This document shows, piece by piece, positions 1-46,154 of a stretch of 46,154 nucleotides of DNA (positions are counted from its first letter, which is position 1; each line of letters begins with the position of its first letter). The translations under genes and the position numbers were made by a program. Source of the DNA: Frankiaceae bacterium (GTDB taxonomy: Bacteria > Actinomycetota > Actinomycetes > JAFAQI01); contig JAFAZI010000161.1 in assembly GCA_019239875.1 (NCBI GenBank), positions 1 through 46,154 on the forward strand, in the 5' to 3' direction. The notes under the pieces are model-generated. The model did not search any database and was not told the DNA's origin. It saw only the letters and a list, made by a program, of their open reading frames with translations.

Positions 1-1
1 G

Positions 2-913
2 CATCCCGCGGTTCCGGGAGCCTGGTCTCGGCAGGGCTCGGCTGCCGTCTTCACTCCCAGCCAGGCCTATCCGCCGGACACCCCGCTGACCGTCAAGGCA
101 GCCCGGGTGCCAGGCGGGCGAAGCCGCGTGGTGGCACACGCGACAACCCCACGCGGCTCGCTGGTCAGAGCACAGCAGATCCTCGCCGACTTGCACTACC
201 TGCCGTTGTCCACGTCGGCGACGGAACTGACCACGCCCGCCGAGCAGGCCGCCGCGGTCTATGACCCCCCGCCGGGAAAGTTCAGGTGGCGATTTCCGAA
301 CATCCCCTCGACCCTGCGACACGACTGGGCGCCGGGCCGGGTCAGCGAGGTGATGCGGGGCGCCGTGCTCGCGTTTCAGCACCACGAGCACCTTGCCCCC
401 GACGCCGCGGTCGGCCAGTACACCTGGCAGGCATTGATCGAGGCCGACCTGCGCCACGATATGGATCCGGACAAGTACAGCTACGTGTCCGCCGACCTCA
501 ACCTGCCCCAGCGCCTGTCGGTGTGGGTCGAGGGCAAGACAGAGCTCACGAGCCCGGTCAATGGCGGGGTCGCCGGGGCACCGACACCTCTCGGCACCTA
601 CCCGGTCTACGACCGGTACGACTCGACGACCATGTCGGGCACGAACCCGGACGGGTCTCACTACAACGATCCAGGGGTGCCGTGGGTCAGCTACTTCTCC
701 GGCGGGTCAGCCGTGCACGGCTTCCCGAGGGCGTCGTACGGGTCGCCGCAATCCGTCGGGTGTCTCGAACTTCCGATCGCCACAGCGAAAGTGGTCTACC
801 ACCTGATCAGCTACGGCACGCTCGTTCACGTCAGCGGCCCGCAGAGCTCGGAGTCGACTGCGGCGAAGCCGGCGGCCCCGTCGCAGTCGCATGGCGGCGG
901 TTCGACGGACTGA
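2..913 (+). CDS. L,D-transpeptidase (YkuD family), 5' end outside window
   Basis: Predicted cell-wall enzyme forming 3-3 peptidoglycan cross-links or attaching proteins to peptidoglycan outside the membrane. The C-terminal half carries the YkuD signature: a His in VHGFP followed by SVGCLEL, whose Cys is the expected nucleophile. The residue after Ser is Val instead of the usual His (SHGC), a small departure. The N-terminal half resembles a peptidoglycan-binding helical repeat (QQILADLHYLPL ... VLAFQHHEHL). A GTG at 107 could serve as start, but the frame stays open without a stop to base 2 and already reads protein-like sequence (VFTPSQAYPPDTPLTV). The gene therefore probably begins upstream, and its signal peptide is not visible. 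The C-terminus is a Ser/Ala/Gly-rich tail. The next gene converges and ends 7 bp away. Confidence 0.85.
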   Translation, partial: HPAVPGAWSRQGSAAVFTPSQAYPPDTPLTVKAARVPGGRSRVVAHATTPRGSLVRAQQILADLHYLPLSTSATELTTPAEQAAAVYDPPPGKFRWRFPNIPSTLRHDWAPGRVSEVMRGAVLAFQHHEHLAPDAAVGQYTWQALIEADLRHDMDPDKYSYVSADLNLPQRLSVWVEGKTELTSPVNGGVAGAPTPLGTYPVYDRYDSTTMSGTNPDGSHYNDPGVPWVSYFSGGSAVHGFPRASYGSPQSVGCLELPIATAKVVYHLISYGTLVHVSGPQSSESTAAKPAAPSQSHGGGSTD

Positions 914-920
914 GCCGGGC

Positions 921-2696
921 TCAGATCCAGGCGGACAACTCTTCGGCCGGGAGCGGGCGCGCGAAGTAGTATCCCTGCGCGCGGCTGCAGCCGAGGGAAC
1001 GGAGGATGTCGCGCTGCGCGTCGTTCTCGACACCCTCCGCGACCGTGTCGATCTCGAGCGCAGCCGCGAGGTCGAGGATCGAGCGCACCAGAGCGGCGTG
1101 CTTGTCGCTCTGCCCGAGCGGATCGACGAAGGTCCGGTCGATCTTGAGGATGTCGACCGGGTACCGGTCGAGGTAGGCAAGCGAGGAGTACCCCGTCCCG
1201 AAGTCATCGACCGCGACCTTGATGCCAAGGGACCGCAACGCAGCCAGCCGCGACTTTGCGAGTTCGGTGTCCTTGAGCAGCAGGTTCTCGGTGATCTCGA
1301 TCGTCAGGCATGACGCAGGCAGGTTCGCATCGGCGAGCGCATACGCCGTCGTGGCGACGAGCTCCGGGTCGTGCAGTTGGCGGGGCGAGAGGTTGACCGA
1401 GACCGACATCTGGTTGTCGGCGGCCGAGATCCAACCCGCCGCATCGCGAGTCGCCTGCTCGATCACCCAGCGTCCGAGCGGAACGATCAGGCCGGTGTCC
1501 TCAGCGATCTCGATGAACTCCGAGGGCGGCAGCAAACCGCGGTCGGGGTGATTCCAGCGGACGAGTGCCTCGACGCCGACCATCATTCCGGTCGCGAGCT
1601 CCACCAGGGGCTGGTAGTGCAGCACGAACTCCCGCTCGTCGAGGCCGCGGCGGAGGTCGGACTCGAGTTGCAACCGCCTCAGGACGCGGGCCTGCATCGA
1701 CGGCTCGAACCCGACGATCCGGTTCTTGCCCTCAGCCTTGGCGCGGTACATCGCGACGTCCGCGTCGCGCAGCAGATCCTGGCTCGCCCGCGAGTCCGTG
1801 GCATGGACGAGCCCGATGCTGGCACTGATCGCGACGGTGCTCCGCGACAAGACGAATGGGTCGTTGAGCGCTTGCAGCACCCGATGCGCCGCTGCCTCAG
1901 CCTGGCCGTAACCCACTCGCTCGAGGAGTACGGCGAACTCGTCGCCGCCGAGGCGGGCCGCCACGTCCGTCGGGCGCACTGACGCGCGCAGCCGTCGCGC
2001 CACCATCTTCAGCAGCTCGTCGCCGACAGCATGACCGAAGCTGTCGTTGACCGCCTTGAACCCATCGAGGTCGAGCAGCAACAACGCGATGCCCGCTGAA
2101 TCGCTGTGGAGTGCGCCCACCGCGCCGTCGATCCGCTCGGCGAGTTGCAGCCGATTGGCGAGTTCGGTGAGCGGGTCGCTGTGCGCCAGCCGGCGCATGC
2201 CGATCTCCGCCTCTTTGCGGCTGGTGATGTCGGTGACGACACCATCGATGATCCGGCGCCCGTCCGTCGTCCGTTCGCGCTGCCACATCTGGTCCATGAC
2301 CCAGCGGGTGATCCCGTCCCGACCGACCATCCGGTACTCGAGCTCGATGACGCCGTGCTTGGCTTCGACCACCGCCGCCGAGAGGTACAAGCCGCGGTCG
2401 TCAGGATGCACGGAGTTGTTCCACGCGGCGGACAGGTCGGTGTGCTCGTCGACCTTCGCACCGATGAACAGCTCGATGCCGGGCCCGGTGAACAGCTCGC
2501 GATACGAGCCGTCCGGCAAGACTTCTCCGCTGTACACGTGACAGCCGACGCGGGTCAGCAGGTCGACGAACACCTTGTGGTCGACCCCAGCGAACGGCCG
2601 CCCGGGGTCAGCAGGCAGCAGCGCATGCCGGACCTCTGCCGTCGACCCCATGTCAGGAATGTCGGCGTTCCCACTCGCCATCCTGACCACTGACAC
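921..2696 (-). CDS. PAS-GGDEF-EAL cyclic-di-GMP signalling protein
   Basis: Predicted enzyme of cyclic-di-GMP turnover, with an N-terminal sensory PAS-like region (about residues 60-160, ending DGVVTDITSRKEAE), a GGDEF domain and an EAL domain. The synthase motif is intact (GGDEF at 250-254). An RxxD inhibitory site (RPTD, 241-244) lies five residues upstream, so product inhibition is expected. The EAL domain keeps EALVRW (from 376), the DDFGTGYSSL loop and the EGVEN motif, so the phosphodiesterase also looks competent. No transmembrane segment is evident, suggesting a cytoplasmic protein. The GTG at 2696 gives 591 residues; an ATG five codons in (2681) is an alternative. It stands alone, followed by a convergent L,D-transpeptidase. 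Which activity dominates cannot be read from sequence. Confidence 0.93.
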   Translation of the reverse strand: MSVVRMASGNADIPDMGSTAEVRHALLPADPGRPFAGVDHKVFVDLLTRVGCHVYSGEVLPDGSYRELFTGPGIELFIGAKVDEHTDLSAAWNNSVHPDDRGLYLSAAVVEAKHGVIELEYRMVGRDGITRWVMDQMWQRERTTDGRRIIDGVVTDITSRKEAEIGMRRLAHSDPLTELANRLQLAERIDGAVGALHSDSAGIALLLLDLDGFKAVNDSFGHAVGDELLKMVARRLRASVRPTDVAARLGGDEFAVLLERVGYGQAEAAAHRVLQALNDPFVLSRSTVAISASIGLVHATDSRASQDLLRDADVAMYRAKAEGKNRIVGFEPSMQARVLRRLQLESDLRRGLDEREFVLHYQPLVELATGMMVGVEALVRWNHPDRGLLPPSEFIEIAEDTGLIVPLGRWVIEQATRDAAGWISAADNQMSVSVNLSPRQLHDPELVATTAYALADANLPASCLTIEITENLLLKDTELAKSRLAALRSLGIKVAVDDFGTGYSSLAYLDRYPVDILKIDRTFVDPLGQSDKHAALVRSILDLAAALEIDTVAEGVENDAQRDILRSLGCSRAQGYYFARPLPAEELSAWI

Positions 2697-2759
2697 CGGA
2701 AGATTTTCGCAATCGGCGTGGTTCGGCGTCCCGGATTCGCGATTCTTGCTCCAGACGGC

Positions 2760-3332
2760 CTAATCCGGGAGCAATTCACCGACAGGTATGTCCGCTTCGA
2801 CCACATTTCCAGGCGGCGCGAGTGGGCAGGCCCATTCCTCGGCGTAGGCGCACGACGGGTTGTAGGCGAAGTTCAGATCGATGGTCAGGCGGCGACCGCC
2901 ACCGCCGAGATCGGCGCCCTTCACGGTGTCCAGGACGTATCGCCCGCCGCCGTAGGTCGATGTCGAGCCATCCCTGATCGGCAGCCAGATGCCGCCGCCG
3001 TAGGACTCAAGCCACCACAGGTCCAGCGAGCCGATCCCGCTGAGATCGACCCGGCCGATCCGCTCGAACGGTACGACGCCGTCAGTGCCGGTCGCGATCT
3101 CCAGGCGCTGCGGCTCGACGTCAACCTCGACCTCGACTTCGAAACGGAAGGCAGCGTCGTACGGCGCATGATGCAGTCGGGAGGCGCGATTGGGGGACGC
3201 CGGGTGGGTGCTCACCAGGCGCTGCCTGCGCTCGCACCAGAGCGCATGGCCGCTCGCGGGGTCCGGTGCTGCCCGGACCGCTCGGTAGAGCGCGAAGGTC
3301 TCGCGGCGCCAGTCCAGGACGTCGAGGCTCAT
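2760..3332 (-). CDS. DUF1684 domain protein
   Basis: A 190-residue protein of the DUF1684 family, whose biochemical role is not established. Family hallmarks are visible in the second half: YDAAFRFEVEVEV, the glycine-rich STYGGGRYVLD, and near the C-terminus DLNFAYNPSCAYAEEW followed by CPLAPPGN. The frame is open further upstream, but that extension (to 3527) is low-complexity Arg/Ser sequence lying inside the P450 gene. The ATG at 3332 gives the family's expected start (MSLDVLDWRRETFALYR). It begins 20 bp after the P450 stop, so it is probably the last gene of the minus-strand run that starts at 8811. Confidence 0.85.
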   Translation of the reverse strand: MSLDVLDWRRETFALYRAVRAAPDPASGHALWCERRQRLVSTHPASPNRASRLHHAPYDAAFRFEVEVEVDVEPQRLEIATGTDGVVPFERIGRVDLSGIGSLDLWWLESYGGGIWLPIRDGSTSTYGGGRYVLDTVKGADLGGGGRRLTIDLNFAYNPSCAYAEEWACPLAPPGNVVEADIPVGELLPD

Positions 3333-3351
3333 GCCGTGCCGCACGGTCCGG

Positions 3352-4797
3352 TCAGAGCGCGTGCAAGGTGAGCGGGAGCCCGTCGGCCGGCATGGGAAGT
3401 GACACGAGATCCCACGGCACGACGTATCCCGGCGGGGTGGTCCAGCGATAGGTCCGGAGGAGGTGATGCAGCAGCGTCTTGACCTCCTGGGTCCCGAAGT
3501 ACATCCCGATGCATTTGTGGGCGCCACCGCCGAATGGCACCCACGCGTATCGGTGGTTCTTGTCTTCGCGACGCGGCTCGGTGAACCGGTCTGGGTCGAA
3601 CGCGTACGGGTTGGTCCAGAACTCCGGCATGTAGTGGCTGAACCAGGGCGACACGGAGACCTGGGTACCGGCCGGGAGGAAGTGCCCGAGCAACTCGGTG
3701 TCCTTGATGGCTTTGCGTGGCAAGGACGGGACCGGCGCCACGAGTCGCAGCGACTCCTTGATCACGATGTCCAGCACGGTGAGCGAGTCCAGCGAGTCGA
3801 GCGTCAGATCACCGTCGATCGCCATCGACTGCTCGCGCGCTTTGTCCTGCCACTCCGGGTGGGCGGCGAGAGCTGCCAACACCGCGGATGTCGTGATCGT
3901 CGACGTGTCGTGAGCCGCCATCATCAGGAAGATCATGTGGCTGACGATGTCGTCGTCGGAGAACGCCTCCCCCGCCTCGGAGCGGACATGGCACAGCGTC
4001 GCGAACAGATCGTCACCATCGTTGGCCCGCTTCTCAGGGAGACGGGTCCGGAAGTACTGCTCGAGCACCTTCCGGCCTTCGAGCCCGCGGTGCCAGCGAC
4101 CGATCGGGAAGTCACGGCGCAACAGCGCCGTACCGGCTCGGACCGTGTCGATGAACGCGGTCTGGAGCCTTGCGTCGTCCTCGCCGACGGTGCTGCCCAT
4201 GAAGATGTCTGTCGCAATGTCCAGGGAGAGCCGCTTCAGCGTCGGGTAGGCATAAATCGTGCCGTTCGCCGGCCACCGCTTGAGATCGCCTTGGACCAGT
4301 TGGTCAGCCCGCTCGAGATAACCAGCGAGTCGCGTCCGCGTGAACGCTTCCTGCATGATCCGGCGGTGGTAGAGGTGTTCTTCGAAGTCGAGCAGCATCA
4401 GGCCGCGGTTGAAGAACGGGCCGATGAAGTAGTCCCATCCGGTCTGTGAGAACGCCTTGTCCTTGTTGGTGAAAACAGCTTGCGTCGCGTCCGGACCGAG
4501 CGCCATGACGAACTTGATGCCGAAGGCCTGCACCCATGACACCGCTCCCATGCGCTCCCACACGCGCTCCGACATCCCGAGGCCGTCGAAGATGATCTCC
4601 GCGGTTCGACCGAGCACCGGCATACCGCCGTAACCGGGAACGGCTTTGAGCCCTGAACCCGCTGGGACCGACGACAGCGGCCGGCTCTTGTAGGAGACCT
4701 TGTCCAGCACGCGTGCGAACGGGATGGCACCCGGCATCGCCGCCGGCCGGATCTTGTCCGGATGCTTCCAATCCGTCGCGACGGGGGCAAGCGTCAT
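3352..4797 (-). CDS. cytochrome P450, CYP136-like
   Basis: A 481-residue haem monooxygenase. Visible motifs are the I-helix AAHDTS (oxygen activation), the K-helix ExxR (ESLR) and the haem ligand loop FGGGAHKCIG with Cys at about residue 429. It is longer than typical soluble bacterial P450s. The stretches GPFFNRGLMLLDFEEH and HRRIMQEAF match what I remember of mycobacterial CYP136 proteins, a family without an assigned physiological substrate; that placement is from memory, not a search. The ATG at 4797 overlaps the TGA of the upstream hydroxylase-like gene (ATGA), indicating translational coupling. No ferredoxin or reductase gene is nearby, so electrons must come from proteins encoded elsewhere. 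Confidence 0.9.
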   Translation of the reverse strand: MTLAPVATDWKHPDKIRPAAMPGAIPFARVLDKVSYKSRPLSSVPAGSGLKAVPGYGGMPVLGRTAEIIFDGLGMSERVWERMGAVSWVQAFGIKFVMALGPDATQAVFTNKDKAFSQTGWDYFIGPFFNRGLMLLDFEEHLYHRRIMQEAFTRTRLAGYLERADQLVQGDLKRWPANGTIYAYPTLKRLSLDIATDIFMGSTVGEDDARLQTAFIDTVRAGTALLRRDFPIGRWHRGLEGRKVLEQYFRTRLPEKRANDGDDLFATLCHVRSEAGEAFSDDDIVSHMIFLMMAAHDTSTITTSAVLAALAAHPEWQDKAREQSMAIDGDLTLDSLDSLTVLDIVIKESLRLVAPVPSLPRKAIKDTELLGHFLPAGTQVSVSPWFSHYMPEFWTNPYAFDPDRFTEPRREDKNHRYAWVPFGGGAHKCIGMYFGTQEVKTLLHHLLRTYRWTTPPGYVVPWDLVSLPMPADGLPLTLHAL

Positions 4798-5498
4798 GAT
4801 GCGGGAACCTCGACTCCGAGAGTGAATGCGGTCGGTGACACCGGTACCGCGTCCTTCGCTGGGAAGGTCCGCAACACGTGATCGCCGACGTGAACCGTGA
4901 CCCCGAACCAGTAGTTCTCGTTGCGGAAGTGATGCAGACGATGCGCGCGCCAGATGTATCGGTAGTACGAACCGCGCGGCCGATAGTTGGAGTGGATCAG
5001 GAAGTGCACCCACTCGTAGCCGAGGAACATCGTGTACGACGTGAACATCCCTGAGAGCGCAAGCTGCCAGGTCGGCGTGATGAGCCAGTAGACGCCGACG
5101 TTCAGGAGCACCGACGCGACGATCACCTGGCGCGGCACGAGCACGAGGCCGAGCACCTTGGGGTCCGCGTGATGCTGCCGATGCCGACGCGACAACAGCG
5201 GGTCGATCAGCCGACCGCCAATCGATACCGGCTTGAAGTGCAGGACCGTGACGTGGATGACCCACTCGGTGAACGGCTGCGCCGAAAGGATGATTGCCGC
5301 GATCCCGAGATCCCACCACCCCCAGCCGCCCAGCGCGAGCCGAACGCCGCCGGACACCAGGACGGCGGGGAGTAGGAGCTTGGCGCTGAAGGTGTTGATG
5401 AAGATCCTTGCGGCCATCCGGAGGGTGAGGCCTGGCGCGGTGTAAGCATCGGGCTGCGCCTCGCGAAATCTCGCCGGCCGAACCTCGGTGACCGTCAC
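4794..5498 (-). CDS. fatty acid hydroxylase / sterol desaturase superfamily membrane protein
   Basis: Predicted di-iron integral membrane oxygenase of about 234 residues. The His clusters typical of the superfamily are present: HVTVLH, HRQHH, HFLIH and HRLHH, separated by hydrophobic segments (LLLPAVLVSG, IIVASVLLNVGVYWLI-like region). Substrates in this superfamily are fatty acids, sterols, carotenoids or ether lipids; the sequence does not choose among them. A GTG at 5498 is the first start after the upstream GH5 stop (5512) and leads into TVTEVRPARF; it has no convincing Shine-Dalgarno, so coupling to the GH5 gene is likely. Its stop overlaps the start of the CYP136-like gene by 4 nt. The pairing suggests two oxygenases acting on one lipid-like molecule (inference). 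Confidence 0.85.
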   Translation of the reverse strand: MTVTEVRPARFREAQPDAYTAPGLTLRMAARIFINTFSAKLLLPAVLVSGGVRLALGGWGWWDLGIAAIILSAQPFTEWVIHVTVLHFKPVSIGGRLIDPLLSRRHRQHHADPKVLGLVLVPRQVIVASVLLNVGVYWLITPTWQLALSGMFTSYTMFLGYEWVHFLIHSNYRPRGSYYRYIWRAHRLHHFRNENYWFGVTVHVGDHVLRTFPAKDAVPVSPTAFTLGVEVPAS

Positions 5499-5511
5499 GT
5501 CCGGGATTGTG

Positions 5512-6687
5512 TCACGCGCGGTGACGCTGACGGTCGGCAAGAAGTGCCGCGCGAACCCGGCTGCCGTACGGCGTCGTCGGATGACCGGCTCGGTTGGTGA
5601 TGAGCGCCCAGCAGTCGTGCCACGCGTTCCAGGTCCAGGCCGTCCAGCTGGCTCCGTGAGACCGTGCCCACGAGACCACCCCGGTGTCGAAGCCGGTCTT
5701 GCCGACGTAGCTCGACCGGCAATTCGAATCGAGCGCGGCCGAGTACCCCACGGTGAGGTCAGGTCCGAACTCGCCGATGTAGAGCGGCACGCGCCGGGCG
5801 ATGCGTGCCAGTTTCTTGGTGAAGCACCGCGGGCGGGTGCAGCCGTTGAATGAGTAGAGGTGCACCGAGGCGGCGAGATCGTGGCGGGGATCATGCGGCT
5901 TGTATGCCAGCCAGCGACCGAGATTCGCCGCGTAGTTGACGCCGCCAGCGATGACGACGTTGTGCGCACCCGCCGAGCGCACCGCATGGATCAACCGGTC
6001 CATCCCGATCGCTGTGTAGGTGCTGCCACCGTTCGCCGACTGCTGTCGACAGCCGCCGTCGCGCCAGCAGCGCCAAGCGGCACGGGTGTGCGCCTGGTTG
6101 TCCGGCCACGGCTCGTTGAACAGGTCGAACAGAACGGCCTTGTTGTCATGAAAGGCGGCAGCCACCTGGTGCCAGAACGGAATGCTGTGCGCGTCCGGCA
6201 TGGGCTCCTGGTTGTAGGACTTCTCATCACCGGGCGCTGACAGGTGCAGGTTCAGGATCACCGCGAGGCCGTGACGGGTGAGCGTCCGAACGTAGGCCTC
6301 GATCGTGTGCTGATAACGAACGCCGCCGTAGGCCGGCTTCACTCCGCCGATGCCGAGCCAACATTGCTCGTTGAGCTGAATCCGCACTGCGTTGACGCCG
6401 TGCCATCGCGTCATCGCGACCACGTCCGAGGTCGGCACCTTGGTGTTGACGTTGTCACCGATGTCGAAGATGCCCCAGCCTTCGATGCAGGCGTATTCCG
6501 CCCCGGAGTTGTTGAAACCAAGGAGTCGAACGCGCTGCCCGCGGCTGTTCACCAGGTGCCGACCGTGGACGTGCAGGCCGAGCGCGGGCTTGATCTTCGA
6601 CGCCGGCACAGCACGGATCGCCTGCGAGCCGGCTGACGGGAGGAGGCCCAGCACGCCGACCAGGAGACCGACGATCGCCCGGCGCAT
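5512..6687 (-). CDS. secreted glycoside hydrolase family 5 (cellulase-like)
   Basis: A 391-residue exported glycosidase. The N-terminus MRRAIVGLLVGVLGLLPSAG is a signal peptide. The mature protein shows the GH5 order: LLGFNNSG, then the acid/base Glu in DLFNEPWPD (about residue 192), HLYSF, and the nucleophile Glu in YIGEFGPD (about residue 306). The WTAWTWNAW strip near the C-terminus fits a substrate cleft. GH5 enzymes cleave beta-glucans, mannans and, in one subgroup, glycosylceramides; the target here is unclear. The ATG at 6687 shares one base with the upstream gene's TGA (TGATG), so translation is probably coupled. Several Cys (CIEGWG, CRQQ, CTRPRC) may form disulphides outside the cell. 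Confidence 0.9.
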   Translation of the reverse strand: MRRAIVGLLVGVLGLLPSAGSQAIRAVPASKIKPALGLHVHGRHLVNSRGQRVRLLGFNNSGAEYACIEGWGIFDIGDNVNTKVPTSDVVAMTRWHGVNAVRIQLNEQCWLGIGGVKPAYGGVRYQHTIEAYVRTLTRHGLAVILNLHLSAPGDEKSYNQEPMPDAHSIPFWHQVAAAFHDNKAVLFDLFNEPWPDNQAHTRAAWRCWRDGGCRQQSANGGSTYTAIGMDRLIHAVRSAGAHNVVIAGGVNYAANLGRWLAYKPHDPRHDLAASVHLYSFNGCTRPRCFTKKLARIARRVPLYIGEFGPDLTVGYSAALDSNCRSSYVGKTGFDTGVVSWARSHGASWTAWTWNAWHDCWALITNRAGHPTTPYGSRVRAALLADRQRHRA

Positions 6688-7604
6688 CACCGAAGCGTAG
6701 AGGTCTCCGCCACGACTTGCTGCCAGCCAAGGTCCGGTGCCGGGTACGCCGGCACCCACCCCGTCGCCGCTTTGAACTTGCGGTTGCTGACCCGGACCGA
6801 TCGACGGAAGTACTCGGTTTTCGCGCCCCCCATCCTGGCCATCCCGGGAATCGACCAGCTGATCCGCTTGCCCAGTGCCCGACCCACGGCGGCGGCAAGC
6901 TCCCGGCGGGTCGCGGGCTCGTCCTCGGCGACGTTGTAGGTGCCCGCCGGAGCGGCAAGGGCAGCGACCACCGCGGCCGCCGCATCATCGACATGGATGA
7001 AGGACTGGTAGGCGTCCTTCGGCCCGGGAAAGGGAGATAGGCCCAGCCGCGCGGTCTTGAGCTGGGTGTCGGTGTGGGACGCACCCGCGCCGTAGAACAT
7101 CGAGAAGCGCAGCACGACGCCGACGCCACCGGACGCCGTGAATCTCGATGCCTCCGCCTCAGCAGTCTGAAACGATGCGGCGAACTCCGGCACCGCCAGC
7201 GGCGTGTCCTCGACCCGCCACTCGTCGCCGCCGTCCTCGTAGAAGAAGCCAACCGACTCCTGGATGTACCGACTCGCTGTGGCGGCGATCGCAGCGTCGA
7301 CGAGATTGCGGGCACCTTCGGTTCGGATGCGATCGTTCTCGTCCCACGCCCTCGAACGCATCGCACTCCTGACGTCGGGGATGTGGGTCGCCAGGTTCAT
7401 CACGACCTCATGGCCAGCCACCGCGTCGGAGAGCGCCGCGGCATCGAACAGGCCGACGGTCACCGGCGTGATGCCCGCGTCGCGTAGCTGCGCCGCCTTC
7501 TCCGGCGTACGAGCGATCCCCGTCACGTCGTGTCCAGCGGCGACCAGTGCTCGCGTCGCCCGCTTGCCGAGCACGCCGGTGGCGCCGGCAACGAAGATCC
7601 TCAT
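6687..7604 (-). CDS. NAD(P)-dependent epimerase/dehydratase-like protein (extended SDR)
   Basis: A 305-residue Rossmann-fold protein of the atypical/extended SDR group. The N-terminal dinucleotide motif GATGVLG is intact (residues 7-13), followed by IARTPEK, which favours NADP binding. The canonical YxxxK pair is not obvious, so an NmrA-like or reductase role is as plausible as sugar-nucleotide epimerisation. The ATG at 7604 is chosen because a GGGAGG ribosome-binding site sits 5-6 nt upstream and the Rossmann strand begins immediately (MRIFVAGATG). It follows the MFS gene by 16 bp and overlaps the GH5 gene by one base. Confidence 0.85.
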   Translation of the reverse strand: MRIFVAGATGVLGKRATRALVAAGHDVTGIARTPEKAAQLRDAGITPVTVGLFDAAALSDAVAGHEVVMNLATHIPDVRSAMRSRAWDENDRIRTEGARNLVDAAIAATASRYIQESVGFFYEDGGDEWRVEDTPLAVPEFAASFQTAEAEASRFTASGGVGVVLRFSMFYGAGASHTDTQLKTARLGLSPFPGPKDAYQSFIHVDDAAAAVVAALAAPAGTYNVAEDEPATRRELAAAVGRALGKRISWSIPGMARMGGAKTEYFRRSVRVSNRKFKAATGWVPAYPAPDLGWQQVVAETSTLR

Positions 7605-7620
7605 CCTGCCTCCCGCCGGA

Positions 7621-8811
7621 TCACCCAATCACGGTGAGCTCGCGAGGTTCGATGTCGACCCCAGCGCTCGTATGTCCCTCGCGCCACAGGCTCTGGAGCA
7701 CGGCAACCAGGACCGCAGCCAGCGCCGCGGATCCGACGAACGGCACCCAGGGTGCCACGGCAAACAGCGCCCCAGCGACGCCCGCAGCCGCCGCGATTGC
7801 GCCGGTCTGGCACATGTCGTTGAGACCCTGCGCTCGGCCCAGCGCGGACTCGGGCACCGAGTCGGAGAGCAGCGACTGCGCGGCGGGATAAGCAATCGCA
7901 ACGCCGATCGACTCAACTGCACCCAAACCGAGTAGCAGTGACAGCGAATGCAGGAAGGGATACAGCGCCGCGAAGACGATCGACGACGCCATCCCCCAGG
8001 TAGCCAGCTTGACGCGATCGAAGCGGTCCACCAGCCGACCGGCGATCGGGGAGACGGCAGCAAAGGGTGCGGCGAACAGCGTCCATGACAGGCCAACCTG
8101 CCAGGCATGCGCGCCGCGGTGGTCGAGCAGCAAAGTCCAACACGTCTCGTAGACGCCCTGGATCAGCCCACCCGTGACCCCGGCAAGAATCACACCGACC
8201 AGCATGCGACTGATCACCAGTGGCGTTCGAGTCCCGTGCTCGGAGCTACGCAGGGCCGGCAGCTTGGCCACCACCCAGACGCCGGCGATCGCACTCGTGA
8301 CCGCCGTGGTGGTGAAGAGGATGCCCATGCCGGACACACCGGCGATGCTGCCGGCGAGGGGACCGATCGCGGCGCCGCCGAGCTGCGCGGCGAACAGCGT
8401 CGAGAAGGCACGTCCGCGTCGCTCTGAGGGCACCGCGATGCCCACCAGCGCGAAGGACGCGATCTGTACCGCACCGGATCCCGCACCCTGCATGGCGCGC
8501 AGCGCGACGTACCCGCCGGCACCAGGATCGAGCAGGAACCCAAGACTGCCGAGCGCATACACGACCAGACCACCGACGAGCACGGGGCGATGCCCGATCC
8601 GATCTCCGAGGTGGCCGAGGGGGTACTGCAGGACCAGGCTCGCGAGGAAGAACGACGACATGACGAGGCCCACCATCGCCGGCGAGGTGCCGTGATGGCG
8701 GAGGTAGGTCGGGAGCAGCGGCAGGATCGCGCTCGCGCCGAGCCACTCGACGAAGCCGGCGCCGGCGAGCACGACCAGGAAGCTGCGCCCGTCCCGGGCT
8801 GGGTCGGTCAC
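7621..8811 (-). CDS. MFS transporter
   Basis: A 396-residue major facilitator with about twelve hydrophobic segments. The first segment holds VVLAGAGFVEWLGASAILPLLPTYL-type sequence, and the loop between helices 2 and 3 has the family motif (PLGHLGDRIGHRPVL, the GxLxDRxGRRP type). A second such loop, GRLVDRFDRVKLA, lies in the C-terminal half, as expected from internal duplication. It may export a small molecule or drug; the substrate is not predictable. It starts with GTG (8811) and leads the minus-strand run of six genes. The 208-bp region before 9020 must hold its promoter and that of the divergent secreted protein. Confidence 0.9.
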   Translation of the reverse strand: MTDPARDGRSFLVVLAGAGFVEWLGASAILPLLPTYLRHHGTSPAMVGLVMSSFFLASLVLQYPLGHLGDRIGHRPVLVGGLVVYALGSLGFLLDPGAGGYVALRAMQGAGSGAVQIASFALVGIAVPSERRGRAFSTLFAAQLGGAAIGPLAGSIAGVSGMGILFTTTAVTSAIAGVWVVAKLPALRSSEHGTRTPLVISRMLVGVILAGVTGGLIQGVYETCWTLLLDHRGAHAWQVGLSWTLFAAPFAAVSPIAGRLVDRFDRVKLATWGMASSIVFAALYPFLHSLSLLLGLGAVESIGVAIAYPAAQSLLSDSVPESALGRAQGLNDMCQTGAIAAAAGVAGALFAVAPWVPFVGSAALAAVLVAVLQSLWREGHTSAGVDIEPRELTVIG

Positions 8812-9019
8812 CCCTCGATCATCCCGCGTATGGCAACCGGCTTTTGTGCGTCATGGCTGACCGTGCAGGTCGCTCAGCCGCACCGTCCTGACGGGATGCG
8901 CGTTCTTGGCTCGGCTGAACGGGTGAAAACGCGGCGGTGGGCGCATCCGCAGCCAAATGGGCGTATCCCCGGGCTGTCCCCGCGCGATGACGAAAGTGAC
9001 GTCCACCCAGGAGGTACCC

Positions 9020-10051
9020 ATGGCAAGACGCACGATCACCACGGTTGCGTTGACCGGCGCGGCGGCGGCACTGGTGCTGGCTGCAGCCGGCCCCACCGCA
9101 CTCGCGGCACCCCACTCTTCGGCGAAGCATCATCACGCGAAGAACTCCACCAAGCGCGTCACCGTGCGCGGCCTCGTTGCCAACCATCACGGTCGCCACG
9201 TGACGGTCTTCGCCAAGACCGCGAAGGTCGGTAAGCACACCGCCCACAACAAGCGCGTGCACCTGACGTTCGCGCATGCTGTGCACCACAGCAAGAAGGT
9301 GCACGTCGGTGACCACATCTCGGTCCGCGGCCTCGCACACGCGCACGGCCACAAGTTCACGATCTTCCGTCACAGCGACGAGACGGTTACGCCGGCGCCG
9401 GCCAGTCTGTTCTTCGGGACGGTCGTCAGCGTCTCGGGCGAACAGTTCATCCTCAACGAGCACACCCGCGACAACGGCGACCGCGAGGACGGCGACGACC
9501 ACGGTCACGGTGGTGACGGTGACGGCCGCGACAGCGTGCGCGGCACGAGCCATGGCGGCCACGGATCCTCGTCACACCTGATCACCGTCGACGATGCCGA
9601 CGCCACGATCACGGTCGACGGTTCGACCGACACCGAGCTCGCAGCCGGTGACACGGTCGCGGTGCTCGGCGAGGCGACCGAGGACACGGTCGTCGCGGCC
9701 GATGTCTTCGGCTACACCGTCGCGCCGTCGTTCCTCCGTGGCGACATCACTGCCATCGACGGGCAGGTCGTGACGGTCGGCGACAACCAGGGTGACGATC
9801 AGGGCGACGACCACGTGGCCCGCCCCGCACACGACGGCGAGAACGACGACACCCCCGTCACCGTTGACCTCACCGAGGTGCCGCTGGCACTGAACGGAGC
9901 GTTGAACGCCAGTGTCAGTGACCTGGCGGTCGGCGACAAGCTGATCGTGCTGGGTGACCTCAACAGCGAGAGCGGTTCGTTCGATGCCGACGTGGCGTTC
10001 GCGTTCAACGGCCACGACCACCACCCCTGCCCGGAGGGCGACGACGACTGA
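9020..10051 (+). CDS. secreted His/Asp-rich DUF5666-type protein
   Basis: A 343-residue exported protein of unknown function. It starts at ATG 9020, preceded by a very strong ribosome-binding site (AGGAGG, 4-5 nt spacing), and opens with a signal peptide (TGAAAALVLAAAGPTALAA). The mature part repeats a short beta-barrel unit three or four times (VTVRGLVANHHGRHVTVFA; FFGTVVSVSGEQFIL; RGDITAIDGQVVTVGD), the pattern of DUF5666 OB-like modules. The first third is rich in His (HHHAK, HHGRH, HAVHHSKKVHV). The middle and tail are rich in Asp/His/Gly (GDREDGDDHGHGGDGDGRD; GHDHHPCPEGDDD). This composition suggests metal or polyanion binding at the cell surface (inference). It is monocistronic and ends at a strong hairpin. 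Confidence 0.85.
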   Translation: MARRTITTVALTGAAAALVLAAAGPTALAAPHSSAKHHHAKNSTKRVTVRGLVANHHGRHVTVFAKTAKVGKHTAHNKRVHLTFAHAVHHSKKVHVGDHISVRGLAHAHGHKFTIFRHSDETVTPAPASLFFGTVVSVSGEQFILNEHTRDNGDREDGDDHGHGGDGDGRDSVRGTSHGGHGSSSHLITVDDADATITVDGSTDTELAAGDTVAVLGEATEDTVVAADVFGYTVAPSFLRGDITAIDGQVVTVGDNQGDDQGDDHVARPAHDGENDDTPVTVDLTEVPLALNGALNASVSDLAVGDKLIVLGDLNSESGSFDADVAFAFNGHDHHPCPEGDDD

Positions 10052-10072
10052 CCCCCCGGTCGTTGCCGCCCG

Positions 10073-10112
10073 ATGACGAAGGCCCCCGGCTGATGCCGGG
10101 GGCCTTCGTCAT
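10073..10112. terminator. perfect 18-bp hairpin, probably bidirectional terminator
   Basis: An exact inverted repeat, with arms 10073-10090 and 10095-10112 separated by the 4-nt loop TGAT. The stem is GC-rich (GGCCCCCGGC core). It lies between two converging genes, the secreted protein ending at 10051 and the TetR gene ending at 10155, so it can serve both strands. There is no clear T-run after it on the plus strand. Confidence 0.85.
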
Positions 10113-10154
10113 GCCGGGCAGGACACAAGCGACGCTTGCCGCACTGACGGTCGG

Positions 10155-10778
10155 TCAGCCCACGCCCTGCGGCTCGTAGCGCTCGATGACGTCCTCGACC
10201 AGCCGGATCACCTCGGCATGCCCCGTCGTGACACCGAGGCTGCGCTCGAGCCCGATCACGCTGGAGATGCTCGCCATCAACACGAGCAGAGCCATCGGTG
10301 GCAGTTCCTCGGGGTCGATGTCGTAGCTCGCGAAGACGCTGGAGAGTGCGGCCGCCTGCTGCTGCCGGAACTCTTCCGCGTACGACGCGATCGCTTGCCG
10401 AATCGCGGGCCGATGGTTTGCGAGCGCCATGAACTCCATGACGACGATGCCGCCAGCGGCGGGCTCGTTGCTGAACTCCCACAACGCGCGCAACGGCTGC
10501 CGTGCCGCAAGGGCTCGGGACTGTCGTTCGAGGTTCTGCTCAGCGGCGACCTGGAACACGGCGAGCAGCAGGTCATCCATTGTGCGGAAGTAGTAGTGGA
10601 CGAGCTGTGGCTTCAGCCCGGCCTTGGCGGCGACCCGGCGGGACGACACCGCGCCGTATCCCGCTTCGGCCATGAGCTGCTGGGCGGCCTCGACGAGCGC
10701 GGCGCGAGTCTTGGAGTCCTCCGCACCGAGCCGGCGGCTCGGCGCGGATTTGGCGACCTTCGCGCCTTTTGCTAACAC
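10155..10778 (-). CDS. TetR-family transcriptional regulator (divergent to P450)
   Basis: A 207-residue TetR-type repressor. The N-terminal helix-turn-helix spans about residues 24-70 (AALVEAAQQLMAEAGYGAVSSRRVAAKAGL ending in VHYYFRTMDDLL), the usual TetR layout. The C-terminal ligand-binding half is variable, so the effector is unknown. The reading frame begins with GTG at 10778. It is divergent from the P450 gene at 10878. The 99-bp gap holds a perfect TTGACA -35 box and two tandem palindromes that overlap the presumed -10 box, so this protein most likely represses the P450-SDR operon and possibly itself (inference from arrangement). Confidence 0.9.
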   Translation of the reverse strand: MLAKGAKVAKSAPSRRLGAEDSKTRAALVEAAQQLMAEAGYGAVSSRRVAAKAGLKPQLVHYYFRTMDDLLLAVFQVAAEQNLERQSRALAARQPLRALWEFSNEPAAGGIVVMEFMALANHRPAIRQAIASYAEEFRQQQAAALSSVFASYDIDPEELPPMALLVLMASISSVIGLERSLGVTTGHAEVIRLVEDVIERYEPQGVG

Positions 10779-10794
10779 GTCACCCGCCCCTTCG

Positions 10795-10823
10795 TTGACA
10801 GGTCATGGATCCGTCGCCATGCT
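10795..10823 (+). promoter_or_regulatory. sigma-70-type promoter for the P450-SDR operon
   Basis: A consensus -35 hexamer TTGACA (10795-10800) is followed after 17 nt by CATGCT (10818-10823), a poor but correctly placed -10. The predicted start point, about 10830, lies inside the first operator palindrome. Confidence 0.5.
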
Positions 10824-10860
10824 GTGCACTCGCACAGCAATGCTGAGCAGTCGCACAGTA
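10820..10860. promoter_or_regulatory. two tandem TetR-type operator palindromes
   Basis: Site 1 (10820-10839) is a perfect palindrome, TGCTGTGC-ACTC-GCACAGCA. Site 2 (10841-10860) is an imperfect copy, TGCTGAGC-AGTC-GCACAGTA. Their centres are 21 bp apart, two helical turns, so two dimers could bind the same DNA face. They cover the -10 and start region of the P450 promoter next to a divergent TetR gene. Confidence 0.75.
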
Positions 10861-10877
10861 TCGGAGGAGTAGTCCAG

Positions 10878-12173
10878 GTGTCGACGTACGAGACCATCGA
10901 TTTCTTCACGGACGAGTCACTCGTCGAAGACCCCTATCCCTACTTCGACGAGCTGCGGTCTGCCTGCCCGGTGCTCCACCTCCCCCATCTCGGGGTGGTG
11001 GCGGTCAGCGGGTACGACGAGATCGTCGAGATCTACCGCGACTCGGAGACGTTCTCCTCCTGCAACTCGGTGGTCGGGCCTTATGCGCAGTTCCCCGTGC
11101 CGCTGGAGGGGGACGACGTCGGCGAGATCGTCGACAAGTACCGCGACCAGCTGCCGATGTGGGAGCACATGGTCACCATGGACCCACCGATGCACACGCA
11201 GGAGCGGGCGGTCCTGATGCGGCTGATCACGCCGAAGCGGTTGAAGGAGAACGAGGAGTTCATCTGGAAGCTTGCTGACCGGCAGCTCGACGAGTTCCTC
11301 GCCGACGGCAAGTGCGAGTGGATCACGAAGTTCACGCAGCCGTTCGCGATGCTGGTCGTCGCGGACCTGCTCGGCGTCCCCGAGTCCGACCACGACTTCT
11401 TCCGGAGCGGCTTCGGTTTGTCGCAGTCCCCCGGCGCGATCGGCTCCGACCGCCAGTCGGGCACCGACGACGAGGGCGGCCTCAACGCACTCGGTTGGGC
11501 CGACGAGTGGTTCACCAAGTACGTCGAGGACCGGCGAGCCGAGCCGAAGGGCGACGTCCTGACGGAGATGGCGCTCGCGACGTACCCGGATGGTTCCCTG
11601 CCACCGGTGGTCAACGTCGTACGGACCGCGACTTTCCTGTTCGCGGCCGGCCAGGAGACGACGGCGCGCCTGCTCGCCGCTTCGGTCAAGTACTTGGCAG
11701 AGCATCCCGAGATGCAGGACTACCTGCGGGAGCACAAGGAGAAGATTCCGGAGTTCATCGAGGAGACACTGCGCATCGAGAGCCCGGTCAAGGCCGACTT
11801 CAGGTTGGCGCGGAAGACGACGACCGTCGGCGGTGTCGAGGTGAAGGCCGGGACGCCGGTGATGATGTTGAACGGTGCGGCCAACCGCGACCCGAAGCAG
11901 TACGAGTGCCCCCACGACTTCAACATCGATCGTCCCGGCGTACGAACGCACATCGCATTCGGTCGCGGTGCGCACTCATGTCCGGGCGGCCCGCTCGCGC
12001 GGGTCGAGGGTCGGATCGCGATCGAGCGACTGCTCGAGCGCACTCGCGACATCCGACTGTCGGAGGAGCACCACGGCCCGGCAGGCGCACGGCGGTTCAA
12101 CTACGAGCCGACGTGGATCTTGCGCGGCCTGTCCGACCTGCACATCGAGTTCACACCAGTGGAGGCCTCCTGA
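10878..12173 (+). CDS. cytochrome P450 (class I bacterial type)
   Basis: A 431-residue soluble haem monooxygenase of ordinary bacterial length. Motifs are the I-helix AAGQETT, the K-helix ETLR and the haem loop FGRGAHSCPG with Cys near residue 368. The start is taken as GTG 10878 (VSTYETIDFF), because upstream codons lie in the operator/promoter region and a GGAGG sits about 10 nt before it. Its stop overlaps the SDR start by one base (TGATG), giving a two-gene operon in which the SDR could oxidise the alcohol the P450 makes (inference). The P450 family and substrate are not recognised. No ferredoxin gene is linked. Confidence 0.92.
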   Translation: MSTYETIDFFTDESLVEDPYPYFDELRSACPVLHLPHLGVVAVSGYDEIVEIYRDSETFSSCNSVVGPYAQFPVPLEGDDVGEIVDKYRDQLPMWEHMVTMDPPMHTQERAVLMRLITPKRLKENEEFIWKLADRQLDEFLADGKCEWITKFTQPFAMLVVADLLGVPESDHDFFRSGFGLSQSPGAIGSDRQSGTDDEGGLNALGWADEWFTKYVEDRRAEPKGDVLTEMALATYPDGSLPPVVNVVRTATFLFAAGQETTARLLAASVKYLAEHPEMQDYLREHKEKIPEFIEETLRIESPVKADFRLARKTTTVGGVEVKAGTPVMMLNGAANRDPKQYECPHDFNIDRPGVRTHIAFGRGAHSCPGGPLARVEGRIAIERLLERTRDIRLSEEHHGPAGARRFNYEPTWILRGLSDLHIEFTPVEAS

Positions 12174-12916
12174 TGGCGCGAGTCGCGGCAGTGACGGGTG
12201 CCGCGTCCGGGATCGGCCTCGGCGTCGCCAAGCAGTTCGTCGCGGACGGCTACCAGGTCGCACTGCTCGACCTCGACGGCCCGGGCGTCAAGGTCGCCGC
12301 CGAGGAGCTACGAGCCGCGGGTGCTGCGGTCGCCTCGGCGGAGGTCGACGTTGCGGATCGCGATTCGGTCCGCGCGGCGTTCGACCAGATCCGGTCCGAG
12401 CTGGGCCCGGTCGAGATCCTGGTGACGAGCGCGGGCATCGAGAACTTCACTGCCGTGCTCGACATCACCGACGAGGCGTGGGACCGGCTGCTCGCCGTGA
12501 ATCTGACCGGGACCTTCGCGTGCATCCAGGCCGCTCTGCCCGACATGCTCGCTGCGGGATGGGGCCGGATCGTGACCATCTCGTCGCAGAGTGCGCAGTC
12601 GGGCGCCCCCAGCATGGCGCACTACTCCGCATCGAAGGGCGGCGTGATCGCCTTGACCAAGGCCCTCGCGGTCGAGCTCGCCCGACAGGGCGTCACGGTG
12701 AACACCGTCTCGCCGAGCCTGGTTGACACCCCGATGGCACGCAAGGCCGAGGCGGCCGGTGAGTTCATCGGCGTCGATGTGGTCGCCCCGATGGTGCCGC
12801 TGGGCCGAGCCGGCACGCCCGCCGACATCGCCGCCGCATGCTCCTACCTGTGCGGCGAAGGCGGTAGCTACATCACGGGGCAGCTGATCGGCGTCAACGG
12901 CGGCATGTACATCTGA
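12173..12916 (+). CDS. short-chain dehydrogenase/reductase (classical SDR)
   Basis: A 247-residue classical SDR. It has the cofactor motif TGAASGIG at the N-terminus, a catalytic Ser in TISSQSAQ, the catalytic pair in YSASKGG, and the C-terminal GQLIGVNGGMYI ending typical of 3-oxoacyl-ACP reductase-like SDRs. Acidic residues after the second strand (LLDLDG) suggest NAD rather than NADP. ATG 12173 overlaps the P450 stop by one base, with GGAGG about 7 nt before it. Probable role: oxidation of a hydroxylated P450 product to a ketone (inference). Confidence 0.9.
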   Translation: MARVAAVTGAASGIGLGVAKQFVADGYQVALLDLDGPGVKVAAEELRAAGAAVASAEVDVADRDSVRAAFDQIRSELGPVEILVTSAGIENFTAVLDITDEAWDRLLAVNLTGTFACIQAALPDMLAAGWGRIVTISSQSAQSGAPSMAHYSASKGGVIALTKALAVELARQGVTVNTVSPSLVDTPMARKAEAAGEFIGVDVVAPMVPLGRAGTPADIAAACSYLCGEGGSYITGQLIGVNGGMYI

Positions 12917-12931
12917 GGACCGCGAATCCGG

Positions 12932-13378
12932 CTAGAAGCGGCGGTATGACGCTTTCGACAGCTTGAAGCCGTGGCCGGTCTTGACGTTCTTGCACGTCAT
13001 CCCAGACGTGCGGCTCACACACCGAATGACGCCGTCGCGGAGCGCATGCCCGTATGCGAGCTTGTGCGCCGACGGGTTCAGCGCTGTGTCACCGGCGCAC
13101 ACGAGGTAGCCCTTGTGGTGACGGTCGACCTCGAGCCCTTGGCCGTAGTCGACGTCGCAGGTGGACGGCTTGGGCGGCGGCGACCAGTCCCGCTTTGCGA
13201 TGTCGCAGCGCGCGGACTTCTTCGTCATGTAGCAGCCGATGTTCTTGCTGGGTGACTGGAAGGCATGGAACCCGTGGACGCGGTGCGCCGACGCTGCCGG
13301 GGAGACGCCGCTGAGCGCGGTGGTGACGGCGCTGATGGCGACCACTCCGGCGACGCCGCACTTGGTGACGATGTTCAT
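12932..13378 (-). CDS. secreted Cys-rich protein, DUF6636-like
   Basis: A 148-residue exported protein. The signal peptide is MNIVTKCGVAGVVAISAVTT followed by an Ala-rich cleavage region (PAASA). The mature part begins FQSPSKNIGCYM and has six regularly spaced Cys residues (NIGCYM, ARCDI, STCDVD, LVCAGDT, IRCVS, MTCKN), ending with a GHGFKLSKASYRRF motif. This is the pattern of small actinobacterial DUF6636-type proteins of unknown role; the assignment is by recalled pattern. The three likely disulphides fit an extracytoplasmic location. It converges on the SDR gene with 15 bp between stops. Confidence 0.75.
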   Translation of the reverse strand: MNIVTKCGVAGVVAISAVTTALSGVSPAASAHRVHGFHAFQSPSKNIGCYMTKKSARCDIAKRDWSPPPKPSTCDVDYGQGLEVDRHHKGYLVCAGDTALNPSAHKLAYGHALRDGVIRCVSRTSGMTCKNVKTGHGFKLSKASYRRF

Positions 13379-13441
13379 CGGGCGACCGTAACGCCTTTGA
13401 TGTCGTCAAGGGCCCGGATGATGAAACCTGCAGGCGGCTCC

Positions 13442-13876
13442 TCAGGTCTCGAGCCACTCGGCCTTTCGGCTGTGGAATCGCCAAGCGTCGTCCTTGCAGT
13501 GCAACTCGTCGGTGTAGCGCCCGACCAGCAGGACGGACCAGCGACCGGCCATTGGCATGAGGAACAGCACGTCGCTGGTGGCCTTCGCCTCGTGGTCGCT
13601 CCACTCCGTGACGAGAGTGTTGAGCACGAGATGCCGTTGCGGCGCCTGTGGCTTGACCGCGTCGTACGCCGCACGAAGCTCCTCGTGGCCACGATGTGAG
13701 CCAAGCCCTGGAATGTCGGCCGACCCGTCAGAGCAGAACGTAGCGAGGACGTCGTCGGTGCGTCCGTCGTCCAGCGCGAGCACGTAGGCGGCGATCGTCG
13801 CCTTCACACCCTCTGCAACCTCAGCGAACGACTTCGCTGCCACGACCGTCACCAGCCCTCTCATGTCGGCGTCCAT
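13442..13876 (-). CDS. SnoaL-like / NTF2-fold protein
   Basis: A small protein of about 144 residues with the SnoaL-like cone fold pattern: helix AEVAEGVKATIAAYVLALDDGRTDDVLATFCSD, a loop ADIPGLG, HRGHEELRAAY, then beta strands HLVLNTLVTEW, VLFLMPMAGRW, VLLVGRYTDELH and WRFHSRKAEW. Members are polyketide cyclases, isomerases, dehydratases or limonene-epoxide-hydrolase-like enzymes acting on small hydrophobic ligands. The start is uncertain: ATG 13876, ATG 13864 and an internal GTG are all possible, and none has a strong ribosome-binding site. It is divergent from the BVMO gene, sharing a 31-bp gap filled by a perfect palindrome. It may therefore act in the same pathway (inference). Confidence 0.8.
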   Translation of the reverse strand: MDADMRGLVTVVAAKSFAEVAEGVKATIAAYVLALDDGRTDDVLATFCSDGSADIPGLGSHRGHEELRAAYDAVKPQAPQRHLVLNTLVTEWSDHEAKATSDVLFLMPMAGRWSVLLVGRYTDELHCKDDAWRFHSRKAEWLET

Positions 13877-13888
13877 GCGTCACACGCC

Positions 13889-13906
13889 CTGTACCGATCG
13901 GTACAG
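13889..13906. promoter_or_regulatory. 18-bp operator palindrome (regulon site 1)
   Basis: CTGTACCGATCGGTACAG is a perfect 18-bp palindrome between the SnoaL-like and BVMO genes. It is the best copy of a motif found in four further divergent gaps (20673, 24561, 26732, 29901). It ends one base before the BVMO start codon. Confidence 0.8.
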
Positions 13907-13907
13907 T

Positions 13908-15512
13908 ATGTCCGTGACCTCCGACACCCCGCTCGACGTCCTCGTCGTGGGTGCCGGCATCACCGGGATCTACCAGTTGTATCGCGCCCGGGAAGCCGGC
14001 TTCACCGTCGAGCTGCTGGAGGCCGGCGTCGGCGTCGGCGGAACCTGGTTCTGGAACCGTTACCCCGGCGCGCGATTCGACTCCGAGAGCTACACCTACG
14101 GCTACCTGTTCTCCAAGGAGCTGTTCGACGAGTGGGAGTGGCAGGAGCACTTCGCCGAGCAGCCCGAGATCGAGCGCTATCTCAACCACGTCGTTGACCG
14201 CTTCGATCTGCGCCAGCACATCCACCTCGGTGCCAGGGTCACATCCGCGACGTACGACGACACCTCCGGCATCTGGACCGTGACCACCGAGGACGGCGCC
14301 GAACGACGGACTCGGTTCCTGATCAGCGCGACCGGTGTCCTGTCCGTGCCGTTCTTCCCCGACGTCCCCGGCCGCGACGACTTCGCCGGCCAGCAGGTCC
14401 ACACCGGGTTGTGGCCCGCCGAACCGGTTGACTTCACCGGCAAGCGCGTGGCGGTGATCGGCACCGGTTCCAGCGGCGTGCAGATAATCCCGATCGTTGC
14501 CGAGCAGGCGGCATCCCTCACCGTCTACCAGCGCACTGCGAACTGGTGCACGCCGCTGAACAACTCCCCCATCACCGCAGCTGAGCAGGCTCAGCTGCGA
14601 GCGGACTTCGAGAAGATCCGCGAGACCCTCAACACCTCGGTGAGCGGATTCCTGCACCCCGCTCACGACCGGGCGACGTTCGACGACGACGAGGACCAGC
14701 GGCACGCGTTCTTCGAGACGATGTGGTCGAGCCCGGGCTTCGCCAAGCTGATCAGCCACTACACCGACATGACCTTCAACCTCGAGGCGAATGCCGCCTG
14801 GTCGGAGTTCGTGGCGGCGAAGATCCGCGGGATCGTGAACGACCCCGACGTCGCCGCGAAGCTGATTCCCGACGACCACCGGTTCGGCGAGAAGCGACCC
14901 CCCTTCGTGACGTCGTACTTCGAGACCTACAACCGAGCCAACGTCTCCCTCGTCGACCTCAAGGCGACACCGATACGGCGCCTGACCGAGCTCGGCATCG
15001 AGACCGCAGACGGCGTCCAGGAACTCGATCTGATCATCTGGGCGACGGGATTCGACTTCGGAACCGGCGCGCTGTCTCGGATGGGGATCCGCGGACAAGG
15101 AGGCCTCGCCCTCAACGACCACTGGGCTGATGGCCCGACGACGTACCTCGGCGTCCAGACGACGCGTTTCCCCAACTTCTTCTTCCCCGGCGGGCCGCAT
15201 GCCGCGGCCGGCAACAACCCGCGCTACAACGGCGATCAGGTCGACTTCGTGACGGATCTGCTCACGTATGCGCGCGACAACGGGTACGGCGTCGTCGAGG
15301 TTGATCCAGCAGCCGAGGAGAGCTGGACCGCGATGATCGACCGAGCCGCCCGTAAGGCGCCTTCGTTCGGCGAGTGCAGCTACTACTTCGGGACGAACAT
15401 TCCGGGCAAGCCGAAGAAGTACTTGCTCAACTCAGCTGGCCGGCCGAAGCTGCTGTCGATGATCGAGGAGATCAAGTCGAACGACTTCAAGCCGTTCATC
15501 TTCACGCAGTGA
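13908..15512 (+). CDS. flavin-containing Baeyer-Villiger monooxygenase
   Basis: A 534-residue FAD/NADPH monooxygenase converting a ketone into an ester or lactone with O2. It has an FAD motif (GAGITG, 15-20), the Baeyer-Villiger fingerprint FAGQQVHTGLWP (159-170, matching FxGxxxHxxxWP), and an NADPH motif (GTGSSG, 185-190). The C-terminal half has the typical IIWATGFDFGTG and FFFPGGPHAA. Length and order match type I BVMOs such as cyclohexanone- and phenylacetone-type enzymes. The ATG at 13908 follows the operator palindrome by one base, leaving no room for a normal ribosome-binding site, so a leaderless transcript is likely; GTG 13914 is an alternative start. Confidence 0.93.
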   Translation: MSVTSDTPLDVLVVGAGITGIYQLYRAREAGFTVELLEAGVGVGGTWFWNRYPGARFDSESYTYGYLFSKELFDEWEWQEHFAEQPEIERYLNHVVDRFDLRQHIHLGARVTSATYDDTSGIWTVTTEDGAERRTRFLISATGVLSVPFFPDVPGRDDFAGQQVHTGLWPAEPVDFTGKRVAVIGTGSSGVQIIPIVAEQAASLTVYQRTANWCTPLNNSPITAAEQAQLRADFEKIRETLNTSVSGFLHPAHDRATFDDDEDQRHAFFETMWSSPGFAKLISHYTDMTFNLEANAAWSEFVAAKIRGIVNDPDVAAKLIPDDHRFGEKRPPFVTSYFETYNRANVSLVDLKATPIRRLTELGIETADGVQELDLIIWATGFDFGTGALSRMGIRGQGGLALNDHWADGPTTYLGVQTTRFPNFFFPGGPHAAAGNNPRYNGDQVDFVTDLLTYARDNGYGVVEVDPAAEESWTAMIDRAARKAPSFGECSYYFGTNIPGKPKKYLLNSAGRPKLLSMIEEIKSNDFKPFIFTQ

Positions 15513-15547
15513 CGGCCGCTTCGGTTGCGGCGCGGCGGAGCTGGACC

Positions 15548-16012
15548 TCAGTACTCGTTCTTGATGACGAAGTACGACCCGCGGATCGTGCCTGCGAGCT
15601 TCGACTTCTGGCGAGCGAACTTGAACTTGTCGGCGAGCTCCGCAGGGATCTCCATGCCGTCGGACAACTTGAACCCCACGGCTCGCTTCTTCGGGTCGTC
15701 GAGGGTGTAGAGGACGTTGATCGACAGGCCACTCTCGTAGAAGACGTAGGACCACCTGATGTTCTCGACCCGCAGCTCGGTTGCCTCCAGCGCCGGTGAG
15801 GCGATGACGATGTCGCGCTCGGCCTTGAGGATGTGCGCGACATAGTCGACGATCTTCTTCGCCTTCGCGGCCGGCTCGACCGTGAAGTCCTGGTCGTACT
15901 TGTTCTTGAAGTAGCGCGCCTCGTTCGCTCGCAGCCCGGCCAACGCCTCCGCCACCGGCGATGACTCCAGACCAAGGGTCGAGACCGATGTGAAGTCCAC
16001 GGTGTACCCCAC
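15548..16012 (-). CDS. conserved-looking protein of unknown function
   Basis: A 154-residue protein I do not recognise. GTG 16012 is chosen because a near-perfect ribosome-binding site (AAAGGAG) lies about 6 nt upstream; longer upstream frames have no support. The sequence is soluble, mixed alpha/beta and lysine-rich for this window (ARYFKNKYDQDF, AAKAKKIVDYVAHILKAERD, KFKFARQKSKLAG), with no signal peptide or membrane segment. The central part alternates strands (WSYVFYESGLSINVLYTLD) and the C-terminus is GSYFVIKNEY. It lies 80 bp downstream of the DUF2867-like gene on the same strand and converges with the BVMO. Confidence 0.65.
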   Translation of the reverse strand: MGYTVDFTSVSTLGLESSPVAEALAGLRANEARYFKNKYDQDFTVEPAAKAKKIVDYVAHILKAERDIVIASPALEATELRVENIRWSYVFYESGLSINVLYTLDDPKKRAVGFKLSDGMEIPAELADKFKFARQKSKLAGTIRGSYFVIKNEY

Positions 16013-16092
16013 GCCAGCTCCTTTGCGTCGTCGTCTCTGCGGTCTCGTCGACGATATTCGGCGGCGGCGCCGGTCAGCCAGCAGCAGGTGGG

Positions 16093-16590
16093 TCAGCTGA
16101 CGGTTACCCCGCGTCGAGGGGACCGCGAGATCGCCTCTGCCGCACCACGGAGGAGCCGGCGCGCCGCGTACACGTGGATGGGCCGAACGACGGTCCAGAT
16201 CCACCGCGCCGCGGTTGGCCGGTGGAAGTACACGTACGTCGCCACGCTGCTGCTGGTGGGGCTGTGACGCCTCGCCACGAGCAAGCCTCGAATCAGCGAA
16301 CCATCGGCCGCGAGTGTCGCGACCTCCGGCCCAGCGACCGCGATCGCCCAACCGAAGTAGTCTCCGGGATCCGACCGCCCGAGGTCGAAGCGCAGAACAT
16401 GACGGTGAATCAGCCGGATGGCGGTGAGCATCGCGGGGCTGACCTGCGTGATCGCGGCGCGCATCCACTCTTCGGCGGTTTGGGTCCGAGGCTCGTCGAG
16501 CGTCACGGCGAAACAGTCGGCATAGTCCCAGGGATCGTCACCGGTGACCTCATCTACTGGCGGCTCTACTTGGGCGACTCGGAACTTCAT
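16093..16590 (-). CDS. DUF2867-like protein
   Basis: A protein of about 165 residues resembling the DUF2867 group (SRPBCC-like fold), of unknown role. Its features are DYADCFAVTLDEPRTQTAEEWMRAA near the N-terminus, IHRHVLRFDLGRSDPGDYFGW, a strand HSPTSSSVATYVYFHRP, and a C-terminal WIWTVVRPIHVYAARRLL that often ends these proteins. ATG 16590 (MKFRVAQVEPP) has a GAGG about 8 nt upstream; an ATG at 16614 lies inside the adjacent palindrome and is less likely. It is divergent from a TetR gene (16641), and the shared gap is occupied by an AT-rich operator-like palindrome, so it is probably that regulator's target. Confidence 0.7.
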   Translation of the reverse strand: MKFRVAQVEPPVDEVTGDDPWDYADCFAVTLDEPRTQTAEEWMRAAITQVSPAMLTAIRLIHRHVLRFDLGRSDPGDYFGWAIAVAGPEVATLAADGSLIRGLLVARRHSPTSSSVATYVYFHRPTAARWIWTVVRPIHVYAARRLLRGAAEAISRSPRRGVTVS

Positions 16591-16610
16591 TGCCGACCTC
16601 GCTTCCTCAT

Positions 16611-16644
16611 CCATACGTATGCGTATCTATACGTTATCGTATGG
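16611..16644. promoter_or_regulatory. AT-rich operator palindrome covering the TetR start
   Basis: An imperfect 34-bp palindrome with outer arms CCATACG/CGTATGG and inner arms CGTAT/ATACG. It contains a perfect 10-mer, CATACGTATG (16612-16621). It is conspicuously AT-rich for this genome and overlaps the ATG (16641) of the TetR gene, so it is probably an autoregulatory operator that also governs the divergent gene. Confidence 0.7.
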
Positions 16645-17198
16645 ATGTGCCTGCTCGGATACGGACCCCTCGATCGAGCTGGGTCGATGCGGGGCTAAGC
16701 GCCCTGAGCGTCGGTGGGCCGGATGCGATCCGCATCGAGGCGTTGGCACAGACGCTGGGCGTGACCAAAGGGGGTTTCTACTGGCACTTCGCGGACCGAC
16801 AGGCCCTGCTGGACGAGATGCTCGACACATGGGAGCGGGTCGTCAGCGATGACGTCATCACGCTCGTCGAGGCCCACGGTGGCGACGCCCGCGGAAAACT
16901 GCGCCACCTGTTCTCCATCGCCGAGGCGATCAACGAGATGACGGCAATCGAGCTGGCGATCCGCGAGTGGGCCAGGCGGGACCCCACGGTGGACACTCGG
17001 CTCAGACGACTAGACAACCGACGCATGGCCTTCATGACCTCGCTGTTCACCGAGTTGGGTGCGGATCGGCGCGATGCGGAAGCCCGGAGCTACTTGGCGT
17101 TCTCGCTGTTCATCGGCAACCACTACGTCCACGCAGCCGGCAGCGGGCGGTCGCGCCGACGGTTCATCGAGCAGTCGGTCCAGCACCTGCTCGCGTGA
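16641..17198 (+). CDS. TetR-family transcriptional regulator
   Basis: A 185-residue TetR-type protein. The DNA-binding helices are around residues 12-60: SSWVDAGLSALSVGGPDAIRIEALAQTLGVTKGGFYWHF, ending in the signature FYWHFADRQALLDEM. The C-terminal domain contains AIREWARRDPTV and a final SYLAFSLFIGNHYV helix, as in regulators of small-molecule stress or catabolic genes. ATG 16641 is the natural start; the longer reading from 16590 would run through the operator. Because the ATG lies inside the palindrome and has no ribosome-binding site, the mRNA is probably leaderless. Likely targets are itself and the divergent DUF2867-like gene. Confidence 0.88.
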   Translation: MDVPARIRTPRSSWVDAGLSALSVGGPDAIRIEALAQTLGVTKGGFYWHFADRQALLDEMLDTWERVVSDDVITLVEAHGGDARGKLRHLFSIAEAINEMTAIELAIREWARRDPTVDTRLRRLDNRRMAFMTSLFTELGADRRDAEARSYLAFSLFIGNHYVHAAGSGRSRRRFIEQSVQHLLA

Positions 17199-17240
17199 TG
17201 GGAGCCGTTATCGTTGCCCTCTCACGACAAGGCGGAGGCC

Positions 17241-17639
17241 ATGAACGCGACCGACGACCTGGTCTCTCCAATCACAGGCTTCTCGCATGTACAGCTTGCC
17301 GTCAGTGACGTCGCGCGTGCTGAGCGGTGGTATTTGCGAGTCCTTGGATTGCAGCGCATGCACGCGAGCGATGACGGTTCGTACGTCGCACTCGTGCACC
17401 GGCCGAGCCGTGTGGTCATTGTCCTGTCCGCCGCCGACGAGGCGGCGACACGCGCTGCCCTCGACCATCTCGCGTTCGCCGTGCCGGACGGCCCGACGCT
17501 GCAGGCTTGGGCAGCAGAGCTCGCTAGGGCCGGTATCGAGCATCCCGGCGTGGTTGACGAGCTCGGCAAGCCGTCCCTGTTGATGACCGACCCAGACGGC
17601 AACCGCATCGAGCTGGTCGCGCCACCAGGCAGCTGGTGA
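17241..17639 (+). CDS. VOC-family (glyoxalase/dioxygenase-fold) protein
   Basis: A 132-residue single-metal VOC protein with two beta-alpha-beta-beta-beta modules. Module one begins GFSHVQLAVSDVARAERWYLRVLGL and module two LDHLAFAVPDGPTLQAWAAEL, ending in TDPDGNRIELVAPPG. Expected metal ligands are His in FSHVQL, His in LDHLAF and Glu in RIELVA. VOC members include glyoxalases, extradiol dioxygenases, epimerases and resistance proteins; no specific function can be assigned. ATG 17241 is preceded by GGAGG with very short spacing. It follows the TetR gene by 42 bp on the same strand, so it may be cotranscribed with it. Confidence 0.85.
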   Translation: MNATDDLVSPITGFSHVQLAVSDVARAERWYLRVLGLQRMHASDDGSYVALVHRPSRVVIVLSAADEAATRAALDHLAFAVPDGPTLQAWAAELARAGIEHPGVVDELGKPSLLMTDPDGNRIELVAPPGSW

Positions 17640-17642
17640 CGA

Positions 17643-18011
17643 TCAGCCGGCATCGAGGTCGACGGCGATGTCGGACGGTGCGCGCATTCGCCAGGCATCG
17701 GTGATCAGCTCGGCAAGACGATCGGGTGACACCGCTGCCAGTCGCAGCATCACGAGCGGGAATCCGTCGTACCCCGGCACGGTGAAGAACAGATCGGGCT
17801 CGCCGAGCACGAGCGCCTGTTTCTCTGCCTCGTCGCCCACATAGAGCACGGCGATGTCCGTCCGGATCACGCGCCGCTGGCCGGGTGGCCGCTCCGGATA
17901 AGACCAGACGAAACCCTTGCCGGCGACCCGGAAGTCGAACCCCTCGCTGTCGATCTCCTCGACCTGCGGCAAGCCAAGAGCGATGCGTCTCACATCATTC
18001 GCATCAGCCAT
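17643..18011 (-). CDS. MmcQ/YjbR family protein
   Basis: A 122-residue protein of the MmcQ/YjbR family (double-wing, CyaY-like DNA-binding fold; cellular role unclear). It begins MADANDVRRIALGLPQVEE, as many members do, followed by GFDFRVAGKGFVW, VLYVGDEAEKQALV, FFTVPGYDGFPLVMLRL and a C-terminal LAELITDAWRMRAP. The length is normal for the family. Its start overlaps the end of the upstream methyltransferase gene by 8 nt, placing it last in a three-gene minus-strand operon. Confidence 0.85.
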   Translation of the reverse strand: MADANDVRRIALGLPQVEEIDSEGFDFRVAGKGFVWSYPERPPGQRRVIRTDIAVLYVGDEAEKQALVLGEPDLFFTVPGYDGFPLVMLRLAAVSPDRLAELITDAWRMRAPSDIAVDLDAG

Positions 18012-18783
18012 TGCGAGCCGACTTCTGAAGGACGGCGATCATCCGCCAGGCCGAGGCGTTGTCGAGCCCCACGCCGTCGAAGGAGCCGTACCAGGCGATG
18101 GGCGCGAAGTAGCCGTCCATCGCGGCCATTAGGTCGTCCTGCAACCAGGCATGCTGCGCGACGACGTCATTGATCACGACTGGATCTCGTCCATCTCGGA
18201 CATGCTCCATCGTCACGGTGACCGAGGTGACGCCGCTGGCCGCATCGGTCGGATCGTCGGGCTCGCCCCAACGAATGCTCACCGATTCGCCATCGCCGGC
18301 CTGCGTCCAGGCAGAGGTGGTGAGTGACTGGTCGGCGATGCTGTCGGCGGGGTGGGACAGCTCGACGACGTAACAACCACCGCCAGTGAGATGCGCGGCC
18401 ACACACATGAAATGGCTGCGGAGGGTCGCGTCATCCAGGATGTGCGCTATGGAGTCGATCATCATGATCGCCACATCGAACTGCTCATCGAGGGTGAAGG
18501 CACACATGTCTGCTGTGACAGCCCGCAATCGTTGACCGTTTGCGGCACCGGCGGCGAGTGCGAGTTCCGTCATCGCAGGGTTGATGTCTAGCGCTGTGGC
18601 GCGCAGACCTCGACCGACCAGATCGCGCGCATGATCCGCCGGACCTGCCGCGAGTTCCAACACAGATCTGACCGGCCGGCCGAGCACCGGCGCGGCCCAA
18701 CCCAGGACTGCGTCGACCTCGGCGGCGATGTCCCGATAGGAGAAGGCCAGCGCATACGCCTGAGCCGCGTCGTACAGCGCCAT
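18004..18783 (-). CDS. class I SAM-dependent methyltransferase
   Basis: A 259-residue methyltransferase. Motif I is VLELAAGPADHARDL, motif II TALDINPAMTELAL, and motif IV FDVAIMMIDSIAHILDD, which is typical of small-molecule methyltransferases (the MIDS segment resembles PF13649-type proteins). The second half has HPADSIADQ and long beta strands. The ATG at 18783 (MALYDAAQAYALAFSY) matches the usual start of this group; upstream sequence in frame lies in the preceding gene. It follows another methyltransferase gene by 10 bp and overlaps the MmcQ/YjbR gene. The acceptor is unknown. Confidence 0.87.
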   Translation of the reverse strand: MALYDAAQAYALAFSYRDIAAEVDAVLGWAAPVLGRPVRSVLELAAGPADHARDLVGRGLRATALDINPAMTELALAAGAANGQRLRAVTADMCAFTLDEQFDVAIMMIDSIAHILDDATLRSHFMCVAAHLTGGGCYVVELSHPADSIADQSLTTSAWTQAGDGESVSIRWGEPDDPTDAASGVTSVTVTMEHVRDGRDPVVINDVVAQHAWLQDDLMAAMDGYFAPIAWYGSFDGVGLDNASAWRMIAVLQKSARNG

Positions 18784-18793
18784 CGAGCCTGCC

Positions 18794-19531
18794 TCAGGCG
18801 ACCAGGAGTCGCAGGCCGAGGTCGGCGGCTTCGACGTCGACGAGCGCGCGGTTGCGTTCCGCCCAGGTGCCGGTCGCGAGATCGGCGGCCAGGTTCTGGA
18901 CGGCCCGCTGCTCGATCTCCGGCCCGAGCTTCGCCCATATCGAGAGACCGCGACGGACACGTTCGTCGAGGTAGGCCTCGGGGCGGCGCCAGTACGCCTC
19001 GAAGAACCCATCGACGCAGTCCCACGGGATCCAGACCGGCTCAATGCGTGCTCCGATCGCCATCGCCTGCTCCTGGAGCGAAGCCCGCCCGCCGAGGAAA
19101 CCGGTCACTTCCGGCAGGTAATCGCGGGTAAGCCAAAACTCGCTCAGGCCGTCGAGATCGTAGGTGAACACCACGACACGAGCCGCGACCCGCTTCAGCT
19201 CGCGCAGGCCGGCGATCGGGTCTTGCCAGTGATGAACGGTCGCGACCGCCATCGCGGCGTCGAAGATCTGGTCGTCGAACGGCAGGCGCTCCGCCGATGC
19301 GGCAAGGCACGGCGCCGCATCGGGTCCGCGCTGGGCGCGCATCACCGCCGACGGTTCCACCGCGAGGACTTCGCGGTCAGGGGGTTCGTACGAACCGGTA
19401 CCCGCACCGACGTTCAGCACGGTCCGCGCATCGCCGAGCGCCGCCCAGATCTGAGCGGCGATCCGCGGCTCGGTTCGCCGGGTCGCGGTGTAGGTGACGC
19501 CGATCGTGTCGTACAACTGACGGCTCGACAT
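18794..19531 (-). CDS. class I SAM-dependent methyltransferase (UbiE-like)
   Basis: A 245-residue methyltransferase beginning MSSRQLYDTIGVTYTATRR, the standard opening of this group. Motif I is VLNVGAGTGSYEP, motif II VLAVEPSAVM, post-I AERLPFDDQIFDAAMAV, and motif III/IV HHWQDPIAGLRELKRV. It probably methylates a small molecule; the target is not predictable. It is the first gene of a three-gene minus-strand operon with another methyltransferase and MmcQ/YjbR, and lies 49 bp downstream of the cyclase gene on the same strand, so readthrough from the cyclase promoter is possible. Confidence 0.87.
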   Translation of the reverse strand: MSSRQLYDTIGVTYTATRRTEPRIAAQIWAALGDARTVLNVGAGTGSYEPPDREVLAVEPSAVMRAQRGPDAAPCLAASAERLPFDDQIFDAAMAVATVHHWQDPIAGLRELKRVAARVVVFTYDLDGLSEFWLTRDYLPEVTGFLGGRASLQEQAMAIGARIEPVWIPWDCVDGFFEAYWRRPEAYLDERVRRGLSIWAKLGPEIEQRAVQNLAADLATGTWAERNRALVDVEAADLGLRLLVA

Positions 19532-19580
19532 CCGCCCTACCTCCCTGCCCCGGTCTCCAGCATCGTTGCAGAGGTGAGAG

Positions 19581-20639
19581 TCAGACCGTCGCCACCGGCG
19601 TCAGCGGCGAGCCCACCGCGCCCGGCAGTCGCAGCGGCGGCGCGGTGAGCAGGAAGCGGCAGCGATTGTGGTCCCGAAGCCATTCCGCCAGGTCGTGGAG
19701 ATACCACATCTCGCCCAGCGGAACCCCGAGCTTGAAAAGGCACAAGTGGTGAATCGGCAGGAACGAGTGCCGGCTCGGGTCGGGGTCCTTGCCGACCAGA
19801 CCCTCGACGGCATAGTTGTCGGCGACCAGAGCCGAGATCTGCGACTCGGCGATCCAGGCGAGCAGGTCGGGGTCGCGGCCATCGAGGTACGGCGACATCC
19901 GGTGGATCTGCCGCGGGTCAGGGTTGCGGTCCCACTCCAGGACCTTGGTGGCGAACCCGGTGTGGAGCAGCAGCATGTCGCCGGGTTCGACGACGACACC
20001 GTCCGCGGCCATCACCTCCTGGAGCACCGAAAGGGTGACGCCGCGCCAGTCATCGCCGAGGTGATGGCGCAGATCGACGAGGACCCCCCGCCCCTGCACC
20101 CCGTTCGCGGCCATGTGTTCCAGGCCAAGGTGGTGCGCGAACGACCGGTGACCGCTGCCGTCACCGCGTGCATCGTCCGACGGGCCGACGAGGTCGACGC
20201 CGGCTCGATAGCCGTTGTAGTACACCGCCTCCTCGATCCCATCACCGTCGGCGTCGAACTCCGCGCCGACGTGGGCGAGGGAGTCCCACTGCGTGGAGTA
20301 CTGCAACGAGAGGGTGACGACGTCGTCAGCCCAGACATCGACGTACCGCGGGTCACCCCAGTCCGCCATCTCGCTCATCCGGATGTTGTAGAAGACGCCG
20401 GGAACGCCGTTCATGTCCTCGGTCGGCGAGAGCTTCGGCGGCTGCCGCCGCTGGTTCAGGTCGGTCCCACCAGGGAAGTCCAGCGGGAGGCTCAAGCAGA
20501 AGCTCCGTCCTGCCTCGACCTCGCGGACGCCCTCGAGCACCTTCTCGGGGGTGAGAAGGTTGATCCGGCCGAGCTCGTCGTCCTCGCCCCACTCCCCCCA
20601 GGTCGACCCCGGGGGGCGCTGCGTCCACCGTTTCGCCAC
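19581..20639 (-). CDS. cyclase family protein (kynurenine-formamidase-like metal hydrolase)
   Basis: A 352-residue member of the cyclase superfamily (PF04199), metal-dependent hydrolases related to kynurenine formamidase. The key segment QWDSLAHVGAEFD corresponds to the family's metal-binding HxGTHxD motif in its QWDSLxH variant, common among longer actinobacterial members. Further features are RGVLVDLRHHLG, MLLLHTGF, VADNYAVEG and a C-terminal LPIHHLCLFKLGVPLGEMWYL. GTG 20639 is chosen because AAGGAG lies 8 nt upstream and the N-terminus then reads WTQRPPGSTWGEWG. It could hydrolyse an ester, lactone or amide formed in the pathway (inference). It is divergent from the amidohydrolase, with regulon site 2 between them. 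Confidence 0.85.
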   Translation of the reverse strand: MAKRWTQRPPGSTWGEWGEDDELGRINLLTPEKVLEGVREVEAGRSFCLSLPLDFPGGTDLNQRRQPPKLSPTEDMNGVPGVFYNIRMSEMADWGDPRYVDVWADDVVTLSLQYSTQWDSLAHVGAEFDADGDGIEEAVYYNGYRAGVDLVGPSDDARGDGSGHRSFAHHLGLEHMAANGVQGRGVLVDLRHHLGDDWRGVTLSVLQEVMAADGVVVEPGDMLLLHTGFATKVLEWDRNPDPRQIHRMSPYLDGRDPDLLAWIAESQISALVADNYAVEGLVGKDPDPSRHSFLPIHHLCLFKLGVPLGEMWYLHDLAEWLRDHNRCRFLLTAPPLRLPGAVGSPLTPVATV

Positions 20640-20672
20640 AGCCTGATCTCCTTCGACGGCATCTTGATTGCG

Positions 20673-20690
20673 TTGTACCGATCGGTCTAA
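20673..20690. promoter_or_regulatory. 18-bp operator (regulon site 2)
   Basis: TTGTACCGATCGGTCTAA lies between the divergent cyclase and amidohydrolase genes. The left half is identical to the consensus; the right half differs at two positions from a perfect palindrome. It sits 33 bp from the cyclase start. Confidence 0.7.
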
Positions 20691-20776
20691 TCTCGAGTTG
20701 AACGGTAGCGGGTGCCGCCCGCCGCCGAGCAGAGGCATCATGACTCACAGTCACTTCAGGGCAGGAAGGCCTAGGC

Positions 20777-22024
20777 ATGACCGACAAGGACTTCGTGGTC
20801 TCCGCTGATGGGCATCTGCTCGAGCCAGTCGACCTGTTCAAGACGCGCCTGCCGACACACCTGCGCGACCGCGCGGTGTGGGAGGAGGACTTCGAGGTCG
20901 ACGAGCCCCTGATCGAAGGTGGCGCTCGAGTGTTCCGCAAGCTGCACACCGCGGGATACGAGGGCTGGACGATCTCGCGCTACCGCCAGACCCAGGGCCG
21001 GACGCCGGAAGGCGACCCGGAGCTGATCCTCGAGGACATGGACATCGATGGTGTCGACGTCCAGGTGATGCATCCGAATCTGTCGCTGTTCGGCCTGTAC
21101 TCCGACGACCACGAGCTCTCGATCGCACACGCCCGCGTCTACAACGACTACGTCGCCGAGCGCTACTCGCCGTACTTCGACCGGATCTGCCCGACGGCAC
21201 CGATTCCGCTGACCGATGTCGATGATGCAGTCGCCGAGATCGAGCGGGTCGCCGCCGCCGGATTCCGCGCGATCCTGCTGCCGGCCACTCCGCCGCGCAG
21301 TTACTACACCCGTGACCTCGATCCGGTGTGGGCCGCCGCGACCGCCAACCGGGTCCAGGTGTTCTTCCACACCCAGACCGGTGGAGTGAGCGTCAACGAC
21401 ACCGAGGCGACGACGCTGAAGGTGGTCCTCGAGAACGCCGCGCAGGTCAACCAGCCGATGACCGAGAAGGCCGCGGCGAAACGCATGGTCACCCAGGCCG
21501 TCTACAGCACGCTCGCGCCGCAACAGCTGATCTGCCAGCTGGTCGGCGGCGGCGTGCCCGAGCGCTTTCCGGATCTGCACTTCTTCCTGATCGAGTTCAA
21601 CGCGCACTGGCTCGCGTCACTGGTCGGGGGCATGGACAAGTGCTGGGTCACAGGGATCGGGCAGGACGCCGACTGGTGGCTCGGGCGCTGGGACGACTCG
21701 CGACCGGCCAACGACCAGCCGGACATGGCACAGCTCTTCCGGCTCAACGAGAAGTGGCCATACCCGTTGACGCCGAGTGAGTACGTCAAGCGTCAGTTCC
21801 ACGTGCAGTTCCAGGACGACCCGATCGCCGTCGCGTGCCGGCACATCACGGGGCTGAGCACCCTGATCTGGGGGAACGACTATCCACACGCGGAAGGCAC
21901 ATTCCGGGGTAGCCGCGAGCTGATCAAGCAGCTCTTCGACGGCGTGCCCGACGACGAGCGCAAGGCAATCCTCGGCGGGACGCTCGGCGACCTGCTCGGC
22001 TTCAAGGCTCCGGTGCCGGCCTGA
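20777..22024 (+). CDS. amidohydrolase family 2 protein (ACMSD-like)
   Basis: A 415-residue TIM-barrel metal-dependent hydrolase or decarboxylase of the amidohydrolase-2 group (PF04909). Near the N-terminus, SADGHLLEP gives the first metal-binding Asp/His. Barrel elements include GVDVQVMHPNLSLFG, ARVYNDYVAERYSPY, GFRAILLPATPP and VFFHTQTG, and the C-terminal LIWGNDYPHAEG supplies the conserved Asp. This group acts on ring-cleavage or carboxylated intermediates. The ATG at 20777 is supported by GGAAGG upstream. The downstream SDR begins within its stop codon, giving an operon. It is divergent from the cyclase and presumably co-regulated through site 2. Confidence 0.88.
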   Translation: MTDKDFVVSADGHLLEPVDLFKTRLPTHLRDRAVWEEDFEVDEPLIEGGARVFRKLHTAGYEGWTISRYRQTQGRTPEGDPELILEDMDIDGVDVQVMHPNLSLFGLYSDDHELSIAHARVYNDYVAERYSPYFDRICPTAPIPLTDVDDAVAEIERVAAAGFRAILLPATPPRSYYTRDLDPVWAAATANRVQVFFHTQTGGVSVNDTEATTLKVVLENAAQVNQPMTEKAAAKRMVTQAVYSTLAPQQLICQLVGGGVPERFPDLHFFLIEFNAHWLASLVGGMDKCWVTGIGQDADWWLGRWDDSRPANDQPDMAQLFRLNEKWPYPLTPSEYVKRQFHVQFQDDPIAVACRHITGLSTLIWGNDYPHAEGTFRGSRELIKQLFDGVPDDERKAILGGTLGDLLGFKAPVPA

Positions 22025-22917
22025 ACGCTCTGCGCTTCGACGGCCGAGTCGCCGTCGTGACCGGCGCCGGTCGTGGCATCGGCCGTTCCTACGCACTGCT
22101 GCTCGCATCGCGCGGCGCGTCGGTCGTCGTCAACGATCTCGGCGGGTCGCCATCGGGTAAGGGCGCGGACCTCGCTCCGGCCGAGTCCGTCGTCGCGGAG
22201 ATCGCTGCCCTCGGCGGCACGGCGCTGGCCGATGGCAGCGACATCTCGACGACCGAAGGTGCGGAAGCCTTGATCGGTACGACGGTCGACGCGCTCGGTC
22301 GCATCGACGCCGTGATCAACAATGCAGGCATCATCCGCTGGGCCGGCTTCCCAGAGGCCGACGCCGAAAATCTCGCGCGACACATCTCGGTTCACCTCGG
22401 CGGTTCCTTCAACGTGACGCGAGCGGCGTGGCCGCACTTCGCAGCACAGGAGTACGGCCGCGTCGTGATGACAACGTCCTCCGGCGTCTTCGGGCTACCG
22501 GACAACACCTCCTACGCCGCAGCGAAAGGTGGCGTGATCGGCCTGACCCGAAGCCTCGCGCGCGCCGGTGCGTCGTACGGCATCAGGGTCAACGCGATCG
22601 CACCCGCGGCTGCAACTCGCATGGGCATGCCGGACGACGAAGCGACCCAACGCGCCATGGACCCTGTCCTGGTGGCGCCGATGGCGGCGTACCTGGCCCA
22701 CGAGGACTGCCCGGTCAGCGGGGAGATCTACGCTGCCGGCGCCGGCCGGTTCTCACGGATCTTCCTCGCGACCACTCCCGGCTTCGTGACCGAGGCACCG
22801 ACCATCGAGGACGTCGCCGACCACTGGGCAGCCATCAACGACGAGAGCGACTACGACGTCCCCAACGATCTGCTGACCTGGGCGAGCACCTTCATGTCGC
22901 ACCTGGGCAAGCGCTAG
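22021..22917 (+). CDS. SDR family oxidoreductase, 17beta-HSD4-like, probable CTG start
   Basis: A 298-residue SDR resembling the (3R)-hydroxyacyl-CoA dehydrogenase part of 17beta-HSD type 4. The cofactor motif is TGAGRGIGRSYA, followed by VVVNDLGG, NNAGI, TTSSGVFG and the active-site YAAAKGG. The first ordinary start codon (GTG 22057) would remove the whole first beta strand RVAVVTG. No ATG, GTG or TTG exists upstream in frame before a stop at 21910. CTG 22021 overlaps the amidohydrolase TGA (CTGA) and gives the normal N-terminus NALRFDGRVAVV, so a coupled CTG start is proposed. A C-terminal extension after about residue 230 (TPGFVTEAPTIEDVADHW) is also normal for this subgroup. Confidence 0.85.
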   Translation: MNALRFDGRVAVVTGAGRGIGRSYALLLASRGASVVVNDLGGSPSGKGADLAPAESVVAEIAALGGTALADGSDISTTEGAEALIGTTVDALGRIDAVINNAGIIRWAGFPEADAENLARHISVHLGGSFNVTRAAWPHFAAQEYGRVVMTTSSGVFGLPDNTSYAAAKGGVIGLTRSLARAGASYGIRVNAIAPAAATRMGMPDDEATQRAMDPVLVAPMAAYLAHEDCPVSGEIYAAGAGRFSRIFLATTPGFVTEAPTIEDVADHWAAINDESDYDVPNDLLTWASTFMSHLGKR

Positions 22918-22995
22918 CGGCGCAGCTAGCGAGTTGTCAGGCGGTGCCATGCCTAGAGCCGCTGTGCCTAGAGCCGCGGGGCCGCATGACAAGCC

Positions 22996-24534
22996 TCACA
23001 GCGAGGCGCGGAGCTCTCGCTTCAGGACCTTGCCGCTCGGGTTGCGCGGCAGCGCTTCGATGAAGGTCACGTCCTTCGGCACCTTGAACTTCGCCAGCTG
23101 GGCGCGGCAGTGCTCGATCAGCTCCTCGGCGGTTGCCGTCTCACCCGGCCGGAGGACGACGAACGCCACCGGCACCTCACCCCATCGCTCATCGGGTCGG
23201 CCCACGACCGCAGCCTCCAACACGGCAGCGTGCTCGTAGATGACGCGCTCGACCTCAGACCCCGAGACGTTCTCCCCGCCGGACACGATCATGTCCTTCA
23301 GCCGGTCGACGATGAAGAGGTAGCCGTCCTCGTCGCGCACGCCGATGTCACCGGTGTGGAACCAGCCGCCGGCGAACGCGCGCTCGGTCGCGTCCGCGTC
23401 GCGCCAGTAGCCCTTGAACACCTTCGGCCCGCGCATGACGATCTCACCACGCGCCCCCGGCCCGACCGATCGTCCGGCGTCGTCCCAGACGTCGAGCTCC
23501 AGATGCAGGCACGGGCGTCCGACGCTGCCGAGCTTTGTGATGATGCTGTCGCGATCGAGGAACGTGTCACCCGACACCGTCTCGGTGAGCCCGTACGCGT
23601 CGGCGAACCACGCCGCCGAGAACACCTTCTGGATCCGTTCGATGAGCGGGATCGGCATCTTCTCGCCGCCGTTGATCACCACCCGGACCGATGACAGGTC
23701 ACGGCTCTCGATGCCCGGCAGCGCCATGATGGCGTTGACCATTGCCGGCGCCAGCCACACGGTTGACACCCGCGACCGCTCGATCTCGTCGACCACGGCT
23801 GCCGCGTCGAAGGCTCGATGGATGATCGTCGTCCCGCCCGCCGCGATCAGCGTCGTCGTCGTGAGGTCCAGCGCGCCGACGTGGTACAGCGGTCCGCACG
23901 CAAGTCCGAGGTCCGTCGAGGTGAACCCGAACTCCACGAGGTGAGCGAGGTTCTTCCACGCGAGGTTGGCGTGGGTGAGCATCACGCCCTTCGGGCGTCC
24001 GGTCGTCCCGGACGTGTACATCAGCCGGTGGATGTCATCCGCTTCGACACTGGCACTCGGCACGACAGCCTCGTAGTCCCGTATTGCGGCCAACGCGGTC
24101 CAGCCTTCGGGCGGGTCAACCGCGACACAGAGCAGCTCTGGTGGCTGTTCGAGGCCGGCTGCCGCTTGCCCGCCGAGCGTCATGAGCGCTTCGTCACACA
24201 CCAACGCCCGGGCCCCGGAGTGTTCGAGGATGTAGCGCACCTCAGGCGCCGCCAGCCGCCAGTTGATCGGCATGGCGATCGCACCGAGGTAGTTCGCCGC
24301 GAACAAGGTCTCGAGGAACTCCGGGCAGTTGTACGACAGCAGACCGACGACGTCGCCACGACCGACGCCACGCGCCGTGAGGCCGGCGGCGAGCGCGGCG
24401 ACTCGTGCCGCCATCTCGCCGTACGTCGTCGTCCGTCCCTCGAACACCGTCATCGGTCGCTCCAGCGCACGCAACGCGTGATGCGCGAGAACGGCGTACC
24501 AGTTCAGGTCGGCCCGCCGGGCGTCCGACATCAT
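22996..24534 (-). CDS. acyl-CoA synthetase / AMP-dependent CoA ligase
   Basis: A 512-residue ligase that activates a carboxylic acid as acyl-AMP and transfers it to CoA. The P-loop YTSGTTGRPKGV, the A5 motif YGLTETVSG, the A7 motif GWFHTGDIG, the hinge DRLKDMIVSGGENV and the catalytic Lys motif NPSGKVLKREL are all intact. Length and order match medium-chain/fadD-like ligases. Two adjacent ATGs (24534 and 24531) are possible starts. It is divergent from a TetR gene, with an operator half-site (regulon site 3) between them. In context it would prime an acid released from the oxidised substrate for beta-oxidation (inference). Confidence 0.92.
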   Translation of the reverse strand: MMSDARRADLNWYAVLAHHALRALERPMTVFEGRTTTYGEMAARVAALAAGLTARGVGRGDVVGLLSYNCPEFLETLFAANYLGAIAMPINWRLAAPEVRYILEHSGARALVCDEALMTLGGQAAAGLEQPPELLCVAVDPPEGWTALAAIRDYEAVVPSASVEADDIHRLMYTSGTTGRPKGVMLTHANLAWKNLAHLVEFGFTSTDLGLACGPLYHVGALDLTTTTLIAAGGTTIIHRAFDAAAVVDEIERSRVSTVWLAPAMVNAIMALPGIESRDLSSVRVVINGGEKMPIPLIERIQKVFSAAWFADAYGLTETVSGDTFLDRDSIITKLGSVGRPCLHLELDVWDDAGRSVGPGARGEIVMRGPKVFKGYWRDADATERAFAGGWFHTGDIGVRDEDGYLFIVDRLKDMIVSGGENVSGSEVERVIYEHAAVLEAAVVGRPDERWGEVPVAFVVLRPGETATAEELIEHCRAQLAKFKVPKDVTFIEALPRNPSGKVLKRELRASL

Positions 24535-24560
24535 TGCTCGCTCCCGAACCGTGACAAGGT

Positions 24561-24578
24561 ATGTACCGAACAGTCAGG
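24561..24578. promoter_or_regulatory. operator (regulon site 3, one strong half-site)
   Basis: ATGTACCGAACAGTCAGG lies between the divergent acyl-CoA ligase and TetR genes. The left half matches the regulon consensus at 8 of 9 positions; the right half is poor. If the TetR protein at 24609 is the regulator, this weak site would suit autoregulation. Confidence 0.5.
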
Positions 24579-24608
24579 CCAATGCCGACGCTTGAGGAGA
24601 GGACTTCG

Positions 24609-25220
24609 GTGGCGCCAGCGAAGCCGCGTAGCCCGAACTGGGTGACGCGCCGCCAAGCGATCGTCGACACCTCGGCGCGCATCTTCGCCAAGAGCGGGTA
24701 CCACGGCACGGGCATCGCGGAACTGTGTGACGCCAACGAGCTCGGCAAGGGTGCGCTCTACCACTACATCGGCTCCAAGGAGGAGCTCCTCGCGGCGATC
24801 CACGACCGCGTCATGGACGAGGTGATCCGTAGCGCCGAGCGGGTGGAGCAGGCCGGCGGTACCCCGCGGCAACGACTCACGATGGCCGGCGACGAGCTGC
24901 TCGACATCATCGCCCGCTACCCGGACCACGTCTGGGTCTTCCTGCACGAGTTCCCCGCGCTGACCGGCGATCGCGCCGCGCAGTTCCGCAAGCGGCGACG
25001 CGAGTACGAACGCAGCATCGAGGCGATCATCGCCGCTGGGATCAAGTCCGGCGAGTTCCGAAAGGCGAACCCGCGACTGATCACCCTCGCCTGGCTCGGC
25101 ATGCACAATTACACCTACCTCTGGCTGAAACCGGAGGGGAAGTTCACCGCGCATGACGTCGCCAAGCAGTTCGCCACGGTCTTCATCGACGGCATCGCAA
25201 CCGATCACGGCGCCGAGTAG
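24609..25220 (+). CDS. TetR-family regulator, candidate master of the catabolic regulon
   Basis: A 203-residue TetR protein. The DNA-binding domain (about residues 12-58) runs RRQAIVDTSARIFAKSGYHGTGIAELCDANELGKGALYHYIGSKEELL, with the family's YHYIGSKEELL signature. The C-terminal region contains RREYERSIEAIIAAGIKSGEFR and LAWLGMHNYTYLWL, like regulators of fatty-acid and steroid catabolism. GTG 24609 is preferred: GAGGAGAGG lies 6 nt upstream, whereas the earlier ATG 24561 lies inside the operator-like sequence. It sits centrally in the block, divergent from the acyl-CoA ligase. It is the only TetR gene flanked by the shared 18-bp motif, making it the best candidate regulator. It overlaps the converging SDR gene by 16 bp. 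Confidence 0.9.
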   Translation: MAPAKPRSPNWVTRRQAIVDTSARIFAKSGYHGTGIAELCDANELGKGALYHYIGSKEELLAAIHDRVMDEVIRSAERVEQAGGTPRQRLTMAGDELLDIIARYPDHVWVFLHEFPALTGDRAAQFRKRRREYERSIEAIIAAGIKSGEFRKANPRLITLAWLGMHNYTYLWLKPEGKFTAHDVAKQFATVFIDGIATDHGAE

Positions 25221-25942
25221 CCGCCGTCGACGACCATCGCCGTGCCGGTCGTCCAACCCGCAGCGTCGCTCGCAAGGTAAGAGTAGGCACCGACCAGCTC
25301 CGATGCCGACCCGAGGCCGAGCGGATGCTTCGCACCGATGGCATCGATCGCCGCTTGCGGCAGACCTTCGTGGATCGCCGACACGAAGGTCCCCGGGCAC
25401 ACGCAGTTGACGCGGATCCCGTCGCGCGCGTACTCCACCGCCGCGACCTTCGCGAGCTGGATGACCGCTGCCTTGGTCGCGCAGTACGGCGCGGCGTGCG
25501 ACCACGCTGTGAGCCCTGACACCGACGCCGTCAGCACGATCGAGCCCGACTTCTGGGATCGCATCACCGGGACGACGGCCTTGATGCCGTGGACGCCGCC
25601 GAGGACGTTGACGCGGAATGCCCGCTCCCAGTCCGCCGTCGTCAGATTGTGAATCCGGCCGTTCGGTGAGAGGACACCCGCGTTGCTGATCAACACGTCG
25701 ATCCTGCCGAACCTTTCGACTGCACGGGCGACGACCGCCTCGACCTGCGTGAAGTCGCTCACGTCTGCGGTCACTGTCTCGACCCGGCCGTGCTCACCCG
25801 GAAGTGACTCGACGGTGGCGGCCAAGGCGGCTTCGCTGACATCGCTCAGCACGACGTCCGTGTCAGGCTCGCCCGCAAATTGCGAGGCGAGTGCGGAGCC
25901 GAGCGCTCCCCCGGCACCGGTGATGACGACGACCCGACTCAC
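25205..25942 (-). CDS. classical SDR oxidoreductase
   Basis: A 245-residue SDR with cofactor motif ITGAGGALGSALA, VVLSDVS after the second strand (acidic, so NAD-preferring), SNAGV, a catalytic Ser in TASVSGL, active-site YCATKAA, and the C-terminal GTAMVVDGGYSAP. GTG 25942 overlaps the stop of the upstream SDR gene as GTGA, so the two SDRs are translated as a pair. Its end overlaps the convergent TetR gene by 16 bp. It presumably handles an alcohol/ketone step in the same pathway, though which one is unknown. Confidence 0.9.
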   Translation of the reverse strand: MSRVVVITGAGGALGSALASQFAGEPDTDVVLSDVSEAALAATVESLPGEHGRVETVTADVSDFTQVEAVVARAVERFGRIDVLISNAGVLSPNGRIHNLTTADWERAFRVNVLGGVHGIKAVVPVMRSQKSGSIVLTASVSGLTAWSHAAPYCATKAAVIQLAKVAAVEYARDGIRVNCVCPGTFVSAIHEGLPQAAIDAIGAKHPLGLGSASELVGAYSYLASDAAGWTTGTAMVVDGGYSAP

Positions 25943-26718
25943 TTGAGCAGATACCCCCCGTCGACGTTGACGACGGTCCCCGTGATGAATGCCGAAGCGT
26001 CCGAGGCCAGGAACTGGTACGCCGCAGGAAGATCGGCCGCCGCGCCCCACCGGCCTTGCGGGGTGTGGGCCAGTACGCGCTCGGCGCGCGCCGGCGTCGC
26101 CTTCCACGTCTCGGCGAGCGGCGAGTCGAACCAGCCCGGTGCGACGACGTTCACCGTGATGTCGGACAGCGCGAGATCAAGCGCGAGCCCCTTGGCCAGA
26201 CCCACGAGGCCCGCCTTCGAAGCGCCGTACGCGGACAGTCCCTCGTGCGGTCGCTCACCCAACACCGAGCCGGTGAAGATGAGGCGGCCGCCGGATGTCA
26301 TGACGCGCGCCGCGGCACGGGCGCCGAGAAATGCGCCGGTCAGGTTGACCTCGAGGATCTGGCGCCAGACTGCCGGGTCGGTGGCGCACGGTCCGGCAAC
26401 GATCGGCGAGATGCCCGCGTTGCAGATCCAGACGTCGAGTCCACCCCACTCGGCAACCACGGCGTCGGCCACCGAATCGTTGAAGTAGGCGTCGGTGACA
26501 TCTCCGCTGAAGACCAGGCTCTCACCCGGGATCTCGGCGGCGACGGTCTTGAGATCAGTCTCCGTCCGAGCGACGAGCGACACCTGCGCGCCGGCTTGGG
26601 AGAAGGCATGCGCCAGGAGGCGGCCGAGACCGCGGCCGGCGCCGGTGATCACCACTCGCTTGCCTGCGACATCACTGCCGCGCGGGAACTCTGCGGGGAT
26701 CTTGATCTCTTCGGTCAT
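25939..26718 (-). CDS. classical SDR oxidoreductase
   Basis: A 259-residue SDR with a short N-terminal extension (MTEEIKIPAEFPRGSDVAGK) before the cofactor motif TGAGRGLGRLLA. After the second strand comes SLVARTE, where the Arg favours NADP. NAGI, a Ser in FTGSVLGE, active-site YGASKAG and VNVDGGYLLK follow. ATG 26718 has a GGAGAAGG ribosome-binding site about 6 nt upstream. It is first in a two-SDR operon (GTGA overlap with the next) and divergent from the E1 gene, with regulon site 4 in the 39-bp gap. Confidence 0.9.
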   Translation of the reverse strand: MTEEIKIPAEFPRGSDVAGKRVVITGAGRGLGRLLAHAFSQAGAQVSLVARTETDLKTVAAEIPGESLVFSGDVTDAYFNDSVADAVVAEWGGLDVWICNAGISPIVAGPCATDPAVWRQILEVNLTGAFLGARAAARVMTSGGRLIFTGSVLGERPHEGLSAYGASKAGLVGLAKGLALDLALSDITVNVVAPGWFDSPLAETWKATPARAERVLAHTPQGRWGAAADLPAAYQFLASDASAFITGTVVNVDGGYLLK

Positions 26719-26731
26719 CAACCCTTCTCCG

Positions 26732-26749
26732 TTGTACCGACCAGTACAA
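26732..26749. promoter_or_regulatory. 18-bp operator (regulon site 4)
   Basis: TTGTACCGACCAGTACAA is palindromic except at the two central right-half positions (TTGTAC and GTACAA arms are exact). It occupies the 39-bp gap between the divergent SDR and E1 dehydrogenase genes, ending 8 bp before the E1 start codon. Confidence 0.78.
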
Positions 26750-26757
26750 TACCGCGT

Positions 26758-28746
26758 GTGGTGACCGGCGCCGCGACAGACGAGCTGTCGACCGCAGACC
26801 TCGTCGAGCTCTATCGGCGGATGCTGGTGATTCGCGGCTTCGAGGAGCGCGTCGCGGCGCTGTACCGCGACGGCGAGATTCCGGGTTTCGTGCACCTCTC
26901 GATCGGCCAGGAGGCCGCCGCAGTTGGCGCGTGCTGGCCACTGCGCGAGGACGACGTGATCACGTCGACGCACCGCGGTCACGGTCACTGCCTCGCGAAG
27001 GGCTTGGACCCGCTCGGAATGTTCGCCGAGCTGATGGCGCGAGATCAGGGCACCAATCGCGGCCGTGGCGGTTCGATGCACATCGCGGACCCTGGGCTGG
27101 GCATCTTCGGCGCCAACGGCATCGTGGCAGCGGGACTTCCGATCGCCGTCGGTGCCGCTGCGGCGTCGCAGCTCCGCGCCAACGGGTCGGTCGCGGTCGC
27201 GTTCTTCGGCGACGGCGCCGTCCCGCAAGGCGCCTTCCACGAGGCGGTCAACCTTGCGGCGGTGTGGCGCTTGCCGGTCGTCTTCTTCTGCGAGAACAAC
27301 GGGTACGCCGAGTTCTCGACCACGGCGAGCCAGCATGCGGCATCCCTCGAGCGACGTGCCGCCGGGTATGGCGTCGACTTCCTCGCCGTCGACGGCAACG
27401 ACGTGTGGGCGACCGCGAGCCTGATGACGCAACTCGTTGCGAAGATCCGCGATGGCGCGGGGCCGACGATCGTCGAGGCGACGACCTACCGCTGGCACGG
27501 CCACTACGAGGGTGATCCGCAGCGCTACCGCACACCGGAAGAGGTCGCGGAGTGGGCAGCCCGCGATCCGCTTGTCCTGCACCGCCGCCGCCTCGAATCC
27601 GCAGGCGTCGACGTCGCCGACCTCGAGACCTTGGAGAAGGCGGTCAGTGATGAGCTGGCGGCGGCCGTCGCGGCAGCCCGCGAGCTCGGCTCGCCGCGGG
27701 TCGACTCGCTTCACGACTTCGTCGTCGTTCCCCGGGTCAGCCGCGACGAGCCCGCTGCGGTTCCCGCCGATGCCCCGGTCTTCCGGACGATGGATGCCGT
27801 CCGCCTGGCGCTGGAGACGGAGCTCGAGAGCGACGACCGCGTGTTCGTCGCGGGCATCGACGTCGGCGACGGCGGCAATGTCTTCGGCCTGACTCGTGGC
27901 CTGCGGCAGCGGTTCGGCGACCGGGTCCGTGACACCCCGATCTCGGAAACCGCGATCATGGGTCTCGGCGTTGGTGCGGCGATGGCGGGCATGCGGCCGG
28001 TTGTGGAGCTCATGTATCTCGACTTCGTCGGGGTGTGTCTCGACCAGCTGCTCAACCAAGCGGCGAAGCTGCCGTTCATGACGGGCGGCGCGGCGCACAT
28101 GGGGTTGACGGTCCGCACCCAGTTCGGCGCGGGACGCTCCTCCGGCAGCCAGCACTCGCAGAGCCTGGAAGCGATCCTGGCGCACATCCCGGGGCTGTCG
28201 GTCGTCATGCCATCGACGCCGGCCGACACCTATGGGCTGCTGCGCGCGGCGATCCAGGACCCGAACCCGGTTGTCTTCATCGAGAACCGGCTGCTGTACG
28301 GCATGAAGGGACCGCAACCCTCGAGCGACTACATCATCCCGATCGGGACGTCGGCCGTCGTCCGGCCGGGCACGGACGTCACCGTCGTGTCCGTCTCACG
28401 GATGGTTCACGAAGCGCTCAGCGCTGCCGAGACGCTCGCCCCTGACGGGATCTCGGTGGAGGTGATCGACCTGCGCACGGTCGCACCGCTCGACATGGTG
28501 CCGATCCTCGAGTCGGTCGCCAAGACCAATCGTCTGCTGATCGCGCACGAAGCCGTCGTACCGTTCGGCATCGGTGCGGAGATCGCGGCGACGGTCGCGC
28601 GAGACGCTCTCAACCACCTGGACGCACCGATCGAACGAGTTGGTGCAGCGGCCACGCCACCGCCGTACGCACCGGACCTCGAGAGCGCGTGGCTGCCGGA
28701 CCGCGACACGATTGCCGCAGCGATCCGCAAGCTTGCGGCGTTCTAG
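26758..28746 (+). CDS. thiamine-PP 2-oxoacid dehydrogenase E1, alpha and beta fused
   Basis: A 662-residue protein joining two normally separate subunits. Residues about 10-330 are E1-alpha: FEERVAALYRDGEIPGFVHLSIGQEA, GGSMH, and the thiamine-diphosphate motif GDGAVPQG...ENN (151-181). Residues about 345-660 are E1-beta: FVAGIDVGDGG, DTPISETAIMGLGVGAAMAGMRPVVELMYLDF and IEVIDLRTVAPLD-type sequence. Such enzymes decarboxylate a 2-oxo acid or cleave acetoin and pass the acyl group to a lipoyl E2. No E2 or E3 gene is in the window. Tandem GTGs at 26758 and 26761 are the possible starts, with no ribosome-binding site, so a leaderless mRNA is likely. It shares a CTAG stop with the converging acyl-CoA dehydrogenase. 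Confidence 0.9.
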   Translation: MVTGAATDELSTADLVELYRRMLVIRGFEERVAALYRDGEIPGFVHLSIGQEAAAVGACWPLREDDVITSTHRGHGHCLAKGLDPLGMFAELMARDQGTNRGRGGSMHIADPGLGIFGANGIVAAGLPIAVGAAAASQLRANGSVAVAFFGDGAVPQGAFHEAVNLAAVWRLPVVFFCENNGYAEFSTTASQHAASLERRAAGYGVDFLAVDGNDVWATASLMTQLVAKIRDGAGPTIVEATTYRWHGHYEGDPQRYRTPEEVAEWAARDPLVLHRRRLESAGVDVADLETLEKAVSDELAAAVAAARELGSPRVDSLHDFVVVPRVSRDEPAAVPADAPVFRTMDAVRLALETELESDDRVFVAGIDVGDGGNVFGLTRGLRQRFGDRVRDTPISETAIMGLGVGAAMAGMRPVVELMYLDFVGVCLDQLLNQAAKLPFMTGGAAHMGLTVRTQFGAGRSSGSQHSQSLEAILAHIPGLSVVMPSTPADTYGLLRAAIQDPNPVVFIENRLLYGMKGPQPSSDYIIPIGTSAVVRPGTDVTVVSVSRMVHEALSAAETLAPDGISVEVIDLRTVAPLDMVPILESVAKTNRLLIAHEAVVPFGIGAEIAATVARDALNHLDAPIERVGAAATPPPYAPDLESAWLPDRDTIAAAIRKLAAF

Positions 28747-29888
28747 CAACCCAGCGCGCGAGCGATCACCATGTGTTGGATCTCGTTGGTGCCTTCGCCG
28801 ATCTCGAGCACCTTCGAGTCGCAGTAGAACCGAGCGACCGCCGAGTCGAGCATGTACCCGATGCCGCCATGGATCTGCACCGCCTCCGAGGCGGCCGACG
28901 CAGCGAGGCGGCTGGCCTTGAGCTTCGCCATCGACGCCTCTTTGAGGAAGGGCTCGCCGGCGTCTCGGAGCGCGGCGGCGCGATACGTCAACCATCGCGC
29001 TGCCTCGAGCTCTGTCGCGATGTCAGCGAGCTTGAACTGAACCGCCTGGAACTTCGAGATCGACTGTCCGAACTGAACCCGTTCCTTCGCGTGGGCCAGG
29101 GCAAGGTCGAGCACAGCTTGCGTGAGGCTCAGGGAGAGCGCCGCGATGGAGATCCGGCCGACCTCGAGCGCCGCCAGGAACTGGCCGAGTCCGAGGTTCG
29201 GATCACCCACGAGGTGCTCATCCGGAACCCAGACGTCGGCGAAGAACAGCTCGCGGGTGTCCAAACCGCGCCATCCGATGCCGCGCATCTTCGGGCCCAT
29301 CGTGAAGCCCGGGGTGTCTTTCTCGACAACGAACGAACCGAACCGCGGCTTGTCGTCGTCGGACGGGGTTCGCGCGAGCACCGTCACGCCGAAGGACATG
29401 TCGGTGCCCGCGTTGGAGATGAAGGTCTTCTGACCGTTGATGCGCCAGCCGCCGTCGTGACGCTCTGCCCTCGTGCGGATGCCGCGGGTGTCCGACCCTG
29501 CCCCTGGCTCGGTGAGACCGAAGGCCCCGAGCACCCTGCCTTCAGCGAGCGGACGGAGCCATCGCTCTCGCTGCTCGTCGTTGCCGAACAGATACAGCGG
29601 CATCGACCCGATCGTCACGTGCGCCTGCAATGCCGCGGCAACCGACTGGTCGGCTTGGCCGATCTGTTCGATCGCGGCAACGAAGCCCACCGTCGACATC
29701 CCGATCCCACCCCACTGCTCAGGGATCAGCATGCCGAGCAGGCCGAGCTCGCCCATCTCGCGGAGCAGGTCAGTCGGGCAGCGCCCCTCCTCCCATGCCA
29801 CCGGCGCGCGAGCGGCGATCTCCTTCTGTGCGAAGTCTCGGCTCAGCTCGAGCAGCCCGCGTTCGGAGTCGTTCAGGGAGAAGTCCAC
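28743..29888 (-). CDS. acyl-CoA dehydrogenase
   Basis: A 381-residue FAD enzyme making an alpha,beta-unsaturated acyl-CoA. Visible are GAFGLTEPGAGSD and FISNAGT (FAD/substrate contacts), ERVQFGQSISKFQAVQFKLADIA, and the C-terminal IHGGIGYM...IGEGTNEIQ, whose Glu is the usual catalytic base. Length and motifs match short/medium-chain dehydrogenases. GTG 29888 (VDFSLNDSERGLL) is the likely start; no Shine-Dalgarno precedes it and regulon site 5 lies 12 bp upstream, again suggesting a leaderless transcript. It is divergent from the LLM oxidoreductase, and its TAG overlaps the E1 TAG within CTAG. Confidence 0.93.
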   Translation of the reverse strand: MDFSLNDSERGLLELSRDFAQKEIAARAPVAWEEGRCPTDLLREMGELGLLGMLIPEQWGGIGMSTVGFVAAIEQIGQADQSVAAALQAHVTIGSMPLYLFGNDEQRERWLRPLAEGRVLGAFGLTEPGAGSDTRGIRTRAERHDGGWRINGQKTFISNAGTDMSFGVTVLARTPSDDDKPRFGSFVVEKDTPGFTMGPKMRGIGWRGLDTRELFFADVWVPDEHLVGDPNLGLGQFLAALEVGRISIAALSLSLTQAVLDLALAHAKERVQFGQSISKFQAVQFKLADIATELEAARWLTYRAAALRDAGEPFLKEASMAKLKASRLAASAASEAVQIHGGIGYMLDSAVARFYCDSKVLEIGEGTNEIQHMVIARALGC

Positions 29889-29900
29889 GGGGGGATCATA

Positions 29901-29918
29901 TTGGAACGACCGGTACAA
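29901..29918. promoter_or_regulatory. 18-bp operator (regulon site 5)
   Basis: TTGGAACGACCGGTACAA lies in the 48-bp gap between the divergent acyl-CoA dehydrogenase and LLM oxidoreductase genes. The right half is close to consensus (CCGGTACAA), while the left half has three departures. Confidence 0.65.
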
Positions 29919-29936
29919 GGTAGATAGGTTGAATCC

Positions 29937-30767
29937 ATGCGCTTTGGTCTCGACGTCGCCCAACAACGAATGTCCTGGGACGAGCTCGTCCGCCGGGTCA
30001 AGCTCGCCGAGGACCTCGGGTTCGACGGCGTATGGGGCTTCGACCATCTCCAGCCCATGTACGGCGAGGGGCCGGGCGAGACCTTCGAGGGCATGACCAC
30101 GCTCGCCGCACTCGCGGGCGTCACCTCGCGGATCCGGCTCGGCCTGCTCGTGACCGGCGTGACGTACCGGCATCCCTCGATGCTCGCCATCCAGGCGGTG
30201 ACCATCGACCACGCCTCGCATGGTCGGCTCGAGCTCTCCCTCGGCGCGGCCTGGTTCGACAAGGAGCACACCGAGCTCGGCATCCCGTTCCCTGCGACCG
30301 GAGAACGATTCGACCTCCTCGAGGACGCGTTGGAGATCGTGAACCGACTGTGGACCGGCGAGGTCGTGTCCTACGAGGGCAAGCAGGTCTCCCTCGTCAA
30401 CGCTCAGGTGCGTCCCGTCCCGGTGCAGCAACCACGGCCGCCGATCTGGATCGGTGGCCAGGGACCGAAACGGACGCTGCCGCTCGTCGCCAGGTACGCC
30501 GACGTCTGGCACGCATGGGGCAGCCCGAAGTCTCTCGCCGAGTCCAACGAGCTGCTCGACAAGCTCGCCGAGGAGGCGGGCCGCGACCCTTCGGCGATCA
30601 TGCGCGCCAGTTCGCTGTCCCTCGACGAGCTCGACACCGCCAAGAAGCACGCCGCCAAGTGGGCCGAGGCGAACTGCGGCTACCTGGTCTGCGGCTGGCC
30701 AGATGCAGGTGACGCGCAGGTGGAAAGATTCGCACGCGAGGTCTTACCGGCCTTCACCAGCGGGTAA
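29937..30767 (+). CDS. LLM-class (F420-dependent type) oxidoreductase
   Basis: A 276-residue luciferase-like TIM-barrel flavin/F420 enzyme. It begins MRFGLDVAQQRMSWDELVRRVKLAEDLGFDGVWGFDHL, the standard opening of actinobacterial F420-dependent members. It continues with IRLGLLVTGVTYRHPSMLA, GRLELSLGAAW and PPIWIGGQGPKRTLPLVARYAD. F420 rather than FMN use is inferred from this subgroup and the actinobacterial context. It is divergent from the acyl-CoA dehydrogenase, with regulon site 5 between. The GAF-ANTAR gene follows after 9 bp and may be cotranscribed. Confidence 0.9.
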   Translation: MRFGLDVAQQRMSWDELVRRVKLAEDLGFDGVWGFDHLQPMYGEGPGETFEGMTTLAALAGVTSRIRLGLLVTGVTYRHPSMLAIQAVTIDHASHGRLELSLGAAWFDKEHTELGIPFPATGERFDLLEDALEIVNRLWTGEVVSYEGKQVSLVNAQVRPVPVQQPRPPIWIGGQGPKRTLPLVARYADVWHAWGSPKSLAESNELLDKLAEEAGRDPSAIMRASSLSLDELDTAKKHAAKWAEANCGYLVCGWPDAGDAQVERFAREVLPAFTSG

Positions 30768-30776
30768 GGACCGGGC

Positions 30777-31481
30777 GTGTCTGTCCCCGAGGAGGCCTTG
30801 GACGAGCTCGCCGCGCTGGCGGGCATCGTGCTGGTTCACTCAGATCTGTCTGACACGCTTCGAGCGGTGTGCCGGATCGCCGCCCGCGCCGTGCCGGGCG
30901 CGGACGGAGCATCCGTGACGACCTTTCCGGAGGGCCGCCCGGGTGCGCTGGCCAGCGACGAGTGGGCACAAGAGCTGGACGAGCTGCAGTTCGAAGAGCA
31001 CGAAGGCCCCTGCCTTGATGCCTTCCGGACCGGCAACGCCTTCCGGCTGCGCGACATGACGGTGGACCCGCGTTGGCCGTCGTACCTGCCGCGAGCGACC
31101 GAGCGCGGCGCGCTCAGCATGATGTCGCTGCCGATGTCAGCCGAGGGGAACGTCATCGGCGCCCTCAACCTGTACTCGCGCCACACGAATGCGTTCAACG
31201 CGGAGGCGGCGTCGCTCGCGGCGGTCGTTGCTGCCCACGCCGGGCTCGCCAGTCAGGTCAGCGCCGCGTTCTTCCAGCACCGCGACCTCGCCGCGCAGCT
31301 GGCGGAGGCGATGCACTCGAGGGCATCGATCGAACAGGCGAAGGGAGTTCTCGTCGCGGCGCATGGCTGCACGCCGGACGAGGCGTTCGAGCGGCTCGTG
31401 CGGATATCGCAGACCTCGCACCGAAAACTCCGGGTGGTCGCCGAGGAGGTCGTCGCGACCGCAGCGCGGGGTACCCCGTGA
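30777..31481 (+). CDS. GAF-ANTAR domain regulator
   Basis: A 234-residue predicted RNA-binding antiterminator. Residues about 15-165 form a GAF sensor (LAGIVLVHSDLSDTLRAVCRIA, HEGPCLDAFRTG, MMSLPMSAEGNVIGALNLYS). The C-terminal 60 residues are an ANTAR domain (MHSRASIEQAKGVLVAAHGCTPDEAFERLVRISQTSHRKLRVVAEEV). ANTAR proteins bind paired hairpins in leader RNAs to prevent termination; the GAF ligand here is unknown. GTG 30777 is used, 9 bp after the LLM gene. A paralogue with the same architecture converges on it 19 bp away. Confidence 0.9.
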   Translation: MSVPEEALDELAALAGIVLVHSDLSDTLRAVCRIAARAVPGADGASVTTFPEGRPGALASDEWAQELDELQFEEHEGPCLDAFRTGNAFRLRDMTVDPRWPSYLPRATERGALSMMSLPMSAEGNVIGALNLYSRHTNAFNAEAASLAAVVAAHAGLASQVSAAFFQHRDLAAQLAEAMHSRASIEQAKGVLVAAHGCTPDEAFERLVRISQTSHRKLRVVAEEVVATAARGTP

Positions 31482-31500
31482 CCGCGGCTGACCACGCCGC

Positions 31501-32214
31501 TTAGCCCTCCGACGTCTGGGCCACCAACGCCTGAGCGACATCACGCAGTTTGCGGTGGCCCTCCTGCGATGCTCGCACCAGCATCTCGAACGCCTCGTCC
31601 GCGGTGATCCGGCGCTGTGCCATCAGGATTCCCTTGGCCTGCTCGATGACCGCGCGCGACTCCATCGCCTCTCTCATCTGCTGGGCGAGCACGGTCGCTC
31701 GGTTTTGGGCATCGCTCGCCGTGGCCACGATGCTCGTGTAGTGCGCGAGGTCGAAGGCGACGTCGATGACCTCGTCGTCGAAGGACGCTCGTTCCCGCGA
31801 GTAGATGTTGAGGGCGCCCGCAACGCTTCCGACCATCTCCAGCGGCACCGACAGCGAGGCTCGGATCCCCGCATCGATTGCCTTCATTCGGTACGCAGCC
31901 CATCGATCGTCCGCCTCGAGGTCCGACACGTGGACCGGTCGGCCGTTGCGGGCGGCGTCGAGGCAGGGACCCTCCTCCGCTTCGTACTGAACGAGGTCGA
32001 CGTGCATCGCGAGGTCCCCGACCGACGCGACGGTGCGCGGCCGGTCGGCTTCCAAGATCGTGACCGATACCTCGTCGGCACCCGGGATCACGGACTTCGT
32101 CGCCACGCACGCCCGCTGCAGGACTGACTCCAGATCGGCGTCGCCGGCGATGATGCCCGCCAACGCGCGTACGGCGGCGGGCGTGGGACTTGCTTCGTCG
32201 TGTGAATCCCGCAT
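31501..32214 (-). CDS. GAF-ANTAR domain regulator (paralogue)
   Basis: A 237-residue GAF-ANTAR protein, clearly related to its convergent neighbour. GAF features are LAGIIAGDADLESVLQRACVA, EEGPCLDAARNGRPVHVSDL and LSVPLEMVGSVAGALNIYSRE. ANTAR features are MESRAVIEQAKGILMAQRRITADEAFEMLVRASQEGHRKLRDVAQAL. No membrane segment is seen, so it is probably a cytoplasmic sensor-regulator. No candidate ANTAR-target double hairpin was identified nearby by eye. Confidence 0.9.
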   Translation of the reverse strand: MRDSHDEASPTPAAVRALAGIIAGDADLESVLQRACVATKSVIPGADEVSVTILEADRPRTVASVGDLAMHVDLVQYEAEEGPCLDAARNGRPVHVSDLEADDRWAAYRMKAIDAGIRASLSVPLEMVGSVAGALNIYSRERASFDDEVIDVAFDLAHYTSIVATASDAQNRATVLAQQMREAMESRAVIEQAKGILMAQRRITADEAFEMLVRASQEGHRKLRDVAQALVAQTSEG

Positions 32215-32360
32215 GACGTCGGGTCGTCCTTCGCGATCGCGGTTCGGCCTGGGTTGATGGCGTCACTGCCGCGATCGCTGCTGAACTGGCAAGACGCGAC
32301 AAGAATATCGAAAGCCGATCAGTGTTCGCCGAACGCCGCGCCGCACCCCGCGGGCACCTG

Positions 32361-32702
32361 ATGCAGACTTCGCAGGTGACCAATCAGTTCTGTGCCAACC
32401 AGGTCCTGACCGTGTTTCGCTCGCGGCTTCGATCAGATGCCGACCCGGCGTACTCGAACCATGCGGAGCGGATCGCCAGCCTGGCGCGCGCGATGCCCGG
32501 ATACGTGGACCACAAGATCTTCACCGCCGACGACGGCGAGCGGGTGACCGTGGTGACCTTCGATGCTCGCGAGAGCCACGACGCCTGGCGGGTCCAGGCC
32601 GATCACGTTGCCGCACAACGGGCCGGCATCGAGTCCTACTACGAGACGTACTCGATCCAGGTGGCGACCGTGAGCCGAGCGTCCAGCTTCAGTCGGTCGT
32701 GA
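32361..32702 (+). CDS. antibiotic-biosynthesis-monooxygenase-like small protein
   Basis: A protein of about 113 residues with an ABM-like dimeric alpha/beta-barrel pattern: strand NQVLTVFRSRLR, helix NHAERIASLARAMPGYVDHKIF, strand ERVTVVTFD, helix RESHDAWRVQADHVAAQRAGIESYYETYS and a final strand IQVATV. Members include cofactor-free monooxygenases, haem-degrading enzymes and proteins without known activity, so the catalytic role is open. ATG 32361 is chosen over the upstream ATG at 32322, which adds Arg/Pro-rich sequence. The 3' end overlaps the converging LLM gene by 14 bp. Confidence 0.7.
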   Translation: MQTSQVTNQFCANQVLTVFRSRLRSDADPAYSNHAERIASLARAMPGYVDHKIFTADDGERVTVVTFDARESHDAWRVQADHVAAQRAGIESYYETYSIQVATVSRASSFSRS

Positions 32703-33552
32703 TCGACGCGAGGGCCTCGAGCTGTTCGAGATAGTGGTCCACCGAGTGGTGGACGAACGTCGCCGCGATGATGGTGACGCCGGCCGCACGCAATGATCCG
32801 ATGGCATCACCAGCCATCCCCGGCTCCGACACCGCATCTAAGGGCTTCGCGGATCCGAGCACGACTTCGAAACCATCCGGCGCCTCGACGCGGCTGAGCC
32901 AGTCGGTGACCTGGTCGGGCGTCACGCCGAACGGGCACCAGCCGTCACCGAGCTCGACCGCGCGACGAAGCGATCGCATGGTGCGGCCACCGACCCAGAT
33001 CGGGACGTGCTCCTGCACCGCGCACGGGTCGATGGTGAGGCCGCCGAAGCTGTAGTGCTTGCCCTGGTACGACGGCTCAGAGCGGGACAGCGATGCGCGG
33101 AGCGCCCGCATGGCGTCGTCCGCCCGCGAGCCGCGATCGTCGAAGGGCACGCCGAGCAGGTCGAACTCCTCCTTCAACGTCCCGACACCGACCCCGAGGA
33201 TCACGCGGCCACCGCTGACGACGTCGAGGGTGCCGTAGCGTTTCGCGATCTCGAGCGGATGGTGGTAGCCGAGGACCAGGACGTTGGTCGCCAATCGAAT
33301 CCGTTCGGTCCGCGCGGCGAGATAGCCGAAGGTGGCAAGCGGATCCCAGTACCGCGCCCCGCGTCGCCCGGCTTCTGACGTCGGCACGCCGATGTGCTCG
33401 CTGCACACGATGTGGTGGTAGCCGAGCCGGTCGGCCGTCGCAGCGATCCGGGCGAGGTCCTCGATGGTCCCGGTCTCCTCCCACCGCGCGTGGGCGCCTG
33501 GCATCGCGGTGACCACCGGCGTGGCCACTGACAGGCGTACGGGACCGGTCAT
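32689..33552 (-). CDS. LLM-class F420-dependent oxidoreductase
   Basis: A 287-residue luciferase-like oxidoreductase with the features of the TIGR03619-type F420-dependent group: DRLGYHHIVCSEHIGVP, RIRLATNVLVLGYHHPLEIAKRYGTLDVVSGGRVILGVGVG and VPIWVGGRTMRSLRRAVELGDGWCPF. The substrate is unknown. ATG 33552 overlaps the upstream gene's TGA (ATGA), so the two are coupled. The C-terminus (FVHHSVDHYLEQLEALASI) overlaps the converging ABM-like gene. Confidence 0.9.
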   Translation of the reverse strand: MTGPVRLSVATPVVTAMPGAHARWEETGTIEDLARIAATADRLGYHHIVCSEHIGVPTSEAGRRGARYWDPLATFGYLAARTERIRLATNVLVLGYHHPLEIAKRYGTLDVVSGGRVILGVGVGTLKEEFDLLGVPFDDRGSRADDAMRALRASLSRSEPSYQGKHYSFGGLTIDPCAVQEHVPIWVGGRTMRSLRRAVELGDGWCPFGVTPDQVTDWLSRVEAPDGFEVVLGSAKPLDAVSEPGMAGDAIGSLRAAGVTIIAATFVHHSVDHYLEQLEALASITTD

Positions 33553-34238
33553 CGCGGCCACACCTCCCACTCGATCATCGAACGCAACGGTCCCGCGAAC
33601 AGTGGTCGTGCCGCACCCGACCGCCACCGTCGCTCGACGAGCGGCGTCAAGGTGGCCGTAGTCGCCAGCGGGTCCTGGTCGAGATAGACCAGCGTCATCA
33701 CGTGCGGCGCGTTGTGCCACGGCGCGGGGCGCTGGGTGTCGGGGACGCCGTACCGCCACACGCCGGCAACGCCAGGCACGTCGAGCAGCTCCGGATCGTC
33801 GGGTGCGGGTTCGCCGGCCTCGACCAGCAGGAGGACGCCGCGGTGCGGTCGCCAGGGCAACACCTCCGCCGACACCATCGCCGCGGGCGCCGCCGCACAT
33901 GACACGAGTGGAAGCGCACTGAGCTGCAGCGACGGCCGGCGGTCCGGGAATCGGCCAGCGGCCGCGAGGCTCCCGCCGAGTGCGATGAAGTCGGCCAACG
34001 TTTCCTCGACCGGGTCACCAACGAGGTAGGTGACGAGGTTGCCGACGTCGGCGAGCGGCCCTTCCCCGGCGAGACGAGCCTCGAGGTAGGCGCCGTCGGC
34101 GATGTAGCGCGATGCGTGCTGGATCCCCGGCAAGCGGAACTGCTCGGGCATGTGATCGAGGAGATGCCACCGCAGGTAGTCGGCGTCCTCACCAACCGGC
34201 AGGGTGAGGCTGAAGACCCCCACCTTCACTCGCGCCAC
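33549..34238 (-). CDS. conserved-looking protein, possibly EthD/dimeric-barrel-like
   Basis: A 229-residue protein with two similar-looking halves. The first contains VFSLTLPVGEDADYLRWHLLDHMPEQFRLPGIQHASRYI; the second has VLLLVEAGEPAPDDPELLDVPGVAGVWRYGVP and HVMTLVYLDQDPLATTATL. The alternation and the LLDHMPEQF...GIQHASRY motif suggest a tandem ferredoxin-like alpha/beta barrel, as in EthD or DUF4286-type proteins, but I do not recognise the family with certainty. It starts with GTG 34238 and its stop overlaps the LLM gene start by 4 nt, implying a shared function with that oxidoreductase. Confidence 0.6.
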   Translation of the reverse strand: MARVKVGVFSLTLPVGEDADYLRWHLLDHMPEQFRLPGIQHASRYIADGAYLEARLAGEGPLADVGNLVTYLVGDPVEETLADFIALGGSLAAAGRFPDRRPSLQLSALPLVSCAAAPAAMVSAEVLPWRPHRGVLLLVEAGEPAPDDPELLDVPGVAGVWRYGVPDTQRPAPWHNAPHVMTLVYLDQDPLATTATLTPLVERRWRSGAARPLFAGPLRSMIEWEVWPR

Positions 34239-34302
34239 GCAGAGAACCTACGCGACCGACGTAGCGGCGTACCGAGACGATCTTCCGTCCTGCCGCGGAG
34301 CC

Positions 34303-34701
34303 TCAGGCCTGCGCGATGCGGACCAGATTGCCGGACGGGTCGCGGAACGCGCAGTCGCGGGCGCCCCACGGCTGCGAAGCGGGCTCCTGCAAGACTTCGG
34401 CGCCCGAGGCGCGGACCTTCTCGAAGGTGGCGTCGAGATCCTCGGTCTGGAAGATTGCGGCCTGCATCGACCCCTTGGTGACGAGGGAGAGCAGCGCGTC
34501 CCCCTCGGTCTGCGAGCGGCCGCCGTGTGGCTGCGAGAGCACGATGGCGACGTCCTGGCCGGGAGCGCCGACGGTCACCCAACGGAAGCCGTCCGAGGCG
34601 ACGTCCATCCGCACCTCCAGGCCGAGGGCGTCGCGATAGAAGGTCAGCGCCTCGTCCGGGTCGTGGACGGTGATGAACATGGTGGAAACGTTGACGGTCA
34701 T
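34303..34701 (-). CDS. VOC-family protein (bleomycin-resistance/glyoxalase-like)
   Basis: A 132-residue VOC protein beginning MTVNVSTMFITVHDPDEALTFYRDALGLEV, with a second module QAAIFQTEDLDATFEKVRASGAEVLQEP and ending RDCAFRDPSGNLVRIAQA. The usual first metal His is replaced by Phe or Thr in this stretch (TMFITV), so it may not be a classical glyoxalase I. It lies 61 bp downstream of an AraC-type regulator on the same strand, a frequent actinobacterial pairing in which the regulator controls the VOC gene. Confidence 0.85.
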   Translation of the reverse strand: MTVNVSTMFITVHDPDEALTFYRDALGLEVRMDVASDGFRWVTVGAPGQDVAIVLSQPHGGRSQTEGDALLSLVTKGSMQAAIFQTEDLDATFEKVRASGAEVLQEPASQPWGARDCAFRDPSGNLVRIAQA

Positions 34702-34762
34702 GGCTTGACCGTAAGACGACCGGTCGCCGGGCGCTTCTCCATTCCTGCTCGACGCCGGAGCG

Positions 34763-35182
34763 TCACGAGGTGACGGGGATACGACGCGGTCGGGTGGCGA
34801 CCTTCGTCACGCAGGACGGCACCGTCTCCAGGTGGCGATGGTCGCGGGCGCGGTACTGCGAGGGGGTCTCGCCGATGATCTCGGTGAACCGGGAGCTGAA
34901 CGAGCCGAGCGAGGTGCAGCCCACTGCGAAGCACGTGTCGGTGACCGACATGCCTTGGCGTAGCAACGCTTTGGCGCGCTCGATTCGGCGGGTCATGAGA
35001 TAGGAGTACGGCGTCTCGCCGTACGCCGCCCGGAACTTGCGGGAGAAGTGGGCCGGCGACATCAGCGCCGCCCGCGCCATCGCCGGCACGTCAAGCGGCT
35101 CCGAGTAGTGGCGGTCCATGAAGTCCCGAGCCCGGCGCAGGTGCGCAAGGTCGGCGATCTCTTCCGGCGTCACCCGACTCAC
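34763..35182 (-). CDS. AraC-family transcriptional regulator, short form
   Basis: A 139-residue protein consisting almost only of the two AraC helix-turn-helix motifs: ARDFMDRHYSEPLDVPAMARAALMSPAHFSRKFRAAYGETPYSYL, then RRIERAKALLRQGMSVTDTCFAVGCTSLGSFSSRFTEIIGETPSQYR. There is no ligand-binding domain; members this short are common beside VOC genes. The C-terminal tail (VTKVATRPRRIPVTS) is basic. It is transcribed towards the VOC gene and divergent from the PspC-like gene. Confidence 0.9.
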   Translation of the reverse strand: MSRVTPEEIADLAHLRRARDFMDRHYSEPLDVPAMARAALMSPAHFSRKFRAAYGETPYSYLMTRRIERAKALLRQGMSVTDTCFAVGCTSLGSFSSRFTEIIGETPSQYRARDHRHLETVPSCVTKVATRPRRIPVTS

Positions 35183-35359
35183 GGTACGCGCTCCCGCGCG
35201 CTGCCTGACGCTGCCACATGAAGGCCGACAAGACGATCCAAATGCCGCAGATCGCGGCGCTCATGTGGCCCATCATGTGGGCTTCCCTCATGGTGCCGTC
35301 GCTCGTTCGCGCGAATCATCGAGTTCACCACCCAGCCAGCAAGGCACCAGGAGGACTCG

Positions 35360-36451
35360 ATGACCGCATCGACCACAACGCCGGTGAGCGACGCGACAGC
35401 GACTACACCGATCAGCGCCGCACCGGTGGCGCCCGAAGCGGTTGGCTCCAGCGGACCGCACCGGTGGGTCGGCGGCGTCGCGTCAGGCGTTGCCGGCCGC
35501 ACCCGGATCCCCGTCACCGTGCTGCGAGTCGGGTGGGTCGGCGCCGTAGCAATCTGCTCCAGCACCGGCAAGTCCACGCTCGCCTGGGTGCCGGTGGTCT
35601 GCTACCTGGCCTGCTGGTGGACGCTCGCGAAGCGTCGCCGCCCAGTCGAGACGTCGGCTGCTGCCCCCATGACCACGCCGGCTCAGCGCCCAGCCGCACC
35701 GGCTGCCGCCGCCCCCACCCACGAGCCAACAACGACGCCGGCCGCCAAGCCAACGGCGACCCTTCCGGCCGCCGAGGCCACGGCAACCGTCCCCACCACG
35801 CCCGCCGTGGATGACACGCCGCAGCTGGCACGGCTCAAGGACTTCGTCCGCTACGTGTGGGGAACGCAGCCGACACCGCAACCGACGTACACCGCCGACC
35901 TGTGTGGCGTCGTCCTCACCGGCCTGCAGATTCCCGGCCGGCGCGACATTGGTTACTACGCGCCGCGGCTGCCGTTCGGCAAGCTCTACGTCTACCCCAA
36001 CTACCTGGTCTTCCTGTCGGAGTCACACAACAAGCCAGGCGTCGTGCCCTCCGCGGGGCGCTTGGTGTCGGTCCTGCTGGATGCGTGGCGAGTCATCGGC
36101 TTCTGGCGCCCGATCCCGCTTGCGCGTCAGGTGTACCGATCCGTCACGACCGACGAGCTGGACCGGCTGCGCAAACCACTGGGCAACCCCAACTCGATCG
36201 TCGTACGACGCAGCGACATCACGCGGGTCAGCGTGCGCAGGTACCAGCTCACGCAATACGTCGTCGTGGAGACGGTCGACGGCGAGATCATGCTGACCCC
36301 GAACACCTACCTCGGCCTGGTCGGATCCTTTGCCTTCGGCTTCCTGCTGTTGCGCAGCGTCCGGATGAACGTGATGGGCCTGATGGGCCTGCCGTGGCAG
36401 ACGGCGCTCGTCCGCGAGTTGAACCGCCCCACCGCCGCATCTTCCAACTGA
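35360..36451 (+). CDS. PspC-like membrane protein with long Ala/Pro/Thr linker
   Basis: A 363-residue protein starting at ATG 35360, with a strong AGGAGG-type site 5-6 nt upstream. After about 30 Ala/Thr-rich residues comes a PspC-like segment (HRWVGGVASGVAGRTRIPVTVLRVGWVGAVAIC) and a hydrophobic helix (AWVPVVCYLACWWTLA). Then a low-complexity linker rich in Ala/Pro/Thr (about residues 95-155) leads to a C-terminal soluble-looking domain with strands (LYVYPNYLVFLSES, NSIVVRRSDITRV, YVVVETVDGEIML) and a final hydrophobic stretch GLVGSFAFGFLLL. The strands resemble a PH-like fold, but this is only a guess. A small gene with its own strong ribosome-binding site follows 37 bp downstream. Confidence 0.7.
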   Translation: MTASTTTPVSDATATTPISAAPVAPEAVGSSGPHRWVGGVASGVAGRTRIPVTVLRVGWVGAVAICSSTGKSTLAWVPVVCYLACWWTLAKRRRPVETSAAAPMTTPAQRPAAPAAAAPTHEPTTTPAAKPTATLPAAEATATVPTTPAVDDTPQLARLKDFVRYVWGTQPTPQPTYTADLCGVVLTGLQIPGRRDIGYYAPRLPFGKLYVYPNYLVFLSESHNKPGVVPSAGRLVSVLLDAWRVIGFWRPIPLARQVYRSVTTDELDRLRKPLGNPNSIVVRRSDITRVSVRRYQLTQYVVVETVDGEIMLTPNTYLGLVGSFAFGFLLLRSVRMNVMGLMGLPWQTALVRELNRPTAASSN

Positions 36452-36488
36452 CCGCCGTACCCCACCAGACTTCGACCAAGGAGCAGAC

Positions 36489-36986
36489 ATGATCTTCGAC
36501 GCGATCAGCGACTTCATCCACGAGCTCATCGGCGGCACCGGATCCAGCCATCTCGCCGACCTCGGTGCGGACCCGCACCAGCTGCTCGATGTCAGCGGCG
36601 CCCACGACGTGGCCGACACCACCTCGCAGTTCCCGACCATGGGTGGCTCAGCGGTCATGGACCAGGTCAACCAGGCGATGGACACCGCGACGCAGAACTA
36701 CACCAGCGGGATGGCCCTTGCCGATCACGCGCCGCACCTGGAGAGCGCCGGTCAGCAGGCGCAGGACTTCATCCACGGCGTCATGCACGCCAGCCCGGAG
36801 CAGCTCGAGCGGACCGGCAACCAGCTCGGCGGAATGAACTTCAGCGACCACGTTCACAACAGCGTCAACGCGGCGTCGCAACAGATCCTGGACCGCGATG
36901 CAGCTCACGAGCAGATCCGGGGTGCTGACAAGGCGCTGATCGATGGCCAGTCGATCGTGAACGCCGTCAGGCGGCTGCTCGGTTGA
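36489..36986 (+). CDS. small acidic helical protein of unknown function
   Basis: A 165-residue protein I do not recognise. ATG 36489 follows a good ribosome-binding site (AAGGAG, 6 nt). It is largely helical and rich in Asp, His, Gln and Ala (ISDFIHELIGG, AVMDQVNQAMDTATQNYTSGMALADH, AGQQAQDFIHGVMHASPEQLERTGNQLGG, NSVNAASQQILDRDAAHEQIRGADKALIDG). It has no signal peptide and no membrane segment. It lies 37 bp after the PspC-like gene and probably forms a two-gene unit with it, perhaps as a soluble partner (inference). Confidence 0.75.
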   Translation: MIFDAISDFIHELIGGTGSSHLADLGADPHQLLDVSGAHDVADTTSQFPTMGGSAVMDQVNQAMDTATQNYTSGMALADHAPHLESAGQQAQDFIHGVMHASPEQLERTGNQLGGMNFSDHVHNSVNAASQQILDRDAAHEQIRGADKALIDGQSIVNAVRRLLG

Positions 36987-36997
36987 TCGTCACTTGG

Positions 36998-39355
36998 TCA
37001 TCGGCGGGCGGCACCGTCGCTGTTGACCGCCGCGAGCTCGCCGCGCCATCGCAGCGCGGCGGGCTCGTCGCATGTCCGCTCCGCAAGCCGGACCAGTCCC
37101 TCGAGGCAGGCGACCATTCCGGCTCGATGGTCGAGGTCACGGTTGAGGTCGAGGGCGTGGACGTAGCGGTCGGCCGCCACCGGCTCATCGGCCTGCTCGG
37201 CCAGGATGGCGAAGCCGGTGCGGGCGGCCGCACGCCCCCACGGGTCGGCGATGTCGGCACTGATCTGCAGCACCGCGTCCCACTGCGAGGCGGCCTCGGC
37301 GGCGTCACCGCCTTGCGTCGCCAGGCGCGCCAACGCCTGTCGGCACTCGCTCTCACCGGGCCGGTCGCCGAGCTCGAGGAATGCCGACAAGCACTGGCTG
37401 AACAACGCGGCCGCGTCATCCAGCCGGCCTTGACGTGTGGCGATCTCGCCGAGCGTTCCCAGGACGTCGGCGGTGCTTCGTGTGTCGCCGAGCGCACGGA
37501 ACTCGGTGAGGCTCTCCTCCAGCAACCGTGCGCCGGACGCGTCGTCTCCCGCGTCGGTCGCGAGCGCACCGAGGTTGATCAGCGCGACGGCGATGACCCG
37601 CTGGTCACTGAGCTCCCGGCCGACCTGCAACGCAGCTCGGAACTGCTCGCCGGCCGCCACGGCATCGCCGCGATACTGCGCGATCATTCCGACGAGCATC
37701 TGTGCGCTGGCCGCGAGACCGCGTTGATCGAGCTGCGCGAGGTGCTCCGTGGCGCGCTGCGCCAGATCGCTGGCCCGGTCGAGATCGCCGCCGAGCCACG
37801 TGATGACGCCAGCGCCGTACTGTGCCGTCGCGTACGCGACCTGGATGTCGTGGTCGGCTGGCGCCGGGAGCGCGAGGACCTGGTCGAGCCAGCGACGGCC
37901 CTCCGACAGATGGCCGTGCAGGTACCAGAATCGCCACAATCCCGCCGCGATGCGGACGGCCCGGCCGCGCGGATCGTCGGGCACGGCGAGCGACTGGCTC
38001 AGCGCTGAGCGAAGGTTGTCGTGCTCGACGTGCAACCGGTCGAGCCAGACCGCTTGGTCCGGTCCTGTCAGTGCCTCGCCGGCGCGAGCGGCCAGATCGA
38101 GACACCACCCGACATGACGCTGGCGCGGATCGTCGGCGTCAGGCCGCGCGGCGAGTTGTTCTGCGGCGTACTGCGCGATCGTCTCGAGCATCCGAAGTCG
38201 CGAGCGCTCGCCGTCCGACTGAACGGTGAGCAGGCTGGCGTCAAGCAGGGCCTCGAGATCGTCCAGGCAATCCCGCCCGACCACGCGCGACGCACTCGCG
38301 ACATCGAAGCCACCCCTGAAGACGGAGCACGCGGCGAACACCTCTTGCTCATCACCGTTGAGCAGGTCGTAGCTCCACCCGACGAGAGCACGCATCGTGC
38401 GCTGCCGCTCGGGCGCTCCGGTGCTTCGGATCGCGAGCAGGTCGAGGTCGAGCCGAGCAAGCAGCTCGGACGGTGTGAGGAGTCTCGACCGAGCGGCGGC
38501 GAGCTCGATCGGCAGCGGTAGCCCATCGAGTCGCTGGCAGATCTCGGCCACAGTCACGGCATCGGAGGCGGTGACCCGGCGGCCGGTGGCAGCCTCGGCG
38601 CGGACCATGAACAGTGCAGCCGCGTCGTTCGCCGGGAGCGGACGGACGTCGACCACGTGCTCTCCGGTCAGCCGAAGCGGGGTCCGGCTTGTCACCACGG
38701 TCACGAGCGAGGTCGACATCAGCGCCCGCGCGACCGCCGTCGTCGCATCGAGAACATGCTCAGCGTTGTCGAGGACGATGAGATCGTGCCGATCCGCTAG
38801 CGAGGTCGCCGCATTGCGGAGCAACGTCTCCGGTGAGTCCGCGAGCCCGAGCGCACGGGCGACCACTGACGCAACAAGGTCGGGATCCTCGAGCGATGAG
38901 AGGTCGACAAAGACCGCCTCGGCAACGTGCGTCGGCGCGACCATGAGCTCGCGCGCCAGCCGCGTCTTGCCGACACCACCAGGACCGGTCAGCGTCAGGA
39001 GCCGCGCGCCCTCGCGCAACGCGCGTTGACACTCGACGAACTCGTCGTGGCGTCCGATGAGGGCCTCAGGTGTTGGTCGCTCCCCGCCGGAGTGCGGAGG
39101 GGTCTCGTCCGGCGCAGAACGTCCGGCCGCGGCAGCCAGGAACCGCTCGTGATCGTCGCCCTCGAGGCGCAGCGCACCGGCGAGCAGATCGGCGGTGAAC
39201 CTCCGAGCGGTCTTGTTGACTCCCCGCTCGAGGTCGCTCACCGTCCGAGTGCTCAGGCCTGCGCGCTCGGCAAGTGCCTCCTGGCTGAGCCGCGCACCTT
39301 CGCGCAGGGTTCGGAGCAGTCCTCCGAACGATGGCTCGGACACGCGGCCCAGCAT
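36998..39355 (-). CDS. STAND-type transcriptional regulator (XRE HTH, ATPase, TPR)
   Basis: A 785-residue signalling protein. Residues 8-65 are an XRE-type helix-turn-helix (FGGLLRTLREGARLSQEALAERAGLSTRTVSDLERG). A STAND ATPase follows with Walker A GPGGVGKT (124-131), Walker B LIVLDN (about 191-196), a TSRTPL sensor and LDGLPLPIELAAAR. The C-terminal half is made of TPR-like helical repeats (ASDLAQRATEHLAQ, AAGEQFRAALQVG, ARLLEESLTEFRALGD, AALFSQCLSAFLELGD). This AfsR/MalT-like layout is common in actinobacteria; the trigger is unknown. ATG 39355 is preferred over the longer frame; GTG 39343 is also possible. It converges with the small helical protein. Confidence 0.9.
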   Translation of the reverse strand: MLGRVSEPSFGGLLRTLREGARLSQEALAERAGLSTRTVSDLERGVNKTARRFTADLLAGALRLEGDDHERFLAAAAGRSAPDETPPHSGGERPTPEALIGRHDEFVECQRALREGARLLTLTGPGGVGKTRLARELMVAPTHVAEAVFVDLSSLEDPDLVASVVARALGLADSPETLLRNAATSLADRHDLIVLDNAEHVLDATTAVARALMSTSLVTVVTSRTPLRLTGEHVVDVRPLPANDAAALFMVRAEAATGRRVTASDAVTVAEICQRLDGLPLPIELAAARSRLLTPSELLARLDLDLLAIRSTGAPERQRTMRALVGWSYDLLNGDEQEVFAACSVFRGGFDVASASRVVGRDCLDDLEALLDASLLTVQSDGERSRLRMLETIAQYAAEQLAARPDADDPRQRHVGWCLDLAARAGEALTGPDQAVWLDRLHVEHDNLRSALSQSLAVPDDPRGRAVRIAAGLWRFWYLHGHLSEGRRWLDQVLALPAPADHDIQVAYATAQYGAGVITWLGGDLDRASDLAQRATEHLAQLDQRGLAASAQMLVGMIAQYRGDAVAAGEQFRAALQVGRELSDQRVIAVALINLGALATDAGDDASGARLLEESLTEFRALGDTRSTADVLGTLGEIATRQGRLDDAAALFSQCLSAFLELGDRPGESECRQALARLATQGGDAAEAASQWDAVLQISADIADPWGRAAARTGFAILAEQADEPVAADRYVHALDLNRDLDHRAGMVACLEGLVRLAERTCDEPAALRWRGELAAVNSDGAARR

Positions 39356-39452
39356 GGCAGAACGCGCCCGATCCAGTGCCGGCAAATGGGGTCGTGAGTA
39401 GCCGGTGCCGCAGGAACGGCAGGTACGGCTCACGACCCTCGAGAAGTCGCGC

Positions 39453-40712
39453 TCAGTGCAGGACGAGTGCGACCTTCGCACCGGCATCCAACACGGCGTA
39501 GCGGCCCGGGGAGGACTTCTTCACCTTGAGGTGATGGTGCTTGTGCTTGGGCTTGGTGACCTTGCCGGTCTTGCAGTGAGCGGCCTCGAGGGCGTTCTTC
39601 GCCTTGGCGAGCGACATGCCCTTGAGTCTCGGCACGTCGCAGTGCAGGGCAGCGGTGCGCAGGTCGTAGAAGGTACAGACCTCGCGGTCGTTGTTGGCGA
39701 TCTTGAGGTGCGCAGCAGTGGCGTCGACATTCACGTCCGGCCGTCCGTTCTTCGTGCACACCAGGGTGACCGCATAGTGCGGCAGCGAGGCTGCGTCGGT
39801 CGGGCGCTGGCTGACGATGTGGCGTCCCACCTTGACCGGCACCACGCTCGTGCGACCATCCGGCGCTGCGGCCACCGCTGTCTTGCCGTCGATGCGCAGG
39901 TCGAACAGACCCGGATCGGAGGCGGGCTGGAGCGTCTCGATGAGGGTGATCGTCGTGCTCCCGCCACCTCCCGCGAAGCTGACGTCATGCGTCGCGTTTG
40001 TGTCGTGCGGACTGTCGTCACTGACCGACAACGTCACCTGGTAGGTGCCCGGCGTTGCGAAGGTGTGCGTCCACGTGTGGCCGACGCCGTACGTGCCGTC
40101 AGACGCCGACCATGTCTCGTACAGGCCACCGACGCGGCTCGTGGCCATCGATGTGAAGGTGAACTTGCCGCTGGTGTTGCCAGGAGCCGTGGTGAACTCT
40201 GCCGTCGGACCGGGCACCTCACGCGAGAGGTTGAAGTAGTGGCCCGGGTTCGGCGGAAGTACGCCCTGCCCGTCGATCTCGACGAGCGGCGCAGTGAACA
40301 AGACGGGATAGGAGGCGGGCGCCCAGGTCCAGGTGACGTTGCAGTCGACGCCAGTCGCATTCGGCGCGAGCGTGTCGCCGCTGGACAGGGTTTCCGGGTT
40401 CGTACCGACGCAGGTCATCGACCCGGACGCAGGCGAGCCGTATCCGGAGGTGCTTGGCCCGACGTTGTAGGAGTACACGCAGTTGCTGGTCTGGCCGTTC
40501 GCGCAGTACGGGTTCGCATGCTTGACGTGCAGATGGATCTTCAGCGAGGTCTGAGTGAACGACGTGATCGAACACGTGTCATGCGGCTGCGAGCTGTCCG
40601 GCTTACATGTGGTCGGTCCTGGATCAGCCGCCGCCGCATGCTGCAACGGAGAGATGAACCCGGCGGTTCCAACCGCCAGGACCGTCGAGACGAAGAGCGC
40701 ACGTAGCCGCAT
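39453..40712 (-). CDS. secreted protein with PKD-like and C-terminal PASTA domains
   Basis: A 419-residue exported protein. ATG 40712 (GGGGGA upstream) gives a signal peptide MRLRALFVSTVLAVGTAGF. The Cys-containing N-terminal region (TTCKPDSSQPHDTCSI, PYCANGQTSNCVYSYN) is followed by a PKD-like immunoglobulin fold (YGVGHTWTHTFATPGTYQVTLSVSDD, around 225-265). After a Gly-rich hinge comes a domain with a CTFYD motif, then a single PASTA domain (CDVPRLKGMSLAKAKNALEAAHC...VLDAGAKVALVLH). PASTA domains bind peptidoglycan fragments or beta-lactams in kinases and PBPs; here there is no kinase, transpeptidase or membrane anchor. A wall-associated adhesin or scaffold is plausible. Confidence 0.8.
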   Translation of the reverse strand: MRLRALFVSTVLAVGTAGFISPLQHAAAADPGPTTCKPDSSQPHDTCSITSFTQTSLKIHLHVKHANPYCANGQTSNCVYSYNVGPSTSGYGSPASGSMTCVGTNPETLSSGDTLAPNATGVDCNVTWTWAPASYPVLFTAPLVEIDGQGVLPPNPGHYFNLSREVPGPTAEFTTAPGNTSGKFTFTSMATSRVGGLYETWSASDGTYGVGHTWTHTFATPGTYQVTLSVSDDSPHDTNATHDVSFAGGGGSTTITLIETLQPASDPGLFDLRIDGKTAVAAAPDGRTSVVPVKVGRHIVSQRPTDAASLPHYAVTLVCTKNGRPDVNVDATAAHLKIANNDREVCTFYDLRTAALHCDVPRLKGMSLAKAKNALEAAHCKTGKVTKPKHKHHHLKVKKSSPGRYAVLDAGAKVALVLH

Positions 40713-40817
40713 GGGTCCCCCTAGTACCGCCGTGCCGCGAACGTACCGACGCGGCTCGGCGCCATCAGGCAAACGCCCAAATCGACGCCCGCGTCTGATA
40801 TGCGAGGCTGCGACCGT

Positions 40818-41285
40818 TCAGGCCGGTTTGAGCTCGAAGACCTTGATCTCCCGGGTCGTACGTCGCTCGTAGACATTGAAGTTCGGCCAGACCTTCACCA
40901 TGTCAGCCCACGCCTCGGCTCTCTCCTGTCCGGTGAGTAATCGCGCACTGAACTTCCGGTCGGCGCCCTGGAATCGCAGCGTGCCGGCGCCGGCCGCCTC
41001 GAGGTTCGCCACCCACACCGGTTCCTTCGGGCCACCGAAGTACGACCCCGCGATCAGGAAGGTGTCGCCTCTCGGGACGCAGAGCAATGGCGTCGTGCGC
41101 GGGGTGCCGGTGCGTCGACCAGGAACGGTCAGCAAGAGGTTCGGCAGTCCCGCGATGTTGAGGATCGTGATCCGTCCGCCAGTGGTGCGGTGGAGCGTCT
41201 TGTCGATCGCCGTGATCTGCGGGAGGAGGCGCGGCATCCACTCGAGCGCACCGATCCGGACAGCGAGGGGTGTGAGCAGGCCCAT
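40818..41285 (-). CDS. deazaflavin-dependent nitroreductase-family protein (Ddn-like)
   Basis: A 155-residue protein of the actinobacterial F420H2-dependent reductase family (PF04075, Ddn/Fgd-linked quinone reductase type). The core reads LLLTVPGRRTGTPRTTPLLCVPRGDTFLIAGSYFGGPKEPVWVANLEAAG, with the RRTG and GS-GG-P segments typical of F420-phosphate contacts, and ends WADMVKVWPNFNVYERRTTREIKVFELKP. It probably reduces quinones or other small electrophiles at the membrane. Its ATG (41285) is divergent from a secreted-protein gene. Confidence 0.9.
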   Translation of the reverse strand: MGLLTPLAVRIGALEWMPRLLPQITAIDKTLHRTTGGRITILNIAGLPNLLLTVPGRRTGTPRTTPLLCVPRGDTFLIAGSYFGGPKEPVWVANLEAAGAGTLRFQGADRKFSARLLTGQERAEAWADMVKVWPNFNVYERRTTREIKVFELKPA

Positions 41286-41384
41286 CCGACCAAACTACGG
41301 CTCGCCTTGACCGCCTGCTCGATCTCCTCGCGGTAGAGGCGCACACTGTTGTCGGTACACGCTCGTTCGCCTCCGGAGGACAGC

Positions 41385-41867
41385 ATGCGGATCCATAGGT
41401 TGCGACTGACCGTCACCGTCGCGGTCGCGTGCCTTGGCCCGTTCGTCGCACCGGATGCTGCAACCGGCGCACCGATCGGGCCCAGTCAGCATTTCGCCGG
41501 GCGGGTCAACGGTCAGACCTCCCCTGCCACGGTTCGCACGGTCTGCCCGGGCCCCTCGACATCGGATCGGCTCGGCTCGGTCGCCGGCGGCCAAACGGTC
41601 TCGGTGCGGCGCGTCTCGTCGGGCCAGGGCTACACCGGGGTGTCGTCGCAGGTGTATGCGTGGTTCGTGCAGAACCAGTCGGTCAACGGTCATCATGCGG
41701 CCAAGATCACGACCTACGGGACACGGGTTGCCCTGCCGACTTCGGCGCGCGTGCCCTGCGACGGGACTGGTCGCATTGAGTTCAGTTCCTGCCCCTACCT
41801 CGCGCCATGCGCTGCTGGTTGGGTGCCGACCTACGTGAAGGTGCGCTACGTGAACATCGCGGCGTAG
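41385..41867 (+). CDS. small secreted protein of unknown function
   Basis: A 160-residue exported protein starting at ATG 41385, 5 nt after a CGGAGGA ribosome-binding site. The signal peptide is MRIHRLRLTVTVAVACLGP with cleavage near ATGAPIG. The mature part contains FAGRVNGQTSPATVRTVCPGPSTSDRLG, SVRRVSSGQGYTGVSS, KITTYGTRVALPTSARVPCDGTGRIEFSSCPY and a C-terminal VPTYVKVRYVNIAA. Four Cys residues suggest two disulphides. The arrangement resembles small beta-sandwich actinobacterial secreted proteins without known function. Confidence 0.8.
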   Translation: MRIHRLRLTVTVAVACLGPFVAPDAATGAPIGPSQHFAGRVNGQTSPATVRTVCPGPSTSDRLGSVAGGQTVSVRRVSSGQGYTGVSSQVYAWFVQNQSVNGHHAAKITTYGTRVALPTSARVPCDGTGRIEFSSCPYLAPCAAGWVPTYVKVRYVNIAA

Positions 41868-41933
41868 AGAACACCGAAGGGCACGGCTGCGGCTGCCCTA
41901 AGTGGGTGCCAACCTTCGTGGCACATCCGGCCT

Positions 41934-42389
41934 ATGCCGTGCCGCCCACGGGTTGCGAGTTCGGTGGAGCTGCTTAGTGCTTACTTGAACACCACGACCG
42001 AGCTCGAACAGGTCCTCGCCGCTCTCTCGGAACCTGTAGTGAGCTCGGGAAACGACGCAAGCGTTTCATCGCCCTCTCGCAAGACACGAGCTCGGCTACC
42101 GAGATCAATTGTCTCAAAGATGATCTTGGATTACCAGGCTGGCACCTCGAGCCGCGAGCTGGCGGCGAAGTACGACGTACCAAAGTCCTCGGTGCTCGTC
42201 CTGCTTCGGAACGAGGGGGTCGTGCGACCACCATCGCGCATCTCGGACGAGCTCATCGAACGAGCTGGCGAACTGATTCAGGATGGCAAATCGGTGGCGA
42301 TCGTCGCCGACGAACTTGAGGTCGCAGTGCGGTCGCTCTATCACCAGCTCAGGGTGCGAGGGCTACCGACGAGGGCGAGCAACGATTAG
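41934..42389 (+). CDS. helix-turn-helix protein, recombinase/transposase-type
   Basis: A protein of up to 151 residues, mostly two successive helix-turn-helix units. The first is IVSKMILDYQAGTSSRELAAKYDVPKSSVLVLLRNEGV; the second is ISDELIERAGELIQDGKSVAIVADELEVAVRSLYHQLRVRGL. The pattern is that of resolvase/Hin-type DNA-binding modules often found as short genes next to serine recombinases or in phage and plasmid remnants. No catalytic recombinase domain is present. The ATG at 41934 is the longest start; an internal start is possible, as no good ribosome-binding site is seen. It marks the left edge of the less GC-rich, mosaic end of the window and converges on the AAA-DUF4435 gene. Confidence 0.7.
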   Translation: MPCRPRVASSVELLSAYLNTTTELEQVLAALSEPVVSSGNDASVSSPSRKTRARLPRSIVSKMILDYQAGTSSRELAAKYDVPKSSVLVLLRNEGVVRPPSRISDELIERAGELIQDGKSVAIVADELEVAVRSLYHQLRVRGLPTRASND

Positions 42390-42430
42390 ATCGCGCGCGA
42401 CCTACAGGGCGGTAATGTACGGGCCAACGA

Positions 42431-43573
42431 CTAGTTTGCCGGTGGCAAGTACGGCGTAAGTGCCGAGCGAATCGCAATAGACAGATCTGCGAGCGATGGG
42501 TCGTCTGCCGAGACGGCCTTGATCACGATGTCCGTGTATTTTCCGGCAACGACGCCCAGGTGCCCACTCACCACGCCTAAGAGTTGCTTGCCGGGCATTA
42601 GCTGCAGAATCTCGTCCAGATCTGGCGGATTTGATGAGAAGGCCGTCTCTACACGCAGTTTCTCATCCTGCAGCTGCTGCCGGAGATCGAAGTCCCAGGT
42701 GTGGGGGTTCAAGATGGTGGGGAGTGCCGCGACCAGACTGTCAAGCGACTCGGGCTTGGTGCTTACCGAGGCAACAACACCCACGACCAATGCCTCAGCG
42801 CGACACTTCCAACGTTCTAGCGTGACACGGTGTCGGTCGGCATCCTTATAGGCATTCACAATGACGGCCCGATACGCCGCGACATCGAAGGCTTGACCGA
42901 GATGCTTTGCCACAGCGCCTACGACTCCCGGCAAAGCGAACATTGTTTCGACCTCGTGGACGCCGACCGCGACCGCGCCATTGCTAAGCGCTCCAAGGCG
43001 TTCGTCGGAGTGATAGTCGCGATCGATGATGCCGATGACCTCGAGATTCGAAATCAGGTTTGACCTCTTCAGCGCCGAGACGCAGTGCAACACCGACTCG
43101 CACGAGCCAACCGGTCTCACCACCGTCGTCTGAGTATCGAACCATGCGCTGTACAAGCGCTTGTCCAATGAAGTCTCGTCGCCCTCACAAAAGACGATGC
43201 GCTTCGAGTAGAAGGACAGCGATGCTGTATCTAGTAGGAGCGCTGCGACCTGCCCGTCGTTGTCGAGGTCGACGGGGGTGAGGCCATCCTTCGGATTCGC
43301 CAGCAAGTATTGCGCTCCGCGTCGGGAGGTCGCAAACATCATGTCGTGCGTGGAATAGATAATCCGCAGGTCCGGCCGAGCCGCCTCGATCGCGTTCCAA
43401 AACTCGATGGCCAACAGCGAGTGGAAGTGAGTCTCCGGCTCGTCGACAAGGAGGACCGCCTGAGGATCCGAGCTTAAGGCGCGACCAGCCAGGTACAGCG
43501 CCGCCTTCTCGCCGTCGCTCATCTGCCACGCGGAGTATTCGGCGGGCACACCGTCGCCTTGCACGGTATTCAT
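42431..43573 (-). CDS. AAA ATPase-DUF4435 (TOPRIM-like) protein, 5'-truncated
   Basis: The C-terminal 380 residues of an ABC/OLD-like ATPase fused to a DUF4435 domain. The ATPase part keeps the signature SDGEKAALYLAGRAL, Walker B AVLLVDEPETHFH and the switch His in YSTHDMMF, but the Walker A P-loop that must precede them is absent. The DUF4435 part shows the TOPRIM-like acidic residues FCEGDETSLDKR, IIDRDYHSDERLG and VHEVETMFALPG. ATPase plus DUF4435 is the composition of the PARIS anti-phage system (AriA/AriB; fused forms exist), so a defence origin is likely but unproven. The reading frame continues open to 43702 and still looks real at SLWSKFFPGRELTFKDYLPVV, so ATG 43573 is only the first start left. 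Without the P-loop it is probably dead. Confidence 0.75.
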   Translation of the reverse strand: MNTVQGDGVPAEYSAWQMSDGEKAALYLAGRALSSDPQAVLLVDEPETHFHSLLAIEFWNAIEAARPDLRIIYSTHDMMFATSRRGAQYLLANPKDGLTPVDLDNDGQVAALLLDTASLSFYSKRIVFCEGDETSLDKRLYSAWFDTQTTVVRPVGSCESVLHCVSALKRSNLISNLEVIGIIDRDYHSDERLGALSNGAVAVGVHEVETMFALPGVVGAVAKHLGQAFDVAAYRAVIVNAYKDADRHRVTLERWKCRAEALVVGVVASVSTKPESLDSLVAALPTILNPHTWDFDLRQQLQDEKLRVETAFSSNPPDLDEILQLMPGKQLLGVVSGHLGVVAGKYTDIVIKAVSADDPSLADLSIAIRSALTPYLPPAN

Positions 43574-43602
43574 GACGACCGGCAGGTAGTCCTTAAACGT
43601 GA

Positions 43603-43968
43603 GCTCGCGGCCGGGAAAGAACTTGGACCAGAGCGACGAGATCGTGCTGCTCCGGATGCGGCGAGAAGATTTCGACCCCCCTAAATCCCGCGCAGTGGAA
43701 GCTCACCTTCGACGGTGAGACGATCTCGCTGACGCCCTCTATCGGCAACTGGGACATCCCTTGCCGCTCGCACTACTGGATTCGCCGTAGCAATGTCGAG
43801 TGGGCCAAACTCTGGACGGACGAGGAGGTTGGGCGGGGCAGGCTGCGAGACCAGGACGATGCGATCAGACACTTTTCCTCTGACGCATCCGAGATACCGA
43901 TTGCAGCCCAGGGTAAAAGGACGGCCCCACGCTCGATTTGGCAACGCCTGTTCAAGCGTAACCACTAG
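43603..43968 (+). pseudogene. DUF6527-family metal-binding protein remnant (no start codon)
   Basis: A 121-codon open frame with no ATG, GTG or TTG near its beginning. From 43648 it reads CSGCGEKISTPLNPAQW, then LTFDGETISLTPSIGNWDI, CRSHYWIRRSNVEWAKLW, and ends SIWQRLFKRNH. The Cys/His pattern (CSGCG ... PC-SHYWI) and the SLTPSIGNW segment are the hallmarks of DUF6527, small proteins frequently encoded with bacterial ubiquitin-like (E1/E2) systems; this is recalled, not searched. Just upstream, a GTG-started frame (43599: VSSRPGKNLDQSDEIVLL) is one frameshift away and could be the displaced N-terminus. The gene overlaps head-to-head with the truncated AAA-DUF4435 frame. Confidence 0.65.
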
Positions 43969-44302
43969 CGGCCGATGCTCGCAAGCAAGGTGCGGTCATC
44001 CGTCCACTAGGCGGGTTGGCACAGCGTGTCGCCGACGACACCGCCGAGCCGCCGTCGGTGTGCCAGACGATGGTTCCGAACTTCACCTTCGCGGCATCGC
44101 TACCGCCCTGAGCCAGCAAGTTGTACGCCGTGCTGGAATCGCTGGCCGGCAACCGCACCGAATCACTGAATGCCGCCCCCGTGGCCCCCACGATCCCACC
44201 CAGCGCCATCAGCAGCGCGACCCACTCGACCACTACCAGGCCCTTGTGGCGGAAGCACCAACGACTCAGTGCAGGAGCTGTTCGTCTCGCGTCTGACGGC
44301 AC
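43952..44302 (-). pseudogene. MMPL/RND transporter N-terminal fragment
   Basis: A 116-codon frame starting at GTG 44302. Its first 75 or so residues match the beginning of an MMPL-family lipid/drug transporter: RHKGLVVVEWVALLMALGGIVGATGAAFSDSVRLPASDSSTAYNLL (first membrane helix and start of the first periplasmic loop), then KVKFGTIVWHTDGGSAV. After that the sequence turns into unrelated text (RCANPPSGRMTAPCLRAS) and stops. Full MMPL proteins exceed 700 residues, so at least nine tenths of the gene is missing. It is not functional and marks a deletion or recombination joint close to the 3' end of the DUF6527 remnant. Confidence 0.65.
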
Positions 44303-44418
44303 CTAGGCCGAGCTAGAAGGTACAGTCACCGCGCGACAGTGGCGGTCCCAAACTTGCCGCGGTGCTCAACAACGCGTAACAGCCAACTCGGCTCGGCCAC
44401 GTCGCTAGCCGCAATAGT

Positions 44419-44575
44419 TGGCAAGGAGTTCGTCGAGCTGCGCCGCAAAAACCGGTGCTGGAGATGGAGGTCGAGATCCTCAAGCGGGCCTCGGCCTACT
44501 TCGCTCGACAGAACATCGTCCCAAATAGGATTCCGGCTGGTCCATGAGCTCGCCGTTGACGGGCAGTGCCGGTAG
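44419..44575 (+). pseudogene. IS3-family transposase remnant (OrfA end / OrfB start)
   Basis: Degenerate IS3-type sequence spread over shifted frames. One frame gives GKEFVELRRKNR, the next LEMEVEILKRASAYFARQNIVP (the leucine-zipper end of OrfA), and the following GFRLVHELAVDGQC (beginning of OrfB) before a stop. It is too broken to encode a protein. It is a different IS3 relative from the element at the right edge, whose corresponding segment reads LEEDLEIAKKASIFFAGEL. Confidence 0.65.
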
Positions 44576-44590
44576 GTGACCGCTGGATCG

Positions 44591-44926
44591 TTAGGCGCCG
44601 TCATCGCCCGGTCGAGGTCCGTGAAAGCCCAGCATCCAGAAGGCTTCCCGATCGACGCCGGCCAGTTCGAGATCACGCCAATCCGTCACTTCGCTGTAGC
44701 TCCAAGATCCGCTATCGAGTCGCGTGATCTTTCCCACGACCCGGCCGACTCGGACTAACACTCCGTCTGGGTGCGGTGCCAGGTCCCAGAGCGTTTCTCG
44801 CAAGACGGTCGGCACCGCGAAAGGCTCTCGACCGGGCTCATGGACCGTCACGCTGTGTCGCTCATCCGCCGGTATCGAAAAATGATTTGGACCTGATGTC
44901 ACCGTCTTTGGCTCCTGCTGCGGCAT
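44591..44926 (-). CDS. hypothetical protein
   Basis: A 111-residue frame starting with ATG 44926. The sequence is protein-like, with beta-rich segments (VHEPGREPFAVPTVLRETLWDLAPHPDGVLVRVGRVVGKITRLDSGSWSY), an acidic C-terminal half (VTDWRDLELAGVDREAFWML) and a GPRPGDDGA tail. No signal peptide, membrane helix or known domain is recognised. It sits in the mosaic region between the IS3 remnant and a small membrane protein. Codon use is less GC-biased than in the core of the window, fitting foreign origin. Confidence 0.5.
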   Translation of the reverse strand: MPQQEPKTVTSGPNHFSIPADERHSVTVHEPGREPFAVPTVLRETLWDLAPHPDGVLVRVGRVVGKITRLDSGSWSYSEVTDWRDLELAGVDREAFWMLGFHGPRPGDDGA

Positions 44927-45058
44927 GCAATAACGCTACTTGCGCGCCATGAGCAGAGTTGATTTCGTCCGCATCGCGCAAACTGCTGTCAGATCGTCAG
45001 CCACTGCGCGGCTTATCAATCGCGACGCCGAGATTGATACACCACGTTTTGAGCGCTT

Positions 45059-45382
45059 CTAGGTTTCGGGGGGAAGATCCCGGCCTCTCCTGGCCAGCGG
45101 GTCCGTTACGCCAAGCGCGTCGAGAACACGACCTCGCGCTCGTCTTCCCCTTGCGTTGACGATCGCATTCGCAGCGACTGTTAGCACGATCAGCGTCAGG
45201 GCGAGCGCAATAGTCCAACCGTGCTCGTCGATGACGCCAAACCCGATGAGGCCCACAGTGGCGCCGGCGCTGGTCCCAAGTACGAACATCGACCAGGCTG
45301 CGATTCGCACGTGGGCGAGCGCGCGGGCTGCATCAATCCCGAACCACCGTTGGTTGAACTGATTAAGTTGGTTGTCGCGCAT
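45059..45382 (-). CDS. small membrane protein, two predicted helices
   Basis: A 107-residue protein from ATG 45382, with a GGAG just upstream. After a polar N-terminus (MRDNQLNQFNQRWFGIDAAR) there are two hydrophobic helices (IAAWSMFVLGTSAGATVGLIGFGVI and TIALALTLIVLTVAANAIV), followed by a basic cytoplasmic-looking tail (NARGRRARGRVLDALGV). No family is recognised. The left end of the IS3-type element lies about 14 bp upstream of its start codon, so its own promoter has probably been displaced or replaced by sequence within the element. Confidence 0.6.
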   Translation of the reverse strand: MRDNQLNQFNQRWFGIDAARALAHVRIAAWSMFVLGTSAGATVGLIGFGVIDEHGWTIALALTLIVLTVAANAIVNARGRRARGRVLDALGVTDPLARRGRDLPPET

Positions 45383-45467
45383 CGCTCCGTTGCTCTGTCA
45401 CGGGTTGGGGTGGCTGAACCGGCGCGGAATCTCCGCCGCCTCCTTGTGAGTGCAGGAGGATGGCGCG

Positions 45468-45779
45468 ATGCCGAAGAAGATCGATCCCGCTGTGAAGGAG
45501 CGGGCGGTGAGGCTGGTGTTGGAGCATCAGGGCGAGTACCCGTCGTTGTTCGCCGCGGTCACCTCGGTCGCTAAGCAGCAGCGGCTGGGAGTGGAGAGCC
45601 TGCGTCGGTGGGTGAATCAGGCGCTGGTCGATGGTGGTGAGCGCCGCGGCGCGACGACCGAGGAGCTCGCGGAGATCAAGGAGCTGAAGGCGAAGGTCCG
45701 GCGGCTCGAGGAGGATCTTGAGATCGCGAAGAAGGCCTCGATTTTCTTCGCGGGGGAACTCGACCCCCGCGGCCGTTGA
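45468..45779 (+). CDS. IS3-family transposase OrfA
   Basis: A 103-residue DNA-binding subunit of an IS3-type transposase. ATG 45468 has GGAGG 8 nt upstream. It begins MPKKIDPAVKERAVRLVLEHQGEYPSLFAAVTSVAKQQRLGVESLRRWVNQ (helix-turn-helix) and ends with the heptad helix AEIKELKAKVRRLEEDLEIAKKASIFF, as expected for OrfA multimerisation. A run of five C (45764-45768) near its end is a plausible -1 slippage point into OrfB, giving FFAGELDP then PRPLIVGFID. The protein itself looks intact. Confidence 0.9.
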   Translation: MPKKIDPAVKERAVRLVLEHQGEYPSLFAAVTSVAKQQRLGVESLRRWVNQALVDGGERRGATTEELAEIKELKAKVRRLEEDLEIAKKASIFFAGELDPRGR

Positions 45780-46154
45780 TCGTGGGGTTCATCGACTCCA
45801 TGCGCAGCGACGGTCACGCGGTCGAGTCGACCTGCGCCGTGCTCACCGAGCTCGGCTGCCCGGTCGCCGCGCGGACCTACCGGGAGTGGAAAACCAAACC
45901 CCCGGCAGCCCGCACGATCAGCCAGGCGCAGGTCGTCGACGCGGTCCGTGACGTCTGCTGGACGGTCGGGGATGACGGGGTGCGCCGGCTCACCCCGGAC
46001 GGGCCGCACGTCGCGACCGGGTGTGTCCGAGACAGCAGTGGTCGGTGCGATGAAAGTCCTGGGCCATCAAGGGATCCGCCGCGCCAAGAGCCATCGCACG
46101 ACGATCCCGGCCAAGGACGGGATCCGGGCTGGGGACCTACTCAACCGGGACTTC
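45767..46154 (+). pseudogene. IS3-family transposase OrfB, internally deleted, cut by window end
   Basis: The -1 frame reads PRPLIVGFIDSMRSDGHAV, then CAVLTELGCPVAARTYREW and VVDAVRDVCWTVGDDGVRRLTPDG, the normal start of an IS3 OrfB. After about 46005 this frame degenerates. The authentic continuation (VSETAVVGAMKVLGHQGIRR, then RTTIPAKDGIRAGDLLNRDF) resumes in another frame from about 46025. The conserved segment expected between them (LYGRRKM-type sequence) is missing, so a small deletion with frameshift has occurred. The DDE catalytic part would lie beyond the window. Confidence 0.75.

What the first reader, a model, noticed from the sequence alone, without database searches (positions are those of the whole stretch)
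43574..43703. Two defence-like genes truncated head-to-head at one breakpoint
On the minus strand the AAA-DUF4435 frame is convincing up to about 43630 and lacks its P-loop beyond. On the plus strand DUF6527 homology begins at about 43648 without a start codon. Both genes have lost their 5' ends at the same point, as if a segment carrying both N-termini and the intervening genes was deleted. A frameshifted DUF6527 N-terminal scrap (EIVLL) may remain at 43599-43645.
Basis: partly seen in the sequence, partly recalled or inferred. Interest (0 to 1): 0.62.

Follow-up and report, generated by a model that had tools for sequence, protein, structure and literature searches.

The report
Two decapitated defence-type genes, one junction
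Two oppositely oriented bacterial genes, one a phage-defence gene of the PARIS type and one from a bacterial ubiquitin-like operon, have both lost their beginnings at the same spot; this is a recent DNA-loss scar in a decaying island rather than a new system.

Summary
On the minus strand, 42434 to about 43642 is a fused PARIS AriAB gene (PADLOC AriAB, 1.3e-51) without its first ~135 codons, including the P-loop. On the plus strand, about 43642 to 43965 is a DUF6527 gene (PF20137, 1.7e-23) without its first ~36 codons and with no ATG, GTG or TTG start. The two homologies meet within about 10 bp. Twelve close AriAB relatives all extend further upstream, so ATG 43573 is not a natural start. Intact DUF6527 genes end multiubiquitin, DUF6791-ThiF, DUF6527 operons. 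Neither the AriAB N-terminus nor multiubiquitin or ThiF was found elsewhere in the 4.15 Mb genome, which favours loss over inversion or a mis-join. The open remnants limit neutral decay to about 5% divergence. Not supported: the 'EIVLL' scrap (antisense to conserved AriAB codons, no better than chance) and an original divergent neighbourhood: none of 80 AriAB loci carries the ubiquitin-like genes within up to 9 kb, none of 9 DUF6527 loci has AriAB, and no listed plasmid carries both. This is ordinary decay in a lower-GC, IS3-littered island. The missing step is read support for the junction.

The parts
42431..43642 (-). 5'-truncated fused PARIS gene ariAB (AAA ATPase plus DUF4435/Toprim-like). 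Keeps the MSDGEK signature, Walker B LLVDEPE, the Toprim-like FCEGDE and DRD, and the stop codon; lacks the P-loop.
   Evidence: PADLOC PDLC02982 AriAB E 1.3e-51 and 9.8e-51 in the whole genome; 59% identity to L022, starting at this codon; intact homologues carry GPNGSGKT/S about 120 aa upstream
43639..43648 (.). Junction of the two remnants. The exact base is uncertain because no parent sequence is known.
   Evidence: End of AriAB identity at 43642; start of DUF6527 homology at 43642-43645, with the invariant His before it absent
43642..43968 (+). 5'-truncated DUF6527 gene, 108 codons plus stop. Keeps the putative metal ligands C43645, C43657, C43762 and H43771; has no ordinary start codon.
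   Evidence: PF20137 E 1.7e-23, profile 5-63/63; alignment to eight homologues; no ATG/GTG/TTG in frame
43571..43573 (-). ATG at which the longest listed ORF of the AriAB remnant begins; an internal codon in homologues, so not a natural start.
   Evidence: ORF list; alignment
44426..44573 (+). Frameshifted IS3-family transposase fragment in the same decayed island (context, not part of the junction).
   Evidence: 79-83% DNA identity to plasmid sequences, three of them annotated as IS3-family transposase
45450..46154 (+). IS3-type element with an intact orfA and a 35-bp gap in orfB relative to the other copy; cut off by the contig end (context).
   Evidence: HTH_Tnp_1 in orfA; second copy on contig C49, 92% identity

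Best explanation
This is a recent loss of DNA in a horizontally acquired island. A fused PARIS gene (ariAB, minus strand) and the last gene, DUF6527, of a multiubiquitin, DUF6791-ThiF, DUF6527 operon (plus strand) were joined head to head at about 43642. The join removed the first ~135 codons of ariAB with its P-loop and promoter, the first ~36 codons of DUF6527 and, if the operon was once complete here, the multiubiquitin and ThiF genes. Both remnants are inferred to be dead: the AriAB remnant has no P-loop to bind ATP, and the DUF6527 remnant has no ordinary start codon and no partner genes. A one-step deletion between two divergent genes is the simplest mechanism. Shown: the truncations, their coincidence and the failure to find the missing parts in the genome. 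Inferred: a single event, and that the genes lay next to each other beforehand.
For: Both homologies stop within about 10 bp of each other. Twelve AriAB relatives read residue by residue have N-terminal extensions; 10 of the 12, plus L022 on reading its full frame, show a P-loop. DUF6527 sits third after multiubiquitin and ThiF in annotated intact loci (and by Pfam), and ThiF precedes it in five further genome loci. The genome (completeness 100 as listed) shows no second AriAB N-terminus, no specific ThiF and no multiubiquitin above cut-off. Both remnants have similar GC, 59-60% against 66.8% for the contig. IS3 debris lies nearby. No stop or frameshift has arisen in 511 codons, which bounds neutral divergence since the event at about 5%.
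Against: No genome was found in which the two systems are neighbours, so the single-deletion step has no parental locus behind it. The draft assembly (206 contigs) could not be checked against reads.
Confidence: 0.72

Rival explanations
1. Two fragments that were never neighbours were joined when DNA was acquired or rearranged (illegitimate recombination, or insertion of a piece of the multiubiquitin operon into ariAB, followed by loss of the other half).
For: The two families are not neighbours in 80 AriAB loci, 9 DUF6527 loci or the plasmids listed; IS3 fragments show that the island has been rearranged.
Against: It needs more steps: the displaced AriAB N-terminus is not found anywhere in the genome. 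The two remnants share an atypical GC content.
Confidence: 0.2
2. Assembly artefact: a chimeric contig joins two loci that are separate in the cell.
For: Draft assembly of 206 contigs; no reads are available here; an exact search for the junction found no copy in viral contigs.
Against: If the true loci were elsewhere, their other halves should be in the assembly, and neither the AriAB N-terminus nor ThiF nor multiubiquitin is. The repeat finder shows no repeat at the junction that would mislead an assembler.
Confidence: 0.06
3. Sequencing errors or a natural short form: either frame is really intact.
For: The remaining frames are clean, without stops or frameshifts.
Against: Every close AriAB homologue read is longer. 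The 5' parts are missing rather than shifted: DUF6527 leaders do not match any frame upstream, and the AriAB N-terminus matches no frame to the right, better than chance.
Confidence: 0.02

Closest known systems
PARIS, single-gene AriAB fusion (AAA_21/AAA_15 plus DUF4435)
   Same: Profile match over positions 178-565 of 570; signature, Walker B and Toprim-like residues kept. The single-gene fusion form is published (PMC9122126).
   Different: N-terminal ~135-180 residues with the P-loop absent; the Pfam DUF4435 model itself does not score at E<=1, only PADLOC's AriAB and AriB models do.
Multiubiquitin, DUF6791-ThiF, DUF6527 operon (probably class 6e, polyUbl, of Iyer, Burroughs and Aravind 2006, PMC1779556)
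   Same: The remnant is the small putative metal-binding last gene; C-x3-C-x34-C-x2-H kept.
   Different: Multiubiquitin and ThiF are absent from the locus and were not found in the genome; DUF6527 lacks its first ~36 residues. The published signature is written C-x3-C-x(35-38)-H-x2-C, so identity with the metal-binding protein of that paper is likely but not proven.
Defence-island pseudogenes and deletion scars near IS elements
   Same: Truncated genes, lower GC, IS3 fragments and low coding density around.
   Different: Two unrelated genes are cut head to head at one base-level junction rather than separately.

Membership tests
PARIS AriAB fusion | AAA ATPase C-terminal half with signature and Walker B | tested here: met
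   AAA_21 E 2.8e-10; MSDGEK and LLVDEPE conserved
PARIS AriAB fusion | P-loop (Walker A) at the N-terminus | tested here: not met
   Absent from the gene and from the right-hand flank; present in intact homologues
PARIS AriAB fusion | Fused DUF4435/Toprim effector domain | tested here: met
   PADLOC AriB E 1.3e-6 and AriAB over the whole C-terminus; Pfam DUF4435 not reported at E<=1
PARIS AriAB fusion | Anti-phage activity triggered by an anti-restriction protein | not testable with these tools
   Needs experiment; not expected without a P-loop
DUF6527 (PF20137) | Profile match above gathering score | tested here: met
   82.7 bits against a cut-off of 23.6
DUF6527 (PF20137) | Complete gene with N-terminal ~36 residues and start codon | tested here: not met
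   Leader absent; no ATG/GTG/TTG in frame
Multiubiquitin-ThiF-DUF6527 operon | Multiubiquitin and DUF6791-ThiF genes directly upstream | tested here: not met
   AriAB lies there instead; no specific ThiF match and no multiubiquitin above cut-off in the genome

The most novel reading that the evidence does not exclude
The scar records a lost composite island in which a PARIS fusion and a multiubiquitin-type conjugation operon were divergently paired and perhaps shared a promoter region, a pairing not seen in the loci examined here.
Probability: 0.1. Interest if true: 0.4.

Novelty: new member of a known kind. Interest (0 to 1): 0.17.

Why it matters
Mainly an annotation point. An automatic annotator would call the 380-aa ORF an AAA or DUF4435 defence protein and might count a PARIS system that is very probably not functional. 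If a relative with the intact arrangement exists, it would suggest a link between PARIS and a bacterial ubiquitin-like pathway. As it stands, it is an example of turnover of defence-type genes.

Tried and rejected
(1) The frameshifted DUF6527 scrap 'EIVLL': leader peptides score no better than chance, and the bases are conserved AriAB codons in antisense. (2) An AriAB N-terminus to the right of the junction: 26-93% of random segments score as well. (3) Inversion: it should leave the N-terminal halves elsewhere; none found. (4) ATG 43573 as a natural start: it aligns to an internal codon and the bases before it show no obvious ribosome-binding site. (5) Repeat-mediated join: the repeat finder lists no repeat at the junction, though the lost parent ends cannot be examined. 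(6) Searches that gave nothing: AriAB in viral contigs, the junction 29-mer in viral contigs, tRNAs, Rfam, and PDB (one search gave only an ABC ATPase stretch and a chance antibody match; none). (7) Papers naming DUF6527: none surfaced in the list shown.

Full report
What was checked. The finding says that an AAA-DUF4435 gene on the minus strand and a DUF6527 gene on the plus strand are both cut at their 5' ends at one point near 43630-43648. I translated the region in all frames, scanned Pfam, PADLOC and NCBIfam, and collected homologues from plasmids, GTDB genomes and relatives of the source genome.

The minus-strand gene. The frame 42434-43702 matches PADLOC's AriAB profile at 1.3e-51, positions 182-565 of 570; a whole-genome search starts the match at 43654, profile position 178. 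It is therefore the C-terminal part of a fused PARIS gene, a form described in PMC9122126. The closest homologue found, L022, is 59% identical over 401 residues, and the alignment begins exactly at the Ile codon 43640-43642. L022, L023 and L024 carry about 130-140 further residues, including GPNGSGKS/T. Of the twelve close relatives aligned, all extend upstream of the truncation point; in the alignment ten show the P-loop, L022 shows it when its full frame is read, and only the open frame of L033 seems to start late. The remnant keeps the ABC-type signature, Walker B and the Toprim-like acidic residues, but not the P-loop.

The plus-strand gene. Positions 43603-43965 match PF20137 from profile position 5 to 63 of 63 (82.7 bits, cut-off 23.6). 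Three full-length relatives are 133, 141 and 145 aa, with a leader of about 36 residues. In the alignment, the invariant His just before the CxCGC cluster is Arg in the window, so true homology starts at 43642-43645. The four putative metal ligands (C-x3-C-x34-C-x2-H) are kept. The frame contains no ATG, GTG or TTG, so an ordinary start is lacking. In annotated intact loci the gene follows multiubiquitin and DUF6791-ThiF (Pfam on the Arthrobacter and Agrobacterium loci), and ThiF also precedes it in five further genome loci. This matches the polyUbl operon class of Iyer, Burroughs and Aravind 2006, which includes a small predicted metal-binding protein (PMC1779556); the printed order of the last two ligands there differs, so the identity is likely, not proven. 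I found no direct evidence here that this operon is a defence system, so 'defence-like' is an inference for DUF6527.

The junction. AriAB identity ends at 43642 and DUF6527 homology begins at 43642-43645, so the two remnants abut with essentially no spare DNA. DUF6527 leader peptides do not match any frame of 43300-43660 above chance, and AriAB N-termini do not match any frame of 43640-46154 above chance.

Are the missing parts elsewhere? Not found: the AriAB profile gives only the window copy and a weak ATPase hit; the multiubiquitin-type ThiF gives E 0.19 at best; Multi_ubiq gives nothing above cut-off. The genome is listed as 100% complete, so an inversion with a reciprocal junction, or a mis-join of two held loci, is unlikely.

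Were they neighbours? Not in anything examined. None of the 80 AriAB loci (up to 9 kb each side where the contig allows) holds DUF6527, ThiF or multiubiquitin. None of nine DUF6527 loci holds AriAB. The 30 plasmids with AriAB and the DUF6527 plasmids listed (not all 111 were listed) share no accession. The single-deletion step is thus the simplest reading but has no parental locus behind it.

Age and setting. In 511 codons no stop or frameshift has appeared; from the sequence's own codons, neutral divergence since the event is below about 5% (95% bound; this assumes no selection after truncation). Both remnants have 59-60% GC against 66.8% for the contig. A frameshifted IS3 piece lies at 44426-44573 and an IS3-type element with a damaged orfB runs off the contig end, with a 92% copy on contig C49. 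This is the usual picture of a decaying acquired island.

Verdict. It is ordinary defence-gene turnover.

Noticed in passing
window 45450-46154 and G000 contig C49:22067-22834: IS3-type element: the window copy has an intact orfA but a 35-bp gap in orfB relative to the C49 copy (92% identity), while the C49 copy has two 1-bp gaps within orfA, so neither copy looks complete as aligned.
   Followed up: partly
window 44426-44573: Frameshifted fragment of another IS3-family transposase, 79-83% identical in DNA to Cellulomonas, Cnuibacter and Iamia plasmid sequences; no second copy found in this genome.
   Followed up: partly
window 41934-42389: Small gene with resolvase-type helix-turn-helix (HTH_7 E 7e-5, just under cut-off) directly left of the AriAB remnant; possibly an island recombinase or regulator remnant.
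   Followed up: no
window 43952-44302, minus strand: ORF with a short hydrophobic N-terminal segment reminiscent of pilin or TadE-like proteins, overlapping the end of the DUF6527 remnant; no Pfam match.
   Followed up: partly
L018 (Rothia terrae plasmid) 4449-6094: The AriAB-like reading is split over two adjacent annotated genes (AAA family ATPase and hypothetical protein), either a two-gene form or another broken copy.
   Followed up: no
DUF6527 alignments (L015-L017, L106-L110): DUF6527 carries a conserved C-x3-C-x33/34-C-x2-H pattern in the homologues aligned, which suggests a metal-binding role as the third member of the multiubiquitin-ThiF operon; no solved structure matched by sequence.
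   Followed up: partly
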